In this document: positions 1 through 64,000 of the stretch, in pieces
How the letters are laid out: each line of letters opens with the position of its first letter
Position numbering within the stretch: position 1 is the stretch's first letter
Source of the DNA: Devosia sp. Root413D1
GTDB lineage: Bacteria > Pseudomonadota > Alphaproteobacteria > Rhizobiales > Devosiaceae
Assembly: GCF_001425235.1 (NCBI RefSeq)
Contig: NZ_LMEA01000011.1
Span: forward strand, 1-64,000
Reading direction: 5' to 3'
Length of the DNA stretch: 64,000 bases
Notes under the pieces: generated by a model
The model's database searches: none
What the model saw: the letters and a program-made list of their open reading frames with translations, nothing else
What the model was told of the DNA's origin: nothing
Program-made: the position numbers and the translations under genes

Positions 1-97
1 TGAACGATCCGAAAATGGCATGCCGGCCTCCCCGCCCTTCATGCCAAATCCGTCCACCATGTCTCCGAACACCCGTCCACCATCTCCCCGGTCTATA

Positions 98-182
98 CAG
101 AGGGGAGGGGCTGGGGGTGGGGGTGGTGAGGCGGGCACGGTGCCGACTTCACCACCCCCTCCCTCAATCCCTCCCCTCCTAG
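98..182. repeat. G-rich/C-rich inverted repeat
   Basis: The gene-poor left edge has a G-run arm (about 98-129) and a C-run arm (about 149-182) that are imperfect reverse complements, both built from GAGGGGAGGGG and GGTGGTG blocks. It could form a large hairpin behind the minus-strand gene that ends at 233. No coding potential is seen in 1-232. Whether it terminates transcription or is just a dispersed element cannot be told from one copy. Confidence 0.4.
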
Positions 183-232
183 GGACGCGGTAGCGCCCGG
201 GGGGAGGGAGGCGCTGGCTGCGCACGCCGTGC

Positions 233-1189
233 CTACCGGTCTGTTGCATCGCCCCAATCGAGCTTCTTCGCCGCCTTGAAGGCCGGCTTGTCCCGGCTTG
301 GTGCGACCCGTGTCTCGAGCCCATCGGCGCCGCAGACCGCCAGCGTCACCGAGAACTTGTTCTCTTCCGGCCGTCGCAGCACGCGCCCCGGCGCCGGCTT
401 GCCGATGTCCGGACGCGCCACGACCAGATAGCTGTACTTTTCATCCTCGTAGCCGAGGGTTGCGCCCTTCATCCGCATGTGGTCGCGGCTGCGGCTGAGC
501 CGCACCGAGAAGTGGCACCAGTCCGGCTCGACCAGCGGGCAAACGCGCTCATGCGGACAGGGCGCCAGCACCCTGCCCCCGAGCTCGACCAGCCGCCCGC
601 GCACCGCCATCAGCCGCTGGTAGTCGCGCGGCCGGCCCGGCTCGATGATCGCCAGCACCCCATCGCTGTGCCGCCACAGCCGTTCCGCCGCCGCCAGCAT
701 CTCGGCATCCGGCAACTCGGTCAGCGCATAGGCACAGGTAACCAGGTCGTATCGGGTCGCCAGCTCGAACCGCCCGAGATCGGCCTCCAGGAGCTCGGCG
801 CCGGCCAATGCCGTTCCCTCGGCCAGCGTCCCGGCCAGCGCGAGAAACGCCCGGTTGTGATCCATCAAAGTCGGCGCGATCCCCTCGAACGCCTCGGCCG
901 CTGCCCAGCCGGCGGTTCCCGGCCCTGCCCCGGCATCGAGCAGCGTCTCCGGCGCGAACTCCGGCGCCCTCGCTCGCAGTTCCACCAGCACCGCTGATAC
1001 CGCCGCATAGGTCGCCGGCATCCGGCTCAGCGCGTAGGCCACCGCATCGTCGGCGCCGCCGATCACCTGCCGCGATGCACCACGCTGCCGATAGTGTTCG
1101 GAGATGCGCGCGGAGCTGTCCGTCAGCCCCTTGCGCCCTTCGGCGAGGCGCCGCACTGCCGCGGCGAGATCGGCCGGCAGGTCGGTCAA
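233..1189 (-). CDS. Rsm22/METTL17-family small-subunit ribosome methyltransferase-like protein
   Basis: This 318-residue protein has a Rossmann SAM-binding motif (LLDAGAGPGTAG, residues 83-94) and the Rsm22 block CPHERVCP...DWCHF, followed by an EDEKYSYL stretch. Cys211, Cys217, Cys225 and Cys286 match in layout the four Cys that hold a 4Fe-4S cluster in mitochondrial METTL17/Rsm22. The family acts in small ribosomal subunit assembly; catalysis is uncertain. The start is a TTG at 1187-1189 overlapping the TGA of the upstream patatin gene, which implies translational coupling. Family assignment is secure; the cluster is inferred. Confidence 0.88.
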   Translation of the reverse strand: MTDLPADLAAAVRRLAEGRKGLTDSSARISEHYRQRGASRQVIGGADDAVAYALSRMPATYAAVSAVLVELRARAPEFAPETLLDAGAGPGTAGWAAAEAFEGIAPTLMDHNRAFLALAGTLAEGTALAGAELLEADLGRFELATRYDLVTCAYALTELPDAEMLAAAERLWRHSDGVLAIIEPGRPRDYQRLMAVRGRLVELGGRVLAPCPHERVCPLVEPDWCHFSVRLSRSRDHMRMKGATLGYEDEKYSYLVVARPDIGKPAPGRVLRRPEENKFSVTLAVCGADGLETRVAPSRDKPAFKAAKKLDWGDATDR

Positions 1190-2031
1190 TGTCGGTTCGC
1201 CTTACGGATGCTGTGCGCCAGCAGCGCGTCGCTGACCGCCCGCTTGAACCGGTCCTTGTCGCCCGCCGCAATGTCGACGATCTCGCGCACCCGCCAGAAC
1301 TCGCTGCCGCCGAACGGTCCGACCTCGGCACGCACATAGACATCCGGCGGGTATTGCAGCACCGTGGCATCGACCAGCTTCTGCGACATGATCTCGGTCG
1401 CCACCACGGCAGAATCGGTGATGCTCGGCTCACGCGAGGCATCGAGCAGTTGCGGCGTACGATGCACATCGATGCCGATAAGCACGTCGCACTTGCCGGC
1501 AATCAGCCCCAGCGGCAACGGGTTGGTGACGCCGCCATCGATGAAGTACCGGCCCTCGACATTCACCGGCCGGAACAGGCTGGGGATCGCCAGCGAGGCG
1601 GCGATCGCCGGGCGCAGCGGACCGGAGTCGAACACCACTTCCTTCCAGGCGTAGAAATCCGTCGCCACGACCGAGAACGGCACCTTGAGCTCGGCGAAAT
1701 CATCGGGAAACCCATCCGGCAGGAATGCCGTGGTGATCCCCCTTGGGTTGACCTGCATCGACAAACCGTCTTCGACGATCTGCTTGAAGCTGAAGCGGTT
1801 GCGGTTCCACAGCGTGCTGGCGATCTGCCGCAGGCTGCCCAGCACGCTGTAGGCATGCTCACGCAGCTCCGCGCCGGTCATGCCGTTAGCCCAGCCCGAA
1901 CCGATCAGCGCCCCGATCGATGAGCCCGATATCACCGAGGGTTTCAGTCCCAGTTCGTCCATCGCCTCGATGTAGGGAATATGTGCCAGGCCGCGCGCCG
2001 CGCCGCTGCCCAGTGCCACACCGATCCGCAT
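1186..2031 (-). CDS. patatin-like phospholipase (RssA type)
   Basis: This is a 281-residue patatin-fold acyl hydrolase. The N-terminus carries the glycine-rich oxyanion loop, then GSSIG (36-40) with nucleophile Ser38, and DGG with catalytic Asp165, giving a complete Ser-Asp dyad. The frame runs 20 codons further upstream, but ATG 2031 starts directly with the family's MRIGVALGSG block and is preferred. No signal peptide is seen, so a cytoplasmic or membrane-face lipid substrate is likely. It overlaps the Rsm22-like gene by 3 bases, so the two form one transcription unit. Confidence 0.88.
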   Translation of the reverse strand: MRIGVALGSGAARGLAHIPYIEAMDELGLKPSVISGSSIGALIGSGWANGMTGAELREHAYSVLGSLRQIASTLWNRNRFSFKQIVEDGLSMQVNPRGITTAFLPDGFPDDFAELKVPFSVVATDFYAWKEVVFDSGPLRPAIAASLAIPSLFRPVNVEGRYFIDGGVTNPLPLGLIAGKCDVLIGIDVHRTPQLLDASREPSITDSAVVATEIMSQKLVDATVLQYPPDVYVRAEVGPFGGSEFWRVREIVDIAAGDKDRFKRAVSDALLAHSIRKANRH

Positions 2032-2073
2032 GGTGCCGCCTCCAGTCCGTTTCCTTATGCGACGGCCGCGCCC

Positions 2074-2110
2074 CAAAAGAAAAGGCCCCACCAGTGGCGG
2101 GGCCTTTGAA
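2074..2110 (-). terminator. intrinsic terminator of clpX
   Basis: AAAGGCCCC (2081-2089) pairs with GGGGCCTTT (2099-2107). On the minus strand the stem is followed by a T-rich run (CTTTTCTTTT), 20 bases past the clpX stop. Confidence 0.85.
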
Positions 2111-2126
2111 CTCTTGCTCCGAGGGA

Positions 2127-3407
2127 TCAGGCGCTGGTGGACAGCGCCTCTTCCTTCTTGCGCTCGGCGTAGATGTACAGCGGACGGGCGTCCTTGCCGT
2201 TCACCACTTCCTCACTGATCACCACTTCCTCGACGCCATCGAGCGACGGCAGGTCGTACATGGTATCGAGCAGGATGCCTTCGAGGATCGAGCGGAGGCC
2301 ACGGGCGCCGGTCTTGCGCTCGATGGCGTGCTTGGCGATCGCCTTCAGCGCATCCTCGTGGAAGGTCAGCTCGACCTCTTCCATCGAGAACAGCCGTTGG
2401 TACTGGCGCACCAGAGCATTCTTCGGCGCGGTCAGGATTTCGATCAGCGCGGGCTCGTCGAGATCTTCGAGCGTCGCGAGGATCGGCAGGCGGCCGATGA
2501 ATTCGGGGATCAGCCCGAAGCGCACCAGGTCTTCCGGCTGCACGTCCTTCAACAGGTCGCCGACGCGGCGATCCTTGGGGTCCTTGACCACGGCCGAGAA
2601 GCCGATGCCCGAACCCTCGCCGCGCGCCGAGATGATCTTCTCGAGCCCGGCAAACGCCCCGCCGCAGATGAACAGGATATTGGTCGTATCCACCTGCAGG
2701 AATTCCTGCTGCGGGTGCTTGCGGCCGCCCTGCGGAGGCACCGAGGCAACGGTGCCTTCCATGATCTTCAGCAGCGCCTGCTGCACGCCTTCGCCGGACA
2801 CGTCGCGGGTGATCGACGGGTTGTCCGACTTGCGGCTGATCTTGTCGACTTCGTCGATGTAGACGATGCCGCGCTGCGCCTTCTCGACATTGTAGTCGGC
2901 GGACTGCAGCAGCTTGAGGATGATGTTCTCGACGTCCTCGCCGACGTAACCGGCCTCGGTCAGCGTCGTCGCGTCGGCCATGGTGAACGGCACATCGAGG
3001 ATACGGGCCAGCGTCTGCGCCAGCAGCGTCTTGCCGGTACCGGTCGGGCCGATCAGCAGGATGTTCGACTTCGAGAGCTCGATGTCCTGGTTCTTGGTGG
3101 CGTGGTGCAGGCGCTTATAGTGGTTGTGCACGGCGACGCTCAGTACGCGCTTGGCGCGGAACTGGCCGATGACATAGTCATCCAGCACCTTGCAGATCTC
3201 GGCCGGCGTCGGCACGCCGTCCGAGGACTTCACCATCGAGGTTTTGTTTTCCTCGCGGATGATGTCCATGCACAGCTCGACGCATTCATCGCAGATGAAG
3301 ACGGTCGGCCCGGCGATCAGCTTCCTGACCTCGTGCTGCGATTTCCCGCAGAACGAGCAGTACAGCGTGTTTTTGGAAGATTCGCCGCTGGTCGTGTCCT
3401 TGGACAT
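2127..3407 (-). CDS. clpX: ClpX, ATP-dependent unfoldase of the ClpXP protease
   Basis: This 426-residue AAA+ ATPase selects tagged substrates, unfolds them and feeds them to ClpP. The N-terminal zinc-binding domain has Cys17, Cys20, Cys39 and Cys42. It is followed by Walker A GPTGTGKT, the pore loop GYVG, Walker [10 protein letters not shown] and the C-terminal small domain. An ATG 10 codons upstream is in frame, but ATG 3407 has an AGGAG ribosome site at good spacing and gives the usual ClpX N-terminus. clpP lies 171 bases upstream on the same strand, the usual clpP-clpX order, and tig lies further upstream. Confidence 0.98.
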
Positions 3408-3578
3408 CCTGTCACTCCTGGGAGTTCGGGCTCCCATCCCGGCTAGAAGAGAACGCTAGCCCCGGATACCTAAACAAAATGTAAGCCCGACCGACCTTAA
3501 CGGCCAGCCGGGACCCACACAATCACACAAGTGTCACACTCGCGTAGGGCATTGAGATTCACCTTAACGGGCGAATCC

Positions 3579-4205
3579 TCACACTGCGTCGGGTGCTGCC
3601 CGCTTCTCGAAGATCGAGTCGATGATGCCAAAGTCCTTGGCCTCTTCGGGGTTGAGGAAACGATCGCGCTCGAGCGCGTTGTGAATGGCCTCATAGTCCT
3701 GGCCGGTATGCTTGACGTAAATCTCGTTGAGCCGGCGCTTCAGCTTCTCGGTGAACTGAGCGTGGATCAGGATATCGGTCGCCTGGCCCTGATAGCCGCC
3801 GGACGGCTGGTGCACCATGATCGAGGCGTTCGGCAGCGCCGCGCGCAGGCCCTTCTCGCCGCCGGCGAGGAGGAGAGAGCCCATCGAAGCCGCCTGCCCG
3901 ATGCAGAGCGTCGCCACCGGCGGGCGGATGAACTGCATGGTGTCGTAGATGCCGAGGCCGGAGGTCACGACGCCACCGGGCGAGTTGATGTAGAGGCTGA
4001 TTTCCTTCTTCGGATTTTCCGACTCAAGGAACAGCAGCTGCGCCGCGATCAGGGACGCCATCTGGTCTTCGACCTGGCCGGTCACGAAGATGATGCGCTC
4101 CTTGAGCAGGCGCGAATAGATATCGAAGGCGCGCTCGCCGCGCGTCGTCTGCTCGACCACGGTGGGCACGAGGTAGTTGTAGAAGGTATCGACCGGATCT
4201 CTCAT
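3579..4205 (-). CDS. clpP: ClpP, ATP-dependent protease proteolytic subunit
   Basis: This is a 208-residue serine peptidase forming the tetradecameric chamber used by ClpX and ClpA. The triad is readable: Ser107 in GQAASMG, His132 in MVHQP and Asp181 in ERDRF. Length and N-terminal propeptide region are normal. It precedes clpX with a 171-base gap in which I see no terminator, so both may share a transcript. No clear sigma-32 promoter could be picked out upstream. Confidence 0.98.
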
Positions 4206-4382
4206 TTCGAGATTTGTCCCTTATGGCAGGAAGAATCAGCGCTCGCGGCCGACTGAAGGCGATGCCCTGTTAAGGGCGGGTAAAGCGACAGATAGGCGCC
4301 AATGTGGCAGGCCGCAATACTCACATATTCGCGCAAAGCCACGGATCAGCGGAACCTGCCCGTATGGGGAGGGCCGGCCGCC

Positions 4383-4628
4383 CTACGCCTTGAACCCCAC
4401 CGCCACACCGCGCTTCTTGAAGTAGGACTGCATGGTCTTGCGGCCCTGGCGGTTGTTCTGGGCCAGCTTGGCCGGATCGAACACCGCCTCCTTGGCGCCT
4501 TCCTTGGCCATCGCCGCCTTCAGCGCCGCGATGTGGACGTCGATATCCGCATTGTTCTCGCGCAGCGAGGTGTAGATGTTGTCGATCGCTTCGGTCAGGG
4601 TGAGGTCGCTCAAGGGCTCGAACTCCAA
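4383..4628 (-). CDS. small conserved-looking hypothetical protein
   Basis: This is an 81-residue frame, acidic at the N-terminus and basic at the C-terminus (FKKRG near the end), with no membrane segment or signal peptide. It is mostly alpha-helical by eye. The only start that gives the full frame is TTG 4626-4628, directly after an in-frame TGA, with no convincing ribosome site, so a start further in is possible. I do not recognise the family. It stands alone between clpP and the divergent P450. Confidence 0.6.
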   Translation of the reverse strand: MEFEPLSDLTLTEAIDNIYTSLRENNADIDVHIAALKAAMAKEGAKEAVFDPAKLAQNNRQGRKTMQSYFKKRGVAVGFKA

Positions 4629-4758
4629 TCAGTGTCTGGCGAGGCTACTAGCCGGTTTTTCCGTTGCGGCAAGCTGTTTCAGCAGGTCGTGATGGCTTCC
4701 CGACCGCCCGACGCGCCGTATAGCATGGCCCGCAGTATCAGTTTCAACGGGTCCTCTC

Positions 4759-6000
4759 TTGTCCGCAGCCGCTCCCTTCGCCCTCGCCGACCGTCACGCC
4801 AGCGCCCAGCCGCGCGAACTCGCCTTCTACCGCGACCCCTACGCCTTCTATGACGCGGTGCACGCGGCCTCACCGGCCTTCTTCTGGGACAATTACGATC
4901 ACTGGTGCTTTGCCGGCTTCAAGGATGTGAGCGCCCTGCTTCGCGACAAGCGCTTCGGCCGGCAGATCCTCCACCTGATGAGCCGCGAGCAGCTCGGCAT
5001 GGCGCCGCCCAAGGCCCACACCGCCGCTTTCGACCAGACCGAGAAATATACCCTGCTCAACCTCGAGCCGCCGGCGCATACCCGGCTGCGCGCCCTGGTC
5101 AACCGCGCCTTCGTCTCACGCAATGTCGAGCAACTGCGTCCCCGCATCGAGCGGCTGGCCAATGAGCTGATCGACGGTTTTGCCGCCGACGGCCAGGTCG
5201 AGCTGCTCCGCGCCTTTGCGGCGCCGATCCCCGCCATCGTCATTGCCGAGATGATCGGCATGCCCGCCGATATGGCGATGCAATTGGTCGATTGGTCCAA
5301 CCGCATGGTCGCCATGTACATGTACGGCGTGACCTACGAGACCGAGCTCGATGCCAACCAGGCCTCGATTGAGTTCATGGACTATGTGCGCGAGATGATC
5401 GCCGAGCGCCGCCGGCAGCCGCGCGAGGACCTGCTTACCCACATGCTGACCACCGAGGTCGATGGCGAGAAGCTGACCGACGACGAGGTGATCTCGACCA
5501 CCATCCTCCTGCTCAACGCCGGCCATGAGGCAACGGTCCACACCACCGGCAACGGCGTGAAGGCTATCCTCGAAAGCGGCCTCGACCCCAAGGCGCTGTT
5601 CGCCGACGCCGACCAGACCGAAGCGACGGTCGAAGAGTGCATCCGCTTCGATGCGCCGCTCCACATGTTCACCCGCTACGCCCTGCAGGACGTAACGCTC
5701 GACAACGGGTTGAGCTTCAAGCAGGGCGAGACCATCGGCCTGATGCTGGGCGCTGCCAACCGCGACCCTGCCCGCTTCGCCGAGGCCAACCGGTTCGATC
5801 CGTTCCGCAAGGATGGCGCCAATGTCAGCTTCGGTGCCGGCATCCACTTCTGCATCGGCGCCCCGCTGGCGCGCATCGAACTGCAGGTCGCCATGCAGAC
5901 GCTGTTCGACCGGCTGCCCGGGCTGAAGCTCGCCACCGAGCCGCAATACAAGAACATCTACCACTTCCACGGGTTGGAGCGGCTGGAGGTGTCGTGGTGA
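4759..6000 (+). CDS. cytochrome P450 (bacterial soluble class)
   Basis: This is a 413-residue haem monooxygenase. The I-helix oxygen-activation motif AGHEAT is at 254-259, the ExxR pair at Glu293-Arg296, and the haem loop FGAGIHFCIG gives proximal Cys365. It lacks a membrane anchor, as is usual for bacterial P450s that take electrons from a ferredoxin, but no ferredoxin or reductase gene is nearby. The likely start is TTG 4759. Family membership is certain; the substrate cannot be read from the sequence. Confidence 0.95.
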   Translation: MSAAAPFALADRHASAQPRELAFYRDPYAFYDAVHAASPAFFWDNYDHWCFAGFKDVSALLRDKRFGRQILHLMSREQLGMAPPKAHTAAFDQTEKYTLLNLEPPAHTRLRALVNRAFVSRNVEQLRPRIERLANELIDGFAADGQVELLRAFAAPIPAIVIAEMIGMPADMAMQLVDWSNRMVAMYMYGVTYETELDANQASIEFMDYVREMIAERRRQPREDLLTHMLTTEVDGEKLTDDEVISTTILLLNAGHEATVHTTGNGVKAILESGLDPKALFADADQTEATVEECIRFDAPLHMFTRYALQDVTLDNGLSFKQGETIGLMLGAANRDPARFAEANRFDPFRKDGANVSFGAGIHFCIGAPLARIELQVAMQTLFDRLPGLKLATEPQYKNIYHFHGLERLEVSW

Positions 6001-6026
6001 GCGAGGAGGAATAGCGCCTAGTTGAA

Positions 6027-6875
6027 TTAGGATCCCGCGTGATCCATTTCGAGGAGCCAACGCAAGAAGGCTACCCCTTGGCTGATCATAAGGACCGCTA
6101 AACTCTCGGGTGGCTGGTGCGGCTCTTCCTGCCCTTGTTCGTGCCTGTAGGGTTGGGCCGAGTCCACCCAGTTTGCAAAGCTCCTAACTAGGTTCAGAAA
6201 GGCGGCCTTTTCTGCAGGGTCCTCAATGGCCTTGCCCTTGGGGTCAAGATTCACCGTCACGTATTTGGCGACCAGCCGATTAGCCTCCGGGAACATCATC
6301 CTGAAAAGCCCCTCGACTGCGGTAAACGTGCCACGAACTCCAACCTTCCAATCGGGCTCGGGCTGATCAATTGCCTTTAAGGCCTTGTCGAGTTCCGACC
6401 GGACATTGTTGTACCTAGCCTTCCCCAGAAGTTTGAGAGCGTGTTCGACTTCGGCGGAGAATACCCTGTCGATCGAAGGATGCACGCCTCCCAACTCGTC
6501 GACCCGGTAGGCCACATTCTCTTCGCTGAGGATACGTGCGACTGAAGGTACCCACCGTCCGACCTTTAGGAAGGTGTAGGACCTCTCGCCACGCTCTCTC
6601 TGGATGACGAACCTCGCGACCGCGGTAATGAAGTGGATCACGTCAAGGTCGGAGATCGACGCTACGAACTTCTCGTAGTTAGGCCCACCTGCGCCCCAAG
6701 GCACTTTGATCCCCAGTTCACTCTCAATGAAATGGGAGAGGAGCGCTCCTTCTACGGGACTCAACGCTTTTGCCAACCGCAGTCTGGCACGATCGCCAAA
6801 TGTGTTCTCGGGGTCGCCGCGCTCAATGTAGAGCTGGCGGAAGTATCGCCCGATTGGTGGTTCTTCAGCCGCCAT
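6027..6875 (-). CDS. uncharacterised protein with HEPN/abortive-infection-like C-terminus
   Basis: This 282-residue soluble protein has no signal peptide or membrane segment. The C-terminal third has a helical layout with FANWVDSAQPYRHEQGQ, a polar Arg-His motif, then a helix ending FLRWLLEMD. That layout recalls HEPN-type RNase domains in abortive-infection proteins, but the resemblance is by eye only. Its DNA is visibly less GC-rich than its neighbours and uses more A/T-ending codons, which suggests transfer. It lies 37 bases beyond the nnr stop, convergent with the P450. A defence role is a hypothesis. Confidence 0.75.
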   Translation of the reverse strand: MAAEEPPIGRYFRQLYIERGDPENTFGDRARLRLAKALSPVEGALLSHFIESELGIKVPWGAGGPNYEKFVASISDLDVIHFITAVARFVIQRERGERSYTFLKVGRWVPSVARILSEENVAYRVDELGGVHPSIDRVFSAEVEHALKLLGKARYNNVRSELDKALKAIDQPEPDWKVGVRGTFTAVEGLFRMMFPEANRLVAKYVTVNLDPKGKAIEDPAEKAAFLNLVRSFANWVDSAQPYRHEQGQEEPHQPPESLAVLMISQGVAFLRWLLEMDHAGS

Positions 6876-6911
6876 TTCTAGCGCCCTTCACAATGTGGCC
6901 ACAGCCGAATC

Positions 6912-8438
6912 TCAGTATGAATCCCGGCTTCCGCCGGGATGATGTCGATTACGTGTAGCGCCCCACGCCCCCAACTCCCTCAGCACATCCGGGATCAACC
7001 CCGGCAAATCTTCGGCGATCAGCCCCGAGCCACCCCACAGGTTCCCCGTCTCGCCGTGGATCCACACGCCGGCTGATGCGGCATCGAAGCCCTTCATCCC
7101 CTGCGCCAACAGCCCCGCGATGATGCCGGCCAGCACGTCGCCCGAGCCGGCCGTGCCCAATATCGCCGGGGCATTGTCGTTGATCACCGCATGCCCGTCC
7201 GGCGCCGCGACCACCGTGTCGCTGCCTTTCAGCACTACGATGGCCCCGGAGCGCAGCGCCGCCGAACGGGCCCGGTCAAGCTTCGAACCATCCCCCTTGC
7301 CGAACAGCCGCTCGAACTCGCCTTCATGCGGTGTCATCACCACCGGCCTCTCGGACTTGGCCTTGATCGCCGAGAACAAAGCTTCAGGACTATCCTTGAA
7401 GCTGGTGAGCGCATCGGCGTCGAGCACCGCAGCCACCTGACTCGACAGCACCGCCAGTACATTGGCCTTGGTCGCATCGCCCAACCCGGCGGCAGGGCCG
7501 ATCACCACCGTGTTGATCCGCTGATCCCTTAGCAGCAACTGCAGGCTGGCGGCGCCATCCACCGGCTTCAGCATGATCGCGGTGACATGGTTGGCCTGGA
7601 TCAGCAGCGAGGAATGCGCCCCGGCCAATGTCACCAGCCCTGCCCCGGTCCGCAACGCCGCGGTCGCCGTCATCCGGCTGGCGCCGGTTTGCAACGGTCC
7701 GCCCGACATCACGACGCAGTGGCCGCGGGTGAACTTGTGTCCCTCCGCCTCGAGCCTGGGTAGCTGCCAGAGGTCAGGATTATTGCGGTTGAGGTTCGGC
7801 CGGATCTCGCCCAACACGCTGTCCGGAATGCCGATCTCGGCCAGCACCACCTCGCCGCATTGCTGCCGGCCCGGCAGCAGCAGATGCCCCGGCTTCAGCC
7901 GGAAGAACGTCACCGACAGATCGGCTTTGATCGCCACGCCGCGGACCTGGCCACTGGACCCGTCGATGCCCGAGGGCACGTCCACCGCGACGATCGGCAC
8001 CCGCAACCCGTTCACTGCCTCGATCAGTTCCGCAAGGCCGCCCTCGATATCACGATCGAGTCCGGCGCCGAGCAGTGCGTCGACCACCAGCTTGGCGCCG
8101 CGCAACCCGTCCGGCCGCGCCGCCTGGATCGGCCCGTTCCACAGGTCAGCGAAAAACGCCGCATCGCCGGTCAACCGCTCGCGGTCGCCGAACAGCGCCA
8201 CCCGCACCTCACGGCCGAGCTCCTTGAGTTTCTTCGCCGCAACGAACCCGTCGCCGCCATTATTGCCGGGGCCACAGAGGATCAGCACCTGCCCATCCGG
8301 ATAGCGCTCCGCCACCAGCTCGGCCACGGCATTGCCGGCCGCCTCCATCAGCTTGAACGACTGAATGCCCGACGCCACCGCCAGCGCATCGGCGCGGCCC
8401 ATTTCGGCAGGCGTGAGGAGGACGGAAGCAGGATGCAT
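6912..8438 (-). CDS. nnr: bifunctional NAD(P)HX epimerase / ADP-dependent NAD(P)HX dehydratase
   Basis: This repair enzyme (508 residues) restores hydrated NADH and NADPH. The N-terminal YjeF-type epimerase domain has the motif GPGNNGGDGF. The C-terminal ribokinase-like dehydratase domain carries GTAGSGDVLAG near its end. ATG 8438 gives the normal N-terminus; the frame continues 18 codons upstream into the preceding gene. The last dozen or so residues (RNRHHPGGSRDSY) are encoded by a dispersed palindromic repeat and look like a non-native tail. The DUF3806-like gene ends 13 bases upstream, so they are probably co-transcribed. Confidence 0.95.
   Translation of the reverse strand: MHPASVLLTPAEMGRADALAVASGIQSFKLMEAAGNAVAELVAERYPDGQVLILCGPGNNGGDGFVAAKKLKELGREVRVALFGDRERLTGDAAFFADLWNGPIQAARPDGLRGAKLVVDALLGAGLDRDIEGGLAELIEAVNGLRVPIVAVDVPSGIDGSSGQVRGVAIKADLSVTFFRLKPGHLLLPGRQQCGEVVLAEIGIPDSVLGEIRPNLNRNNPDLWQLPRLEAEGHKFTRGHCVVMSGGPLQTGASRMTATAALRTGAGLVTLAGAHSSLLIQANHVTAIMLKPVDGAASLQLLLRDQRINTVVIGPAAGLGDATKANVLAVLSSQVAAVLDADALTSFKDSPEALFSAIKAKSERPVVMTPHEGEFERLFGKGDGSKLDRARSAALRSGAIVVLKGSDTVVAAPDGHAVINDNAPAILGTAGSGDVLAGIIAGLLAQGMKGFDAASAGVWIHGETGNLWGGSGLIAEDLPGLIPDVLRELGAWGATRNRHHPGGSRDSY
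6917..6945. repeat. dispersed palindromic repeat, copy 1
   Basis: ATCCCGGC (6921-6928) and GCCGGGAT (6933-6940) form a hairpin with a 4-base loop. On the minus strand it reads TCATCCCGGCGGAAGCCGGG, the same family as the elements at 22073 and 31307. The nnr reading frame runs through it before stopping. Confidence 0.75.
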
Positions 8439-8451
8439 GATACAGTTGCCT

Positions 8452-8877
8452 TTACTTATCGAGCTTGGCCCTGACCTCGTCGACCTTTCCACATATCTGC
8501 GTAAAGAGCTGGACGACGTTGATGTCCTGACCCTCCTCGACTCGCTTCGAGATCATGGTCAAAGGAAAGAGCTTGAGTGATGTAGCCCGGTCCTGGAGGG
8601 CTGGATCCCGCCCATACTCGTCCTCCACCATGACCCAGTGCAAATCCAGGTGGTCAACCAGAGCGTCGCCGAACGCTATCCCGAGGCATTGCAGTTTCCA
8701 CGTTTCCTCAGGTTCGATCCACCTGGACCGAAGGATCGTGTCAATCAAGGTGAGCTTGGCTCCATAGCCTGAATAGCTGACGACAGGATCATTTTTGTAG
8801 TGATCAAGGATCCAATCACGTCGTTTCGAAAGATCGGCTCGGTCGCTTTCGGACAAGGCTTCCACCCGCTGGTCCAT
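8452..8877 (-). CDS. DUF3806-like protein
   Basis: This 141-residue soluble protein has a central stretch (LGIAFGDALVDHLDLHWVMV, then DEYGRDPAL) and a following FPLTMISKRVEEG segment that resemble DUF3806 proteins, whose function is unknown. The DNA is less GC-rich than in the flanking nnr and tig genes. It ends 13 bases before the nnr start. A shared transcript is likely, but nothing in the protein points to nucleotide repair. Confidence 0.75.
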   Translation of the reverse strand: MDQRVEALSESDRADLSKRRDWILDHYKNDPVVSYSGYGAKLTLIDTILRSRWIEPEETWKLQCLGIAFGDALVDHLDLHWVMVEDEYGRDPALQDRATSLKLFPLTMISKRVEEGQDINVVQLFTQICGKVDEVRAKLDK

Positions 8878-8924
8878 GCAAACTCGCTCCAGGTTAGCGT
8901 AGCCAGCTTATCCAACTGGGCCCA

Positions 8925-8954
8925 AACAAAAAGGCCGCCCCGAAGGGCGGCCCT
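8925..8954 (-). terminator. intrinsic terminator of tig
   Basis: GGCCGCCC (8933-8940) pairs with GGGCGGCC (8945-8952) around a CGAA loop. On the minus strand it is followed by TTTTTGTTT, 24 bases after the tig stop. Confidence 0.9.
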
Positions 8955-8977
8955 GAACTTGTGATCGAAGCACCAGC

Positions 8978-10357
8978 TTAGTGGTGGTGCTCCTCCGGAA
9001 CCTCGTCCTCGTCCGCGGCGATGATCTTGGAGAGCTCGGCCCGGGTCATCGGCTTGTCGGTCTTTTTGGCAAGCTCGGTGACGAAATCCACCACCTTGTT
9101 CTCGAACACCGGAGCGCGGAGGCCGGCGAGGGCCTGCGGGTTCTTGCGGTAGTAGTCGTAGACCTGCTGTTCCTGGCCCGGGAAGCGGCGCACTTCGGCG
9201 ATCAGCGCCTGCTGGTGCTCTTCCTCGGTCACTTCGACCTTGTTCTGGTTGCCGATCTCGGCGACCACCAGACCCAGGCGCACGCGGCGCTCGGCGATCT
9301 TCTGGTACTGCTCCTTGGCCGCTTCCTCGGTCGTGCCCTCGTCTTCGAAGGACCGGCCATGGTGCTCGACTTCGTGCACGACGCGCTGCCAGATGGTGTT
9401 GAACTCGGCTTCCACCAGTTGCTCGGGAACGGCGAACTTGTGGCCGTCGTCGAGCTGGTCGAGGATCTGCCGCTTGATCGCCTGGCGCCCCATCGAGTCG
9501 AGCGCGGTCTTCATCTGGTCCTTCACCGCGTCGCGGAGGCCCGCAACGTTCTCGAGACCGAGCGACTTGGCGAACTCGTCGTTGAGCTCACCGGCCTTCG
9601 GGCCGTCGATGTGGAGGATGGTGACCTCGAAGTCTGCCTTCTTGCCCGCCAGTTCGTCCTGCGCATAGTCCTTGGGGAACGTCACCTTGACGGTCTTGGT
9701 CTCGTTCTTCTTCATGCCCACGAGCTGCTCTTCGAAGCCCGGGATGAACTCGCCCGAACCGACGGTCAGGTGCGCATGGTCGGCCGAGCCGCCCGCGAAA
9801 GCCTCGCCCTTGATCGTGCCCTTGAAGCTGAGGCCGAGGCGATCGCCGGTCTCGACGAGGCCGTCCTCACCCTTTTCCTCATAACCACGCTGCTGCGCGA
9901 AGACGCGCTGCACCTCGGTGTCCACTTCCTTCTCGTCGAGCTCGACCACCGGCTTGTCGACGGCGAGCGACTTGAAGTCCATCAGGGTGACCGGCGGCAG
10001 CACTTCGTAGCTGACCTCGAAGTTGAGATCGGCTTCGCCGTCCAGAACCTGGTTGATCACGCCCTGGTCTTCCGGCAGGTCGACCTTGGGCTGGGTGGCG
10101 GCGCGCTCGGAGCGATCATCGAGGGTCTTCGACACGGTCGAGTTGATCGCGTCCGACAGTACTTCCGACATGGCGGAGCGGCCGTAGACCTTCTTCAGGT
10201 GCGCGGTCGGCACCTTGCCGGGGCGGAAACCCTTGATGTTCGCGGTGCCCTTGAGCTCATCGAGCCGCGCATCCAGCCGGTCGCTGAGATCCTTCTTGGG
10301 GATGACCAGGGAGAGTTTGCGCTTGAGGCCCTCGTTGAGGGTTTCTGTGACCTGCAT
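8978..10357 (-). CDS. tig: trigger factor, ribosome-bound chaperone
   Basis: This 459-residue chaperone binds nascent chains at the ribosome exit. The N-terminal ribosome-binding domain contains the signature GFRPGKVP (about residues 43-50), followed by the FKBP-like prolyl isomerase domain (about 150-245) and the helical C-terminal arms. It ends in an acidic EEHHH tail. Length is normal. clpP and clpX lie further downstream on the same strand, a known alphaproteobacterial arrangement, here interrupted by nnr, P450 and small genes. The tRNA-Leu gene is 67 bases upstream. Confidence 0.98.
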   Translation of the reverse strand: MQVTETLNEGLKRKLSLVIPKKDLSDRLDARLDELKGTANIKGFRPGKVPTAHLKKVYGRSAMSEVLSDAINSTVSKTLDDRSERAATQPKVDLPEDQGVINQVLDGEADLNFEVSYEVLPPVTLMDFKSLAVDKPVVELDEKEVDTEVQRVFAQQRGYEEKGEDGLVETGDRLGLSFKGTIKGEAFAGGSADHAHLTVGSGEFIPGFEEQLVGMKKNETKTVKVTFPKDYAQDELAGKKADFEVTILHIDGPKAGELNDEFAKSLGLENVAGLRDAVKDQMKTALDSMGRQAIKRQILDQLDDGHKFAVPEQLVEAEFNTIWQRVVHEVEHHGRSFEDEGTTEEAAKEQYQKIAERRVRLGLVVAEIGNQNKVEVTEEEHQQALIAEVRRFPGQEQQVYDYYRKNPQALAGLRAPVFENKVVDFVTELAKKTDKPMTRAELSKIIAADEDEVPEEHHH

Positions 10358-10423
10358 TGGGGTATCCCGTTGTCTCTACAAAATTCGGTTGGCCGAAGTC
10401 GCTGGCAGTATCGCGGCGAGCTC

Positions 10424-10508
10424 TGGTGCGGGTGAGAGGGCTCGAACCTCCACGCCTTGCGGCGCTGGAACCTAAATCCAGTGCGTCTACCAGTTCCGCC
10501 ACACCCGC
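10424..10508 (-). tRNA. tRNA-Leu (anticodon TAG), CCA encoded
   Basis: The minus strand folds as a class II tRNA of 85 nt. The acceptor GCGGGTG pairs with CACCCGC, followed by discriminator A and an encoded CCA (10424-10426). The anticodon stem CTGGA/TCCAG encloses TTTAGGT, so the anticodon is TAG. The long variable arm CGCC-GCAA-GGCG and the T-loop TTCGAGC are typical of tRNA-Leu. Confidence 0.97.
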
Positions 10509-10597
10509 AAGGTGCCCCGTCGGCCGGGTCGCGTGCATATATGTGAAGAATTGGGGAAGGTCAAAGGGAGAGGTGCAGACGTCAGGACAAGGCGCGG

Positions 10598-11140
10598 CTA
10601 CGGCCCATGGACAGGTGGCGGCGCAGCCTGCTGCCGCGGCCGCTTTCTTGCTTCCCGATCGATCCGCTCGGCGACGAAGTAGACATAGCCGGCCACCGCG
10701 CCGGCGGCAGCCAGCATGCCCGCAGGCCAAGGGGAAGCGCCTACGGTACTGCCGACAGCGGCTCCGATCCCGATGCCAAGCGGATAGTACGCTGCCGCTC
10801 CCACCGCGCCGAATGCCATGGCATAGCCGCTGGAGCGCAGCTCAAAGCGATTGCCCAGCCAGATGCCGAGCAGCACTACCGGCAAAAACAGCAGCATTGC
10901 GGACAGCAGGCCGATCATGACGGCGAAGAATGCGAACAACGGGATGCCAAGCCCAACGTTGCCGAACGCCACCACCGCCGCCAACGCGAAGACCACGCAC
11001 CCGGCGGCAACCGACAGCAGATATCCCGCAAACGAGAAGGTGTATGTCGACTGCGCCACCAGCATTTCCCGGTCAGTTGCAACAGCGATACCTAGCGCAC
11101 TTCCCTGAGCGTCTCCACTCGGCCGGCCAATCCGGATCAT
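10598..11140 (-). CDS. four-helix membrane protein, hypothetical
   Basis: The 180-residue frame has about four hydrophobic segments, several glycine-rich, and a basic cytoplasmic tail with RKRPRQQ. No family is recognised. Methionine 26 (ATG 11065), just before the first membrane segment, is an equally plausible start, so the N-terminus is uncertain. It lies upstream of the tRNA-Leu gene on the same strand and is divergent from glnB. Confidence 0.65.
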   Translation of the reverse strand: MIRIGRPSGDAQGSALGIAVATDREMLVAQSTYTFSFAGYLLSVAAGCVVFALAAVVAFGNVGLGIPLFAFFAVMIGLLSAMLLFLPVVLLGIWLGNRFELRSSGYAMAFGAVGAAAYYPLGIGIGAAVGSTVGASPWPAGMLAAAGAVAGYVYFVAERIDREARKRPRQQAAPPPVHGP

Positions 11141-11264
11141 AGTCGACCAGCGCGTTGGTGCCGTTCTTCAGCCCGAGCATTTGCCCACTTTCGCTGCAAA
11201 CCGATCTTTGCCACTGTCCGTTTGCTCGTTTCGAACCGTCGAAATGAACAAATCGGCATCGTCA

Positions 11265-11281
11265 TGCACATTCTTTGTGCA
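11265..11281. promoter_or_regulatory. NtrC binding site
   Basis: TGCACATTCTTTGTGCA is a perfect dyad in the half-site spacing of the enterobacterial NtrC consensus (TGCAC, 7 bases, GTGCA). It lies about 100 bases upstream of the sigma-54 promoter of glnB, a normal distance for an enhancer. A weaker GGCAC/GTGCC dyad follows at 11282-11299. Confidence 0.8.
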
Positions 11282-11367
11282 GGCACCTGCCGCCGTGCCT
11301 AGAGCGGCGGATCAGATGTTCGTCCTAGGCGCTTATTTTGGCAAGGTTTTCTCCGCTGCCGGGAAGC

Positions 11368-11384
11368 TGGCACGGACCCTGCAT
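11368..11384 (+). promoter_or_regulatory. sigma-54 promoter of glnB-glnA
   Basis: TGGCACGGACCCTGCAT matches the -24/-12 consensus TGGCAC-N5-TTGCA with one substitution and keeps the GG-N10-GC spacing exactly. Transcription would start near 11394, 30 bases before the glnB ATG. Confidence 0.85.
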
Positions 11385-11425
11385 ACAACCGAGCGGCACC
11401 CGACCGGTGCCTGTTGGAGGCCTGA

Positions 11426-11764
<339 letters not shown>

Positions 11765-11827
11765 GGGGCACCTCTTCGCGCGTCTCTCCCGCCTAGCATC
11801 AACTCCAGACTTACACAGGGGAACCTA

Positions 11828-13237
11828 ATGACCACTGGAAGCGACATCCTCAAGAAGATCAAGGACGAGGACATCAAGTACGTCGACCTCCGCTTCACCG
11901 ACCCGCGCGGCAAGCTGCAGCACGTCACCATGGATGTGACGGTCGTCGATGAGGATCTCTTCGAGGAAGGGACCATGTTCGATGGTTCCTCGATCGCTGG
12001 CTGGAAGGCCATCAACGAGTCCGACATGGTGCTGATGCCCGATCCGAACTCGGCCTATCTCGACCCGTTCTTCGGCGCCCCTACCCTCGCCATCAACTGC
12101 GACATTCTCGAGCCGCTGACCTACCAGCCGTATAACCGCGACCCTCGCACCACGGCCAAGAAGGCCGAGGCCTACGTCAAGGAACTCGGCATCGGCGACA
12201 CCGTGGTGTTCGGCCCCGAGCCCGAATTCTTCATCTTCGACGACGTCCGCTATTCGAACACCACCTACAAGGTGGGCTTCTCGGTCGATCACTCGGAACT
12301 GCCGATCAACAACGACACCGAGTACGAGTCGGGCAATACCGGCCACCATATCGGCCTCAAGAAGGGCTACTTCCCGGTGCCGCCGCTGGACAGTGCGCAG
12401 GACATGCGCGGTGAAATGCTAGCCGCCATGGCCTCGATGGGCGTCACCGTCGAAAAGCACCACCACGAAGTGGCCTCGGCACAGCACGAACTGGGCATCA
12501 AGTTCGCCCCGCTGATCAAGTCGGCCGACGACGTGCAAATCTACAAGTACGTGATCCAGCAGGTCGCCCAGGCCTACGGCAAGACCGTGACCTTCATGCC
12601 CAAGCCCGTCTATGGCGATAACGGTTCGGGCATGCACTGCCACCAGTCGATCTGGAAGGACGGCAAGCCGCTCTTCGCTGGTGACCAGTATGCCGGCCTT
12701 TCCATGGAAGCGCTGTATTACATCGGCGGCGTGATCAAGCACGCCAAGGCGATCAACGCCTTCACCAACCCGACCACCAACAGCTACAAGCGTCTCGTGC
12801 CGGGCTTCGAAGCTCCGGTGCTGCTCGCCTACTCGGCGCGCAACCGCTCGGCTTCGTGCCGCATCCCATTCGGCCAGTCGCCGAAGTCGAAGCGCGTCGA
12901 AGTCCGCTTCCCCGATCCGCTGGCGAACCCCTATCTCGGCTTTGCCGCGCTGCTGATGGCCGGCCTCGACGGCATCAAGAACAAGATCCACCCGGGCGAC
13001 CCGATGGACAAGGATCTGTACGAGCTGCCCAAGGAAGAGCTGAAGCAGATCCCGACCGTTTGCGGTTCGCTGCGTGAAGCCCTCGAGTCCCTCGACAAGG
13101 ACCGCGACTTCCTCAAGGCCGGTGGCGTGTTCGACGACGACCAGATCGACAGCTACATCGAGCTGAAGATGACGGAAGTCATCAAGTTCGAGCACACCCC
13201 GCACCCGGTCGAGTACGAGATGTACTACTCGGCCTAA
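11828..13237 (+). CDS. glnA: glutamine synthetase type I (GlnA)
   Basis: This 469-residue dodecameric enzyme makes glutamine from glutamate, ammonia and ATP. The beta-grasp N-terminus with the GSSIAGW latch (about 51-57), the ATP-binding and NGSGMH segments, and the adenylylation site Tyr398 in DKDLYELP identify the GSI-beta class controlled by GlnE. A GGGGA ribosome site precedes the ATG. It is co-transcribed with glnB and ended by a strong terminator at 13263. Confidence 0.98.
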
Positions 13238-13262
13238 GCGCCGGATCGATCGAAGGAATATG

Positions 13263-13294
13263 GAAGGGCCCGGCAACGGGCCCTTCTGCTTTTC
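13263..13294 (+). terminator. intrinsic terminator of glnBA
   Basis: GAAGGGCCCG (13263-13272) and CGGGCCCTTC (13277-13286) form a perfect 10-bp stem with a GCAA loop, followed by TGCTTTT, 26 bases after the glnA stop. Confidence 0.9.
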
Positions 13295-13331
13295 GGTGGA
13301 CAGAAACAGCCGGGGGCTGAACACTGCCGCA

Positions 13332-14249
13332 ATGACTCAGAAGAACCTTGCTTTGGTGCTCGGTGGCGGCGGCGCTGCCGGCAATGCCTGGATGATCGGC
13401 ATCGTCGCGGGTCTCGCCGAGGCTGGCGTCGACCTGACCGAGACCGCCGACCTGGTGATCGGTACCTCGGCCGGCGCCAATGCTGCGGCGCAGGTGCTGA
13501 GCGGCATTTCGCCGGCCGAACTCCTCGCCGCGACGCTGGTGCCCCCACCGGCTCAGCCGGCGGTCCAGTCGCGACCAGTGTCGCCGCCGCGGCCGATGGA
13601 GGCAGTGTTCGAGCGGATGCGGACCATCTCGGCCGCCGCCACCACTCGGGCCGAGCTGCAGCGCGCTATGGCCGCGTATGGGTTGGAAAGCGATGCGTCC
13701 TTCGGACCCGAGGTGGCAGAACAGCGACGAGCCCTGGTCGCCCGGCGGCTGCCGAGCCTCGACTGGCCTGATCGCCCGATGCTGATCGTCGCCGTCAACG
13801 CCGAGACCGGGGAGCTTGCGACCTTCGACCGCGAGTCCGGTGTCGCGCTGGTCGATGCGGCCGCGGCGGCCATCTCGCTGCCCGGCGCCGGGCCGACGCA
13901 CCGCATCAACGGCACGCGCTACATTTCCGGCGGCGTGCGCTCGGTCGACAATGCCGACCTTGCCTCCGGCTACAGGAACGTCATCGTGCTGTCGCCGTTC
14001 AGTGGTCGAACCGGACCGCTGCCGCCGGGCGGCCAGTTCGAAGGCCTGCGCCGACCGCCTGGCGCCGACCTCGCCAGCGAGGTCGAGGGGCTCCGCCTCG
14101 CCGGAAGCCGCGTCGAGGTGATAACCCCGGATCCCAACTCCCGCACCGCCATGGGCGTCAACCAGATGGACCTCGCAACCCGCATCCCCTCCGCCCGCGC
14201 CGGCTACGAGCAGGGCAAGCAGGAAGCCACCCGCCTGACCAACCTCTGA
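13332..14249 (+). CDS. patatin-like protein with substituted catalytic Asp
   Basis: This 305-residue patatin-fold protein has the oxyanion loop GGGGAAG (about 11-17) and nucleophile elbow GTSAG with Ser46. The motif that normally holds the catalytic Asp (DGG before VRS and NADLA) reads Ser199-Gly-Gly here. The codon is TCC, so no obvious sequencing slip explains it. Either Asp nearby (VDNAD) takes over or activity is altered. ATG 13332 follows the glnA terminator; an earlier in-frame ATG overlaps the terminator and is rejected. The next gene overlaps its stop by one base. Confidence 0.88.
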   Translation: MTQKNLALVLGGGGAAGNAWMIGIVAGLAEAGVDLTETADLVIGTSAGANAAAQVLSGISPAELLAATLVPPPAQPAVQSRPVSPPRPMEAVFERMRTISAAATTRAELQRAMAAYGLESDASFGPEVAEQRRALVARRLPSLDWPDRPMLIVAVNAETGELATFDRESGVALVDAAAAAISLPGAGPTHRINGTRYISGGVRSVDNADLASGYRNVIVLSPFSGRTGPLPPGGQFEGLRRPPGADLASEVEGLRLAGSRVEVITPDPNSRTAMGVNQMDLATRIPSARAGYEQGKQEATRLTNL

Positions 14250-14872
14250 TGTCGAGCCGCTGGCGTGAGACACCACCTGAGGAGCTCGCCGGCTGGCTCG
14301 CCGAGGCCACCGTGCCGTGGGGCATCGCCGGCGGCTGGGCGCTGGGCCTGTGGCAAGGCAGCGTCAGCCGCCCGCATTCCGATATCGAGATCAGTTGCTT
14401 TCTCGCCGACCTGCCCACCCTGCTCCCGGACCTCGACCGCTTCGAGATCGCCATCGCCCGCAACAAGCAGCTGAGACCCTATGAGCTGGGAACGGCGCTC
14501 CCGGCCCCGCCGTTCAGCCTCTGGCTTCGACGCCACGGCGAGCCACTGTGGGATTTCGAGATTGTCTCGGAGGCACAGGTGGACGAACAATGGGCCTACC
14601 GACGGGACCCGTCCATCCGCCGTACCCTGGCAGATGTCTTCATGCGCGCCGCATCGGGTTGGCCGATCATCGCGCCCGAGATCCAGCTGCTCTACAAGTG
14701 CAAACAGCCGCGCGACAAGGACCTGCTCGATCTCAAACGCTACGTCCCCGTGCTTGACGGAACGGCGCGTCTCTGGCTCCGTTCAGCGGTAGCGGCGGCG
14801 CATCCCGAATTCCTGCCGACGCTTCTCGATATCGAGGCGCTCGCCGCCCACAACGATGGTACTCCCCAATGA
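14249..14872 (+). CDS. nucleotidyltransferase, aminoglycoside 2''-adenylyltransferase-like
   Basis: This 207-residue protein resembles the family that includes aminoglycoside 2''-adenylyltransferases. The N-terminal block IAGGWALGLWQG with RPHSDIEI (about residues 25-48) supplies the two metal-binding carboxylates of a minimal nucleotidyltransferase. Many chromosomal members are not resistance enzymes, so the substrate is open. Its ATG overlaps the patatin stop by one base, and its own stop overlaps the DUF808 ATG by four, so the three are translated together. Confidence 0.8.
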   Translation: MSSRWRETPPEELAGWLAEATVPWGIAGGWALGLWQGSVSRPHSDIEISCFLADLPTLLPDLDRFEIAIARNKQLRPYELGTALPAPPFSLWLRRHGEPLWDFEIVSEAQVDEQWAYRRDPSIRRTLADVFMRAASGWPIIAPEIQLLYKCKQPRDKDLLDLKRYVPVLDGTARLWLRSAVAAAHPEFLPTLLDIEALAAHNDGTPQ

Positions 14873-15858
14873 GTGTTGGACTACTCGGTCTGCTCGATGA
14901 CGTGACCGCCCTTGCCAAGGTTGCCGCCGCCTCGATCGACGATGTCGCAGGACAGGCGGCCAAGGCCGGCTTGAAGGCCGCCGGCGCGGTGATCGACGAT
15001 ACCGCCGTGACGCCCAACTACGTCACCGGCTTCTCCGCCGACCGCGAGCTGCCGATCGTCTGGCGCATCGCCGTGGGCTCGATCCGCAACAAACTGCTGA
15101 TCCTCTTGCCCGCGGCCCTGGCGCTGAGCTTCTTCGCGCCCTGGCTGATCACCCCGCTGCTGATGATCGGCGGCGCCTATCTCTGCTACGAGGGCGCCGA
15201 GAAGGTGTTCGAGGCCCTGTTCCCGCACGAGGCGCATGCGCACGAGGCCGAGGCGATCGCACCGGTGGCCGCCGATCCCAAGAAGCTCGAGGAGGAGCGC
15301 GTTGCCGGCGCCATCCAGACCGATTTCATCCTCTCGGCCGAGATCATGACCATCGCGCTCGCCGCCCTGCCCGACCTGCCGTTCTGGGAGCAGGCGCTGG
15401 TGCTGGTGGTCGTCGCCTTCGGCATCACCGCGGCGGTCTATGGCGCCGTGGCGCTGATCGTCAAAGCCGACGATTTCGGCCTGGCGCTCGCCAGCAAGGG
15501 CCGCACCGGCGTCGGCCGCGCCACCGGTCGCGGCATCCTCGTCGCCATGCCATGGGTGATGCAGACCCTCAGCATCGTTGGTACGGCGGCGATGATCTGG
15601 GTCGGCGGCGGCATTGTCGTGCACGGCCTCGCCGGCTTCGGCCTCGACCAGATCGAGCACCTGATCGAAAGCATCGCCCACGGCGCCGAAGCAATGCTGC
15701 CGGCGCTCGGCGGCTTCGTCGAAGGGCTCGCGACGATCCTCGCCGACCTGGTCCTCGGCCTCGCGCTGGGCCTTATCCTGATCCCGGTGGCCGGCAAAGT
15801 CATCGGACCGGCCTGGAAGGCGATCCGCGGCCTGTTCCGCCGTCAGCCCGCCGCCTGA
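14869..15858 (+). CDS. DUF808 family membrane protein (YedI-like)
   Basis: This 329-residue inner-membrane protein matches the DUF808/YedI family. It begins GLLGLLDDV and has the early conserved stretch with VTPNYVTGFSADRELPI (about 47-63), then at least six hydrophobic segments. Histidine-rich HEAHAHEAEA (about 118-127) sits in a loop. The family has no assigned reaction. ATGA overlap with the nucleotidyltransferase gene places it last in a three-gene unit. Confidence 0.88.
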   Translation: MSVGLLGLLDDVTALAKVAAASIDDVAGQAAKAGLKAAGAVIDDTAVTPNYVTGFSADRELPIVWRIAVGSIRNKLLILLPAALALSFFAPWLITPLLMIGGAYLCYEGAEKVFEALFPHEAHAHEAEAIAPVAADPKKLEEERVAGAIQTDFILSAEIMTIALAALPDLPFWEQALVLVVVAFGITAAVYGAVALIVKADDFGLALASKGRTGVGRATGRGILVAMPWVMQTLSIVGTAAMIWVGGGIVVHGLAGFGLDQIEHLIESIAHGAEAMLPALGGFVEGLATILADLVLGLALGLILIPVAGKVIGPAWKAIRGLFRRQPAA

Positions 15859-15863
15859 CGAAC

Positions 15864-15895
15864 GAAAGGGCCCAGCCGGGCCCTTTCCTTTTTCT
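15864..15895 (+). terminator. intrinsic terminator after the DUF808 gene
   Basis: GAAAGGGCCC (15864-15873) pairs with GGGCCCTTTC (15878-15887), followed by CTTTTTCT. It separates the plus-strand unit from the convergent epoxide hydrolase gene ending at 15911. Confidence 0.9.
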
Positions 15896-15910
15896 CGCAA
15901 AGACCACGCC

Positions 15911-17056
15911 TCAACCGATCTGGCTGAAGAACCCGCGCACGTCGCCGACCCAGACGCCGGGCACTTCCAGCACGGCATAGTGCCCGCCGACGTCGAACTC
16001 GTTCCAGCGCACGATGGTGTTGCTGGTCTCGCCGTAACGGCGGATCGGCACTTCGTCGAAGCCGAACACCGCAACGCCGGTCGGCACACCCGAGTTCGCC
16101 TTGGGCGACCAGGCCTCCGGATCATGTGCATTCTCGTAGTAGAGCCGGATCGACGAGGCGGCAGTGCCGGTGAACCAGTAGATCATGAAGTTGGTCAGGA
16201 ACCGGTCCATCGGCACGGCGTCAACGCGATCGCCAAAGCTGGTGAACAGCTCGCTGATCCAGGCCAAGAGCCCCGCCGGGGAGTCCGAGATGCCGTAGGC
16301 CAGGGTCTGCGGGCGGCTCGACTGCATGACGTTGAAGCCGAAATGCTCCGCCATGAAGCGCTGCACCCGCTGCAGGCGCACCTTCTCGCTGTCGGTGAAG
16401 GTGGCGATCTCCTCCGGTGACACCGGGCCGAACGGAATGAAGCCCATGGTCGCGGCGTTGAGGTGCACGCCGATCACCCGCTCCGGCGCCAGCCGGCCGA
16501 TCTCGGGACCGATAATGGCGCCGGCATCGCCGCCCTGCACACCGAATCGCTGGTAGCCCAGCCGGCTCATCAGCTCGATGAAGGCCTTGCCGATCCGCAC
16601 ATTGTTCCAGCCGGCCTCGCGGGTCGGACCGGAAAAGCCAAAGCCGGGCAGCGAGGGCACCACCACGTCGAACGCATCCTCGGCCCTGCCGCCATGCGCC
16701 ACCGGGTTGGTCAGCGGCCCGATCACGTCGAGGAACTCGACGATCGAGCCGGGCCAGCCATGGATCAGCAGCAGCGGCGTGGCGTTCTTTTCGGCGGACT
16801 TCACATGGATGAAATGGACGTTCTGGCCATCGATCTCGGTGGTGAACTGCGGCAGCTGGTTGATCTCGGCCTCGGCCTTGCGCCAGTCAAAGCCACCCAG
16901 CAGCCGGTCGACGGCGCCACGGACATAGGCATTGGTCGGGCCGGCGGCCCAGTTGCCATCGACTTCGCTCGGCATCACGGTGCGAGCCAGACGGTCCTTG
17001 AGGTCCTGCAGCTGAGCGGCGGAAACGTCGATCTTGAAGGGGGTGAGGGTGGCCAT
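15911..17056 (-). CDS. epoxide hydrolase (N-terminal EHN domain, alpha/beta fold)
   Basis: This 382-residue hydrolase has the juvenile-hormone/microsomal-type epoxide hydrolase N-terminal domain, oxyanion motif HGWPGS (99-104) and nucleophile Asp177 in GGDAG. The C-terminal GGHYAV block supplies the catalytic His. It would open an epoxide to a diol; the substrate is unknown. Start ATG 17056 is preferred over a start 30 codons earlier that overlaps the AraC gene end. The AraC-type gene 64 bases upstream on the same strand probably controls or accompanies it. Confidence 0.92.
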   Translation of the reverse strand: MATLTPFKIDVSAAQLQDLKDRLARTVMPSEVDGNWAAGPTNAYVRGAVDRLLGGFDWRKAEAEINQLPQFTTEIDGQNVHFIHVKSAEKNATPLLLIHGWPGSIVEFLDVIGPLTNPVAHGGRAEDAFDVVVPSLPGFGFSGPTREAGWNNVRIGKAFIELMSRLGYQRFGVQGGDAGAIIGPEIGRLAPERVIGVHLNAATMGFIPFGPVSPEEIATFTDSEKVRLQRVQRFMAEHFGFNVMQSSRPQTLAYGISDSPAGLLAWISELFTSFGDRVDAVPMDRFLTNFMIYWFTGTAASSIRLYYENAHDPEAWSPKANSGVPTGVAVFGFDEVPIRRYGETSNTIVRWNEFDVGGHYAVLEVPGVWVGDVRGFFSQIG

Positions 17057-17120
17057 TTCGGGTACTCCGTTTCGGGGTGATCGTTGAAGACACCCCTTCG
17101 TACCCAACCCCCACTCGGGA

Positions 17121-17840
17121 TTATTGGAAGTTTCCGACAACCTCATCAGGTCCGGCGCGAACGATTTCGTTCGTCGCCTCGCGAACGATCTCTCTCGGCG
17201 TCTGGCCCATGATCGCCTTCAGCGAGTTGATCATGTGCGCCTGGTCGGAAAAGCCCAGCGCCAGCGCCACGTCCACCGCCGGCCGGCCCATCTGCAGCAT
17301 GGAAACAGCCTTCTGCGCCCGCTGCACCAGCGTGAAGTGCTTGTAGGTGAGCCCGGTGGTCCTGAGGAAATGCCGCTGCAGCGTCCGCTCGGTCATCGCC
17401 TTGGGCTGTCCCTCGACCACCGAGGCCACCAGCTCGTTGCTGTCGATGATCCCGTCGCGCACCAGCCGTTCGACGAACACATCGGCATTCTCGAAGGTGG
17501 GGATCTCCCGCACGTCGGTGCCGATCCAGAACCCGCCCTTGCCGAACTTTTCGAGCATCACGCCCTCGTCGCGCATGATGTCGCCGGGCATCAGCGGCAT
17601 GAAGCTGTGTGGCTTGAACGAGATCACCAGCTGCTCATCGCCCGCTTCGTGCTCGTAGACCACCGCCTGCGTGGTGAGCCCGGTGCGCAGTACCATGGTC
17701 TCGTCGCCGCGCTTGATGATGGCGATATCCCAGCAGCCGTCGGGCTGCATCAGCGTCGTCCCGGTCGTGTCGAAACGAACGGAGCTGATGCTCTCGACGA
17801 AGGGCGAGTCGATCGGCCGGCTTTGCACGATGCGCTTCAT
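17121..17840 (-). CDS. AraC-family transcriptional regulator
   Basis: This 239-residue protein has an N-terminal effector-like domain and a C-terminal double helix-turn-helix (about 150-230) with the characteristic ALGFSDQAHMINSLK and GQTPREI segments. ATG 17840 is the natural start; a start 12 codons upstream is also in frame. It is the first gene of a two-gene unit with the epoxide hydrolase. Effector and operator are not readable. Confidence 0.9.
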   Translation of the reverse strand: MKRIVQSRPIDSPFVESISSVRFDTTGTTLMQPDGCWDIAIIKRGDETMVLRTGLTTQAVVYEHEAGDEQLVISFKPHSFMPLMPGDIMRDEGVMLEKFGKGGFWIGTDVREIPTFENADVFVERLVRDGIIDSNELVASVVEGQPKAMTERTLQRHFLRTTGLTYKHFTLVQRAQKAVSMLQMGRPAVDVALALGFSDQAHMINSLKAIMGQTPREIVREATNEIVRAGPDEVVGNFQ

Positions 17841-17956
17841 GGCTGGGAGCCTAGCAGCGACTTGTGAAGATGCCAAATCACCTGCATCGCCAACCCTCTG
17901 GCGCTCTTTGTCGGCATGGCTATGCTGGCACCGCCCTCGCTGGTCAGGAGCCCGCC

Positions 17957-18568
17957 ATGACGCCCGAATTCCTCATCACCACGCTGGTCATCGTCGCCTC
18001 GCCGGGCACCGGCGTGCTCTATACCCTGGCCGCCGGGCTGACCCGCGGCGCCCGCGCCAGCATCCTCGCGGCTTTCGCCTGCACCCTCGGAATCATCCCG
18101 CACATGGCGGCCGCGATCACCGGCCTCGCCGCCCTGCTCCACACCAGCGCGCTCGCCTTCGAGATCATCAAGTATCTCGGCGTCGCCTACCTGCTCTACA
18201 TGGCCTGGGCGACGCTCAGGGAGAAAGGCGCGCTCAGCGTCGACACCGATGCGGCCCCGAAATCGGTCCGTCAGGTATTGGTCTCGGGCATCTTGATCAA
18301 CATCCTCAACCCAAAGCTGTCGATCTTCTTTTTTGCCTTCCTGCCGCAGTTCGTCAGGACCGACAGCGCCGACGCCCTGCCCCAGATGCTGGAACTGAGC
18401 GCGGTGTTCATGGCGATGACCTTTGTGATCTTTGCCATCTACGGGATATTTGCCGCGGCGGTGCGCCAGCACGTGGTCACCCGTCCGCGCGTCCTCACCT
18501 GGATGCGCCGCACCTTCGCCGCCGCCTTCGTGGCGCTCGGCGCCAAGCTGGCCTTCACCGAGCGCTAG
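17957..18568 (+). CDS. LysE-family amino-acid exporter
   Basis: This 203-residue inner-membrane protein has six hydrophobic segments. It shows the LysE/RhtB features of an early SPGTGVLYTLAAGLTRG block (in place of the common PGP), ALAFEIIKYLGVAYLLYMAW, and ILINILNPKLSIFFF. It exports an amino acid or small metabolite. ATG 17957 follows AGGAG at good spacing; the longer in-frame extension lacks such a site. Its stop is only three bases from the convergent PilZ gene stop. Confidence 0.9.
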   Translation: MTPEFLITTLVIVASPGTGVLYTLAAGLTRGARASILAAFACTLGIIPHMAAAITGLAALLHTSALAFEIIKYLGVAYLLYMAWATLREKGALSVDTDAAPKSVRQVLVSGILINILNPKLSIFFFAFLPQFVRTDSADALPQMLELSAVFMAMTFVIFAIYGIFAAAVRQHVVTRPRVLTWMRRTFAAAFVALGAKLAFTER

Positions 18569-18571
18569 CCG

Positions 18572-19189
18572 TCACGCGTCGACGAGGTGGAGCCGGTCCT
18601 CGAGGCTTTCCGGCTCCTGCTCGACCAGGAACTGTACGGCGAAGCCGACGTCGAGCCAGCGCACGACGCGCGCTACCACACGGCCGACCGCCAGTGGCGT
18701 GCCGAGGTCCGGCTGCACGTCAGCCGATAAAGCTGCGCCCGAGCGCGACATATCGATGATCAGGCACGGCAGGCGGCTCCCGTCGGCGAACAAGATGGTG
18801 GAGCGCGGATCCCTCGGCATCACCCGGCGATGCGCCCGCTTGTCGGCAACCCCATGGAAGACCCGCTTCTTGTACCAGCCGATGCGCTTGATCAGCAGGT
18901 CGCGTTCCTCGGCACTGGTCTCGATGGCCATCGAGAAGCCGCCATCGATCAATCGATCGACCCGCCCCCTGACGGTGCCGAACGGCTCGAAATTGGCGGA
19001 GAGTTCCTCGCCCGGTGCCCCAAGTACCGGCGCCGAGGCCACCATCAGCTGCGGCGAGATCGATTGCAGCCGGCAGGCAAACACCTGCACCCGATGGCTG
19101 CGGTTCTTGCGGCTGGCAAGCAGGTAGCGCCCCATCAGCGCCCCGATGAAGCGGATGTCGCTGGAGCGCTGGGAGGCGTTCTGCCCCAT
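18572..19189 (-). CDS. two-domain PilZ (c-di-GMP-binding) protein
   Basis: This 205-residue soluble protein has a C-terminal PilZ domain with both c-di-GMP motifs: RxxxR at Arg118-Arg122 (RAHRR) and DxSxxG at Asp146-Gly151 (DMSRSG). The N-terminal half has a PilZ-like beta fold without those motifs. It is a clear paralog of the gene at 19324-20010 with the same architecture. It is probably a c-di-GMP effector; the partner is unknown. Confidence 0.87.
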   Translation of the reverse strand: MGQNASQRSSDIRFIGALMGRYLLASRKNRSHRVQVFACRLQSISPQLMVASAPVLGAPGEELSANFEPFGTVRGRVDRLIDGGFSMAIETSAEERDLLIKRIGWYKKRVFHGVADKRAHRRVMPRDPRSTILFADGSRLPCLIIDMSRSGAALSADVQPDLGTPLAVGRVVARVVRWLDVGFAVQFLVEQEPESLEDRLHLVDA

Positions 19190-19323
19190 TGCAAGCCTCC
19201 TGGCCGGCGTTCGATGTAATCGTTATCATCACGCTAGCGTGTAAGCTTGAACAGCCAGTTGCGCCGTACTGGAAATCCCTCGGCACGCCGGCAAGGATTT
19301 GTTTGCCATACTTGGCGTGAGCA

Positions 19324-20010
19324 CTACTTGCTCAGCTTCAGGCGCTCGCCGGCGAGGATGCGGTGGTCGCTGGTTTTGAGCGTCAGCAACGCCTCGAGCT
19401 GACCGATCTGCTGCACCTCGCCGAACTGCACAGCGAAGCCGGCCTCGATGTGCCGCACCACCCGGCCGGGAACCGCGCCCACCCCGGCCAGCGAGCCAAC
19501 CGGCGGCAGCACATCGGCCGACACCGCGACGCCCGACTGCGACATGTCGATGATGAAGCAGTCGAAGCGCTGTCCGTCGCCCAGCGTCAAGCTGGCGCGC
19601 GTCTCCCGCGGCAGCACCCGCTTGTGCGCCCGCCGATCGCTGACCGTCTTCAGCGTCCGGCGCTTCAGCCAGTCGATCCTGGAGCTCAGCACGGCGCGCT
19701 CCTGTTCGGTGCAATCGAACGCCACGGCGAAGCCACCCTCGAGAATGCGGGTGATCCTGCCGCGCACGAGCCCCAGGCCCTGCAACGTCATGGTCAACGC
19801 GTCGCCAGGCGCCCCGCTGACCGGCGCGTTCACCACCGCCTCATGGGCCGAGACGCTGCGCGAACGGCAGGCAAACACCTGCACGGCGCCCGGCGTCTGC
19901 GCGCGCGCCGCCAGCACATAGCTGCCCATTACATCGCCGATGAAGCGAGCATCCTTGCGACTGCTCGCGTCGGCCCTGCCGGCGGGTCCGTTCTGCATCG
20001 TCCAAGCCAT
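19324..20010 (-). CDS. two-domain PilZ (c-di-GMP-binding) protein, paralog
   Basis: This 228-residue protein is collinear with its neighbour at 18572. An N-terminal degenerate PilZ-like half (starting ARFIGDVMGSYVLAAR) is followed by a canonical PilZ domain with RAHKR (127-131) and DMSQSG (155-160). ATG 20010 is preferred to the GTG one codon earlier. A 134-base gap separates it from the downstream copy, so the tandem pair may be co-transcribed. The two look like an old duplication, since identity is patchy outside the motifs. Confidence 0.87.
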   Translation of the reverse strand: MAWTMQNGPAGRADASSRKDARFIGDVMGSYVLAARAQTPGAVQVFACRSRSVSAHEAVVNAPVSGAPGDALTMTLQGLGLVRGRITRILEGGFAVAFDCTEQERAVLSSRIDWLKRRTLKTVSDRRAHKRVLPRETRASLTLGDGQRFDCFIIDMSQSGVAVSADVLPPVGSLAGVGAVPGRVVRHIEAGFAVQFGEVQQIGQLEALLTLKTSDHRILAGERLKLSK

Positions 20011-20186
20011 CACCGAACAATCTCACACTATCGTACGCAAGATTGCCTATTCGGCCATGACTCAGACCTTACCAACCAACCAATTGAACAGTATTTCAGC
20101 GGGGCAACACGGGGCATTGAGCGATTTCTGTTCACCGCCTTGGCCGCCAGCCAAGCGCCTGGGCAGTTTGTACTAAGTCGAACGAT

Positions 20187-21716
20187 CTAGACTTGCTCGG
20201 TCTCCAGCATCATCTCCTCGAAAAACGCCTCGGGCCCATCGACCTCCTTGAGTCGCTTGCCGCTGATTTCCAGGTAGCGCGTTCCCACATGTCGCACGAA
20301 ACTGCGGTCATGCGAGACCAGCACGGCCGTCGCTTCATGAGCGAGGATCTCACTCTCCAGCGCTTCGCGGCCCGGGATGTCGACATGGTTGGTCGGCTCG
20401 TCCATCAAGTAGAAGTTCGGCTCGGTCAGCCGCAGCGCCAGCAGCCCCAGGCGCGCTCGCTGGCCGAAGCTCAGTTGGCCGATCGGCCGCGACTGTTTCT
20501 CGATGACGAAGCCGGTGCTCGCGAGGAGGCTCCGCACCCGTGCATCCGGCTGCTTGAAGGTCACCGAGATGAAACTCTCGGGCGTCTCCTTGACCGGCAG
20601 TTGCGACATGTCCTGGTCGGTATAGCCCAGCACCAGCGACGGCGTGACCTTTATGCCCGGCACGCTGTCCGGCTCCACCATGGCGCGGTGGATCAGCTTG
20701 ACCAGTTGCGACTTGCCGGCGCCGTTCTTGCCCAGCAGCACCACACGATCGCCCTGGAAGATGTGGAGCTTGTCGATCTTGAACAGCGCCTGCCCCGATG
20801 GCGTCGTCACCGTCACGTTCTCGATGCCGACCAGCAGCTTGGCGTGGGTGCCGCGGTTGCTGAGCCTGATCTCGCCCGAGCGCTCGCGATGCGCCGGACG
20901 CACCGCCTCCTCGATCCTCGCGGCCCGCTCGCGCAACTGCTTGGTCTTGACCACCAGCAGGTCGCTGCCCGAGTTGATGCCGATATTGTTGAGTTTCGCC
21001 GCCTGCTTCCTCAGCTTCGTGGCTTCCTTCAGATCGCGCTCGTTCTGCGCCTCCTGCGAGGCGTCCTCGCGTTCGATTTCGAGCCGGGCCGCCGAGTAGC
21101 CGAGCGGCATGTAGCGCGAGGTTCCCGGCCGCAGGAACAGCGTCCGGTTAGTCACCGCATCGAGGAAGTCGCGATCGTGGCTCGCCACGATCAGCGGAAT
21201 ATTGCGGGCCTCACGGTTGAGCCAGGTCTCCAGCCGGAACAGCTTTGACAGGTCGAGATGGTTGGTCGGCTCGTCCATCAGCAGCGCATCGGGATCGGTC
21301 ACCCATACCCGCGCGATCAGCATCAGGCGTTGCCAGCCGCCGCTCAACGCCGAAACCAGCCGGTCGCGCAGCTCATAGGGCGTCTCCAGCCCATCGAGCG
21401 CCACATCGGCCCGCCAGGCGTCGGTCTCGCGGTCGGCAGCCGGCAGGGCATCCAGCACGGCGTCGCGCATGGTCAGCGGCATCAGCGCCGCCGGCACGTC
21501 CTGCTCGACATAGCCGATGCGCAGGCCGCGCGAACGGACCACTTCGCCGCTGGTGGGTTCCGCCAGCCCGGCTATGACGCGCAGCAGCGAGGTCTTGCCG
21601 AGCCCGTTGCCTGCAACAAGCCCGACCCGGTCGCCATCGGCGACGACGAGGCTCAGGTCGCGGAACAGCGGATCGGTGGCGGTGATGGAAAGGTGCTTGA
21701 GGCTGATCGAGCCCAT
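20187..21716 (-). CDS. ABC-F family ATPase (ribosome-associated)
   Basis: This 509-residue protein has two nucleotide-binding domains in one chain and no membrane domain, as in ABC-F translation factors and resistance proteins. Domain 1 has GNGLGKT (36-42), LSGGWQRL and LMDEPTNHLD; domain 2 has GKNGAGKS, LSFGQRARL and LMDEPTNHVD. The linker is charged and helical. ATG 21716 is preferred; the frame stays open 40 codons upstream through a palindromic repeat. The 300-base leader holds a short uORF and alternative hairpins, so antibiotic-responsive attenuation is plausible. Subfamily is not resolved. Confidence 0.93.
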   Translation of the reverse strand: MGSISLKHLSITATDPLFRDLSLVVADGDRVGLVAGNGLGKTSLLRVIAGLAEPTSGEVVRSRGLRIGYVEQDVPAALMPLTMRDAVLDALPAADRETDAWRADVALDGLETPYELRDRLVSALSGGWQRLMLIARVWVTDPDALLMDEPTNHLDLSKLFRLETWLNREARNIPLIVASHDRDFLDAVTNRTLFLRPGTSRYMPLGYSAARLEIEREDASQEAQNERDLKEATKLRKQAAKLNNIGINSGSDLLVVKTKQLRERAARIEEAVRPAHRERSGEIRLSNRGTHAKLLVGIENVTVTTPSGQALFKIDKLHIFQGDRVVLLGKNGAGKSQLVKLIHRAMVEPDSVPGIKVTPSLVLGYTDQDMSQLPVKETPESFISVTFKQPDARVRSLLASTGFVIEKQSRPIGQLSFGQRARLGLLALRLTEPNFYLMDEPTNHVDIPGREALESEILAHEATAVLVSHDRSFVRHVGTRYLEISGKRLKEVDGPEAFFEEMMLETEQV

Positions 21717-21753
21717 TTTCGTCTCTCTGGTCTTCTGGCGGTCCATGCTCGGA

Positions 21754-21796
21754 GCGTGATCAGCAAAAGTTGCAAACTCTTGCGGTTCGATCACGC
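21754..21796. repeat. Rhizobiales-type intergenic palindrome, copy 1
   Basis: The outer arms GCGTGATC (21754-21761) and GATCACGC (21789-21796) enclose a second stem, GCAAAAGTT/AACTCTTGC (one wobble), with a 3-base loop. The block resembles 55881-55924 base for base in its GATCAG-AAAAGTT and GGTTCGATC segments. It sits in the ABC-F leader, 38 bases before the ATG. Confidence 0.75.
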
Positions 21797-21904
21797 GACC
21801 AACAGGGACTACCGGTGCCGGCAATGGCTCACGCACGAAGCGGAGCCGGTTTGGGCAGACCAGAATGGTGTGAGACGACGAGGACGTCCGGACCCGTTCG
21901 GCCA

Positions 21905-21940
21905 GCCCTGCAACTAAAGCTGCAGGGCCGAAACAGGGCC
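21905..21940 (-). promoter_or_regulatory. alternative hairpins in the ABC-F leader
   Basis: On the transcript, TGCAGGGC (21912-21905) can pair with GGCCCTGCA (21929-21921), or with an upstream GGCCCTG (21940-21934) instead. The uORF stop codon lies in the loop of the first hairpin. No U-run follows, so control of translation, folding or Rho access is likelier than simple termination. Confidence 0.45.
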
Positions 21941-21973
21941 GCGACTGCGGTGCTGGTCATGACGATAGCCCAC
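21914..21973 (-). CDS. putative 19-residue leader peptide of the ABC-F gene
   Basis: GTG at 21973-21971 follows a near-perfect ribosome site AAGGAGGG (21985-21978) and opens a 19-codon frame, MGYRHDQHRSRGPVSALQL, ending in TAG at 21916-21914 inside a hairpin loop. A promoter-like pair lies just upstream, so the uORF would be the first thing translated on the mRNA. Position and structure fit ribosome-stalling leaders upstream of ABC-F resistance genes in Gram-positives. I know no matching peptide family, and expression is unproven. Confidence 0.45.
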   Translation of the reverse strand: MGYRHDQHRSRGPVSALQL

Positions 21974-22007
21974 GCGACCCTCCTTGGTTGGTATTGCTGA
22001 CAAAATG

Positions 22008-22037
22008 CTTAGAGCACCGGGGGCGATTGCAGGTCAA
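22008..22037 (-). promoter_or_regulatory. possible sigma-70 promoter for the ABC-F leader
   Basis: On the minus strand TTGACC (22037-22032) and TCTAAG (22013-22008) are separated by 18 bases. Transcription would begin near 22001, about 28 bases before the uORF start. The -10 match is weak. Confidence 0.4.
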
Positions 22038-22038
22038 G

Positions 22039-22470
22039 TGGCAGCCACCTCGACCCCTCGACGGCCACCGGGTCATTCCCGCGAAAGCGGGAACCTCTAT
22101 TTGCAGTGGCTGCCCCAAGGACAGGCGGCTCGAGAGCTGAGGGCGTCGGTTGGCACCAGGTTGCCGCCAAACTCGTGGTGGCTTCTGAGCCCCCTACCCT
22201 CACACCAGATAGAACAGCGTGGCGATGACAGCGAGGGTCAGCGGGCGGGGCAAAGCAAGATGGGCAAGCCGGTACGCAAAACTATCAAATCCGGCCTGCT
22301 GCCATCCGCTGTCGCGTGGCGCCCTCAAAGCTGTCTCAAGGTACGCGAGACCGCTCTTGGCTTGGGCGCGCATACGGCTACTCCGAACAAAAACCGTATG
22401 TGAAATTCATACCCGCGAGCGCTTAAGAAAGTGCTTCCGAGAAGCAAACGAAGTCTGAATCAAGTGCTCC
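22039..22470. other. intergenic stretch without a supported gene
   Basis: This stretch separates the ABC-F leader from the terminator of the small secreted protein gene. It contains one dispersed palindrome at 22073. The short open frames here run through the repeat or have no ribosome site and unnatural composition. Nothing else is recognised. Confidence 0.6.
22073..22095. repeat. dispersed palindromic repeat, copy 2
   Basis: TTCCCGC (22076-22082) and GCGGGAA (22087-22093) flank a GAAA loop, in the context GTCATTCCCGCGAAAGCGGG. It belongs to the same TCATCCC-GCGAAAGC-GGGA family as the elements at 6917 and 31307. Confidence 0.7.
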
Positions 22471-22508
22471 AAAACAACGCGCCCGGCCCTCTGTACGGAA
22501 CCGGGCGC
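22471..22508 (-). terminator. terminator of the first small secreted protein gene
   Basis: GCGCCCGG (22479-22486) pairs with CCGGGCGC (22501-22508). On the minus strand the stem is followed by GTTGTTTTGG, just past the stop at 22531. Confidence 0.75.
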
Positions 22509-22530
22509 ATTGGATTCACTGGCGATTTCC

Positions 22531-22857
22531 TCAGCTGCGGCGCAGCCGTTCACGATTGAGGATCGCTCCGGTGCAGGTGGAAACGCGGAGCAGGTACACC
22601 CAATTGCCGCGTGTCGCGCGGACCTGGATGCGCCGATCGTTGCGCACATTGAGCGAGATGTTGGTGTAGCCCTGCTGGCGCACCGCGTTGCGGATCTGCC
22701 GGTCGGTCAGCTCGATGCAGATCAGCGGCCGTCGGTAGCCGAACCCGTCGGTGCCGAAGCCGAACTGGAACTGCATGCTCTGCGCCTGCACGGGGAGTGC
22801 CGAAGCGCCGAGCGCCAGCCCGAGCACGGCGGCCCGGATGAGCGTGGTAGCTTTCAT
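22531..22857 (-). CDS. small secreted protein, paralog A
   Basis: This 108-residue precursor has a clear signal peptide (cleavage near ALPVQA-QS, residue 26). The mature part has two cysteines (in LICIEL and STCTGA) flanking a basic beta-rich core, likely a periplasmic disulfide domain, and ends in ERLRRS. A strong AAGGAGA site precedes ATG 22857. The fold layout and the Cys-Thr-Gly motif recur in the next gene upstream. No characterised family is recognised, though the pattern is loosely PepSY-like. Confidence 0.8.
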   Translation of the reverse strand: MKATTLIRAAVLGLALGASALPVQAQSMQFQFGFGTDGFGYRRPLICIELTDRQIRNAVRQQGYTNISLNVRNDRRIQVRATRGNWVYLLRVSTCTGAILNRERLRRS

Positions 22858-22884
22858 ATCGTTCTCCTTTGCAACTCACGAACA

Positions 22885-22913
22885 AAAATCCCGGCCCTAT
22901 GGGGGGCCGGGAT
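22885..22913 (-). terminator. terminator of the second small secreted protein gene
   Basis: ATCCCGGCCC (22888-22897) pairs with GGGCCGGGAT (22904-22913). On the minus strand it is followed by TTTTTGTTC. Confidence 0.88.
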
Positions 22914-22957
22914 CTGGCGGGAGCGCGAGGGAGGAACCGGCTCCCGCCGGAACTGGG

Positions 22958-23359
22958 TTAGAAGCGGAACTGGAACTGGAAGCCCGGGAAGTACGGGCGA
23001 CGCAGCCGCTCGATATCCGAGACGCGGCCTGTGCAGCGGTTGATGGTCATGGCGTAGGTGCGACGGCCATAATCAGCCACCACCTTTACCCGGACCCCGC
23101 GACGATCGACGAAGCGGATGTCGTCAAAGCCGGCCCGGCGCAGGCCGCGGCGGACTTCGTTGTTGGTCAGGCAGTCGCGCTTCATCCGACGGCCATTGTC
23201 GAAGCCGTACGAGAAGCTGTTGCCGCCGCCCTGAATGCCGAAATCAAAGTTGAACGACTGGGCCTGGACCGGCATGGCGGTGAACGCCGCCGCACCGAGG
23301 GTCACGGCAACGATAGCGGCACGGCCGGACTTCATTACGGATGAGAGGATTGAGGTCAT
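22958..23359 (-). CDS. small secreted protein, paralog B
   Basis: This 133-residue precursor has a signal peptide ending near MPVQA-QS. The mature chain is very basic, begins with a Phe/Asn/Gly-rich FNFDFGIQGG segment, and carries two Cys (RDCLTN and NRCTGR) in the same places as paralog A. It ends in an aromatic FQFQFRF motif, which might act as an outer-membrane or aggregation tail. ATG 23359 follows AAGGAGA; a start 7 codons earlier is in frame but lacks such a site. Each paralog has its own terminator. Confidence 0.8.
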   Translation of the reverse strand: MTSILSSVMKSGRAAIVAVTLGAAAFTAMPVQAQSFNFDFGIQGGGNSFSYGFDNGRRMKRDCLTNNEVRRGLRRAGFDDIRFVDRRGVRVKVVADYGRRTYAMTINRCTGRVSDIERLRRPYFPGFQFQFRF

Positions 23360-23755
23360 GATAGTCTCCTTCAAGATCAACTGGTGCCAGGTCCGCTAGC
23401 GTGCCACGACCCTAAAGGTTGCATTCTTAACCAATGCGGTATCGCCCGTTCATCCACCGTTCATGTTGCAAGGCAACCTGGGCGGCGGAATTCCGAGTGA
23501 GATCAGGCGCAGTCGATGTGAGATTGCCGAACACCCAGCCCGGACACTGCCTACTGGCCCCAGCTGGGCGCTCCGCAATCTCGAGCAGTGGAATAATGCC
23601 CGGCCGTTGAATGCTCGCGGAACCGTGCATTCACATGCCGTTCACGACCGGTTGACAGCTCGAGCGCCGGGCCCTACCTCCCGCTTAACCCACCCCAAGC
23701 AGCAAGTATGCTAGAGCTTGTGAGGCGCACGATTCGCGCCTCGGACGGAGATTTC
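23360..23755. other. divergent intergenic region before parE
   Basis: This region separates the divergent starts of the secreted protein gene and parE. It has no supported gene and no clear -35/-10 pair, operator dyad or repeat. The parE frame is open to 23708, but only ATG 23756 has a ribosome site (GGAG), so part of the upstream open stretch is assigned to the leader. Confidence 0.6.
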
Positions 23756-25789
<2,034 letters not shown>

Positions 25790-25820
25790 GGACGAGCGTC
25801 CCTGAGGGTCAGGGGCGAAC

Positions 25821-26726
25821 ATGATCACCAGACGTGGGTTGCTGAAGCTTTTCGGCGTGGGCGTGCTCGGGCTGATCGCCACTGCCGCCTACCCCTTCAT
25901 CGAGGCCCTCGCCCGTCCGCGCGTCACCACCTACGCCCTCACGCCGCGCGGCTGGCCGGCCGGCCTGAAACTGCGCGCCGCCGTCATTGCCGATCTCCAT
26001 GCCTGCGAGCCCTGGATGGACCTGAGCCGCATCGAGGAGCTGTGCGCGCAGACGCAAGGATTGGGCGCGGACGTCATCCTGCTGCTCGGGGATTATGTCA
26101 GCGGCATGCGGCTCAGGACCGGTCAGGTCGCCAATGTCGAATGGGCCAGCGCGCTCGGCAAGCTCTCCGCTCCGCTCGGTGTGCATGCCGTTCTCGGTAA
26201 TCACGACTACTGGGAGGACCGCGCCTTCCAGTTGGACCATTCGATGACGCCGCTGGCCCGCACGGCGTTGCGTGACGCCGGTATCGCCACCTACGTCAAC
26301 GAAGCCATCCGCCTCGAAAAGGACGGGCACCCGTTCTGGCTTGCCGGTCTTGGCGACCAGTTGGGTATCCTGCCCGGCGGCGTCCATGACGGCCGGCACA
26401 CCTGGGGGCTCGACGACCTCGACGCCACGCTGGCCCAGATCCCCGACGGCGAGCCGACCCTGCTCCTCGCCCACGAGCCTGATATCTTCCCCAAAGTACC
26501 CGACCGCGTCAGCCTGACGCTGTCCGGCCACACCCATGGCGGCCAGATCTCGCTGTTGGGCTGGCGCCCCTGGGCGGCATCGCTCGGCTCGCGTCGCTTT
26601 CCCGCCGGCCATTACACTGTCGAGGGACGCGAGCTGATCGTCTCGCGCGGCCTTGGTTGCTCCGTCATTCCCGTGCGGATCGGCAACTGGCCGGAAATCG
26701 TCATGCTCGATGTCGGCACGGCCTGA
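25821..26726 (+). CDS. membrane-anchored metallophosphoesterase (YkuE-like)
   Basis: This 301-residue calcineurin-type phosphoesterase has the five metal motifs in order: ADLHAC, GDYVSG, GNHDYW, AHEPD and GHTHGGQ. An N-terminal TRRGLLKLFGVG segment plus hydrophobic stretch (about 3-30) looks like a Tat signal or anchor, placing it on the periplasmic face. YkuE/LpxG-type enzymes act on phospholipid or UDP-lipid substrates; the substrate here is unknown. It is 31 bases downstream of parE, probably on the same transcript. Confidence 0.9.
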   Translation: MITRRGLLKLFGVGVLGLIATAAYPFIEALARPRVTTYALTPRGWPAGLKLRAAVIADLHACEPWMDLSRIEELCAQTQGLGADVILLLGDYVSGMRLRTGQVANVEWASALGKLSAPLGVHAVLGNHDYWEDRAFQLDHSMTPLARTALRDAGIATYVNEAIRLEKDGHPFWLAGLGDQLGILPGGVHDGRHTWGLDDLDATLAQIPDGEPTLLLAHEPDIFPKVPDRVSLTLSGHTHGGQISLLGWRPWAASLGSRRFPAGHYTVEGRELIVSRGLGCSVIPVRIGNWPEIVMLDVGTA

Positions 26727-26760
26727 CCGACCACAATTAATCACCCGCCCGCGAACCCCG

Positions 26761-26788
26761 TTGACTCGCAAGGGGTTTCCACTATGTT
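26761..26788 (+). promoter_or_regulatory. possible sigma-70 promoter of the DEAD-box helicase
   Basis: TTGACT (26761-26766) and TATGTT (26783-26788) are separated by 16 bases. If used, the mRNA would carry a leader of about 155 bases. Confidence 0.5.
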
Positions 26789-26900
26789 CCGGGCGCGTCG
26801 CGCGCAGCCCCGGACAGGGCGGAGTCCGGATCGGTTGCTGCAAGGCGAAGCCTGATTATCCGGCTTGTACTTTGCGACCTGTTCGTCGACCCGCACCTCC

Positions 26901-26937
26901 TCAAGTAGCTGCCCGTCGACCTGCCTTCCCTACTTGA
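26901..26937 (+). promoter_or_regulatory. hairpin in the helicase 5' leader
   Basis: TCAAGTAG (26901-26908) and CTACTTGA (26930-26937) are perfectly complementary and end 13 bases before the TTG start. There is no strong ribosome site, so folding could set translation efficiency, as in cold-induced helicase leaders. Confidence 0.5.
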
Positions 26938-26950
26938 GCGGACCACTGAT

Positions 26951-28417
26951 TTGGCAAATGACTTTTCCGGGTTGGGCCTTAGCGCCAAGGTGATCGATGC
27001 GGTTGCCGCATCCGGCTACACCAAGCCCACCGATATCCAGGCGCAGGCTATCCCGCATGTCCTGCAGAAGCGGGACATCATCGGCATCGCACAGACCGGC
27101 ACCGGCAAGACCGCGTCGTTCGTGCTGCCGATGCTCACGCTGCTCGAAAGCGGCCGGGCCCGCGCCCGCATGCCGCGCACGCTGATCCTCGAACCGACGC
27201 GCGAACTCGCAGCGCAGGTGCACGAGAACTTCGAGAAGTACGGCAAGAACCACAAGCTCAGCGTTGCCCTGCTGATCGGCGGCGTCAGCTTCGAAGACCA
27301 GAACCGGGTGCTCGATCGCGGCGCTGACGTGCTGATCGCCACGCCCGGCCGCATGCTCGACCAGTTCGAGCGCGGCCGCATCCTGCTCACCGGCGTCGAC
27401 ATTCTCGTCATCGACGAGGCCGATCGCATGCTCGACATGGGCTTCATCCCCGACATCGAGCGCATCTGTGGCCTGTTGCCGCCGCGCCGGCAGACGCTAT
27501 TCTTCTCGGCCACCATGCCGCCGGAAATCCAGCGCCTGACCAGCCGGTTCCTGCGCGACCCGATCAAGCTTGAGGTCGCCCGCCAGAACTCGACCGCCGA
27601 GACCATCGAGCAGCGGATCGTCCGCGTCTCCGGCAAGCCGGAGGAAAAGCGCGACGCGCTGCGCCGCCTGATCCGTGGCGAAGAGAACCTCAAGAACGCG
27701 ATCATCTTCTGCAATCGCAAGCGCGATGTGGCCACCCTCGCCCGCTCGCTGGAGCGCCACGGCTTTTCGGCCGCTGGGCTGCATGGCGACATGGACCAGA
27801 AGAGCCGCATGGAAACGCTCGACAGCTTCAAGACCGACAAGCTGCAGCTGCTGATCGCCAGCGATGTGGCGGCCCGCGGCCTCGACATCCCGGCGGTGAG
27901 CCACGTGTTCAACTTCGACGTGCCGACCCACGCCGAGGACTACGTGCACCGCATCGGCCGCACTGGCCGTGCCGGCCGCTCGGGTGTCGCCATTACGCTC
28001 GCCACGCCCTCCGACGGCAAATATGTCGATGCCATCACCAAGCTGATCGCCAAGGATATTCCCGAGGTGAAGCTGGGTGGCGGATCGGTCGAGCGTTCCG
28101 AAGCGACGCGCACCGAGGAACGCGGCGAAGTTCGTTCGCTGCGTGACGGCCGCGGTCGGCGCGGTGGCCGCGGCTCGCGGGAGACCGCCGCGCCGGTCGA
28201 AGCTGCGGCGGTGCAGGAGACCCAGCAGCCGCGCGAGGAACGCAGCGAGCGGCCTCGCCGCCCTCAGCGCAACGATGCGCCTCGCAACGACAACAATCGT
28301 AGCAATGGCGGCGAAAAACCCGCCCGCGAACCGCGTCCTCAGCACATCGAAGGCATCGTCGCCGATTCGCCTTTCGGTTCTGACGGTCCGATCCCGGCCT
28401 TCCTGCTGCGGAAATAG
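26951..28417 (+). CDS. DEAD-box ATP-dependent RNA helicase (RhlE-like)
   Basis: This 488-residue helicase remodels RNA in ribosome assembly or mRNA decay. The Q motif, AQTGTGKT (47-54), PTRELA, DEAD in VIDEADRMLDMGF, SATMP and HRIGRTGRAG are all present. The C-terminal tail from about 380 is Arg/Glu/Gly-rich and disordered. The frame starts at TTG 26951 (ANDFSGLGLS), which fits homologues; no ATG start is available in this frame. It has a structured leader and its own terminator. Confidence 0.95.
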   Translation: MANDFSGLGLSAKVIDAVAASGYTKPTDIQAQAIPHVLQKRDIIGIAQTGTGKTASFVLPMLTLLESGRARARMPRTLILEPTRELAAQVHENFEKYGKNHKLSVALLIGGVSFEDQNRVLDRGADVLIATPGRMLDQFERGRILLTGVDILVIDEADRMLDMGFIPDIERICGLLPPRRQTLFFSATMPPEIQRLTSRFLRDPIKLEVARQNSTAETIEQRIVRVSGKPEEKRDALRRLIRGEENLKNAIIFCNRKRDVATLARSLERHGFSAAGLHGDMDQKSRMETLDSFKTDKLQLLIASDVAARGLDIPAVSHVFNFDVPTHAEDYVHRIGRTGRAGRSGVAITLATPSDGKYVDAITKLIAKDIPEVKLGGGSVERSEATRTEERGEVRSLRDGRGRRGGRGSRETAAPVEAAAVQETQQPREERSERPRRPQRNDAPRNDNNRSNGGEKPAREPRPQHIEGIVADSPFGSDGPIPAFLLRK

Positions 28418-28436
28418 CCGCGATCTACAGAACTTC

Positions 28437-28479
28437 CACGGCGATCTCAGTAGAATTGCTAGCAGATCGCCGTGTTTTT
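28437..28479 (+). terminator. intrinsic terminator of the DEAD-box helicase
   Basis: CACGGCGATCT (28437-28447) and AGATCGCCGTG (28464-28474) form a perfect 11-bp stem followed by TTTTTA. Confidence 0.92.
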
Positions 28480-28507
28480 ACGCCCCGTTAATGCCGAACA
28501 ACTGACA

Positions 28508-29602
28508 ATGCCGGCCGAACAACCGGCAGGAGCCGGGCTTGGGGGAACGGTGTCAGAACAGGAATTCAGACGCGCCCTCGGTTATGCCAATGCGGCGCTG
28601 GACCTGCTGAAGCGGGCCACGATTCCTCCGTACCCGCAGTTCTATGAACTGCTCTACACCTATGCCACTGGCATCAATCCGGCGCTCAACGCCCGCGTCA
28701 ACGCCATCTTCCGCGACGGACACCCGACCGCCGATATCGCCGAGCGGCTTTACAACGAGTTCCTCCGGGCGCAGGACGCCAACGAACGCATCTCCAGCGT
28801 ATCGCAGCGGATGTCGAACCGCATCGTTGCCATTCACGATGCCATCGACACCGCCATGACCACGGCCGGCGCCTACTCGGCCTCGCTCCAGGTTGCCAGC
28901 GGCGACCTCGGTTCGGACGAGTTGGATGCCACCAAACTGCGGACCCTGGCCGACGCGCTGCTGGCGGAAACCCGCCGCATGCAGGATGCCAACCATAAGC
29001 TCGAAATGAACCTCGCCGCCTCGCGCGACGATATCGAGGCGCTGCAGCGCGATCTCGACGATGTCCGCCGCGAGGCGCTGCTCGACCCGCTCACCAAGGT
29101 CTACAACCGCAAGGCCTTCGATGATGGGTTGCTGCGCGCCGTGAGCCGGGCTGAAGAACACGGCGACCACATGTGCCTGATGCTGATCGATATCGATCAC
29201 TTCAAGCGCTTCAACGACACCTGGGGCCACCAGACCGGTGACCAGGTGCTGCGCCTCGTTGCGATGACGCTCAAATCCAACATCAAGGGCCGGGACATCG
29301 CCGCCCGCTATGGCGGCGAGGAATTCGCCGCCGTGCTCCCCGATACCGACCTCGAAGGCGCGGTGATCCTCGCCGACAACATCCGCAAGGCCATCCAGGC
29401 CAAGGAACTGCTGAAGCGCTCGACCAACGAGAAGCTCGGCCGCGTCACGGCCTCGTTCGGCGTCGCCATGTACCGCACCAGCGACACGCCCTCGACCTTG
29501 ATCGAGCGCGCCGACCGCTGCCTCTACGCCGCCAAGCACCGCGGCCGCAACATGGTGGTCGGCGAAACCGAGCTGGGCGACGAGGACATCGTCGCGGCGT
29601 AG
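28508..29602 (+). CDS. GGDEF-domain diguanylate cyclase
   Basis: This 364-residue protein has an N-terminal helical sensory-type region (about 15-190, with a coiled coil near 150-190) and a C-terminal GGDEF domain with active site GGEEF (269-273), so c-di-GMP synthesis is expected. The inhibitory-site position reads KGRD rather than RxxD, so product inhibition may be weakened. There is no membrane segment. ATG 28508 is preferred because the earlier GTG lies inside the helicase terminator. Three PilZ proteins in the window are possible downstream effectors. Confidence 0.9.
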   Translation: MPAEQPAGAGLGGTVSEQEFRRALGYANAALDLLKRATIPPYPQFYELLYTYATGINPALNARVNAIFRDGHPTADIAERLYNEFLRAQDANERISSVSQRMSNRIVAIHDAIDTAMTTAGAYSASLQVASGDLGSDELDATKLRTLADALLAETRRMQDANHKLEMNLAASRDDIEALQRDLDDVRREALLDPLTKVYNRKAFDDGLLRAVSRAEEHGDHMCLMLIDIDHFKRFNDTWGHQTGDQVLRLVAMTLKSNIKGRDIAARYGGEEFAAVLPDTDLEGAVILADNIRKAIQAKELLKRSTNEKLGRVTASFGVAMYRTSDTPSTLIERADRCLYAAKHRGRNMVVGETELGDEDIVAA

Positions 29603-29642
29603 CCGTCGCTCGTCGCTTCGCTCCGATCGCGCATCGTACCGA

Positions 29643-29805
29643 TGCGATACCCCTCATCCGGCGCTACGCGCCACCTCGCGGCGAGGGCTACGCCCTCGTC
29701 CGTTGACCTCAAGGGGAGAAGGGAGCCCTGACTGAGATGCCTGAGGTTGGCGTCCTTCTCCCCTTGAGGGAGAAGGTGCCCGAAGGGCGGATGAGGGGTA
29801 TCGCA
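29643..29805. repeat. large composite inverted repeat
   Basis: Two nested perfect inverted repeats lie between convergent genes. The outer arms 29643-29660 and 29788-29805 match over 18 bases (TGCGATACCCCTCATCCG and its complement). The inner arms 29708-29722 and 29754-29768 match over 15 bases (CTCAAGGGGAGAAGG). Such CCTTCTCCCCTTGAG elements are common in Rhizobiales genomes. No transposase is present. It may stop transcription from both sides. Confidence 0.85.
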
Positions 29806-29830
29806 ACGCGTCGCGTGCGCGATCCGAGCG

Positions 29831-31123
29831 CTAGCGAGGAGCGACCTGGGTCGTCTCCACCCCAAGCGAACGCAGCGCATCCCAATAACCAGGATAGGTC
29901 TTCCCCACGCAGTCCGGATCGAGGATCGTAATCCCGCCGATCTTCAGCGCCGCCAGCGCAAAGCTCATGGCAATGCGGTGGTCTTCATAGGTCTCGATAC
30001 TGGTCCGCTCGTTGCGGTGCCTGAGCTCGATCAGCCGCGGATCGGACGAAACCACCAGGTCGTCGCCTTCTTCATGCGCGAGGCCCGGCCGGATGCGGTT
30101 AAGCTCGGTGGAGAGCGCCGAGATCCGGTCGCATTCCTTGACCCTGAGATTGGCGATACCGACGAAGCGCACCGGCGTCTCGTTGAACGCCGCGAGCACC
30201 GCGAGGGTCGGCACTGCGTCCTGCATCTGCGAGCCGTCGATCACATCAGGCATGCGCGGAAACCTGCGGATCAGTTTGGCCGCTTCGGCGTCGGGTTGGG
30301 TGAAGGCGTCCATCGGCACGCCAAGGTCGATCCTGCCGCCCGTCAGTGCTTCCGCCGCCCAGAGGTAAGTCGCCGCCGAAGCGTCGGGCTCGATGTGGAA
30401 ATCGCTCGCCTGGTAGCCGGTGGGCTGCACCTGCCAGGTCATTTCGTCGAGCTGTTCGACGCTGGCGCCGAAGGCCCGCATCGCAGCGAGCGTCAGGTTG
30501 ACATAGCCGCGGGCATCGAGATCCTTGCCGGTCAGCGCCACCTCGATCGGGCCCTCGCCGAACGGCGCTGCCATCAGCAGCGCCGAGACATACTGGCTCG
30601 AGAGCCCGCCATCGATCTCCACCCGGCCGCGGCCGAACGAACCGGTGCCGTTGATCACCACGGGGGGACAGCCGGTCTCGCTGGTCGCATCGATGCCAAG
30701 TGAACGGAGCGCGACCAACAGCGACTCGATCGGGCGCTTGCGCATTGCCTCGTCGCCATCCACCACCACCCTGCCCTCGACCAGCGACACCGCGGCCGTG
30801 AGGAACCGTGTCGCGGTGCCGGCATTGCCCAGCACCAGCGGCTCGATTGGCGCCTTCAGCGTGCCGTCGCTGGTGACGACGAAGCTCGTCGCATCCGGCT
30901 CCTCGACGCTGACGCCCATCTGGATCAACGCCCTCGCCATCAGCGCCGTGTCCTTGCTCTTCAGCGCCCCCGTGAGCCGGCTCGTGCCCTTCGCCAGTGC
31001 TGCCAGCAGCAGCGCGCGATTGGTGATCGACTTCGATCCCGGCGGGGTCACCCGGCCGACGAGCGGATGGTCAGGCGGAACGATCGTCAAAGCCTCGAGC
31101 TTTGAGGAAGCGGCAGCGGTCAA
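29831..31123 (-). CDS. aroA: 3-phosphoshikimate 1-carboxyvinyltransferase (EPSP synthase)
   Basis: This 430-residue enzyme transfers enolpyruvyl from PEP to shikimate 3-phosphate in aromatic amino acid synthesis. It has PPGSKSITNRALLLAALA near the N-terminus, GNAGTATRFL around residue 100, and the C-terminal NLRVKECDRI and EDHRIAMSFAL blocks. The unsubstituted Gly in GNAGTAT suggests the ordinary glyphosate-sensitive form. It stands alone, with no aromatic pathway partner adjacent. Confidence 0.97.
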   Translation of the reverse strand: MTAAASSKLEALTIVPPDHPLVGRVTPPGSKSITNRALLLAALAKGTSRLTGALKSKDTALMARALIQMGVSVEEPDATSFVVTSDGTLKAPIEPLVLGNAGTATRFLTAAVSLVEGRVVVDGDEAMRKRPIESLLVALRSLGIDATSETGCPPVVINGTGSFGRGRVEIDGGLSSQYVSALLMAAPFGEGPIEVALTGKDLDARGYVNLTLAAMRAFGASVEQLDEMTWQVQPTGYQASDFHIEPDASAATYLWAAEALTGGRIDLGVPMDAFTQPDAEAAKLIRRFPRMPDVIDGSQMQDAVPTLAVLAAFNETPVRFVGIANLRVKECDRISALSTELNRIRPGLAHEEGDDLVVSSDPRLIELRHRNERTSIETYEDHRIAMSFALAALKIGGITILDPDCVGKTYPGYWDALRSLGVETTQVAPR

Positions 31124-31306
31124 TGGAGAACTCCGTCAGGCAGCGGCGCAACGGCCGCACTCACTCCGGCAGGGCCGGACACATCGATCTGTCGATTTGG
31201 CCCGGGCGTCGCCGGGGTGAGGTTGAAGCAAGCCAGATGGATGTAGCGGATTGCGCCACCTTTTGCCAAGTCCGTCGTTATGACAGCGCCCTGGCCCCAA
31301 ACTGGA

Positions 31307-31386
31307 TGTCATCCCAGCGAAAGCTGGGACCCAACTATCTCCAAGCGCAGGCTGAGAAATGGGTCCCAGCTTTCGCTGGGATGACA
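31307..31386. repeat. dispersed palindromic repeat, inverted pair (copies 3 and 4)
   Basis: 31307-31333 and 31360-31386 are exact reverse complements over 27 bases (starting TGTCATCCCAGCGAAAGCTG), each itself a small hairpin. The pair lies about 36 bases past the end of the suf operon and could act as its transcript end. The rest of 31124-31422 holds no supported gene. Confidence 0.88.
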
Positions 31387-31422
31387 CCGAGTGTGAGCAG
31401 ATGCAGGAGGCAAAGCCTCAAA

Positions 31423-31803
31423 TCAGGCGTGCGCCCGAGCCTCGGCCAGCGCCTTGAGGTCGGCCGGTTTCAGCTGCACGCTTTCGCCGCAGCCGCATTC
31501 GCCGGTCTGGTTCGGGTTCTTGAAGGTGAAGCCGGATTTGAGGATGTCTTCCTCGAAATCCATCACCGTGCCGAGCAGGAACAGCGTCGCCTTGGGTTCC
31601 ACATAGACGTGGACCCCCTTTTCCTCGATGTGGTCATCGCCCTTCACCGGCTCGCCGACATAAGCGAGCGTGTAGGATTGGCCGGCGCAGCCGGCATCCT
31701 TGATGCCGACGCGCACGCCAACCACGGGGGTGGCGCTGTCCTCGATGATCTCGTTGATGCGCTCGACGGCGGCATCGGTGAGGCTCATGATCTTCAAAGG
31801 CAT
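31423..31803 (-). CDS. A-type Fe-S cluster carrier (SufA/ErpA/IscA family)
   Basis: This 126-residue scaffold/carrier passes Fe-S clusters to apo-enzymes. The three ligand cysteines are Cys39 (AGCAG), Cys103 and Cys105 (GECGCGES), in the family spacing. It is the last gene of the suf operon, 53 bases after sufT. Which A-type subfamily it belongs to cannot be fixed by eye. Confidence 0.95.
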   Translation of the reverse strand: MPLKIMSLTDAAVERINEIIEDSATPVVGVRVGIKDAGCAGQSYTLAYVGEPVKGDDHIEEKGVHVYVEPKATLFLLGTVMDFEEDILKSGFTFKNPNQTGECGCGESVQLKPADLKALAEARAHA

Positions 31804-31856
31804 CGGTTGCGGACCTTCATCGTAACAAGACGATATATAGACCTAAACGCTGGCAC

Positions 31857-32273
31857 TTACCACCAGTTCAGCGCCACCTGGGCTTCTTCGCTCATGCGCG
31901 AAGCGTCCCATGGCGGATCGTAGACCATGTTGACGGTAACGTCCTGGATGCCCTCGACGTTGCGCGCCGCGTTCTCCACCCAGCCCGGCATTTCGCCGGC
32001 CACCGGACAGCCCGGCGCGGTCAACGTCATGTCGATGGTGAGGTTGCGGTCGTCATCGAGGTCGACCTTGTAGATCAGCCCGAGCTCGTAGATATCGACC
32101 GGGATTTCCGGGTCGTAGACCGTCTTCAGCGCACCGATCAGGTCACGGGTAATCCGCTCCACGTCGTCGGCGGGAATCGCCGCACCGACATTGGGCGTAA
32201 TCCGAGGCGCGTCGCCGGCATTCGGCTCGGTGGCCTCGACCTCGGGAGCAATCTCGTTCACTTCGTCAGACAT
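31857..32273 (-). CDS. sufT: SufT, MIP18/DUF59 Fe-S maturation factor
   Basis: This 138-residue protein has a DUF59 domain with the DPEIPVDI motif (54-61) and conserved Cys89 in TAPGCPVAG. SufT helps mature Fe-S proteins under high demand. The first 35 residues are an acidic, low-complexity extension. It lies 32 bases after sufS and before the A-type carrier. Confidence 0.93.
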   Translation of the reverse strand: MSDEVNEIAPEVEATEPNAGDAPRITPNVGAAIPADDVERITRDLIGALKTVYDPEIPVDIYELGLIYKVDLDDDRNLTIDMTLTAPGCPVAGEMPGWVENAARNVEGIQDVTVNMVYDPPWDASRMSEEAQVALNWW

Positions 32274-32305
32274 ATCAATTCCTTAGACGATCCCGTTTCA
32301 CGCCC

Positions 32306-33526
32306 TCAGGCGAAGAAGCTCCGCGCCTTTTCGATACCCTCTACCAGAGCATCGATATCGTCCTTGCCGGTATATAGGCCGAAGGAGGCCCGGCAGGTAG
32401 AGGTGACGCCGAACCTTTGTAACAGCGGCATGGCGCAGTGCGTCCCGGCGCGCACCGCGATGCCGTAGCGATCGAGAATGGTCGAGACGTCGTGCGCATG
32501 CGCGCCCTTGACCTCGAACGAGAAAATACCGCCCTTGCCCGGCGCGGTGCCGATCAGCCGCAGTGAGTTGATCCGCCCCAGCCGCTCCATCGCGTAACCG
32601 GTGAGTTCCGCTTCATGCGCCTGCGCCGCCTCGCGCCCGATGCCCTCGACATAGTCGATAGCGGCGCCGAGACCGATCGCCTGGACGATCGGCGGCGTAC
32701 CGGCTTCGAAGCGGTGTGGCGGCTCGTTGTAGGTGACGGTGTCGCGGGTGACGGTGTCGATCATCTCGCCGCCGCCCTGGTAGGGCTGCATGTCGGCAAG
32801 CAGGTCATAGCGCCCGTACAGCACGCCGATGCCGGTCGGCCCGTAAAGCTTGTGGCCGGTGAAGACGTAGAAATCGACACCCAGCTCCTGCACATCGACC
32901 TTGAGATGCACGGCGCCCTGGCTGCCATCGACCAGCACCGGGATCTTTCGCGCGTGGGCGATTTCGACGATCTGTTTGATCGGCGTCACCGTGCCCAGGA
33001 CGTTGGACATATGGGTGATCACCACCATCCGCGTCTTCGGCGACAAAGCCGCCTCGAACGCGTCGATGTCGAAGCTGCCGTCGTCACGCACATCGACCCA
33101 CTTCAGCACCGCGCCCTTGCGTTCGCGGTGGAAGTGCCACGGCACCACGTTGGAGTGGTGCTCCATGATCGACAGCACGATCTCGTCACCCTCGCCGATC
33201 CGCGGACCGAGGAATGACGCGGCGACGAGGTTGATCGCCTCGGTGGCCGAGCGGGTGAAGATGATCTCTTCGGGTCGGCTGGCGTTGAGGAACCGCCGCG
33301 TCGCCTCGCGCCCGCCCTCGTAGGCTTCGGTCGCCCGGTTGGCGAGCGTGTGGAGACCACGATGCACGTTGGCATAAGCGTGCCGGTGCGCCCAATCCAT
33401 CCGGTCGAGCACCTGGTTCGGCTTCTGTGCCGAGGCGCCGCTATCCAGATAGACCAGCCGGTTCCCATGGATCTTCTCTTCGAGGATCGGGAAATCGGCG
33501 CGGATCTTGGCGAGATCGAAACTCAT
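32306..33526 (-). CDS. sufS: SufS cysteine desulfurase
   Basis: This 406-residue PLP enzyme takes sulfur from cysteine for cluster assembly. The PLP lysine is Lys226 (TGHKLYGP) and the persulfide cysteine is Cys364 (GTHCAMP), the same numbers as in E. coli SufS, marking the group II short-loop type. ATG 33526 forms an ATGA overlap with the sufD stop and is preferred to an ATG five codons upstream. No sufE is seen in the operon, so the sulfur acceptor must be elsewhere. Confidence 0.97.
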   Translation of the reverse strand: MSFDLAKIRADFPILEEKIHGNRLVYLDSGASAQKPNQVLDRMDWAHRHAYANVHRGLHTLANRATEAYEGGREATRRFLNASRPEEIIFTRSATEAINLVAASFLGPRIGEGDEIVLSIMEHHSNVVPWHFHRERKGAVLKWVDVRDDGSFDIDAFEAALSPKTRMVVITHMSNVLGTVTPIKQIVEIAHARKIPVLVDGSQGAVHLKVDVQELGVDFYVFTGHKLYGPTGIGVLYGRYDLLADMQPYQGGGEMIDTVTRDTVTYNEPPHRFEAGTPPIVQAIGLGAAIDYVEGIGREAAQAHEAELTGYAMERLGRINSLRLIGTAPGKGGIFSFEVKGAHAHDVSTILDRYGIAVRAGTHCAMPLLQRFGVTSTCRASFGLYTGKDDIDALVEGIEKARSFFA

Positions 33527-34731
33527 TTGCCCGCCAGCCATCCCTCGATCACCGCGGTCAGCGCTTCGTTCAGCGCCTCATCCTCGATCGGATCGACCAG
33601 TTCGGCGAGGAAGGCCCGCACCAGCATGGTCTCGGCGTCGGCTTTCGCGATGCCGCGGCTCGTCAGGTAGAACAGCGAATCTTCATCGAGCTGGCCGCAG
33701 GTCGAGCCATGGCCGCAGACCACGTCGTCGGCATAGATCTCGAGCTCGGGCTTGCAGAGGATTTCGGCTTCGTCCGAAAGCATCAGCCCCTGGCTCATCA
33801 GCTTGGCGTCGGTCTTCTGCGCATCGCGCGCCACCACCAGCCGGCCCTGCACCACGGCCTTGGACCGTCCACGGGCGATCGACTTGAACAGCGGCTTGGA
33901 CGAAGTGTGCGGCACGGCGTGCAGCGCATCCATGGTGATATCGGCGTGCTGGCCCTCCGAGACGAGGTTCAGCCCGGTGATATCGGCGTGGGCCCCGGCG
34001 CCTTCGTAGCGCGGGAACAGCTGCGTCCGGCTCAGCGCCGCACCGGCGTTGATGATCAGTGTCCTGAGCTGTGCGCCCTCGGCGAGATGGTACTCGTTCG
34101 AGGCGAAATGCGTCGCCTTGGCCGCGGCCAGATTGACGGTGATGTGGGTCACTTTGGCGTTCTTGCCGAGGGCCAGGTAGGTCGCGTGGTTGCCGAGGTG
34201 CGCCTCTTCGCTGCCCGCATAGGTCTCGACGATCACCGCGCTGCTGTCATCGGCGACGAAGATCTTGGCGGCGCTGGTCGAATGGCCGGCGGCGCCTTCG
34301 GTGCGGCGATCGATCTGGATTACCGGATCGACTGAACCGTCGAGGTCGAGCGTCAGGCACTCTTTGGCCAGCGCCATGTTGAGACGCGTAACCACATCGT
34401 CACGCGTCGACAGCACGCCGCCTGCCGCCTTGCCGACGATGACGCCGGCCGGCGCCGTGCCGGTGTCCTGCACCACGCCATTGGCGATCATCAGCTGGTA
34501 GGCGCCGGCGACGCGCAGCGCCGGAGCGCTGGCTTCGGTGGCGGCAGCAGCGAGTTCCGGCACCGCCCGCAGCAGCTGCTTGAGGTCGGTGTAGTGGTAA
34601 GCCTCGACGCGCCGCGTCGGCAGCCCGGCGCCGGTCAGGCGCTCGGCTTCCGCAACCGCACCGGCGGCCGTCAGCTGGTCGATGAGCTTCAGTTCAGCCG
34701 GCCCAAGCCGGACGGGGACATGCATGGTCAT
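33523..34731 (-). CDS. sufD: SufD, Fe-S scaffold subunit
   Basis: This 402-residue beta-helix protein is a paralog of SufB and partner in the SufBC2D scaffold. The C-terminal half has the family features GHGSTCGQLDEDSLFYL (about 331-347) and the final MLVRAFLAELVDPIED segment. It starts 6 bases after sufC and overlaps sufS by four bases. Confidence 0.96.
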   Translation of the reverse strand: MTMHVPVRLGPAELKLIDQLTAAGAVAEAERLTGAGLPTRRVEAYHYTDLKQLLRAVPELAAAATEASAPALRVAGAYQLMIANGVVQDTGTAPAGVIVGKAAGGVLSTRDDVVTRLNMALAKECLTLDLDGSVDPVIQIDRRTEGAAGHSTSAAKIFVADDSSAVIVETYAGSEEAHLGNHATYLALGKNAKVTHITVNLAAAKATHFASNEYHLAEGAQLRTLIINAGAALSRTQLFPRYEGAGAHADITGLNLVSEGQHADITMDALHAVPHTSSKPLFKSIARGRSKAVVQGRLVVARDAQKTDAKLMSQGLMLSDEAEILCKPELEIYADDVVCGHGSTCGQLDEDSLFYLTSRGIAKADAETMLVRAFLAELVDPIEDEALNEALTAVIEGWLAGK

Positions 34732-34737
34732 CGGTCC

Positions 34738-35499
34738 TTACGCCGCCGCTTCGTCGAAGCCGGCATAGCCCTTGGCTTCCAGTTCCAGCGCCAGCTCTTT
34801 GCCGCCGCTTTCGACCACCCGGCCATCGGAGAACACGTGCACGACATCCGGCACGATGTGGTTCAGCAGCCGCTGGTAGTGGGTGATCACCAGCATCGAG
34901 CGGTCGGGACTGCGCAGCGCATTGACGCCCTCCGACACCACCTTCAGCGCGTCGATGTCGAGGCCGGAATCGGTCTCGTCGAGAATGCACATCTTGGGCT
35001 TCAGCAGCGCCATCTGCAGAATCTCGGCGCGCTTCTTCTCGCCGCCCGAGAACCCGACATTCAGCGCACGCTTCAGCATGTCGCTGTCGATATGCAGCGC
35101 CTTGCCGGCTTCCTTGACTGCCTTCATGAAGTCCGGCGTCGACATCTCGGCCTCGCCATTGGCCTTGCGCTTGGCGTTCAGCGCTGCCTTGAGGAAGGTC
35201 ATGGTGGCGACACCCGGGATTTCGATCGGGTACTGGAAGGCGAGGAACAGGCCGGCCGTGGCGCGCTCCGAAGGCTCCATCTCGAGGATGTTGACGCCAT
35301 CGAGCAGCACTTCGCCGCCGGTGACCTCGTAGTCTTCCTTGCCGGCCAGCACATAGCTCAGCGTCGATTTGCCCGAACCGTTACGCCCCATGATCGCGTG
35401 CACTTCGCCCTTGGGGACGATCAGGTTCACGCCTTTGAGGATTTCGCGTTCCTCGATGCGCACTGTGAGGTCGCGGATTTCGAGCATGGGGGTGGTCAT
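34738..35499 (-). CDS. sufC: SufC, ATPase of the Fe-S scaffold
   Basis: This 253-residue ABC-type ATPase drives the SufBC2D complex. It has Walker [10 protein letters not shown] (about 38-46), signature [11 protein letters not shown] and Walker [12 protein letters not shown]. There is no membrane domain. Its ATG overlaps the stop of the upstream cupin gene (ATGA), tying that cupin to suf translation. Confidence 0.97.
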
Positions 35500-36005
35500 T
35501 TCACTTCTCCGATATTCTCGCCGTCCCAGTAGTCGAGGCTCGCTGCCTCGCGTGCGATGTGCCGAAGCGACGATTTGTCGGTCGGGTTACCGCTGGTCCG
35601 GGAAAAGACGCCAAACTTGTTCGAGTCCGGGTACTCGCATACCTCGGTCGCGGCCATCGTCGAGATGCCGAAATACCGAAGCACGCCAGTGCCGGTGTTG
35701 ATGATCTGATGCGCTGTCGAGCGGTCGCCTGCCGGGGCGCCCAGCACGTCGCCGGCCTTGATGGCGTGGCTGTCCGCGCCGTAGCGGTAGGTGCCCTCGC
35801 CGTCGAGCACGATGAACAGCTCGTCCTCGACGTGATGATTGTGGAACGGGCAGCTCGACTTGCCAGCGGGCACCTCGTTGTAGCTGATGCCGAGGTTGCG
35901 CAGCCCCAACAGCCGGCCGAACGAGGCGTCCGACGACTGGTAGTTGGCGCCCTGCGTCCAGCTTTCGAGCGCCAGCTCCGCGATGTTGAGGAGGGGCTTG
36001 TTCAC
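35496..36005 (-). CDS. cupin-domain protein 1 inside the suf operon
   Basis: This 169-residue single-domain cupin has motif 1 [20 protein letters not shown] with the metal His/His/Glu set, motif 2 with GDVLGAPAG and HQIINTG, and a C-terminal SLDYWDGE segment that recurs in cupin 2. The function is unknown; metal-binding or small-molecule sensing fits. It overlaps sufC by four bases and the upstream membrane gene by four. Confidence 0.9.
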
Positions 36006-36301
36006 GGTGCCGCCTCGTTCGATACACGGCCTGACCGGTAATCCCCTGCTGTGTGCAGCGCGTCGCCCTTGCGGGACGCGAGACCGATGAACAGGCCCAT
36101 GCCCGAGGCGGCCAGTACCACGAAGATCGCGATGCCTAGCAGCGCCGAGCCCGCAAGCGCGAGGCCGAGGAATGCGAGCCCGCCAACAGCCATGCTGGCG
36201 ACGAACGCCCAGGCCACGAGCCAGCCCTCGCGGCTGACCGGGGTCATCGCATTGCGCGGGTGTCCGACAGGAAAGCGCCGGGCGAACCAGTACTTAGCCA
36301 T
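36002..36301 (-). CDS. small membrane protein between two cupins in the suf operon
   Basis: This 99-residue protein has two hydrophobic helices (about 28-50 and 54-75) after a short N-terminus (MAKYWFARRFPVGHP) and a charged tail. The N-terminal WFARRFPVGHPRNAM pattern is distinctive but matches no family I know. Its ends overlap both neighbouring cupin genes (8 and 4 bases), so the three form one translationally coupled cassette between sufB and sufC. Confidence 0.85.
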   Translation of the reverse strand: MAKYWFARRFPVGHPRNAMTPVSREGWLVAWAFVASMAVGGLAFLGLALAGSALLGIAIFVVLAASGMGLFIGLASRKGDALHTAGDYRSGRVSNEAAP

Positions 36302-36809
36302 GGTTCTCGCCCTCGGTGTCTTCGCCGTCCCAGTAGCCGAACGGCGTCAGCTTGCCGGCGGTGCTGAAGATCGACATCGGCTCTTTGTCATTGCCATGCG
36401 CGATATCGACGGCGATCCGGCCGCTATCGGGGTATTCGGTCACATCGGCGCGGCCGTGATTGGCGAAGGCGATGTAGCGCAGCTCCGCAGCGCTGCTGTT
36501 GATGATCTGGTGCGCTTCGCCACCAGCCGGAGCGCCGATGCAGTCGCCTGCCTTGATCGGCAGCCGCGCTTCACCCACCCGATAGGTGCCGGTGCCCGAG
36601 ACGATGAAGAACAGCTCGTCATTGCCGTGATGCCGGTGGTACGGCCAGGCCGTCTTGCCGGCCGGCACCACGTGCAGCGTCGCGCCGATCTGCTCGGTAC
36701 CAATGGCCGCGTCGATATCGTGGAGCCCCACCTCAAAGCGGTTACCCACCTTGAGCCACTTCAGCTCAAGGTCGGCAACGTTGACGATGTTGTGGGACGA
36801 GGACGTCAT
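36294..36809 (-). CDS. cupin-domain protein 2 inside the suf operon
   Basis: This 171-residue paralog of cupin 1 has metal motif WPYHRHHGNDELFFIVSGTG, GDCIGAPAGGEAHQIIN, and the shared C-terminal FGYWDGED. Its ATG touches the sufB stop and its end overlaps the membrane gene by eight bases. The reaction is unknown. The pairing suggests a heterodimer, or a sensor and an enzyme that act with the membrane protein. Confidence 0.9.
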   Translation of the reverse strand: MTSSSHNIVNVADLELKWLKVGNRFEVGLHDIDAAIGTEQIGATLHVVPAGKTAWPYHRHHGNDELFFIVSGTGTYRVGEARLPIKAGDCIGAPAGGEAHQIINSSAAELRYIAFANHGRADVTEYPDSGRIAVDIAHGNDKEPMSIFSTAGKLTPFGYWDGEDTEGENHG

Positions 36810-38308
36810 CAGCCGACGCTGCCCTCGAGCGAGATCGAGATCAGCTTCTGCGTTTCGACCATGAACTCCATCGGCAGGTGCTGCAGCACATCACGGACGA
36901 AACCGTTGACGATCAGCGCCACGGCTTCCTCTTCGGAGAGGCCGCGCTGCATGCAGTAGAACATCTGGTCGTCCGAGATCTTGCTGGTCGTCGCCTCGTG
37001 CTCGAACACGGCCGAAGCGTTGCGGCTCTCGATATAGGGCACGGTATGCGCGCCGCACTTGTCGCCGATCAACAGGCTGTCGCACTGCGTGAAGTTACGG
37101 GCGCCCTTGGCCTTGGCGTGGGCCGAGACCTGGCCGCGATAGGTATTGTCAGAGAACCCTGCAGCAATGCCCTTCGAGACTATGCGGCTCGTGGTGTTCT
37201 TGCCCAGGTGCAGCATCTTGGTGCCACTATCGACCTGCTGATAGCCGTTCGAGATGGCGATCGAGTAGAACTCGCCCGACGAGTTGTCACCGCGCAGGAT
37301 GCACGAGGGGTACTTCCAGGTGATGGCCGAGCCGGTTTCCACCTGCGTCCAGCTGATCTTCGAGCGGTCGCCACGGCAATCGCCGCGCTTGGTGACGAAA
37401 TTGTAGACGCCGCCCTTGCCGTCCTTGTCGCCCGGGAACCAGTTCTGCACCGTCGAGTACTTGATCTCGGCGTCGGCGAGGGCAACGAGTTCGACCACTG
37501 CGGCATGCAGCTGGTGCTCGGCGCGGGCCGGCGCCGTGCAGCCCTCGAGATAGCTCACATAGGAGCCCTCGTCGGCGATCAGCAGGGTGCGCTCGAACTG
37601 GCCGGTCTTGGCCTCGTTGATGCGGAAATAGGTCGAGAGCTCCATCGGGCAGCGAACACCCTTGGGGATGTAGCAGAACGAGCCATCGGTGAAGACCGCC
37701 GAGTTCAGCGTGGCGTAGTAGTTGTCCGAAACCGGAACCACTGAGCCGAGATACTGCTTCACCAGGTCCGGGTACTCGCGGATGGCTTCCGAGATCGAGC
37801 AGAAGATGATGCCCATCTTCTCGAGCTCGGCCCGGAAGGTGGTGCCGACCGAGACGGAATCGATCACCGCGTCGACGGCAACCTTCGGCTGCTCGATGCC
37901 CGCGAGCAGCTCACGCTCCTTCAGCGGCACGCCGAGCTTCTCGTACATTTCGAGCAGCGCCGGATCGATCTCGTCGAGGCTCTTGGGCCGGTTCGAGCTC
38001 TTGGGCGCCGCGTAATAGTACATGTCCTGGAAGTCGATCTTGGGGTAGTGCACCTTAGCCCAGGTCGGCTCGTCCATGGTCAGCCAGCGCTTATAGGCAT
38101 CCAGCCGCCACTCCAGCATCCACTCCGGCTCGTCCTTTTTGGCCGAGATGAAGCGGATGGTGTCTTCGTTCAGGCCCTTGGGAGCCTTGTCGACTTCGAG
38201 CTGAGTTTCGAACCCGTACTTGTATTTCTCGACATCGAGCGCGAGTACCTTCTCGACGGTGTCTCCCTCGATCTCTTCCTTCAAAGTCGGGATGTCGTAA
38301 CGGGCCAT
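36809..38308 (-). CDS. sufB: SufB, Fe-S scaffold subunit
   Basis: This 499-residue protein is the main scaffold on which clusters are built in SufBC2D. Family blocks are complete, including [20 protein letters not shown], the [19 protein letters not shown] region, and the C-terminal [19 protein letters not shown]. It is the second gene of the operon, 10 bases after the cysteine desulfurase gene. Confidence 0.97.
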
Positions 38309-38318
38309 TGTCTTTTTC

Positions 38319-39470
38319 CTATGCTGCGACGCGGCGGGACTTGTGACGGCCCACCACTTCGCTGAAACCTTTGAGATAAACCTCGACGTCCTCGATGGTA
38401 GAGGACCAGCCGAAACTCACCCGCATTGCGCACTCACTCAATTCGCCCGGCACGCCCATGGCGGCCAGCACATGGCTCGGGCCAACCTTGCCCGACGAGC
38501 AGGCGGAACCCGACGAAACGGCGAGACCAAGCAGGTCCAGCCCCATCATCGCCACCGCATTCTTCAACCCCGGCACCGCGAAGTTGGTCACGTTGCCGAT
38601 CCGGTCGGCCTTCTCGCCGAAGACCACCAGGTCCGGGGCAATCAACCGCATGCCGTCTTCGGCCGTCCGCACCAGTTCGCTGACATTGGCCTGGTAGAAC
38701 CGCTCGGCGAACACTTCCGCTGCGGCGCCAAACCCGGCGATCGCCGCCGCCGACTCCGTACCGCCGCGCCGCCCGCTCTCCTGGCCCCCACCGGGGATCA
38801 GTCGAACCTGGTCGGCGTGGCCTTTCATCAGCAGCGCCCCGATACCGGCGGGGCCGCCAATCTTGTGGCCACTCACCGCCATCATATCGGGTGCGCGCGA
38901 GGCAAATTCGAGCCCCACCTTGCCAAAGCCCTGCACCGCATCGACAAAAAGATAATGCGGGCTCGGGCCGACCAGCACTTCGATGCGATCGACCGGCTGG
39001 ATAACCCCGGTCTCGTTGTTGACGAGGTGCACCGCCACCAGCAGCCGCATCCCGACGAGGTCCGCCGCGGCCAGCGCTGACGCGATCTCCTCGAGCTTGA
39101 TCACTCCATCGGCATCGAGGCCGACCTTCTTGATCGGCAGGCCGGTCGCCTCTGCGGCCTTGAGCACGGCAGCGTGCTCGCCCTCCGAAACGACGATGGC
39201 ATCGACATTGAACGCCTTGGCGCCGCCGACAATGGCCTGGGTGATCGCTTCAGTGGCCGAGCCGGTGAACACCACCTGGTCGCGCTCGGCCCCGGCCAGC
39301 CGCGCCACCTGGGCGCGCGCCTTGTCGATCACCGCACGCAGCGCCCTGCCCTCGGCATGCACCGACGAGGGGTTGCCGACGAGGTCGAGCGCCCCGATAT
39401 GGGCAGCGCGAGCCTCCGGCAGCAACGGCGCCGACGCATTGTGATCGAGATAGATCGACTGTCGCGCCAT
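38319..39470 (-). CDS. group I cysteine desulfurase (NifS/IscS-like)
   Basis: This 383-residue PLP enzyme has Lys203 in SGHKIGGP and Cys324 in the long mobile loop SSGSACSSG typical of IscS/NifS. It is the first gene of the suf operon, giving the operon two desulfurases of different classes (this and SufS). ATG 39470 is chosen because it opens with the family YLDHNASAP block; the frame runs 31 codons further up without homology. An Irr-like box lies about 165 bases upstream. Confidence 0.95.
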
Positions 39471-39623
39471 AGATCCGAGACCTGCCTCATCCGCTTCGAA
39501 AGGCCGCCTGCGACGCCGGAGCGCCGCACGTGCCTGAAACAAATCTTGAAATCGGGCGCTCACTTTCTCTACAAGGAGCGCTCACCAGCAACCGGAAGCG
39601 GTTGGACCACCACCTGCCGCCTT

Positions 39624-39663
39624 CGAAAACCCAGTTTAGAATTATTCGAAACTGGAGTTTTCG
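39624..39663. promoter_or_regulatory. Irr-like iron-control box in an extended palindrome
   Basis: TTTAGAATTATTCGAAA (39635-39651) matches the alphaproteobacterial Irr (ICE) consensus TTTAGAA-N3-TTCTAAA with one change. It is centred in a larger dyad with CCAG/CTGG and CGAAAAC/GTTTTCG flanks. It lies in the 329-base divergent gap (39471-39799) before the suf operon and the alpha/beta hydrolase gene. Nothing else is recognised in the gap. Confidence 0.65.
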
Positions 39664-39799
39664 GCCCATGTTTTAGGCAGCGGCGCAGCATTCGTCAAGC
39701 CGAGAGACCGGCCCGCGCGCGAGGCATGAGCCCAGCGCATAGAGGTTCGGCGGGGCGCCAAAAAGAACGGGCCCAAATAACGGGCAAGGAAACGATCTT

Positions 39800-40462
39800 A
39801 TGCCAGAAGTCATCTTCAACGGACCCGAAGGCCGCCTCGAGGGGCGCTACCAGCAGGGTAAGGACCCGAACGCTCCGATTGCGATCGTGCTGCATCCGCA
39901 TCCGCAGTTCGGCGGCACGATGAACAACCAGATCGTCTACAACCTGTTCTACATGTTCGCGCAGCGCGGTTTTTCGGTGCTGCGTTTCAACTCGCGCGGC
40001 GTCGGTCGCAGCCAGGGCCTGTTCGATCACGGCATCGGCGAACTCTCGGATGCCGCCGCGGCGCTCGACTGGCTGCAGTCGCTCAACCGCGAGTCGCGCG
40101 GCTGCTGGATCGCCGGCTTCTCGTTCGGCGCCTGGATCGGTATGCAGCTCTTGATGCGCCGCCCCGAGGTCGAAGGCTTCATCTCGGTGAGCCCGCCGGA
40201 AAACCTCTACGACTTCTCCTTCCTCGCCCCCTGCCCGTCCTCGGGCCTGATCATTCACGGCGACAAGGACCGCGTCGCGCCGCCGCAATCGGTGCAGAAG
40301 CTGGTCGACAAGCTGAAGACCCAGAAGGGCATCACCATCGAGCAGCAGCAGGTCGAGGGCGCCAACCACTTCTACGAAGGCAAGATCGACGAACTCACCG
40401 AACGCTGCGCCGACTATCTTGACCGGCGCCGCGCGGAAATCGCGGCGGGCAAGGGGCGCTAG
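39800..40462 (+). CDS. alpha/beta hydrolase
   Basis: This 220-residue serine hydrolase has an HPHPQFGG oxyanion segment (about 32-39), nucleophile Ser108 in GFSFG, Asp in HGDKDRV and a final His in GANHFYEG, so the triad is complete. It resembles the compact esterase-like proteins common in Rhizobiales. The substrate is unknown. An AAGGAAA site precedes ATG 39800. It is divergent from the suf operon and upstream of tyrS by 101 bases. Confidence 0.9.
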   Translation: MPEVIFNGPEGRLEGRYQQGKDPNAPIAIVLHPHPQFGGTMNNQIVYNLFYMFAQRGFSVLRFNSRGVGRSQGLFDHGIGELSDAAAALDWLQSLNRESRGCWIAGFSFGAWIGMQLLMRRPEVEGFISVSPPENLYDFSFLAPCPSSGLIIHGDKDRVAPPQSVQKLVDKLKTQKGITIEQQQVEGANHFYEGKIDELTERCADYLDRRRAEIAAGKGR

Positions 40463-40563
40463 CCATACGCCCCGGACCTCCTCCTTCGGAAGGCTCGGGG
40501 ATGAGGTCCTCATGGGGGTAACCTGCCCCCATGACGAGCCGGTCGATTACATAGGGCAAGCCG

Positions 40564-41820
40564 ATGGCCGCCAAGTTCAAGTCCGATTTCCTGAACGTCC
40601 TCGATCAGCGAGGCTTCATCCACCAGATCTCCGATCCCGAGGGGCTCGATGCCCTGGCGGTGAAGGAACGCATCACCGGCTATGTCGGCTACGACGCCAC
40701 GGCGACCAGCATCCACATCGGCAACCTGATCACGGTAACGATGCTCTACTGGCTGCAGGAAACCGGCCACCGCCCCATCAGCCTGATGGGCGGCGGCACC
40801 TCCATGGTTGGCGATCCCTCATTTCGCGATGATCAGCGGAGCCTGCTCAGCGTCGAGAAAATCAAGACCAACATCGAGAGCATCAAGCAGGTCTACTCGC
40901 GTATCCTCCGCTACGGCGACGGCCCGACCGACGCCATCATGGTGGACAATGCCGATTGGCTGCTGAAGCTCAACTATGTCGAATTCCTGCGCGATGTCGG
41001 CCGCCACTTCTCGGTCAACCGCATGCTGAGCTTCGACTCGGTGAAGCTGCGGCTAGATCGCGACCAGTCGTTGAGCTTCCTCGAGTTCAACTACATGATC
41101 ATGCAGGGCTACGATTTCACTGAGCTCAACCGGCGCTATGGCACGGTGCTGCAGATGGGCGGCTCCGACCAGTGGGGCAACATCATCAACGGCGTCGACC
41201 TCAGCCACCGCATGGGCGGCCCGCAGCTCTACGCCCTGACCACGCCACTGCTGACCAAGGCTTCAGGCGAGAAGATGGGCAAGTCGGCCTCCGGTGCCGT
41301 CTGGCTCAACGGCGAACTCTTCAGCCCCTATGATTTCTGGCAGTACTTCCGGAACACCGAGGACGCCGATGTCGGCAAGTTCCTCAAGATCTTCACCCGC
41401 CTACCGCTCGACGAGATCGAAAAGCTGGCGTCGCTGGGCGGTTCGGAGCTGAACGAAGCAAAGAAAGTATTGGCGACGGAAGTCACCGCCATCGTCCATG
41501 GTCGCGAGGCCGCGGAGCAGTCAGCGTCGACCGCTGCCGCCACCTTCGAGGCGGGCGCGCTCGACCTGTCGCTGCCGACCGCCGAGGTCTCGAAGTCCGA
41601 CCTCAACGCCGGCATCGGGCTGCTCGCCGCGTTGGTCACCGCCGGTCTTGCCGCATCCAACGGCGAGGCGCGCCGGCACATCCAGTCGGGTGCGGTTCGC
41701 GTCAACGATGAGCCGGCAACCGACGAGCGTGCCTCCCTGGGTACGGCCGCCTTGCTGCCGGAAGGCGTGATCAAGCTCTCGGTCGGCAAGAAGAAGCACG
41801 CCCTGCTGAAGCCGGTCTAA
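40564..41820 (+). CDS. tyrS: tyrosyl-tRNA synthetase
   Basis: This 418-residue class I synthetase charges tRNA-Tyr. It has HIGN (51-54) in place of HIGH, the KMSKS loop as KMGKS (237-241), the tyrosine pocket block with GSDQWGNI, and a C-terminal S4 RNA-binding domain ([17 protein letters not shown], near residue 363). Length is normal. No T-box or other leader is seen upstream. Confidence 0.97.
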
Positions 41821-41827
41821 GCGAACT

Positions 41828-41854
41828 GAAGTGCGGTTCAACGAACCGCACTTC
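41828..41854. terminator. perfect hairpin between convergent tyrS and usp genes
   Basis: GAAGTGCGGTTC (41828-41839) and GAACCGCACTTC (41843-41854) form a 12-bp stem with a 3-base loop. There is no strong U-run on either strand, so it is a weak bidirectional terminator or mRNA-end stabiliser. Confidence 0.6.
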
Positions 41855-41864
41855 ACCTCTCACC

Positions 41865-42314
41865 TCAACGGGTCACCAGCACCGGGATGGCGGTGTGCGC
41901 CAACACATTGTTGGTCTGGCTGCCGAGCAGCAGCCGGCCGAGCCCGCGGCGGCCGTGCGAGCCCATGACGATCAGGTCCGCCCCCACCGAATTGGCGGTC
42001 GAGATAATGCCGTCCGCCGGGAAGCTGTCATTGACATAGACCGTCTTGGCGCTGACGCCGGCGGCGCTGGCCGCAGCCTGAGCCTTGGCGAGCAGTTCCT
42101 TGGCCGCGGTTTCCTGAGCCTCGATCAGCTCCGGAATGGGGTCGAACGCCGTGCCGGCGACCGTGGCATAACCGCCGCCGAGTACAGCAGTGGGCTCCGT
42201 CACGGTGACGATGGTCACCGCCGAGCCGAGCGCCTTGGCGAGACCGAGTGCGTGGTCCAATGCCCGCGAGGCGAGTTCCGAACCATCCGTTGCGACGAGA
42301 ATATGTGCGTACAT
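41865..42314 (-). CDS. universal stress protein (UspA family)
   Basis: This 149-residue single-domain Usp starts ILVATDGSELASRALDHAL and has the ATP-binding pattern GSHGRRGLGRLLLGSQTNNV (about 121-140), so the ATP-binding subclass is likely. It lies 83 bases downstream of the AsmA-like gene on the same strand and is convergent with tyrS. Confidence 0.95.
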   Translation of the reverse strand: MYAHILVATDGSELASRALDHALGLAKALGSAVTIVTVTEPTAVLGGGYATVAGTAFDPIPELIEAQETAAKELLAKAQAAASAAGVSAKTVYVNDSFPADGIISTANSVGADLIVMGSHGRRGLGRLLLGSQTNNVLAHTAIPVLVTR

Positions 42315-42397
42315 TTTGTGTACCTCCGCACCATCATGTGGAGATCGTAAGCCGTTGCGCCAACCTATACTTTGATCGAAATCAACCTATTCCCGCA

Positions 42398-45300
42398 TCA
42401 CTCGACGCGCGGGATTTCCTTGGCCCGGTACTCGAACATCCGGCGGAACGCACCGGGCACCAGCGCCGACATCGGGTTGATCTTGAAATCCGGCTTGTCC
42501 AGCGGCCCACGCACCGCGAAGGTCACCCCGAACAGCCCCTCGCCATCGCGCCCGGCCAGCGGCCCCAGGAGCTTCGAGAACGCGTTGTTGAGCCCGAACA
42601 GCGGCACATAGGTGCCGGTAATGTCGTACTGCCGCTTGTCAGTGTAGATGAAACCACGCGCCGTGCCGCCCACCGTGGCGCCGGCCAGCACTGCATCGGT
42701 GATCTCCACCCGGTCGCTGCGCCGCACGAACTCCGCCTCAGCGCTCTTGAACTCGAGCTTGTTGGAGCGCGCGATCATCTGCTTGGATTGGGAGTGGTTG
42801 CCGAGAATCTGCGCCACGTTGCCCTCGTTGACGAAAGCGAAGTTGCGCAGCGAGAACTGCCCGACATCGATCTTCTGGTCATTGACCGTCTGGACCACCA
42901 GGCTGCCGGCGCCGCCCTCGACATTGGGGTAGACGTTCATCAGCCGCAAAAGCGTGCCCAGGTCGTTGAACGCCACCGACATCACCTTGCCGTCCGGCGT
43001 CGGATTGGTGGTCACCGAGACGCTGCGGTTGCCGCCGAGATTGGCCTGCAGGTTCACCCGCTGCAGATCCGCCCCGCGCAGCACCAGGTCGAGGTTCACG
43101 TTGAACGCCGTGGTCTTGTAAAAGCCCAGCGCCCGCTTCAGTTCGAGATCGACCGCGATGGTCTGGTTGTTGACCGCCGTCGCCTGCGGACCGCCGGTCG
43201 AATCGCCCGACAGGCTGAAGAAGCGCTGCAGCATCGGCTTGAGATCGAGCTGATCGCCGCGCAGCCGCACCTGGTAGCCGTTGCGGATCGGCGTCAGCGA
43301 AATCTGCGCCTGATCACCTGGACTGAGCGCGAACGAGGTGAACTCGGCCGATTGCAGACCTTCCTTGAGGTCGAAATCCAGGCCGCCCTGGAGCTTCACA
43401 TCGCCGAAACCAAGGTCGAGGTCGTTGATGGTGACAGCATCACCCGCCAGCTTGATCTGTGCCGCCGCCGTTCCCTTGACCCCGGCCGCCTTGCTGATGC
43501 CGAGGTCCTTGACGCTCAGGCTGGCGTCCTTGAGGTCCGCCGCAAGCTGCATGCTGCCATCGCTGAGCGGCTTCACCGAAATGGTCAGCGGCCCGTTGAG
43601 GAAGGCCGAGGTATCGACGCCAAACTTCTTGAACGCGTCGGAATCGACCTTCGCCGTCAGCACCACGTCCGGCTTCTTGGGGTCGAGCGTCCCCATGGCG
43701 GAGATCGCGGCCGGCACCCCGTCGAGCTCGGTCGTACCGCTTACGTTGAACCCGGCCTGGGTCAGGCGGAACTGCAACTGCCCCTTGCCGACGCTATGTC
43801 CCTGGATCGGCGAGGCGGTCTCGAGGTCCTGCAGCGTGCCGTTGACCACATAGTCCATGGTCCGCGGCTTGTTGGTATTCTTGTCCGTGACGAAGGTCGC
43901 CACCAGCCCAAGCGACACCTGGCCCTTCAGCACATCGAGGTCGATCGGCAGCGCCGCCTGCTGCAGCGCCTGCGGCTGGTTGGTCTTCACCCAGTCGATC
44001 AGCGCCGGGATGCCGCCGGACAGATCTCCGGAGATCTCGTACACCGCCTCGGTGTCACTGTTCGAGCCGATGATGAAGCCGGCATTGGCAATCGAGATGT
44101 TGCCCTTGGAGGTCGGAATCGTCGCACCGTCACCGGAAATCTGGATGTCGGCGTCTTTGAGGCTGAGCTTCATCTCGCCTTCGATGGTGATCGGATCCAT
44201 CGTGTCGAGCGCTTTGATCTTGACGCCGACGCCGACGATGTCGATCGACATCGCGTTCTTGGGCATCGGCTTGTTTTCCCCCGGCTCGCCGAGCGAGCCG
44301 ACCGGGAAGTCGTAGCGCATGGTCGACTTCTTGATCCGGCCGCCGACCACGTTCTTGACGAACCAGTCGCGCGACTCGCTGGCGAGGAAGGCCGGCCACA
44401 ACCGCTTGAGGTCGTCGGCCGACAGGCCGTCGCCGGCGATGTTCATCTCGAAGCCCGTGCCGCGTCGCACCATGTCGATGCGCCCGGTCGAAACCAGCTT
44501 GCTGCCGTCGGCCTTCTTGGCCTCGAACTGGTCGATGCCGGTGGCGCCGTAGAGCGGAGCCGACCAGCCCTGGAAATTCACCTCCGAGAACGGCGCTTCG
44601 GGCATGCCCTGTTCGTTGGCGATGGCGACATCGCGCGCCGCCACCTTCATGCCGACGATCGGTCCGTAAAGCGGATCGAGGCCAAGCTTGAACACCCCGC
44701 TGACCGTGCCGCTGCTGCCGGCGATGCTCACCTGCATCTCGCCCATGGTGAACTGGCCGATCGAGGGATCCCATACAACCTCGGCGATCGATGTGGCGAT
44801 CGGGAAGAACTGGCCGTTGACCCGCACATCCATGCCGGTCAGGTCGACATGGAACAGCCCGTCGGTGATCTTCTGCGTGTCGGTGAAGCCGACATCGATC
44901 GATACCGATGCGGTGCCGACCACCGAGATCGCCGTCTCCTGTTCACCCACGAAGGGGGCAAAGGCGCCGGGGTCGAGGTTGGTGATCGAGGCCTTGAGGC
45001 GCGCCCCGCCATCGTCGGTCTCGACCCACTCGAGAATGCCGTTCATCACCGACCCGCCGATCCCGGCGGAGAAGTTGCCCGAGGCCGATTTGCCGTCGGC
45101 GTTCGGCGCGATGTCGATGTTGATCTCGGTGAAGTGGCGCAAGACGCCATAGAGCGCGTCGTTCATGTCGAGCGCACCGTGTTTGACCACCAGACGGGAG
45201 AAATTCCCGAGCTTGGCCTGTTGCACGATGCCGGCAATGCCTTTGGCGGCCGCCTCGAGGTTGTAGACCAGCCAGTCATTGTCGGAGCGGATGCCGAGGC

Positions 45301-45862
45301 TGGCCTCCGGCACCTGCCCCTTCACGTCGACGCCATCAGGCGACAGGTTTACCTCGGGGAACTGATCCTGCCCTTCGATGACCCGCACCGTCCGGCCGCC
45401 ATCCGGCTCGTCCACGTACTCGAACTTGGCGAGGCGCGGACCGAACAGGTCCTGGTTCACCTGCAGGTGTGGACCGACGATCGTAACGGTGGCGCCCGGC
45501 TGCCCGACCAAAGCCCTGAGCGGCGAGAAGCCGACCTCGAGCGCATCCATGCTCACCGTGCCGCCGGTCTTCACATCGGTGAAGGTGACCGGCTTGAACT
45601 GGATCACCGGCCAGACGAAGCCTTCAAGCGCCAGCGCCATATCACCCAGCTCAAGCTTGCTGCCTGATGGCATCGAGCTGAGCACCAGGTTGCGCACCTG
45701 CGAACTGACGAACGGCAGCGGGATCGGGGTCACGAGCAGCACGGCGTACATGACGACGAGCAGGATAACAGGCGCAGCGACTGCCGCCGCTGCGATCCTA
45801 CCCAGGATGCGCCATGCCGAGCGCTTGCGGAGCTGGGAGCCAGGGGCTGGAGTAGGTTTCAC
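42398..45862 (-). CDS. AsmA/YhdP-like large envelope protein (DUF3971 type)
   Basis: This 1154-residue protein has one N-terminal membrane anchor (about 18-45, after a basic start) and a very long periplasmic beta-rich body of repeated 'GxLxxxxx' strands. It ends in the family C-terminus with ITGTYVPLFGLNNAFSKLLG and GLFGVTFAVRGPLDKPDFKINP. AsmA-like bridge proteins such as YhdP are thought to move phospholipids to the outer membrane, and that is the likely role. The start is GTG 45862. bcp is divergent. Confidence 0.93.
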   Translation of the reverse strand: MKPTPAPGSQLRKRSAWRILGRIAAAAVAAPVILLVVMYAVLLVTPIPLPFVSSQVRNLVLSSMPSGSKLELGDMALALEGFVWPVIQFKPVTFTDVKTGGTVSMDALEVGFSPLRALVGQPGATVTIVGPHLQVNQDLFGPRLAKFEYVDEPDGGRTVRVIEGQDQFPEVNLSPDGVDVKGQVPEASLGIRSDNDWLVYNLEAAAKGIAGIVQQAKLGNFSRLVVKHGALDMNDALYGVLRHFTEINIDIAPNADGKSASGNFSAGIGGSVMNGILEWVETDDGGARLKASITNLDPGAFAPFVGEQETAISVVGTASVSIDVGFTDTQKITDGLFHVDLTGMDVRVNGQFFPIATSIAEVVWDPSIGQFTMGEMQVSIAGSSGTVSGVFKLGLDPLYGPIVGMKVAARDVAIANEQGMPEAPFSEVNFQGWSAPLYGATGIDQFEAKKADGSKLVSTGRIDMVRRGTGFEMNIAGDGLSADDLKRLWPAFLASESRDWFVKNVVGGRIKKSTMRYDFPVGSLGEPGENKPMPKNAMSIDIVGVGVKIKALDTMDPITIEGEMKLSLKDADIQISGDGATIPTSKGNISIANAGFIIGSNSDTEAVYEISGDLSGGIPALIDWVKTNQPQALQQAALPIDLDVLKGQVSLGLVATFVTDKNTNKPRTMDYVVNGTLQDLETASPIQGHSVGKGQLQFRLTQAGFNVSGTTELDGVPAAISAMGTLDPKKPDVVLTAKVDSDAFKKFGVDTSAFLNGPLTISVKPLSDGSMQLAADLKDASLSVKDLGISKAAGVKGTAAAQIKLAGDAVTINDLDLGFGDVKLQGGLDFDLKEGLQSAEFTSFALSPGDQAQISLTPIRNGYQVRLRGDQLDLKPMLQRFFSLSGDSTGGPQATAVNNQTIAVDLELKRALGFYKTTAFNVNLDLVLRGADLQRVNLQANLGGNRSVSVTTNPTPDGKVMSVAFNDLGTLLRLMNVYPNVEGGAGSLVVQTVNDQKIDVGQFSLRNFAFVNEGNVAQILGNHSQSKQMIARSNKLEFKSAEAEFVRRSDRVEITDAVLAGATVGGTARGFIYTDKRQYDITGTYVPLFGLNNAFSKLLGPLAGRDGEGLFGVTFAVRGPLDKPDFKINPMSALVPGAFRRMFEYRAKEIPRVE

Positions 45863-46016
45863 TGCTTTCCGACTTGAGGCCGCTCGCTTTGCCGCCCTAT
45901 CCTAGAATCAAACCGAGCAGCCGTTCACTGCCAGATGATACCGGCTGCAATATGGCACTAACACCCACTGGATGCGCGGCTTTTCCGGCGTTTTCCCGTC
46001 TACCGCATTGGACCAC

Positions 46017-46532
46017 ATGACCCTTCCTGCTCCCGGCACCCCGGCCCCAGACTTCGAACTTGTCACCGACAGCTACGAGAAGTTCCGCCTGTCGGATCAT
46101 CTTGGCCACCCGGTCGTGCTCTACTTCTACCCACAGGACGATACCGAGGGCTGCACGCTCGAGAACATCGAGTTCACCGACCAGATGCCTGAATTCAGGC
46201 GGCTCGGCGCTGTCGTCGTCGGCATTTCTCCCGACACGGTGGAAAAACACTGCTCCTTCCGCGACAAGTACAATCTCGGCGTCATCCTCGCCGCCGACCC
46301 CGAGCGCAAGGCCATCGAGGCTTACGGCATCTGGCAGCTCAAGAAGCTCTGGGGCGTCGAGTACATGGGGGTGAAGCGCATCACCGTGCTGATCGCCCCC
46401 GATGGCAGGGTCGCCGAAGTCTTTCACGCCACCCGCATTAAGGGACATGCCGAAAAGGTCCTCGCCGCGACGCGCGCGCTGGTCGCGGAGGCTGGGGCCC
46501 CGCCCGCCAAACCCAGGCGCAGCAAGGCTTGA
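46017..46532 (+). CDS. bcp: thioredoxin-dependent peroxiredoxin (Bcp/PrxQ)
   Basis: This 171-residue thiol peroxidase has peroxidatic Cys46 in DTEGCTLEN, where most family members have DTPGCT. Only one Cys is in the motif, since the usual CxxxxC resolving Cys is replaced by Ile, so a 1-Cys or intermolecular mechanism is likely. A basic KPRRSKA tail ends the protein. ATG 46017 is used; an ATG 15 codons up lacks homology. Confidence 0.93.
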   Translation: MTLPAPGTPAPDFELVTDSYEKFRLSDHLGHPVVLYFYPQDDTEGCTLENIEFTDQMPEFRRLGAVVVGISPDTVEKHCSFRDKYNLGVILAADPERKAIEAYGIWQLKKLWGVEYMGVKRITVLIAPDGRVAEVFHATRIKGHAEKVLAATRALVAEAGAPPAKPRRSKA

Positions 46533-46579
46533 ACGTCACGCCGGCGCGGCCTTTTCGCGTTTGTTAACCCTAACGGATC

Positions 46580-47800
46580 ATGATCGGGACCAGTGAAGTG
46601 GCGTCCCGGAGTATGGCGGTGCGTACGAAGTCGAGTGGCGTTCAGCCGGCCGCCCAGCCGGTCATCAAGGTGTTCGGCGCTCCCCCGCAGAAGGCGAAAC
46701 GGGAGCCCGGCTTCCGGCCCGGCCTGTTCTACCTGGCCTTCGCAGCGCTGTTCGGCACCAACGTCCTGACCCTCGTCGGCTTCCTGATGGCTCCCGATAT
46801 CGCCGCGCTGCTCAACGGCCAGAACGACGTGGTCGTTTCCGCCTATGAGGACCGCATCGCCCAGTTGCGTGTCGAGGTGGATCGCCTGCATTCGCGGCAG
46901 TTTGCCCAGGCCGGCGATATCAACCTGCAGCTGCAGGAACTGACCCAGCAGCAGGAAGTACTGCTCGAGCAGCATCAGCTGGTGAAACAGCTCGCCGCCA
47001 AGGCCGCCGAACTCGGCATCGAAACCGCGGCAACCCAACCGCTTGAAGACGACGCCACGCCGCTGGCTGCGCTCGCTCCTGTCGCCGCAACCGGCGACCT
47101 CGCCGAGGTCGGCGCCTCGATGACCCGGATGATGGACGACAGCCGCATGGCGCTGGCCGCACTGTCGGTCTCCGCCACCGAATCGACCGACACCATCCTC
47201 GACGTGCTTGGCGGCCTCGGCATCAAGCCGAACATGCCGGACGGGCTTACCGATGCCGTCGGCGGCCCCTACCAGCCACCGGTCGAGGGCGGCGACGCCA
47301 GCGGCATCGTCGACGACGCCAACGACGTCTACCTCGCACTGGCGCGCTTCAAAGCTGCCCGTGGCGCGATCGACCTGGCGCCGATCCACAAGCCGATGGA
47401 TTCGCTCAGCCGCATCAGCTCGACCTTCGGCAACCGCAAGGACCCTTTCACCGGTGGCCGCGCCTTCCACGCCGGCCTCGATTTCCCCGCCCCCAAGGGC
47501 ACCACCGTGCTCAGCGCCGGCTACGGCAAGGTCACCTTCGTCGGCGAGAAGTCCGGCTACGGCAACCTGGTCGAGGTCACGCACCTCACCGGCCTTGTCA
47601 CCCGCTACGGCCACCTCAGCGCCTTTCTCGTCAAACAAGGCCAGGTCGTGAACACCGGCACGCCGATCGCCAAGGTCGGCTCCACCGGCCGTTCCACCGG
47701 TCCGCACCTGCATTTCGAGGTGCGCCGCAAGGATGTTGCGGTTGATCCCGGCAAGTATCTGGCAGCCGGCAAGCGGCTGGCGCGTTTTCTCGGGGCATAG
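46580..47800 (+). CDS. M23 (LytM) murein endopeptidase, membrane anchored
   Basis: This 406-residue protein has a cytoplasmic tail of about 45 residues, one membrane segment (about 49-72), a periplasmic coiled coil (about 85-140) and a C-terminal LytM domain (about 275-400). The zinc ligands are His297 and Asp301 (HAGLD), and His378 with catalytic His376 (HLH). It is a likely division or cell-wall hydrolase. ATG 46613 is an alternative start. Confidence 0.92.
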   Translation: MIGTSEVASRSMAVRTKSSGVQPAAQPVIKVFGAPPQKAKREPGFRPGLFYLAFAALFGTNVLTLVGFLMAPDIAALLNGQNDVVVSAYEDRIAQLRVEVDRLHSRQFAQAGDINLQLQELTQQQEVLLEQHQLVKQLAAKAAELGIETAATQPLEDDATPLAALAPVAATGDLAEVGASMTRMMDDSRMALAALSVSATESTDTILDVLGGLGIKPNMPDGLTDAVGGPYQPPVEGGDASGIVDDANDVYLALARFKAARGAIDLAPIHKPMDSLSRISSTFGNRKDPFTGGRAFHAGLDFPAPKGTTVLSAGYGKVTFVGEKSGYGNLVEVTHLTGLVTRYGHLSAFLVKQGQVVNTGTPIAKVGSTGRSTGPHLHFEVRRKDVAVDPGKYLAAGKRLARFLGA

Positions 47801-47916
47801 AGCGCCTTCAGGAAATTGCAACGCCGCAACGCGTTCGGCAAATCAGCCATGCATTCGCCCAAGACCAGCTAGTTGCTCTGGTTTTTCGCGGGGGACGGGT
47901 TTAGGTTCCCGCCACA

Positions 47917-50900
47917 ATGCTGATGACCTCAGACATTCCAACGATGCTGCGGCTGCACCGGGCGATGTTTCTCGCCCGTGAGATCGACCGCGTGGAACAA
48001 GACCTGGTCAAGCAGGGCCTTGCGCATTTCCATGTCTCGGGCGCCGGCCACGAGTCGACGGCACTGATCGCCGATTATCTCGGTCAGCAGGACTGGCTGC
48101 ACCTGCACTATCGCGACAAGGCGCTGCTTCTGGCGCGTGGCCTGCCGCTGGTCGAATTCTTCCGCAGCCTGCTCGCAACTGGCCCCTCGCACTCCGCCGG
48201 CCGCCAGATGAGCGCGCACTATTCGGCCCGCGAGCTGAATGTCGCCTCGATGGTCGGCCCGGTCGGCAACAACGCGCTGCACGCCGTGGGCAACGCCCAG
48301 GCGGTGAAGTTCCACCCTGATTCTCCGGTGGTGATCTGTTGCGTCGGCGACGGCACGACTCAGCAGGGCGAGTTCCTCGAGGCGGTCGGCGAAGCGGTGC
48401 GCACCGGCGCCCCGGTGGTCTTCGTCATCCAGAACAATAACTGGGCGATTTCGACCAAGACGCCGGGCCAGACTTTCTTCGATCTGCCCACCGGCCCCGC
48501 CGACAGCTTCCTCGGCCTGCCGATCCGCCGCGTCGACGGCGTCGATCTGGCCGCTACGCGCGCCGCCTTCGAATCCGCGGTGACCCATACCCGCGCTACC
48601 CGCGGCCCGGCGCTGCTGCTGATGGAGCTCGAGCGGCTGTCGGATCACACCAATGCCGACGACCAGGCGCTCTATCGCGCCGCCGACGAGCTGAAATCGG
48701 GCAAGAGCCGCGATCCGCTCGAAGCCATCCGCCAGTCACTGCGCGAGTCGCAGATGGGCGACGCGGCCCTGGCGCAGCTCGAAACCAGCCTGATCGCCGA
48801 AGTGGCGGCGGCCGTCGCCGAGGCGCGGGGCGAAGCCGTGCCTGAGACCGCCGGCCAAGCCAAGGCGCCCTACCCGCCCGAGTTTGCACACGCCAAGGAA
48901 TACCGCGGCGATGCCAAAGTGTCGAACCTGACCATGCGCGAAGCCCTCAACCGGGTGCTGCGCGATCAGCTCGCCGCCAATCGCGACGTGCACCTGCTCG
49001 GCCAGGACATCGAAGACCCGAAGGGCGACGTCTTCGGCGTCACCAAGGGCCTGTCGACTGCTTTTCCGGGTCGCGTCCGCAACGCCCCGCTCTCCGAATC
49101 GACCATTGTCGGCACTTCGATCGGCCGCGCCCTGACCGGGCAGCGGCCGGTGGCGTTCATCCAGTTCGCCGATTTCCTGCCGCTCGGCTTCAACCAGATC
49201 ATTTCCGAGCTCGGCTCGATGTACTGGCGCACCGATGGCAGCTGGCAGGCGCCGGTGATCCTGATGGTCAGCTGCGGCGGCTACAAGGCAGGCCTCGGCC
49301 CGTTCCACGCCCAGACCCTCGAATCGATCCTGGCCCATGTGCCCGGCATCGATGTGGTGATGCCCTCGAGCGCCGGCGACGCGGCCGGGCTGCTTAACGC
49401 CGCCTTCCAGAGCAAGCGGCCGACCGTCTTCCTCTACCCCAAAAGCGGCCTCAACCTTTCCGACCGTCGCACCTCCGACGATACGGCGAAGCAATTCGTG
49501 GTCCCCGGCAAGGCGCGCGCCGTGCGCCAGGGCAACGACCTGACGCTGGTCACCTGGGGTAACCCGCTGACCCAGTCGCTGCTCGCCGCCGAGACGCTTT
49601 CGGGCGCCGGCGCCGAGCTCGACGTCATTGACCTCCGCTCGATCTCGCCCTGGGACGAGGATGCCGTGCTCCGCTCGGTCCGTCGCAGCAAGCGGCTGCT
49701 GGTGGTGCACGAGGACAATCACACTGCCGGCTTCGGCGCCGAAGTGATGGCGACAGTGATGGAAAAGGCCGGTCTCCCGGTCAGCGCCAGGCGCGTCACC
49801 CGCGACGACATCCACGTGCCGTTCCAGTTCGAGCGGCAGATCGATACCCTCCCCTCCTACCGCCGGATCATGGAAGCCGCCGCCGCGCTGCTCGAGTTCG
49901 ATCTCGCATGGGAAGCGCCCAGGGCCGATGCCGGCCCTGCCGCCATCGCGGCGATCGGCTCGGGCCCCGCCGACGATGAAGTCGAGGTCGTCGAGCTCCT
50001 GGTGAAGCCGGGCGACATGATCAAGACCGGCGATCTGGTCGCGGTCGTCGAGGCCACCAAGGCCGCCGTCGACGTACAGGCGACCGTCACTGGCAAGGTG
50101 CTGTCGATCCCGGTCGAACCCAAGCAGAAGATCGCCGTGGGCGCACCGCTGATGTTCGTCGAGGCCGACGCCTCGGTGGCGCGGCAGCAGGCGACCGTTA
50201 CCGCCGAGCGCATCGACAAGGCCATCCTGAAGCGCCGCGGCGCGCCGCAGCCCGCCCCCGTTACCATCGGCCGCGCCGAGGTTCCCGTGGGCGTTGCCGG
50301 CATTGCCGGGATCACCGGCGGGCGCAAGGTGCACAATGCCGACCTCAAGGGCAACTGGCAGACCCGCGACGCCGGCGACATCGTCAAGCTGACCGGCATC
50401 GAGAGCCGTCGCTGGGTGCAGCCTGGTGAGACGGTATTTTCCCTCGCCGTGTCCGCCACGCAGAAACTGCTCGACGAGCAGCAGCTCGAGATCGGCGACA
50501 TCGACCTGGTGATCGCGGCCACCGGCACACCCGATGTGATCACCCCGTCGCTTGCCTGCCGCGTCGCCGACGCGGTCAGCACCGCCGGTCGAGCCAGCCT
50601 GCCGGCCTACGACATCAATGCCGCCTGTTCCGGCTACCTCTACGCGCTGGCCAATGCCCGCGACTACGTCACCAACAACCCGGACGCCCGGGTCCTGGTG
50701 GTGACGTCAGAGGTGCTGTCGCCGCTGCTCGACCAGAACGACTTCAACACCGCTGTGCTGTTCGCTGATGCCGCCACTGCCTCCTTGGTGCAGGGTCCGG
50801 GTCACGAACAGCCGACGCTGTTCACCTTTGCCCAGCCGACGATCGCCGGCGCGCCGGAATCGGGCGAGCTGCTGAGCGTGCCGCGCGCCGGTGAGGGCTA

Positions 50901-51240
50901 TATCAAGATGAATGGCCGCGAGGTGTTCGCCGACGCCGTCCGCGCCATGTCGGCGACGCTGACCTCGGCCTGCGCGGCGGAAGGCATCACCATGGACGAT
51001 ATCGACCTGATGGTGCCGCACCAGGCCAACCAGCGCATCATCGACGCCATTGCCCGCCGCTCGGGCCGCCCGGCCCACTCGATCATCCGTAACCTCGGCA
51101 ATACCAGTTCCTCGACCATCCCGCTGGCGCTGATGGACGCGCTGCCCACCACCAAGCCCGGCGACCGGCTCGGCCTCGTCGCCTTCGGTGGCGGCATCAC
51201 TTACGCGGCGGCAATCGCCACGGTGGGTTCGGGGCGCTAG
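47917..51240 (+). CDS. E1alpha-E1beta-lipoyl-ketoacyl synthase III fusion protein
   Basis: This 1107-residue protein fuses four modules. Residues 1-310 are a 2-oxoacid dehydrogenase E1 alpha with the TPP motif GDG(144-146)...NNN(173-175). Residues 336-665 are E1 beta. Residues 698-768 are a lipoyl domain with Lys715 in EATKAAV. Residues 795-1107 are a KAS III with Cys904, His1035 and Asn1062. There is no E2 acyltransferase or E3. It could decarboxylate a 2-oxoacid, load the acyl on its own lipoyl arm and pass it to the synthase, avoiding acyl-CoA. That reaction is inferred. It stands alone; its 3' end overlaps the convergent LuxR gene by 44 bases. Confidence 0.93.
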   Translation: MLMTSDIPTMLRLHRAMFLAREIDRVEQDLVKQGLAHFHVSGAGHESTALIADYLGQQDWLHLHYRDKALLLARGLPLVEFFRSLLATGPSHSAGRQMSAHYSARELNVASMVGPVGNNALHAVGNAQAVKFHPDSPVVICCVGDGTTQQGEFLEAVGEAVRTGAPVVFVIQNNNWAISTKTPGQTFFDLPTGPADSFLGLPIRRVDGVDLAATRAAFESAVTHTRATRGPALLLMELERLSDHTNADDQALYRAADELKSGKSRDPLEAIRQSLRESQMGDAALAQLETSLIAEVAAAVAEARGEAVPETAGQAKAPYPPEFAHAKEYRGDAKVSNLTMREALNRVLRDQLAANRDVHLLGQDIEDPKGDVFGVTKGLSTAFPGRVRNAPLSESTIVGTSIGRALTGQRPVAFIQFADFLPLGFNQIISELGSMYWRTDGSWQAPVILMVSCGGYKAGLGPFHAQTLESILAHVPGIDVVMPSSAGDAAGLLNAAFQSKRPTVFLYPKSGLNLSDRRTSDDTAKQFVVPGKARAVRQGNDLTLVTWGNPLTQSLLAAETLSGAGAELDVIDLRSISPWDEDAVLRSVRRSKRLLVVHEDNHTAGFGAEVMATVMEKAGLPVSARRVTRDDIHVPFQFERQIDTLPSYRRIMEAAAALLEFDLAWEAPRADAGPAAIAAIGSGPADDEVEVVELLVKPGDMIKTGDLVAVVEATKAAVDVQATVTGKVLSIPVEPKQKIAVGAPLMFVEADASVARQQATVTAERIDKAILKRRGAPQPAPVTIGRAEVPVGVAGIAGITGGRKVHNADLKGNWQTRDAGDIVKLTGIESRRWVQPGETVFSLAVSATQKLLDEQQLEIGDIDLVIAATGTPDVITPSLACRVADAVSTAGRASLPAYDINAACSGYLYALANARDYVTNNPDARVLVVTSEVLSPLLDQNDFNTAVLFADAATASLVQGPGHEQPTLFTFAQPTIAGAPESGELLSVPRAGEGYIKMNGREVFADAVRAMSATLTSACAAEGITMDDIDLMVPHQANQRIIDAIARRSGRPAHSIIRNLGNTSSSTIPLALMDALPTTKPGDRLGLVAFGGGITYAAAIATVGSGR

Positions 51241-52321
51241 CGGTCGGCACCAGCCCCTGCAGCAGGCCGACCAGATCGGCCTGTCGATGCATGCCGGTCT
51301 TACCGAATACCGCCTGCACCTGGTTGCGCACGGTCGCCGCGCTGGCGCCGGTGCTCGAGGCGATCTGGCCGATGGTCATGCCGCCGCCGAGCGCCCGGGC
51401 GATCCTCGCTTCCGCCGGCGTCAGGTCGAACAGCCCCTGAATCACCGTGGCATCGGGCAACTCGCGCAGGGTCACCGGCGTCATCAGCAACACCGCTGCC
51501 GCCCCGGTGAACACTTCGCGAGCCGACGCACGGATCGGCAGGATGTGGGCCACCATTGCCGCATTGCCGTCCCCCGCGGGAACGGGGATCGAGCGCACCG
51601 GCCCGGTATGGAGCCCGGCCTCCGCGGCCTCGAGCGCCGTGGTCAGCATCTCGTCGGCCCGCGGATTGGCGAGACCCAGGCGCGTCGGGCGCGACTGCAC
51701 CACCGAGGGGGTCAGCGCCTCCAGCATGCCGTTGGTGGCGATGGCTGCACCGCGCGGTCCGAGGACGGCCGCGGGAATGCCGACCATCTCGAGCGCCGCG
51801 ACGGCTCCCTGGGCGCGCTCGAAGGCGATGCGCGCCGACATCAGTGCCGCCCGCGCCAGGTGCGGCCGCAGCAGGTCGAGGCGCTCCACCACTTCGCGCT
51901 CCACCGGCCCATCCTCGAGCCGGCGCTCGCCGTGGAAGATCAGCAGATCGCCGGTCGGCACCTTGATGCCGGTTGCCACGCCCCAGCCAAAACCGCGCGG
52001 CACGAAGAACTCCTTGCGGATTGGGTCGGCTTCCCATTCCTCGCGGCTGAACACATCGAGATCGGTGACGAAGCCGGGATGGTCGTAGGCGAGGAGGCGC
52101 GCTGTACGGTCGTCGCGCCCAGGGTAGCCGCCCTCAAAATAGCCGCGTGACATCTCCTGCAAGCCTGGCGACGCCGTCCAGTGAGCAGCCTCGCCGCGCA
52201 CCGCAAACAGCACCGTTCCCGCGACACCGCCGAGCTCCCCGAGTTCCTCGAGCACGCGCGGCCAGAGATCGGGGACAGCCCCGGCCTCGTAAATTCTGTC
52301 GACTAGTTCGTCGTCCTCCAT
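51197..52321 (-). CDS. LuxR-type helix-turn-helix regulator
   Basis: This 374-residue protein has a C-terminal LuxR HTH (about 295-360: FDLTPAEARIARALGGGMTIGQIA, then ATVRNQVQAVFGKTG) and a long N-terminal region with no receiver phosphorylation site and no autoinducer-domain signature. It is convergent with the fusion gene, overlapping it by 44 bases, and may regulate it. A GTTACCGGTAAC palindrome lies 87 bases upstream of its ATG. Confidence 0.88.
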   Translation of the reverse strand: MEDDELVDRIYEAGAVPDLWPRVLEELGELGGVAGTVLFAVRGEAAHWTASPGLQEMSRGYFEGGYPGRDDRTARLLAYDHPGFVTDLDVFSREEWEADPIRKEFFVPRGFGWGVATGIKVPTGDLLIFHGERRLEDGPVEREVVERLDLLRPHLARAALMSARIAFERAQGAVAALEMVGIPAAVLGPRGAAIATNGMLEALTPSVVQSRPTRLGLANPRADEMLTTALEAAEAGLHTGPVRSIPVPAGDGNAAMVAHILPIRASAREVFTGAAAVLLMTPVTLRELPDATVIQGLFDLTPAEARIARALGGGMTIGQIASSTGASAATVRNQVQAVFGKTGMHRQADLVGLLQGLVPTASAPNPPWRLPPRK

Positions 52322-52407
52322 CCGCCGCTTCCCCGAGCATGTGCCGCCTGAGTGACGTAACTCATGGCACCTCGCATTAGTTCAAATGCATCATGCGCGC
52401 GCAAGAC

Positions 52408-52419
52408 GTTACCGGTAAC
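52408..52419. promoter_or_regulatory. perfect 12-base palindrome, LacI-type operator-like
   Basis: GTTACCGGTAAC is a perfect dyad with the central CG and flanks of LacI/GntR-type operators (compare ATGTTACCGGTAACAT). It lies in the 232-base gap between prfB and the LuxR gene, which otherwise shows only a 15-base direct repeat at 52540 and 52557. No LacI-family gene is in the window. Confidence 0.45.
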
Positions 52420-52553
52420 AATAGGCATGCGCCAAGGTGGCCCTGGGCGCTCATCTCGATTTCGGGTCTTCGGATGGTGGTTGGCCGGTGGCGGAGCTGC
52501 CGGCCAACTTCGTTATTCAGCGTCCGCGACCGCGTCGGCGTCGGCGTCAGCGA

Positions 52554-53682
52554 CTAGTCGGCGTCAGCGACCTTGTCGGCATAGCCAGTGACACGTGCCG
52601 CCAGAGAGGCTTCCATGAAGTCGTCGAGATCGCCATCGAGCACCGCGGAGGTGTTCGAGGTTTCGTGCCCGGTGCGCAGGTCCTTCACCATCTGGTACGG
52701 CTGCAGCACGTAGCTGCGGATCTGGTGCCCCCAGCCGACATCGGTCTTGGCCGCCGATTCTGCGTTCGCCGCTTCCTCGCGCTTCTGCAGCTCGATCTCA
52801 TAGAGCCGCGCCTTCAGCATCGCCATCGCCGTCGCACGGTTCTTGTGCTGGCTGCGCTCCTGCTGGCAGGCGACGACCACGCCGCTTGGAACGTGGGTAA
52901 TGCGGATTGCCGAGTCGGTGGTGTTGACGTGCTGGCCACCGGCGCCCGATGAACGGTAGGTGTCGACCTTGAGGTCAGACTCGTTGATCTCGATGTTGAT
53001 CGTCTCGTCGACCACTGGATACACCCAGGCGCTCGAAAAGCTGGTGTGGCGGCGAGCCGCGCTGTCGTAAGGCGAGATACGGACGAGGCGGTGCACGCCC
53101 GATTCCGTCTTCAGCCAGCCATAGGCATTGTGGCCGGTGATCTTGATGGTCGCAGACTTGATGCCGGCTTCTTCGCCGTCATGCATTTCCATGACGTCGA
53201 TCTTGAACTTCCGCCGCTCCGCCCAGCGCGTGTACATGCGCAGCAGGATATTGGCCCAGTCCTGGCTCTCGGTGCCGCCGGCGCCGGAGTGGATTTCAAG
53301 ATAGGCGTCATTGGCGTCGGCTTCGCCGGAGAGCAGCGTCTCGACCTGAGCGGAACGCGCCTCCTTCAGCGTCTCCTGCAAGGCCTGCTCGGCCTCCTTG
53401 ATCACGTCGGCGTCGTTCTCCGCCTCGCCCATCTCGATGAGCTCGGAGTTGTCGCGGATCGATGCCTCGAAGGCCTTCACGGCCTTCACCTGCACGTCGA
53501 GTTCGTCACGCTGCTGCATGATCGGCCGCGCCTTCTCAGGGTCGGCCCAGAAGTTGGGATGCTCGGTACGTGCGGTCAGATCGTCGAGACGGGCTTCAGC
53601 TGTATCCCAGTCAAAGATGCCTCCTCAGCAGGCTTACGACCTGCTCGATTTCGGCGATGACCTTGGTGATTTCGGCGCGCAT
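52554..53682 (-). CDS. prfB: peptide chain release factor 2, with programmed +1 frameshift
   Basis: RF2 reads UGA and UAA stops. The full protein (375 residues) needs a +1 shift. ATG 53682 opens 23 codons ending CTT, then in-frame TGA (53613-53611). Skipping one base continues as GAC TGG into the long frame that stops at 52554. An internal ribosome site AGGAGG (53625-53620) sits just before CTTTGAC, the classical autoregulatory layout. The long frame has GAGGQ and the recognition motif as SPY. Codons at the end are repeated in a 15-base direct duplication. Confidence 0.97.
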
Positions 53683-53798
53683 TTCTATCCTCAAATCCGT
53701 TGCCGCTCATGTAGTTGAGACGAAGGGCCCAATCAACCCGTTCTTCCCCGCGTCACCTGTGCATGCTAGGCAGCGGGCTTGTTAGCGAGGGGCCGGCC

Positions 53799-54572
53799 GT
53801 GACGGAACGCATCGAAGGGGTAAGCTTCGTATCGAGCGGCACGCCGGAGGCGGATCGCGCTGCCGACCTGCTGCGCCAACGCTATGGTGACAACGGCTTC
53901 GATCAGGCCACCATCGTCGTCGCCCTCGGTGGCGACGGCCTGATGCTGCAGACGCTGCATCGCAAGATGGGCAGGAACGTGCCGGTTTACGGCATGAACT
54001 TCGGCTCTGTCGGCTTCCTGATGAACGAGTTTTCCGCCGATGGCCTCGCTGCGCGCCTCGCCGCTGCCAAGCCCACGCACATCTATCCGCTCGAAATGAA
54101 CGTCCGGCTCGCCGATGGCTCGGAACACCGGGCGCTGGCGCTCAACGAAGTGTCGCTGTTCCGCATGACCTATCAGGCGGTGAAGGTCGAAATCCTCGTC
54201 GATGGCCAGCCGCGGCTCGAAGAGCTGATCTGCGACGGCGTGCTGCTGGCGACGCCGGCCGGTTCGACCGCCTACAACCTCTCGGCGCATGGGCCGATCC
54301 TGCCGATCGACTCACCGCTCCTGGCGCTGACGCCGATCTCGCCGTTCCGCCCGCGCCGCTGGCGTGGCGCCATTCTCAACAACCGCGCCGTCGTCACCTT
54401 CCGCACCCGCGAGGCCGACAAGCGCCCGGTGAGCGCCGTTGCCGACAACGTCGAATTCCAGCGGGTGATCGAGGTGACGGTGCGCGAGAACCGCAGCCAG
54501 AAGGTGACGCTGCTGTTCGATCCGGGAACCGGGCTCGACGAGCGCGTGCTGAGCGAACAGTTCCGCTACTAG
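53799..54572 (+). CDS. nadK: NAD kinase
   Basis: This 257-residue enzyme makes NADP from NAD. It has the GGDG motif (44-47), a conserved ALNEVSLFR segment and [19 protein letters not shown] 53799 after GAGGGG gives the usual alphaproteobacterial length; the frame is open a further 28 codons upstream without homology. It is divergent from prfB, with 116 bases between. Confidence 0.95.
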
Positions 54573-54656
54573 GTCAAGTCACCATTGAGGTGCACAATTT
54601 GCTCCAGGCGGGTCGGTCGGTCATCTCGTCCGACGGTTCAACTTGGTCGTGAACGT

Positions 54657-55865
54657 CTAAGCCGCAGGCAGCGCCAGGCGTTCGTCAGCCTCGAGCTGCG
54701 GCAGGGCCATCTCCGACTGCGTCATCCCGGCGAAGGCCGACATCACGCCACGCGCCGCCCGCCGGGCGAGAATGACGTTCTGTTCGCTGAGATAGGCAAA
54801 CGCCTCCTCGAGCTCAGGCGGGATCACCCCGTCATGCTCGACGATCAGCTCTTCAGTCAGTGCCGTCACGACGAAATGCCGCGCCGCAAGATCATCGGCG
54901 AGGTCGGCGGCACGGGCGTGAAAGATCAGCCGCGCCAGCATGTTGCGTACCGCTCCACTGAGACCGCAGCGCGAGAACAGCGCGTTGAGCGCCGACCGGC
55001 TGCCATGCTCCAGGAGTGTGAACACCTTGTCGCGCGGCGTCTCGGACAGCTGCGCCACGCAATCGGCAAAGAACAGCACGTGCCCCTGGACGATGGCGTG
55101 CAGCATCACCCGGGTCGAGACGAACTCGGCTTCCACCAGCTCTGCCGCATAGGGCGCCCTGCCCGCCGCCGCTTCCTGCTCGCCGATCGCCGTCAGCGCC
55201 GTATCGGTCGCATCGCGCAGCAGCCGCTCCAGCCGATGCGGCGCCACCGCTCCGCTGACCATGCGTGTGCTGCGCAGCGCTACCGCGACGGCCTGAACGA
55301 GAACGAGCCGCGCATCAGCCGGCAGGTCATCGCGCGCCAGCAGCAACCCACGCAGCTCGGCGTCGTCAGCGCCCTCACGGTCCGCCACCTGGCGCAGCAT
55401 CGTTGGAGAGAACGGTACATCCGGCCGATCCAGCAGCTTGGCCAGTAACGGTCGTCCGCCTCTGGCCACCAAGGCCTCGGCGACCCGCTGGCTGAGCCGC
55501 TCGCGCGTCGCCGTCGCCATCAGCATGGCCCCGTCGGCGCCGCGGATCAGCGCCATCAGGTCGGCATCGACCAGCGCGGGGGAATACTGCACCACGGCGC
55601 GTGCAATCACCGGGCTGTCCTGCAGCAGCGCCAGGAGGATCGGCCGCGGCGCCTCCACCGCGTGCAGCAACCCATAGGCCAGTGCACCGCGCACTCGAAC
55701 CGAGGGATCGTCAAGAAAGCCGATCAGCGCCGCATAGAGCGCCGCATGCTCGTCGGCCGGGCCATAGTGGTTGAGATAGGCCATGGCGGCGAGGTGGGCC
55801 GCCTGCCCCCGCTCCTCACTGTCGCGCGATTGGCTCAGCGCGACGAAATCCTGGTACGCAACCAT
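54657..55865 (-). CDS. DUF2336 (HEAT-like) protein
   Basis: This 402-residue soluble alpha-helical protein has HEAT-like repeats through the first 300 residues (for example DDPSVRVRGALAYGLL near 53) and the DUF2336 C-terminal half. The family is alphaproteobacterial and of unknown function. ATG 55865 is used; a TTG one codon up is in frame. A palindrome block lies directly upstream. Confidence 0.88.
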   Translation of the reverse strand: MVAYQDFVALSQSRDSEERGQAAHLAAMAYLNHYGPADEHAALYAALIGFLDDPSVRVRGALAYGLLHAVEAPRPILLALLQDSPVIARAVVQYSPALVDADLMALIRGADGAMLMATATRERLSQRVAEALVARGGRPLLAKLLDRPDVPFSPTMLRQVADREGADDAELRGLLLARDDLPADARLVLVQAVAVALRSTRMVSGAVAPHRLERLLRDATDTALTAIGEQEAAAGRAPYAAELVEAEFVSTRVMLHAIVQGHVLFFADCVAQLSETPRDKVFTLLEHGSRSALNALFSRCGLSGAVRNMLARLIFHARAADLADDLAARHFVVTALTEELIVEHDGVIPPELEEAFAYLSEQNVILARRAARGVMSAFAGMTQSEMALPQLEADERLALPAA

Positions 55866-55880
55866 CAACCTCTCCGCGGA

Positions 55881-55980
55881 GCGGGATCAGGAAAAGTTCT
55901 GAGGCTTTTCCGGTTCGATCTCGCAACAAAACAAAGACTCGGAGCTGGAGTGCGATTCCACGAAGCGCAATCCAGCTCTC
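55881..55980. repeat. Rhizobiales-type intergenic palindromes (copy 2 plus a second hairpin)
   Basis: 55881-55924 matches the element at 21754-21796 (GATCAG, AAAAGTT, GGTTCGATC) and folds into a long hairpin. It is followed by a second hairpin with arms GAGCTGGA (55942-55949) and TCCAGCTC (55971-55978). Together they fill most of the gap between the transglycosylase and DUF2336 genes. Confidence 0.75.
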
Positions 55981-56022
55981 GGCGCTGAGAAAGACGCTAT
56001 CGGGGAAGGCTTAAGGAACGGT

Positions 56023-56880
56023 TCACCATAATTTCGGCGGCTTGGGCAGCGTGCCGTCCTGCCCGTAAAGCTGGGTGAACAGCGCGCTTCCCTGCGCTTC
56101 CGACGCCGGGCTCAGCAGCGTCCGCGCCTGTACCTCACCGTCGCTGGAGAACAGCGACGTGAACGACATGTCATCCGGCGAGAACCGCGATGGGATCGGG
56201 GCCGAGTCCCACTTGCCTGCCGGCGCGGCTGGGTCGACCGCCAGCTGCTGCGCGGCAAAGCGCGGATCGACAGCGCCGTCGTGCTTGGCGACCAGCGCCC
56301 GGTAGACCTCGCGAATCGTCCGCGCCTCGCCGCCCTCGTAGAAGATCGTCCGGTTGGCCTTGGCCTGCTTGGGGAACAGCTTGGCGGCGATCTGGTCGGG
56401 ATCCTGGAGGCCGGCATTGAACAGCTTCTCCGCCCCCTGTGCCCCAAGGAAATGCGCGATGTAGAGCTCGCCCGGGCTCGGCATGCGGCCGAACTTCTCG
56501 AACAGATACGCCCCATTGCTCCGGGTGAACGCCGCCGCCATATCCGAAGCGATCTGCGGATCCTCACGCAGCTTCAGAACTTCCTGCCGCAGCGCCTTGT
56601 CAGCGATATAGTAATCGCCGTCGGAATCGACCTTGATGGCGTCCGCGTATTGCCCGTAGCCGAGCCGCGGCCCCTCCTCCTTCATCACCTGCAGCCAGGT
56701 GCTGTCGAGGAACTGGAACAGCCCGGTCGCACTCGACGTCCGGGCCTTGGCTTCGGGGTTGAGGCTGCTTTCACGGATCGCCGTGCGCAGCAGGTAGTCG
56801 AAGTCGACATCGCTCTTCGCCCCTGCCGTGTCCATGGCATAGGCAAGTGGCTGCGGCACCGATATCGGCTTCACGCCCAT
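56023..56880 (-). CDS. SLT-domain lytic transglycosylase-like protein
   Basis: This 285-residue protein has an N-terminal SLT domain with catalytic Glu37 (RESSLNP) and the SATGLFQF motif (about 50-57). The domain begins almost at residue 1 with no signal peptide, unlike most periplasmic transglycosylases; flagellar or Sec-independent export, or a missed start, could explain this. The C-terminal 90 residues are low-complexity. A CtrA-like box lies 52-66 bases upstream of the ATG. Confidence 0.9.
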   Translation of the reverse strand: MGVKPISVPQPLAYAMDTAGAKSDVDFDYLLRTAIRESSLNPEAKARTSSATGLFQFLDSTWLQVMKEEGPRLGYGQYADAIKVDSDGDYYIADKALRQEVLKLREDPQIASDMAAAFTRSNGAYLFEKFGRMPSPGELYIAHFLGAQGAEKLFNAGLQDPDQIAAKLFPKQAKANRTIFYEGGEARTIREVYRALVAKHDGAVDPRFAAQQLAVDPAAPAGKWDSAPIPSRFSPDDMSFTSLFSSDGEVQARTLLSPASEAQGSALFTQLYGQDGTLPKPPKLW

Positions 56881-56932
56881 CGACTCGAGGGGTCCGTTGC
56901 TAACGTTCGGTTAACCAATCGCTCGCGACTGG

Positions 56933-56947
56933 TTAACGAATGGTTAG
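56933..56947 (-). promoter_or_regulatory. CtrA-like binding site before the transglycosylase gene
   Basis: On the minus strand CTAACCATTCGTTAACC contains (C)TAA-N7-TTAA, one base from the CtrA consensus TTAA-N7-TTAA, with an additional TTAACC half-site at 56911-56917. It overlaps the nitroreductase stop codon. Confidence 0.5.
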
Positions 56948-57522
56948 CCCTGCCACCTCGTCACCACTTCATCGAGGTTCGGCCGGTCGCGGTCTTCGAT
57001 CACCGTGGTCGGGGTGCCGATGTGGATGAAACCGACAAAGCGTTCGCCGCCGCGCGCCCCGAGCATGGCCTGCGCCTCGGTGTCGAAACCGTACCAGCGG
57101 TTGGTCCAGCTGGCGGCAAAGCCCAGGGCAAAGGCGGCGTGCGAGAGGTTGAAGCAGACATTGCCGGCCGATAGCAGCTGCTCCATCTCCGGCGCCTTGG
57201 GGTTGGGCTTGGGCGACAGCAGCACGCCGATGGTCACCGGAGCCGGCAGGAACTGCCGCCGCTCGATATCGAGCCCGGCCTCATCGAGTTCGGGCCGCTT
57301 GCGCTTGGCGATCTCGGCGAGCTTGTCGCCGGCTTTGATCCGGTCGTCACCCTCGATCAGAATCAGCCGCCACGGCACGAACTTGCCGTGATCTGGCACG
57401 CGCGTGCCGATGGTCAGAATCTCGCGCAGCTCGTCCGGCGTCGGGCCCGGATCCTTGAGGAAGCCGATACCGACGGAACGGCGGGTTTTCAGGTAGTCGC
57501 GCAGTGCGGCGTTGATGGGCAT
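56944..57522 (-). CDS. nitroreductase family oxidoreductase (YdjA-like)
   Basis: This 192-residue FMN-dependent oxidoreductase has the family N-terminal RRSV motif, PDHGKFVPWRLILIEGDD (about 43-60) and a C-terminal block with GFIHIGTP. It is short, as in the YdjA group. The substrate is unknown. It lies upstream of the transglycosylase gene on the same strand with 63 bases between. Confidence 0.92.
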   Translation of the reverse strand: MPINAALRDYLKTRRSVGIGFLKDPGPTPDELREILTIGTRVPDHGKFVPWRLILIEGDDRIKAGDKLAEIAKRKRPELDEAGLDIERRQFLPAPVTIGVLLSPKPNPKAPEMEQLLSAGNVCFNLSHAAFALGFAASWTNRWYGFDTEAQAMLGARGGERFVGFIHIGTPTTVIEDRDRPNLDEVVTRWQG

Positions 57523-57638
57523 GGTCTGGTCCTTGCGAGCGTCCGGTCCTTATGACACAGCTTTTCCCCAATCCAAGCGTAGGCACGCGAGGCATTTTGA
57601 AGCGAGGCGCTGCGGGGCGCCGGTTGCGGAGTCTTAGG

Positions 57639-58643
57639 GTGAAGCTCAGGTACTGGATCGGCATTCTCGGGATCGCGGCGATGCTCGCGCCGATGCTGGC
57701 GATCGCCGAGGATCCGCCGGTTCCCCTGCCCCGCCGTGCCGATCGCATGCCGCAGCAAGCCGTAGAGCAACTGGCCAACGCCCCTGCCGCCGAAGTCGCG
57801 ATCCCCGAGGCGACGGAGACCCCCGTCGTCGATCCCGGACCGGCTGCAGCCGCCGCCGAAACCGTGGCGGTCAACACCACGCCGCAACCGGTGACGCTGA
57901 TGGCCAAGATCACCGAGGACGGCAATTCGCTGCCCGACGGTGTCACCTGGCGCGTTTTCGAGACCCGCACCGATGCCTCCGGCGACCTGGTGCTGGCGCA
58001 AAAATCCGATGACGCCACCGCACATCTCGAACTGCCGCCCGGCAGCTATGTCGTGCACGTCGCCTATGGCCGGGCCCAGACCACCGACACGCTCACCGTG
58101 GCCGAGGGCGAGAACTCGAAATCCCTGATCCTTGATGCCGGCGCCATGCGCCTCAACGCAGCGGTGACCGGCGACGTGGCGATCCCGATCAACCTGCTGC
58201 GTTTCGATATCTACACCAGCGGTAGCACTGAGGCGGATCGGACGCTGGTGGCGCAGAACCTCAGCCCTAACGACATCGTCACCCTCAACGCCGGCACCTA
58301 CCACATCGTGTCGTATTTCGGCGACGTGAACGCTGTGGTGCGCGCCGACCTCCGCGTCGAGCCCGGTCAACTGACCGATGCAACGCTCTACCATCGCGCC
58401 GCGCAGATCTCCTTCAAGCTGGTCAGTGAGGCCGGTGGCGAGGCCATCGCCGATATCGACTGGACGGTGAAGACTGCCGACGGACAGACCGTCTTCTCCA
58501 ATATCGGCGCCTTCCCCTCGACCGTATTGGGTGAAGGCGATTACCTGGTCTTCGCCAAGCGTGGCGACCAGGTCTACAACCGCGAGTTCCAGGTCCAGCC
58601 CGGTGCGGCCAAGGAGATCGAGGTCCTCACCGCGGTCTATTGA
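57639..58643 (+). CDS. secreted or lipid-anchored beta-domain protein, hypothetical
   Basis: This 334-residue protein has a signal peptide (KLRYWIGILGIAAMLAPMLAIAED, cleavage near residue 24). It is followed by a Pro/Ala/Glu-rich linker and three or more Ig-like or carboxypeptidase-regulatory-like beta repeats (for example ELPPGSYVVHVAYG, LNAGTYHIVSYFG and LGEGDYLVFAKRG). The frame is open to ATG 57552, but GTG 57639 puts the signal at the terminus and leaves room for a divergent promoter. No named family is recognised. Confidence 0.8.
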   Translation: MKLRYWIGILGIAAMLAPMLAIAEDPPVPLPRRADRMPQQAVEQLANAPAAEVAIPEATETPVVDPGPAAAAAETVAVNTTPQPVTLMAKITEDGNSLPDGVTWRVFETRTDASGDLVLAQKSDDATAHLELPPGSYVVHVAYGRAQTTDTLTVAEGENSKSLILDAGAMRLNAAVTGDVAIPINLLRFDIYTSGSTEADRTLVAQNLSPNDIVTLNAGTYHIVSYFGDVNAVVRADLRVEPGQLTDATLYHRAAQISFKLVSEAGGEAIADIDWTVKTADGQTVFSNIGAFPSTVLGEGDYLVFAKRGDQVYNREFQVQPGAAKEIEVLTAVY

Positions 58644-58671
58644 GGCCATCTCGAAGAATCTTCACAGCCCG

Positions 58672-58698
58672 TGTCGATCTCTCGATCGGTCGCTCGTC
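58672..58698 (+). promoter_or_regulatory. ECF42-type promoter of the DGPF-sigma operon
   Basis: TGTCGA (58672-58677), 17 bases, CGTC (58695-58698) matches the -35 TGTCGA and -10 CG(A/T)C described for ECF42 sigma factors. It lies 66 bases before the first DGPF gene, whose operon contains such a sigma factor. Confidence 0.6.
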
Positions 58699-58764
58699 GT
58701 GTCACTGCAGCAGGATGAACTCGCGCCATACGGGCCGCGACGTCCGGGCACAAGGAGACCGAAG

Positions 58765-59190
58765 ATGCGCTTCATGATCATCGTCAAAGCCACCGCCGAC
58801 AGCGAAGCCGGCATCATGCCGCCGCCCGAGAGCTTCGAGGCGATGGGCCGCTTCAACGAGGCGCTCATCAACGCCGGCGTGCTGCTGGCAGCTGAGGGCC
58901 TGCACCCCTCGAACCAGGGCGCCCGCGTCACCTCGGAAGGCGGTAGCCTGATCGTCAGGGATGGCCCGTTTGGCGAAACCAAGGAACTGATCGCCGGCTT
59001 CTGGGTGATCAGCGCCAAGTCGCGCGACGAGGCGCTCGAGTGGGTCAAACGCATCCCGTTCGACGATGGCGAGACCATCGAGCTCAGGCGCGTATTCGAG
59101 GCGGCCGACTTCGCCGAGATCGTCCCGGCAGAGGCCGTCGCCCAGGAACAGGCCTGGCGCGACGCCACCCAGAAGCCCATCACCAACTAA
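58765..59190 (+). CDS. DGPF/YciI-family protein 1
   Basis: This 141-residue dimeric alpha-beta barrel protein has the signature RDGPFGETKELIAGFWVI (about 74-91). DGPF proteins commonly accompany ECF41/42-type sigma genes; their reaction is unknown. ATG 58765 follows AAGGAG. It is the first gene of the operon, and its paralog follows 21 bases later. Confidence 0.93.
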   Translation: MRFMIIVKATADSEAGIMPPPESFEAMGRFNEALINAGVLLAAEGLHPSNQGARVTSEGGSLIVRDGPFGETKELIAGFWVISAKSRDEALEWVKRIPFDDGETIELRRVFEAADFAEIVPAEAVAQEQAWRDATQKPITN

Positions 59191-59211
59191 CGACAACACG
59201 AGGACATCGAC

Positions 59212-59637
59212 ATGAAGTTCATGGTCATCCGCCGGGCGGACGCCGAGACCGAGGCCGGGGTGATGCCTGGCGCCGACCTGATCGCCGAAATGACGCAGTT
59301 CCACGAAGACGCGGCCAAGGCCGGCATCGTCATCGCCGGCTCCGGCCTGATGCCGACCTCCCGCGGCGCCAAGGTGAAGTTCAACAATGGCAGGCCCACC
59401 GTCATCGACGGCCCTTTCACCGAGGCCAAGGAGCTGATCGCCGGCTACACCCTGATCGAAGTGCCGTCGCGCGAGGCGGCGATCGAGTGGGTGAAGACCT
59501 GGCCCAGACTCGACGGTCACGGCAATGTCGAGATCGAGATCCGCCAGCTGTTCAGCGAAGAGGATTTCGGCGAGGCCTATACCGAGGCCATGGCGAGCAG
59601 GGACGCCGCCCGCAACCCGGTCCGCAACCCTGAGTAA
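59212..59637 (+). CDS. DGPF/YciI-family protein 2
   Basis: This is a 141-residue paralog of the preceding gene with IDGPFTEAKELIAGYTLIE and the same length. The C-terminal DAARNPVRNPE tail differs. The pair probably arose by tandem duplication. A hairpin and 91 bases separate it from the sigma gene. Confidence 0.93.
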   Translation: MKFMVIRRADAETEAGVMPGADLIAEMTQFHEDAAKAGIVIAGSGLMPTSRGAKVKFNNGRPTVIDGPFTEAKELIAGYTLIEVPSREAAIEWVKTWPRLDGHGNVEIEIRQLFSEEDFGEAYTEAMASRDAARNPVRNPE

Positions 59638-59640
59638 GCC

Positions 59641-59669
59641 ACCTTGCTCACCGCAGGGATGAGCAAGGT
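59641..59669 (+). terminator. 10-bp hairpin between DGPF genes and sigma gene
   Basis: ACCTTGCTCA (59641-59650) and TGAGCAAGGT (59660-59669) are perfectly complementary. There is no U-run, so it may attenuate or process the transcript rather than end it. Confidence 0.55.
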
Positions 59670-59728
59670 GCTCACCCCAGGGATCACCATCTTGCTCCGG
59701 CGGATCGGATTTGGTCTGATCCGCTGCC

Positions 59729-60991
59729 ATGACCGAAAGAGATACCCATCGCGCCATCGAGGCGGTGTTCCGCATCGAGCAGGCCAAGCTGATCGCTGGT
59801 TTGACCCGAATCGTGCGCGACGTCGGCCTTGCCGAGGAGCTGGCGCAGGATTCGCTGATCGTCGCCCTCAATCACTGGCCGGAGAGCGGCGTCCCGCGCA
59901 ACCCGGGCGCCTGGCTGATGCAGACGGCTAAGCGCCGCGCCATCGACTATTTCCGGCGCAACAAGATGGCGGCGCGCAAGCTCGACGAGCTCGGCTACGA
60001 CCTGCGGGAGATCGAATCCGCCGCGCCCGATCTCGATACCCCGCTCGACGACGATGTCGGCGACGACCTGCTGAAGCTGATCTTCACCTCCTGTCATCCC
60101 GTGCTCTCACCCGAGGCGCGGGTGGCGCTGACGCTCCGCCTGCTCGGCGGGCTCACCACCGACGAGATCGCTCGCGCCTTCCTTTCCGCCGAGCCGACCA
60201 TTGCCCAGCGCATCGTGCGCGCCAAGAAGAGCCTTGCCGAGGCCGGCATGCCGTTCGAAGTCCCCCGCGCCGAGGAGCGCGCCGGTCGCATGGCGTCGGT
60301 GCTCGAGGTGCTCTACCTGATCTTCAACGAAGGCTACTCCGCCACCGCCGGCGATGACTGGACCCGACCGCAGCTCTGCGAAGAGGCGATGCGGCTGGGC
60401 CGCATCCTCGCCGGCCTGGCGCCCGACGATGCAGAAGTCCATGGGCTCGTCGCGCTGATGGAGATTCAGGCGTCCCGCCTCCGTGCCCGTACCGGCGCCA
60501 ATGGCGAGCCCGTGCTGCTGCTCGAGCAGAATCGCGCCCTGTGGGACCAGATGCTGATCCGCCGCGGCCTCGCCGCCCTCGACAGGGCCGAGAACCTCGT
60601 CGGCGCCGGCCCTTACGTGCTGCAAGCCGCAATCGCCGCCTGCCATGCCCGGGCCCGCAAGGCCAACGAGACCGACTGGCGGCGCATCGCAGCGCTCTAC
60701 GACATGCTGGCCGCGATGACCCCGAGCCCGGTGATCGAGCTCAACCGCGCCGTCGCCCACTCCATGGCCTTCGGCCCAGCCTCCGGTCTCGCCATCCTTG
60801 ATGCGGTTGCCGACGACCCGGCGCTCAGGGGCTACCACCTGTTGCCCAGCGTCCGCGGCGACTTCCTGGTGAAGCTCGGCCGGCTGGCCGAGGCCCGGCT
60901 CGAGTTCGAGCGTGCCGCCGGGCTCACCCGCAACGAGCGCGAGCGCATCCTGCTGCTGGACCGCGCGGCCGCCTGCCAACCGGCCGCTTGA
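59729..60991 (+). CDS. ECF42-type RNA polymerase sigma factor with C-terminal TPR region
   Basis: This 420-residue sigma factor has sigma-2 (about 15-85) and sigma-4 (about 110-170, with LRLLGGLTTDEIARAFLSAEPTIAQRI) domains. A long helical C-terminal extension (about 185-415, DUF6596 and TPR-like, starting VLYLIFNEGYSA) follows, as in the ECF42 group. Instead of an anti-sigma factor, the extension and DGPF proteins are thought to tune activity. The operon has the expected promoter at 58672, suggesting autoregulation. ATG 59729 is plausible. Confidence 0.93.
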   Translation: MTERDTHRAIEAVFRIEQAKLIAGLTRIVRDVGLAEELAQDSLIVALNHWPESGVPRNPGAWLMQTAKRRAIDYFRRNKMAARKLDELGYDLREIESAAPDLDTPLDDDVGDDLLKLIFTSCHPVLSPEARVALTLRLLGGLTTDEIARAFLSAEPTIAQRIVRAKKSLAEAGMPFEVPRAEERAGRMASVLEVLYLIFNEGYSATAGDDWTRPQLCEEAMRLGRILAGLAPDDAEVHGLVALMEIQASRLRARTGANGEPVLLLEQNRALWDQMLIRRGLAALDRAENLVGAGPYVLQAAIAACHARARKANETDWRRIAALYDMLAAMTPSPVIELNRAVAHSMAFGPASGLAILDAVADDPALRGYHLLPSVRGDFLVKLGRLAEARLEFERAAGLTRNERERILLLDRAAACQPAA

Positions 60992-61110
60992 GGTCTTCCC
61001 GTCGCGACTATCTGCTCTGCGCGAATTGTTCTGAAGCAGAACGCTGTTCCGCTATCTCCGTTACATTTCACAGTGCTATAGAGCGAGAGCTTGCAGCAGA
61101 AGCATACAGT

Positions 61111-62877
61111 ATGGCTCAACCCGACCGCCGATTGGTCCCGATCGTATCGCTGGACATCGTGGGATATTCCCGCCTTGTCGAGCGCAGTGAACGTCAGACC
61201 CTGCGCCTCGTGCAGCGGGTCTACGATCGGCTGATCTCGCGCACCATCGGCGCCGCCGGCGGCAAGGTCTTCAAGACCATGGGCGATGGCCTCCTGGCCG
61301 AGTTCAACAGCGTCGTCGCCGCCGTGCAATGGACCGCCGACCTGCAGCGCCAGATCCATGAGCGCAAGATCCATGCCCCGGGCGGCGAGATGTTCCAGGT
61401 GCGCGCCGGCATCGTGCTCGCCGACGTGCTGGTGGCGGGCAACGATCTCTACGGCTCCGGGATCAATCTCGCAGTGCGCGTCCAAAGCCATTCGCCGGCC
61501 GGCGGCATGTGCATCACCAAGTGGATGTACCAGTACCTCGACGGCACCATCGAGCTGCCCTTCGTCGACATGGGGCCGACCGAGCTCAAGAACATCTCCA
61601 AGACCGTCCGCATCTATGCCTGGCATCCCTCCGGCCTGACGCGCCCGCAACAGCCCGAGTCACCCCCGCCTCCGCCGCCGAGCAACCGGCCCTCGGTGGT
61701 CGTCTTGCCGTTCGACAATCTCTCGGGCGAAGCCGATCAAAGCTACTTCGCCGACGCCGTGGTCGAGGAAATCACCGCGACGCTCAGCCGGGTGAAGGAC
61801 TTCTTCGTCATCGCCCGCAATTCGGCCTTCACCTACAAGGGCCGCGCCGGCATCGACATCCGCCAGATCGGCCGCGATCTCGGCGTGCGCTACGTTGTCG
61901 AAGGTTCGGTGCGCCGGGTCGGCGAGCGCGTCCGCATCACGGCGCAGCTGGTCGAGACCGACGCGGGCAGCCACATCTGGTCGAACAAGGTCGACGGCGC
62001 CGTCGCCGACCTGTTCGACCTGCAGGATCGCATGGCCGCTGAAGTGGCGAGCGCCATCCAGCCCTCCATTCGCCGCGCCGAAGTCGAGCGGGCGCGCAAG
62101 AAGCGTCCGGAGACGCTTGCCGCCTATGACCTGGTGATGCGCTCCCTGCCCCACCTGTGGTCGCATAGCCCCGACGACAACCGCGAGGCCATCGACCTGC
62201 TGGCCCGGGCCCTGGCGCTCGAACCGCACTACGGCCTTGCTGCAGCGCTGGCCGCCTGGGCGCACGGCCAGCAGGTCGCCTATAACTGGACGGCGGATTT
62301 CGCCGCCGAGCGCCGCACTGCTGGTGCGCTGGTCGAAACCGCCTCGCAGCATGTCGCTGACGATCCAACCGCGTTGACGGCCCTCGCCTCCGCCATGATG
62401 ATGCTCGGCGGCGACGTGCGGCAGGCCGCGACCTTCGCTGATCGGGCGCTGGAACTGGACCCGAACCACGCCTGGGCCTGGATGCGCCGCGGCTGGGGCC
62501 ACGTCTATCTCGGCAACCCCGAAGACGGCCTTGCTGCCTTCGAGCGCTCGGCGCGGCTCTCGCCGATGGATCCGTTCGCCTTCAACGTGCATCTGGGCAT
62601 GGGGTTGGCCAATTTCGCCGCCGGCCGGCCACAGCAGGCCATCGACTGGGCGCAGCGCGCCATGTCGGAGCGCCCCGGCCTCACCTGGCCGCATCGTGAC
62701 CTCGCGGTCTACTTCGCACACCAGGGCGATCTGGCGGCGGCCCGCGACGCGCTGGAGCGTTTCCAGCGTGCGCATCCGGATGTCACCCTCGCTTCGATCG
62801 GCGATGGACTGCGCTTCATGTACCCGTCATTGCTGGCGCGCTATCTGCAAGGCCTGCAACTGGCCGGATTGCAATAG
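61111..62877 (+). CDS. class III adenylate/guanylate cyclase with TolB-like and TPR regions
   Basis: This 588-residue protein has an N-terminal cyclase domain (about 8-180) with metal aspartates in SLDIVGYSRL and TMGDGLLAEF, and the INLAVRV segment holding transition-state Asn and Arg. A proline linker and a TolB-N-like domain (about 205-330) follow, then TPR repeats to the end. No membrane segment is seen. This architecture is common in Rhizobiales. ATG 61111 leaves a 119-base gap after the sigma gene; the frame is open further up. Confidence 0.92.
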   Translation: MAQPDRRLVPIVSLDIVGYSRLVERSERQTLRLVQRVYDRLISRTIGAAGGKVFKTMGDGLLAEFNSVVAAVQWTADLQRQIHERKIHAPGGEMFQVRAGIVLADVLVAGNDLYGSGINLAVRVQSHSPAGGMCITKWMYQYLDGTIELPFVDMGPTELKNISKTVRIYAWHPSGLTRPQQPESPPPPPPSNRPSVVVLPFDNLSGEADQSYFADAVVEEITATLSRVKDFFVIARNSAFTYKGRAGIDIRQIGRDLGVRYVVEGSVRRVGERVRITAQLVETDAGSHIWSNKVDGAVADLFDLQDRMAAEVASAIQPSIRRAEVERARKKRPETLAAYDLVMRSLPHLWSHSPDDNREAIDLLARALALEPHYGLAAALAAWAHGQQVAYNWTADFAAERRTAGALVETASQHVADDPTALTALASAMMMLGGDVRQAATFADRALELDPNHAWAWMRRGWGHVYLGNPEDGLAAFERSARLSPMDPFAFNVHLGMGLANFAAGRPQQAIDWAQRAMSERPGLTWPHRDLAVYFAHQGDLAAARDALERFQRAHPDVTLASIGDGLRFMYPSLLARYLQGLQLAGLQ

Positions 62878-62957
62878 GCAACTCGCGGCGCAACTTTATC
62901 CATTCCGTAAGCAGTTCACCAACACCGGATCGGCATTGTCGCCTGGGCTTTGGGGGT

Positions 62958-63230
62958 TTGAGCTTGGATATCCGTCTCGAGAAGCGGCTTTCGCCGCGGC
63001 GTAACACTATTATCGAGGCGACGATCGTCTTCGACGGTGGCCGTACGCGGATCCGTTGCATCATCCGCAACCTGTCGGAGACCGGCGCCAAGCTCGAAGT
63101 AGCATCCGTTACCCGCATCCCCCGCACCTTCGATCTCGTGGTCGACAAGGTTCGCCCGCAGGCCTGCATCGTCATCTGGCGCTCCGTCAAGGAGCTGGGC
63201 GTGCAGTTCCGCGACCCGACAATTCGCTGA
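62958..63230 (+). CDS. small single-domain PilZ protein
   Basis: This 90-residue protein consists of one PilZ domain with RLSPR (10-14) and NLSETG (38-43), the full c-di-GMP signature. It likely starts at TTG 62958 or the second TTG two codons later. It is the third PilZ protein in the window but differs from the two-domain pair. Confidence 0.85.
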   Translation: MSLDIRLEKRLSPRRNTIIEATIVFDGGRTRIRCIIRNLSETGAKLEVASVTRIPRTFDLVVDKVRPQACIVIWRSVKELGVQFRDPTIR

Positions 63231-63360
63231 ACCCCGCCTGAACCGCAGGTTCGGAATCCATTCAAAGCCCGCCTCCTATCAGACCGGCCATCGAAGCGGA
63301 CGACACGCTCCGCCTCATCTTCCGCCTTCGGGTGGAATGCCCGTCTAACAGGAGAATAGA

Positions 63361-63660
63361 ATGCAGAAGACTATTGCGCTGGCTCTGCTGGCTGCATCCA
63401 TTGTTGCCTTCCCGGTCGCCACCCCGTCGTTCGCTTTCGACGCCAGCAAGAGCACGCTGTGTGGTCCCGACGCCCCGGAAGGCTACAAGCGCCCGGGCGG
63501 CTACTGCGATACCATCACCGAGAACAAGTCGCTCCTCGAAACCGAGGAAGGCTGCACCCAGTACCTGCCGAGCAGCTTCTTGCTCGGCACCTCGGCCAAG
63601 CCGGTCCTCGTCGCCGAGTACTGCAACGACGACTGGATGCTCCCGCTCGCGGCGGTCTGA
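63361..63660 (+). CDS. small secreted cysteine-containing protein
   Basis: This 99-residue precursor has a signal peptide ending near SFA-FD (residue 25). The mature part has four cysteines (LCGPD, GYCDT, EGCTQ and EYCND), enough for two disulfides. No family is recognised. AGGAG lies upstream of the ATG, and a terminator follows. Confidence 0.8.
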   Translation: MQKTIALALLAASIVAFPVATPSFAFDASKSTLCGPDAPEGYKRPGGYCDTITENKSLLETEEGCTQYLPSSFLLGTSAKPVLVAEYCNDDWMLPLAAV

Positions 63661-63668
63661 GAACTCTC

Positions 63669-63700
63669 GGGAAGCGGTCTTTGGGCCGCTTCCTCTTTCA
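63669..63700 (+). terminator. terminator of the small secreted protein gene
   Basis: GGAAGCGG (63670-63677) pairs with CCGCTTCC (63686-63693), followed by TCTTTC. Confidence 0.75.
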
Positions 63701-63780
63701 GCCTATTCAAATGCCGTTCATCTGCCCTATCTTAGGTGTGGCAGCACGTTTCGGACACACGTCCCTTGGGGGGACTCGCA

Positions 63781-64000
63781 ATGTCGAGGCATGCATTTTT
63801 CATCGCCGGTGATCGCGTCGTTCACGTCGCAAATCCGTGTGGTGCCGGTTTCCAGTATCAGGCGCAGTCGCACACGCTGCCGCCGCAGGCCCAGGTCGGC
63901 CCGCATCAACACGACGCGGCTGAGACCGTGCTCGTGGTGCAGGAGGGCATGCTCGAGCTGATGGTCAACGGCGCGGCCGGCTATGTCGCCGCCGGATCGT
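63781..64000 (+). CDS. cupin-domain protein, truncated by the window edge
   Basis: The frame starting ATG 63781 (MSRHAFFIAGDRVVHVANP) runs off the right edge after 73 codons. It includes a cupin motif 1 with PHQHDAAETVLVVQEG and the start of motif 2. The family is cupin_2-like; the rest of the gene is outside the window. Confidence 0.7.
   Translation, partial: MSRHAFFIAGDRVVHVANPCGAGFQYQAQSHTLPPQAQVGPHQHDAAETVLVVQEGMLELMVNGAAGYVAAGS

Follow-up and report, generated by a model that had tools for sequence, protein, structure and literature searches.

We found that a single gene of Devosia sp. Root413D1 joins both halves of a 2-oxoacid dehydrogenase E1, a lipoyl arm and a ketoacyl synthase III (KAS III) on one polypeptide. 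The product is probably a self-contained 2-oxoacid-primed ketoacyl synthase: its lipoyl arm would hand an acyl group to the cysteine of KAS III for condensation with malonyl-ACP, bypassing CoA. The gene is one intact frame of 1107 codons at exactly 47917-51240 (+) of the window, meaning the whole 64,000-nucleotide stretch of contig NZ_LMEA01000011.1 that was analyzed, and a description of such a fusion was not found in the literature searched. The sequence-only reading that first drew attention to the gene had described this single polypeptide, and each Pfam family it anticipated (E1_dh, Transket_pyr, Transketolase_C, Biotin_lipoyl and ACP_syn_III) was matched. The features are as follows.

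47917..51240, + strand: whole fusion gene, 1107 aa, ATG start, stop codon 51238-51240 (ORF and Pfam)
47959..48840, + strand: E1 alpha domain, residues 15-308, PF00676 (E1_dh, Pfam 1.8e-44)
48346..48438, + strand: ThDP motif GDG...N, residues 144-174 (alignment)
48928..49833, + strand: E1 beta half, with Glu394 and His464 (Pfam and alignment)
Residues 338-512: Transket_pyr, in the E1 beta half (Pfam 8.5e-25)
Residues 531-639: Transketolase_C, in the E1 beta half (Pfam 1.6e-27)
49975..50154, + strand: lipoyl domain Biotin_lipoyl, residues 687-746 (Pfam 3.2e-10)
50059..50061, + strand: codon of lipoyl-site Lys715 (Lys in 61/61)
50167..50283, + strand: fast-changing linker between lipoyl domain and KAS III, residues 751-789
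50284..51228, + strand: KAS III domain, residues 790-1104 (Pfam and alignment)
50377..50379, + strand: Asp821, aligned with FabH Trp32 (alignment)
50626-50628, + strand: Cys904 codon, KAS III
50743..50745, + strand: Phe943, aligned with FabH Arg151 (alignment)
51019-51021, + strand: His1035 codon, KAS III
51100-51102, + strand: Asn1062 codon, KAS III
Residues 898-965: ACP_syn_III (Pfam 4.3e-19)
Residues 1019-1101: ACP_syn_III_C (Pfam 3.8e-23)

As the earlier reading had also noted, the window protein contains no E2 catalytic (PF00198), E3-binding or E3 domain by Pfam at E <= 0.001. At the same threshold a peripheral subunit-binding domain was matched neither here nor in the 43 fusion members scanned, and PF00198 is not one of the 15 families that those members match. 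A structure model of the fusion protein (mean pLDDT 88.4, pTM 0.68) supports the predicted individual domains, but not how they sit relative to each other.

In the proposed mechanism, the ThDP-dependent E1 half would decarboxylate a 2-oxoacid and reductively acylate a lipoyl group on Lys715, after which the arm would swing to the KAS III half and pass the acyl group to Cys904. KAS III would then condense the Cys904-bound acyl with malonyl-ACP to give a 3-oxoacyl-ACP, and the arm would be reoxidized by the dihydrolipoamide dehydrogenase (E3) common to the cell's other complexes. KAS III would thus stand in for the E2 acyltransferase, bypassing CoA. Branched fatty acids are primed by a branched-chain 2-oxoacid dehydrogenase complex together with a separate FabH. 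The overall chemistry of that system is the same as that proposed for the fusion, but it employs several proteins and free acyl-CoA, whereas the fusion is one chain with no E2. Actinobacterial OdhA, a two-in-one 2-oxoglutarate dehydrogenase in the part of the source available to us (PMC10415282), likewise uses a single polypeptide both to decarboxylate oxidatively and to transfer the acyl group. Its transfer step, in that same part, is succinyl transfer rather than the ketosynthase condensation proposed here.

Fusion members come from Devosia, Rhizobium, planctomycetes, verrucomicrobia and others, and a search of 72,556 plasmid records gave no plasmid copy at 1e-100. We counted residues over 61 fusion representatives with less than 90% identity to each other. 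The residues named in the earlier reading are widely kept: Lys715, Cys904, His1035 and Asn1062 in 61/61, and within the ThDP motif Gly144 and Asn174 in 61/61 and Asp145 in 60/61. Mapping by alignment to PDB E1 chains placed Glu394, His464 and His244, which we take to be the catalytic residues of E1, in all 61 as well. These conserved features suggest that chains may start directly from keto acids without coenzyme A. A point against the proposal is the lipoyl motif, which reads EATKA in the window copy; the usual Asp before the Lys occurs in 20/61 representatives.

The KAS III half shares with FabH its fold, the Cys/His/Asn triad, the deeper channel residues and Arg249, and KAS III chains among the 50 Foldseek matches listed have TM values, by target, of 0.79-0.92. 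Its scores fall on both sides of curated cut-offs, the window protein lying below that of TIGR00747 (217 bits, cut-off 292.1) and above that of PRK09352 (256.2, cut-off 249). The His and Asn of the triad are those of condensing KAS III enzymes. Deeper FabH residues are nearly invariant among the fusions (Thr37 in 60/61, Gly209 in 61/61, Asn247 in 60/61 and Arg249 in 61/61). In contrast, the position of FabH Lys214, presumably one of the ACP-docking residues, holds Lys or Arg in 31/31 FabH controls versus 14/61 fusions, and because of this low count ACP docking of the fusion KAS III may differ from that of FabH. For malonyl-ACP as the proposed extender, Arg249 argues in favor and the Lys214 position argues against docking of the FabH kind.

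The same position lends weight to another account, in which the KAS III half takes the lipoyl-borne acyl but acts as an acyltransferase or uses an acceptor other than malonyl-ACP (a hydroxyl, an amine or a different carrier protein, for instance). Some relatives of KAS III do transfer to other acceptors, and no conserved partner gene, ACP or fatty-acid gene was found beside the fusion when neighboring ORFs were clustered over 59 loci. We nevertheless consider such an acceptor rather unlikely, since the full decarboxylative triad and Arg249 are kept in 61/61. The 59 loci comprised 39 of the first 44 representatives and 20 further stretches, with L028 in place of the window copy, the short Devosia loci L014, L015, L016, L018 and L019 left out, and two entries (L173 and L191) that appear to duplicate L082 and L092; ORFs were chosen by length rather than by a gene caller. 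The largest cluster covered 8/59 loci at varied positions on both strands, and a conserved operon was rejected on this scatter. Clusters of 7 and 6 loci fell mostly inside related Pirellulales or verrucomicrobia, and smaller cross-lineage clusters (e.g. L093/L095/L096/L174, L064/L065/L088/L094 and L034/L037/L048/L106) again varied in position. Pfam gave no match for 7 of 30 chosen neighbors and varied matches for the others, which include topoisomerase, BipA, prolyl-tRNA synthetase, helicase, transporters, aminotransferase, desaturase and squalene synthase. With no conserved neighbors, function is therefore not readable from context. At L106 an aminotransferase lies 12 bp downstream of the fusion; it was rejected as a BioF candidate, being a general PLP aminotransferase in the best 25 of 86 NCBIfam matches.

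Unlike the fusion, FabH has a Trp32/Arg151 clamp and Phe87 and no preceding lipoyl arm. FabH Thr28, Trp32 and Arg151 contact the adenine of CoA, according to the part of the published account available to us (PMC4606726). These positions are Thr, Trp and Arg in 31/31 FabH controls, which were the top-scoring FabH sequences from one phylum, versus 0/61 fusions at the aligned places. As read from the alignment, however, loss of the clamp is less clean than this count implies. In 13/61 fusions (12 verrucomicrobial loci and L090) the Thr28 position, a helical turn away from Trp32, is occupied by a Trp that might still stack on adenine, and these nearby-Trp members supply 13 of the 14 fusions with Lys or Arg at the Lys214 position. 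Trp occurs anywhere in 813-825 in 24/61 fusions, the window copy included, and an Arg lies close to the Arg151 place in two (L065 and L080); none of the 61 has both a nearby Trp and a nearby Arg. By the same alignment the pantetheine channel and Arg249 are retained although the adenine clamp is gone.

The nearby Trp of these 13 fusions, together with the E2 found elsewhere in all 16 fusion genomes checked, favors a purely physical linkage, in which a separate E2, supplied by the E1-lipoyl part, would make acyl-CoA for KAS III to use as FabH does. We regard this as improbable, given that Trp32 and Arg151 are both missing at their places in 61/61, that the fusion is one clade retained over several phyla, and that KAS III fills the E2 domain position. 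In the window genome PF00198 is matched twice at E <= 1e-15, once adjoining the PDH genes, and so no spare E2 is evident there. An unfused E3 was found somewhere in 15/16 fusion genomes checked, with G454 giving none at E <= 1e-60.

The place that KAS III takes in the fusion is that of E2 in the closest E1 relatives, which are single chains. The top-scoring E1 sequences outside the fusion family are E1-E1-lipoyl-E2 chains from Planctomycetota and Verrucomicrobiota (L142-L144 and L166-L171), which share the order E1 alpha, E1 beta, lipoyl, are 37-41% identical to the window copy in E1 and carry the lipoyl Lys in 9/9, but end in the E2 acyltransferase PF00198 (9/9) where the fusion has KAS III. 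The E1 halves of the fusions form one clade (SH-aLRT 100) adjoining one of two E1-E2 groups, a neighbor branch with a support of only 87 in a tree for which the tool warned of long branches. The KAS halves also form one clade, separate from 32 FabH and 2 other KAS III sequences (100/99), and the two clades are consistent with one old fusion event. Direct priming without an acyl-CoA pool, as first proposed, gains support from the clamp loss, the E2-equivalent position of KAS III, the active-site conservation and this single origin, while lipoylation, hand-over to Cys904 and condensation are steps we infer from sequence only.

Among PDB chains, the E1 alpha half scores highest against a Thermus 2-oxoacid dehydrogenase (146.6 bits), followed by human branched-chain E1 (102.5) and a PDH (90.4). 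The E1 beta half scores 200 bits against the Thermus protein, 192.3 against a chain titled pyruvate dehydrogenase, 165.9 against P. putida branched-chain E1, 159.7 against a PDH and 149.7 against human branched-chain E1. The 2-oxoisovalerate of the earlier reading was a guess: the E1 alpha half is nearest branched-chain-type E1 among PDB chains, and the E1 beta half does not discriminate. Nothing in the sequence analysis points to the branched primer, signal or special lipid suggested as product.

BioZ is primed by glutaryl-CoA and has no E1 or lipoyl part. Like the fusion, it is a KAS III with an unusual primer in the available part of its description (PMC8024396). A lipoyl version of BioZ would take 2-oxoadipate through glutaryl-lipoyl to 3-oxopimeloyl-ACP in a branch to biotin. 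BioZ structures are among the Foldseek matches listed, and FabH Phe87, whose position we assume sets acyl-pocket size, is replaced by Thr or Ser in 59/61 fusions, which would widen the pocket. This route is nonetheless very doubtful: the BioZ glutaryl pocket is Ser84/Arg147/Ser287, and the place mapped to Arg147 (by offset and the BioZ-like L192) holds Arg in only 8/61 fusions; no biotin gene was recognized by Pfam among the 30 neighbors scanned. Against NF004623, BioZ-type only by our guess, the window protein scores 168 bits versus 437, and with 0/10 genomes above the cut-off this comparison is uninformative.

The layout recurs in several phyla, with all six domains in one frame in 43/43 divergent members scanned by Pfam. 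One frame longer than 1000 aa is present at 78/79 fusion loci, of which L029 and L100 run into a contig end, and the sole interrupted copy seen is in Devosia genome G008 (L020, L061), broken within the KAS domain. Comparison of the window copy with five orthologues gives a dN/dS of 0.06-0.21 for every segment (E1 alpha, E1 beta, lipoyl, KAS), at a dS of 0.6-1.3 that is near saturation. Sequencing or assembly error joining separate genes, to which the G008 copy might be taken to point and which the earlier reading had named as one possible refutation, is refuted and has practically no chance of being the cause, because the scanned members and loci hold one frame.

On balance, we favor the view that the family represents a new class of condensing enzyme whose ketosynthase Cys would be loaded by an acyl-lipoyl arm rather than by acyl-CoA or acyl-ACP, so that chains would begin directly with 2-oxoacids. 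The class would have arisen once, by exchange of E2 for KAS III, and occurs today as a one-gene module in several phyla. As commonly taught, KAS III needs acyl-CoA or acyl-ACP to start a chain. If the proposal is true, the lipoyl arm is an acyl donor to a ketosynthase, and 2-oxoacid metabolism feeds directly into the initiation of fatty-acid or polyketide chains, with CoA skipped. The proposed route resides in one stand-alone gene, except for E3 and the malonyl-ACP supply, and its catalytic residues are known, so it is testable with one purified protein. Such an enzyme could also be a compact tool for starting chains from chosen 2-oxoacids, and its evolution would clearly illustrate how a condensing enzyme can replace an acyltransferase behind the same arm.

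The window comes from a 5.85-Mb genome in 14 contigs, in which the fusion is one gene:

47917-51240, + strand: fusion gene, a single 1107-aa ORF with E1 alpha, E1 beta, lipoyl and KAS III domains

Its closest named relatives are in D. insulae DS-56 (97%) and Devosia sp. 66-14 (96%). A 374-aa ORF (51197-52321, - strand) overlaps its final 44 bases, with LuxR-type regulator matches that are weak and below the cut-off. Scanning genome contigs confirmed 115 places, and the best 80 of the 115 were kept, giving 79 loci. The fusion runs in one frame of more than 1000 aa in 78 of these (two end at a contig boundary), and Pfam found all six domains in 43/43 aligned members. The sequence-only reading, which had expected these domains in one polypeptide rather than in separate genes joined by error, is thus borne out, and its proposed survey recovered the same fusion in several phyla. 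The sole exception, L061, has an interrupted frame; in L020/L061 (Devosia genome G008) the break lies within the KAS domain, reflecting a pseudogene or an assembly error.

The distribution is patchy, with the fusion rare in our Pseudomonadota (2/398 genomes, the window's own counted) and Planctomycetota (3/246, centre genome counted) samples and present in about one-tenth of the Verrucomicrobiota sample (20/194, centre counted; 18 of the 20 are complete and two truncated). Within the window's genus, 18 further genomes divide into 11 that carry it (one from residue 27 on), one in which it is interrupted (G008) and six that lack it. The 79 loci are labelled as Devosia, Rhizobium (R. lusitanum, R. 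tropici, R. rhizogenes and further species), Tabrizicola, Rhodobacter, Caedibacter, Rheinheimera, planctomycetes, verrucomicrobia, relatives of Francisellaceae and Thiotrichales, Neisseriales and Burkholderiales, with many of the genomes assembled from metagenomes; the list is not a census. On one planctomycete-labelled contig (L104), a partial second E1 alpha copy (6213-6824, 60-62% to the window) precedes a complete fusion 57% identical to the window's, possibly through transfer or mis-binning.

To follow conservation, 80 distinct fusion sequences were reduced to 44 by removing those at least 90% identical, joined by 21 complete fusions from the three phylum samples (65) and refiltered to 61 (L108, L147, L149 and L157 out), with a mean pairwise identity of 49% and a minimum of 40%. 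All 61 keep Glu46, His64, Tyr65, Arg66, Gly144, Asn174, His244, Asp248, Glu394 and His464 in E1, and Glu712, Lys715, Cys904, His1035, Arg1040 and Asn1062 in the lipoyl and KAS domains, so the active-site residues described earlier as intact in the window copy are kept across these representatives; Asp145, in the TPP motif, is present in 60/61. Lys715 is preceded by Thr (25), Asp (20), Ser (11), Glu (4) or Ala (1), and thus the usual DKA-like form occurs in a third of fusions; 14/43 members also matched glycine cleavage H-protein, a lipoyl protein. Comparison of the window copy with five orthologues gave dN/dS of 0.06-0.21 in each of the four domain segments (E1 alpha, E1 beta, lipoyl, KAS) and dN of 0.17-0.51 in linker 751-789. 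An AlphaFold2 model built with 43 family members reached a mean pLDDT of 88.4 and pTM of 0.68, with lowest confidence at residues 1-4 and linker 776-787. In Foldseek, the structures that it matched best were of two kinds: E1 beta chains, with a target-normalised TM of 0.93 for Thermus, and KAS III chains, with 0.79-0.92 among the 50 matches listed.

We found that relatives matching only the E1 half (four in Planctomycetota, six in Verrucomicrobiota) are likewise long chains, and nine of the ten carry a C-terminal E2 acyltransferase domain (PF00198); the frame of the remaining one, L145, is disturbed, and the domain result covers the other nine. These single-chain E1-E1-lipoyl-E2 proteins (L142-L144, L166-L171) all have the lipoyl Lys and an E2 motif FDHR..NG (9/9 each), with Asn at a place where Asp is usual. 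In an E1 tree of 74 rows (quick method; four of eight candidate outgroup chains, the rest matching over half only), the 61 fusion E1 halves form one clade (SH-aLRT 100), adjoined with 87 by three planctomycete E1-E2 chains and then by six verrucomicrobial ones, with long branches separating the outgroups from the rest. In a KAS tree of 95 rows (careful method), the 61 KAS halves likewise form one clade (100/99), separate from 32 FabH and two other KAS III, with long branches on L090 and both other KAS III. On this evidence, the domain behind the arm is either an E2 passing acyl to CoA or, in the fusion family, a KAS III, and this placement is the strongest reason to suppose that the KAS III accepts acyl from the arm. 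The window's genome also encodes a second E1 alpha-E1 beta-lipoyl chain (G000:C12:424602-426881; L002; L206:6456-8936; 817-827 aa), which stops after the lipoyl domain, the genome's two E2 matches lying on other contigs.

In FabH, CoA adenine is contacted by Thr28, Trp32 and Arg151, and pantetheine by Arg36 and deeper residues, according to PMC4606726. We compared the fusions with 31 FabH controls, namely L004 from the window genome itself and the 30 top-scoring matches from 60 Pseudomonadota genomes (54 with a match). Trp32 is present in 31/31 controls versus 0/61 fusions (Asp 42, Ala 8, Glu 6, Gly 3, Met 1, Lys 1), as is Arg151 (Phe 41, Pro 9, Gln 6, Tyr 3, Leu 1, Ala 1) and Thr28, whereas Arg36 (31/31) persists in 44/61 and Lys or Arg at 214 (31/31) in 14/61. 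Thr37 (60/61), Gly209 (61/61), Asn247 (60/61) and Arg249 (61/61) are retained. Judged from the alignment, the Trp32/Arg151 clamp is lost as a pair in all 61 fusions. This reading is not clean, because 13/61 (L150-L153, L155, L156, L158-L163, all verrucomicrobial, plus L090) carry a Trp where FabH has Thr28, a single turn away from the Trp32 position, and stray Trp or Arg occur nearby: some Trp within 813-825 in 24/61, the window copy included, and Arg within 940-946 in L065 and L080, with both together in 0/61. All 13 Trp-bearing fusions have Lys or Arg at 214, versus 1/48 others; how this sub-group binds CoA or ACP may be different. Some members of the family may therefore be less altered and could retain weak CoA binding. 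Phe87 walls the primer pocket in FabH, and its place is taken by Thr or Ser in 59/61 fusions, so the fusion pocket should be wider.

No neighbour family is conserved beyond 8/59 fusion loci, which suggests a gene that works by itself; its context does not reveal the product. Seven related Pirellulales loci (L067, L069, L074, L077, L078, L081, L084) share a homologous ORF 3' of the fusion, after 7-22 bp or, in L078, overlapping it by the start chosen; that of L069 is a two-domain BMC shell protein. In Rhizobium lusitanum, OlsE (ornithine-lipid hydroxylase, L037:6759-7754) lies about 220 bp upstream. At E ≤ 1e-15, PF00198 matches the window genome twice: on C7 beside PDH genes, and on C1 in what is taken as the E2 of the 2-oxoglutarate complex. 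At least one E2 was found in 16/16 fusion genomes checked, and E3 at E ≤ 1e-60 in 15/16; this E3 could serve the arm in trans.

We propose that the E1 half, given its conserved catalytic residues, would decarboxylate a 2-oxoacid and reductively acylate lipoyl-Lys715, which would carry the acyl to Cys904, a transfer suggested by the KAS III/E2 swap and the lost clamp. The Cys/His/Asn triad and Arg249 point to condensation with malonyl-ACP, less firmly because so few fusions keep Lys or Arg at 214, and a shared E3 would reoxidise the arm. Exact-word searches of the open-licence PMC literature, which would miss other wording, found no description of such a fusion and no paper joining lipoyl arm, ketosynthase and starter unit; the sole paper that they returned for such a fusion concerns an actinobacterial two-in-one 2-oxoglutarate dehydrogenase. 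Each domain is already known singly, and if the hand-over from lipoyl arm to KAS III were proved, the fusion would be a new class of condensing enzyme.
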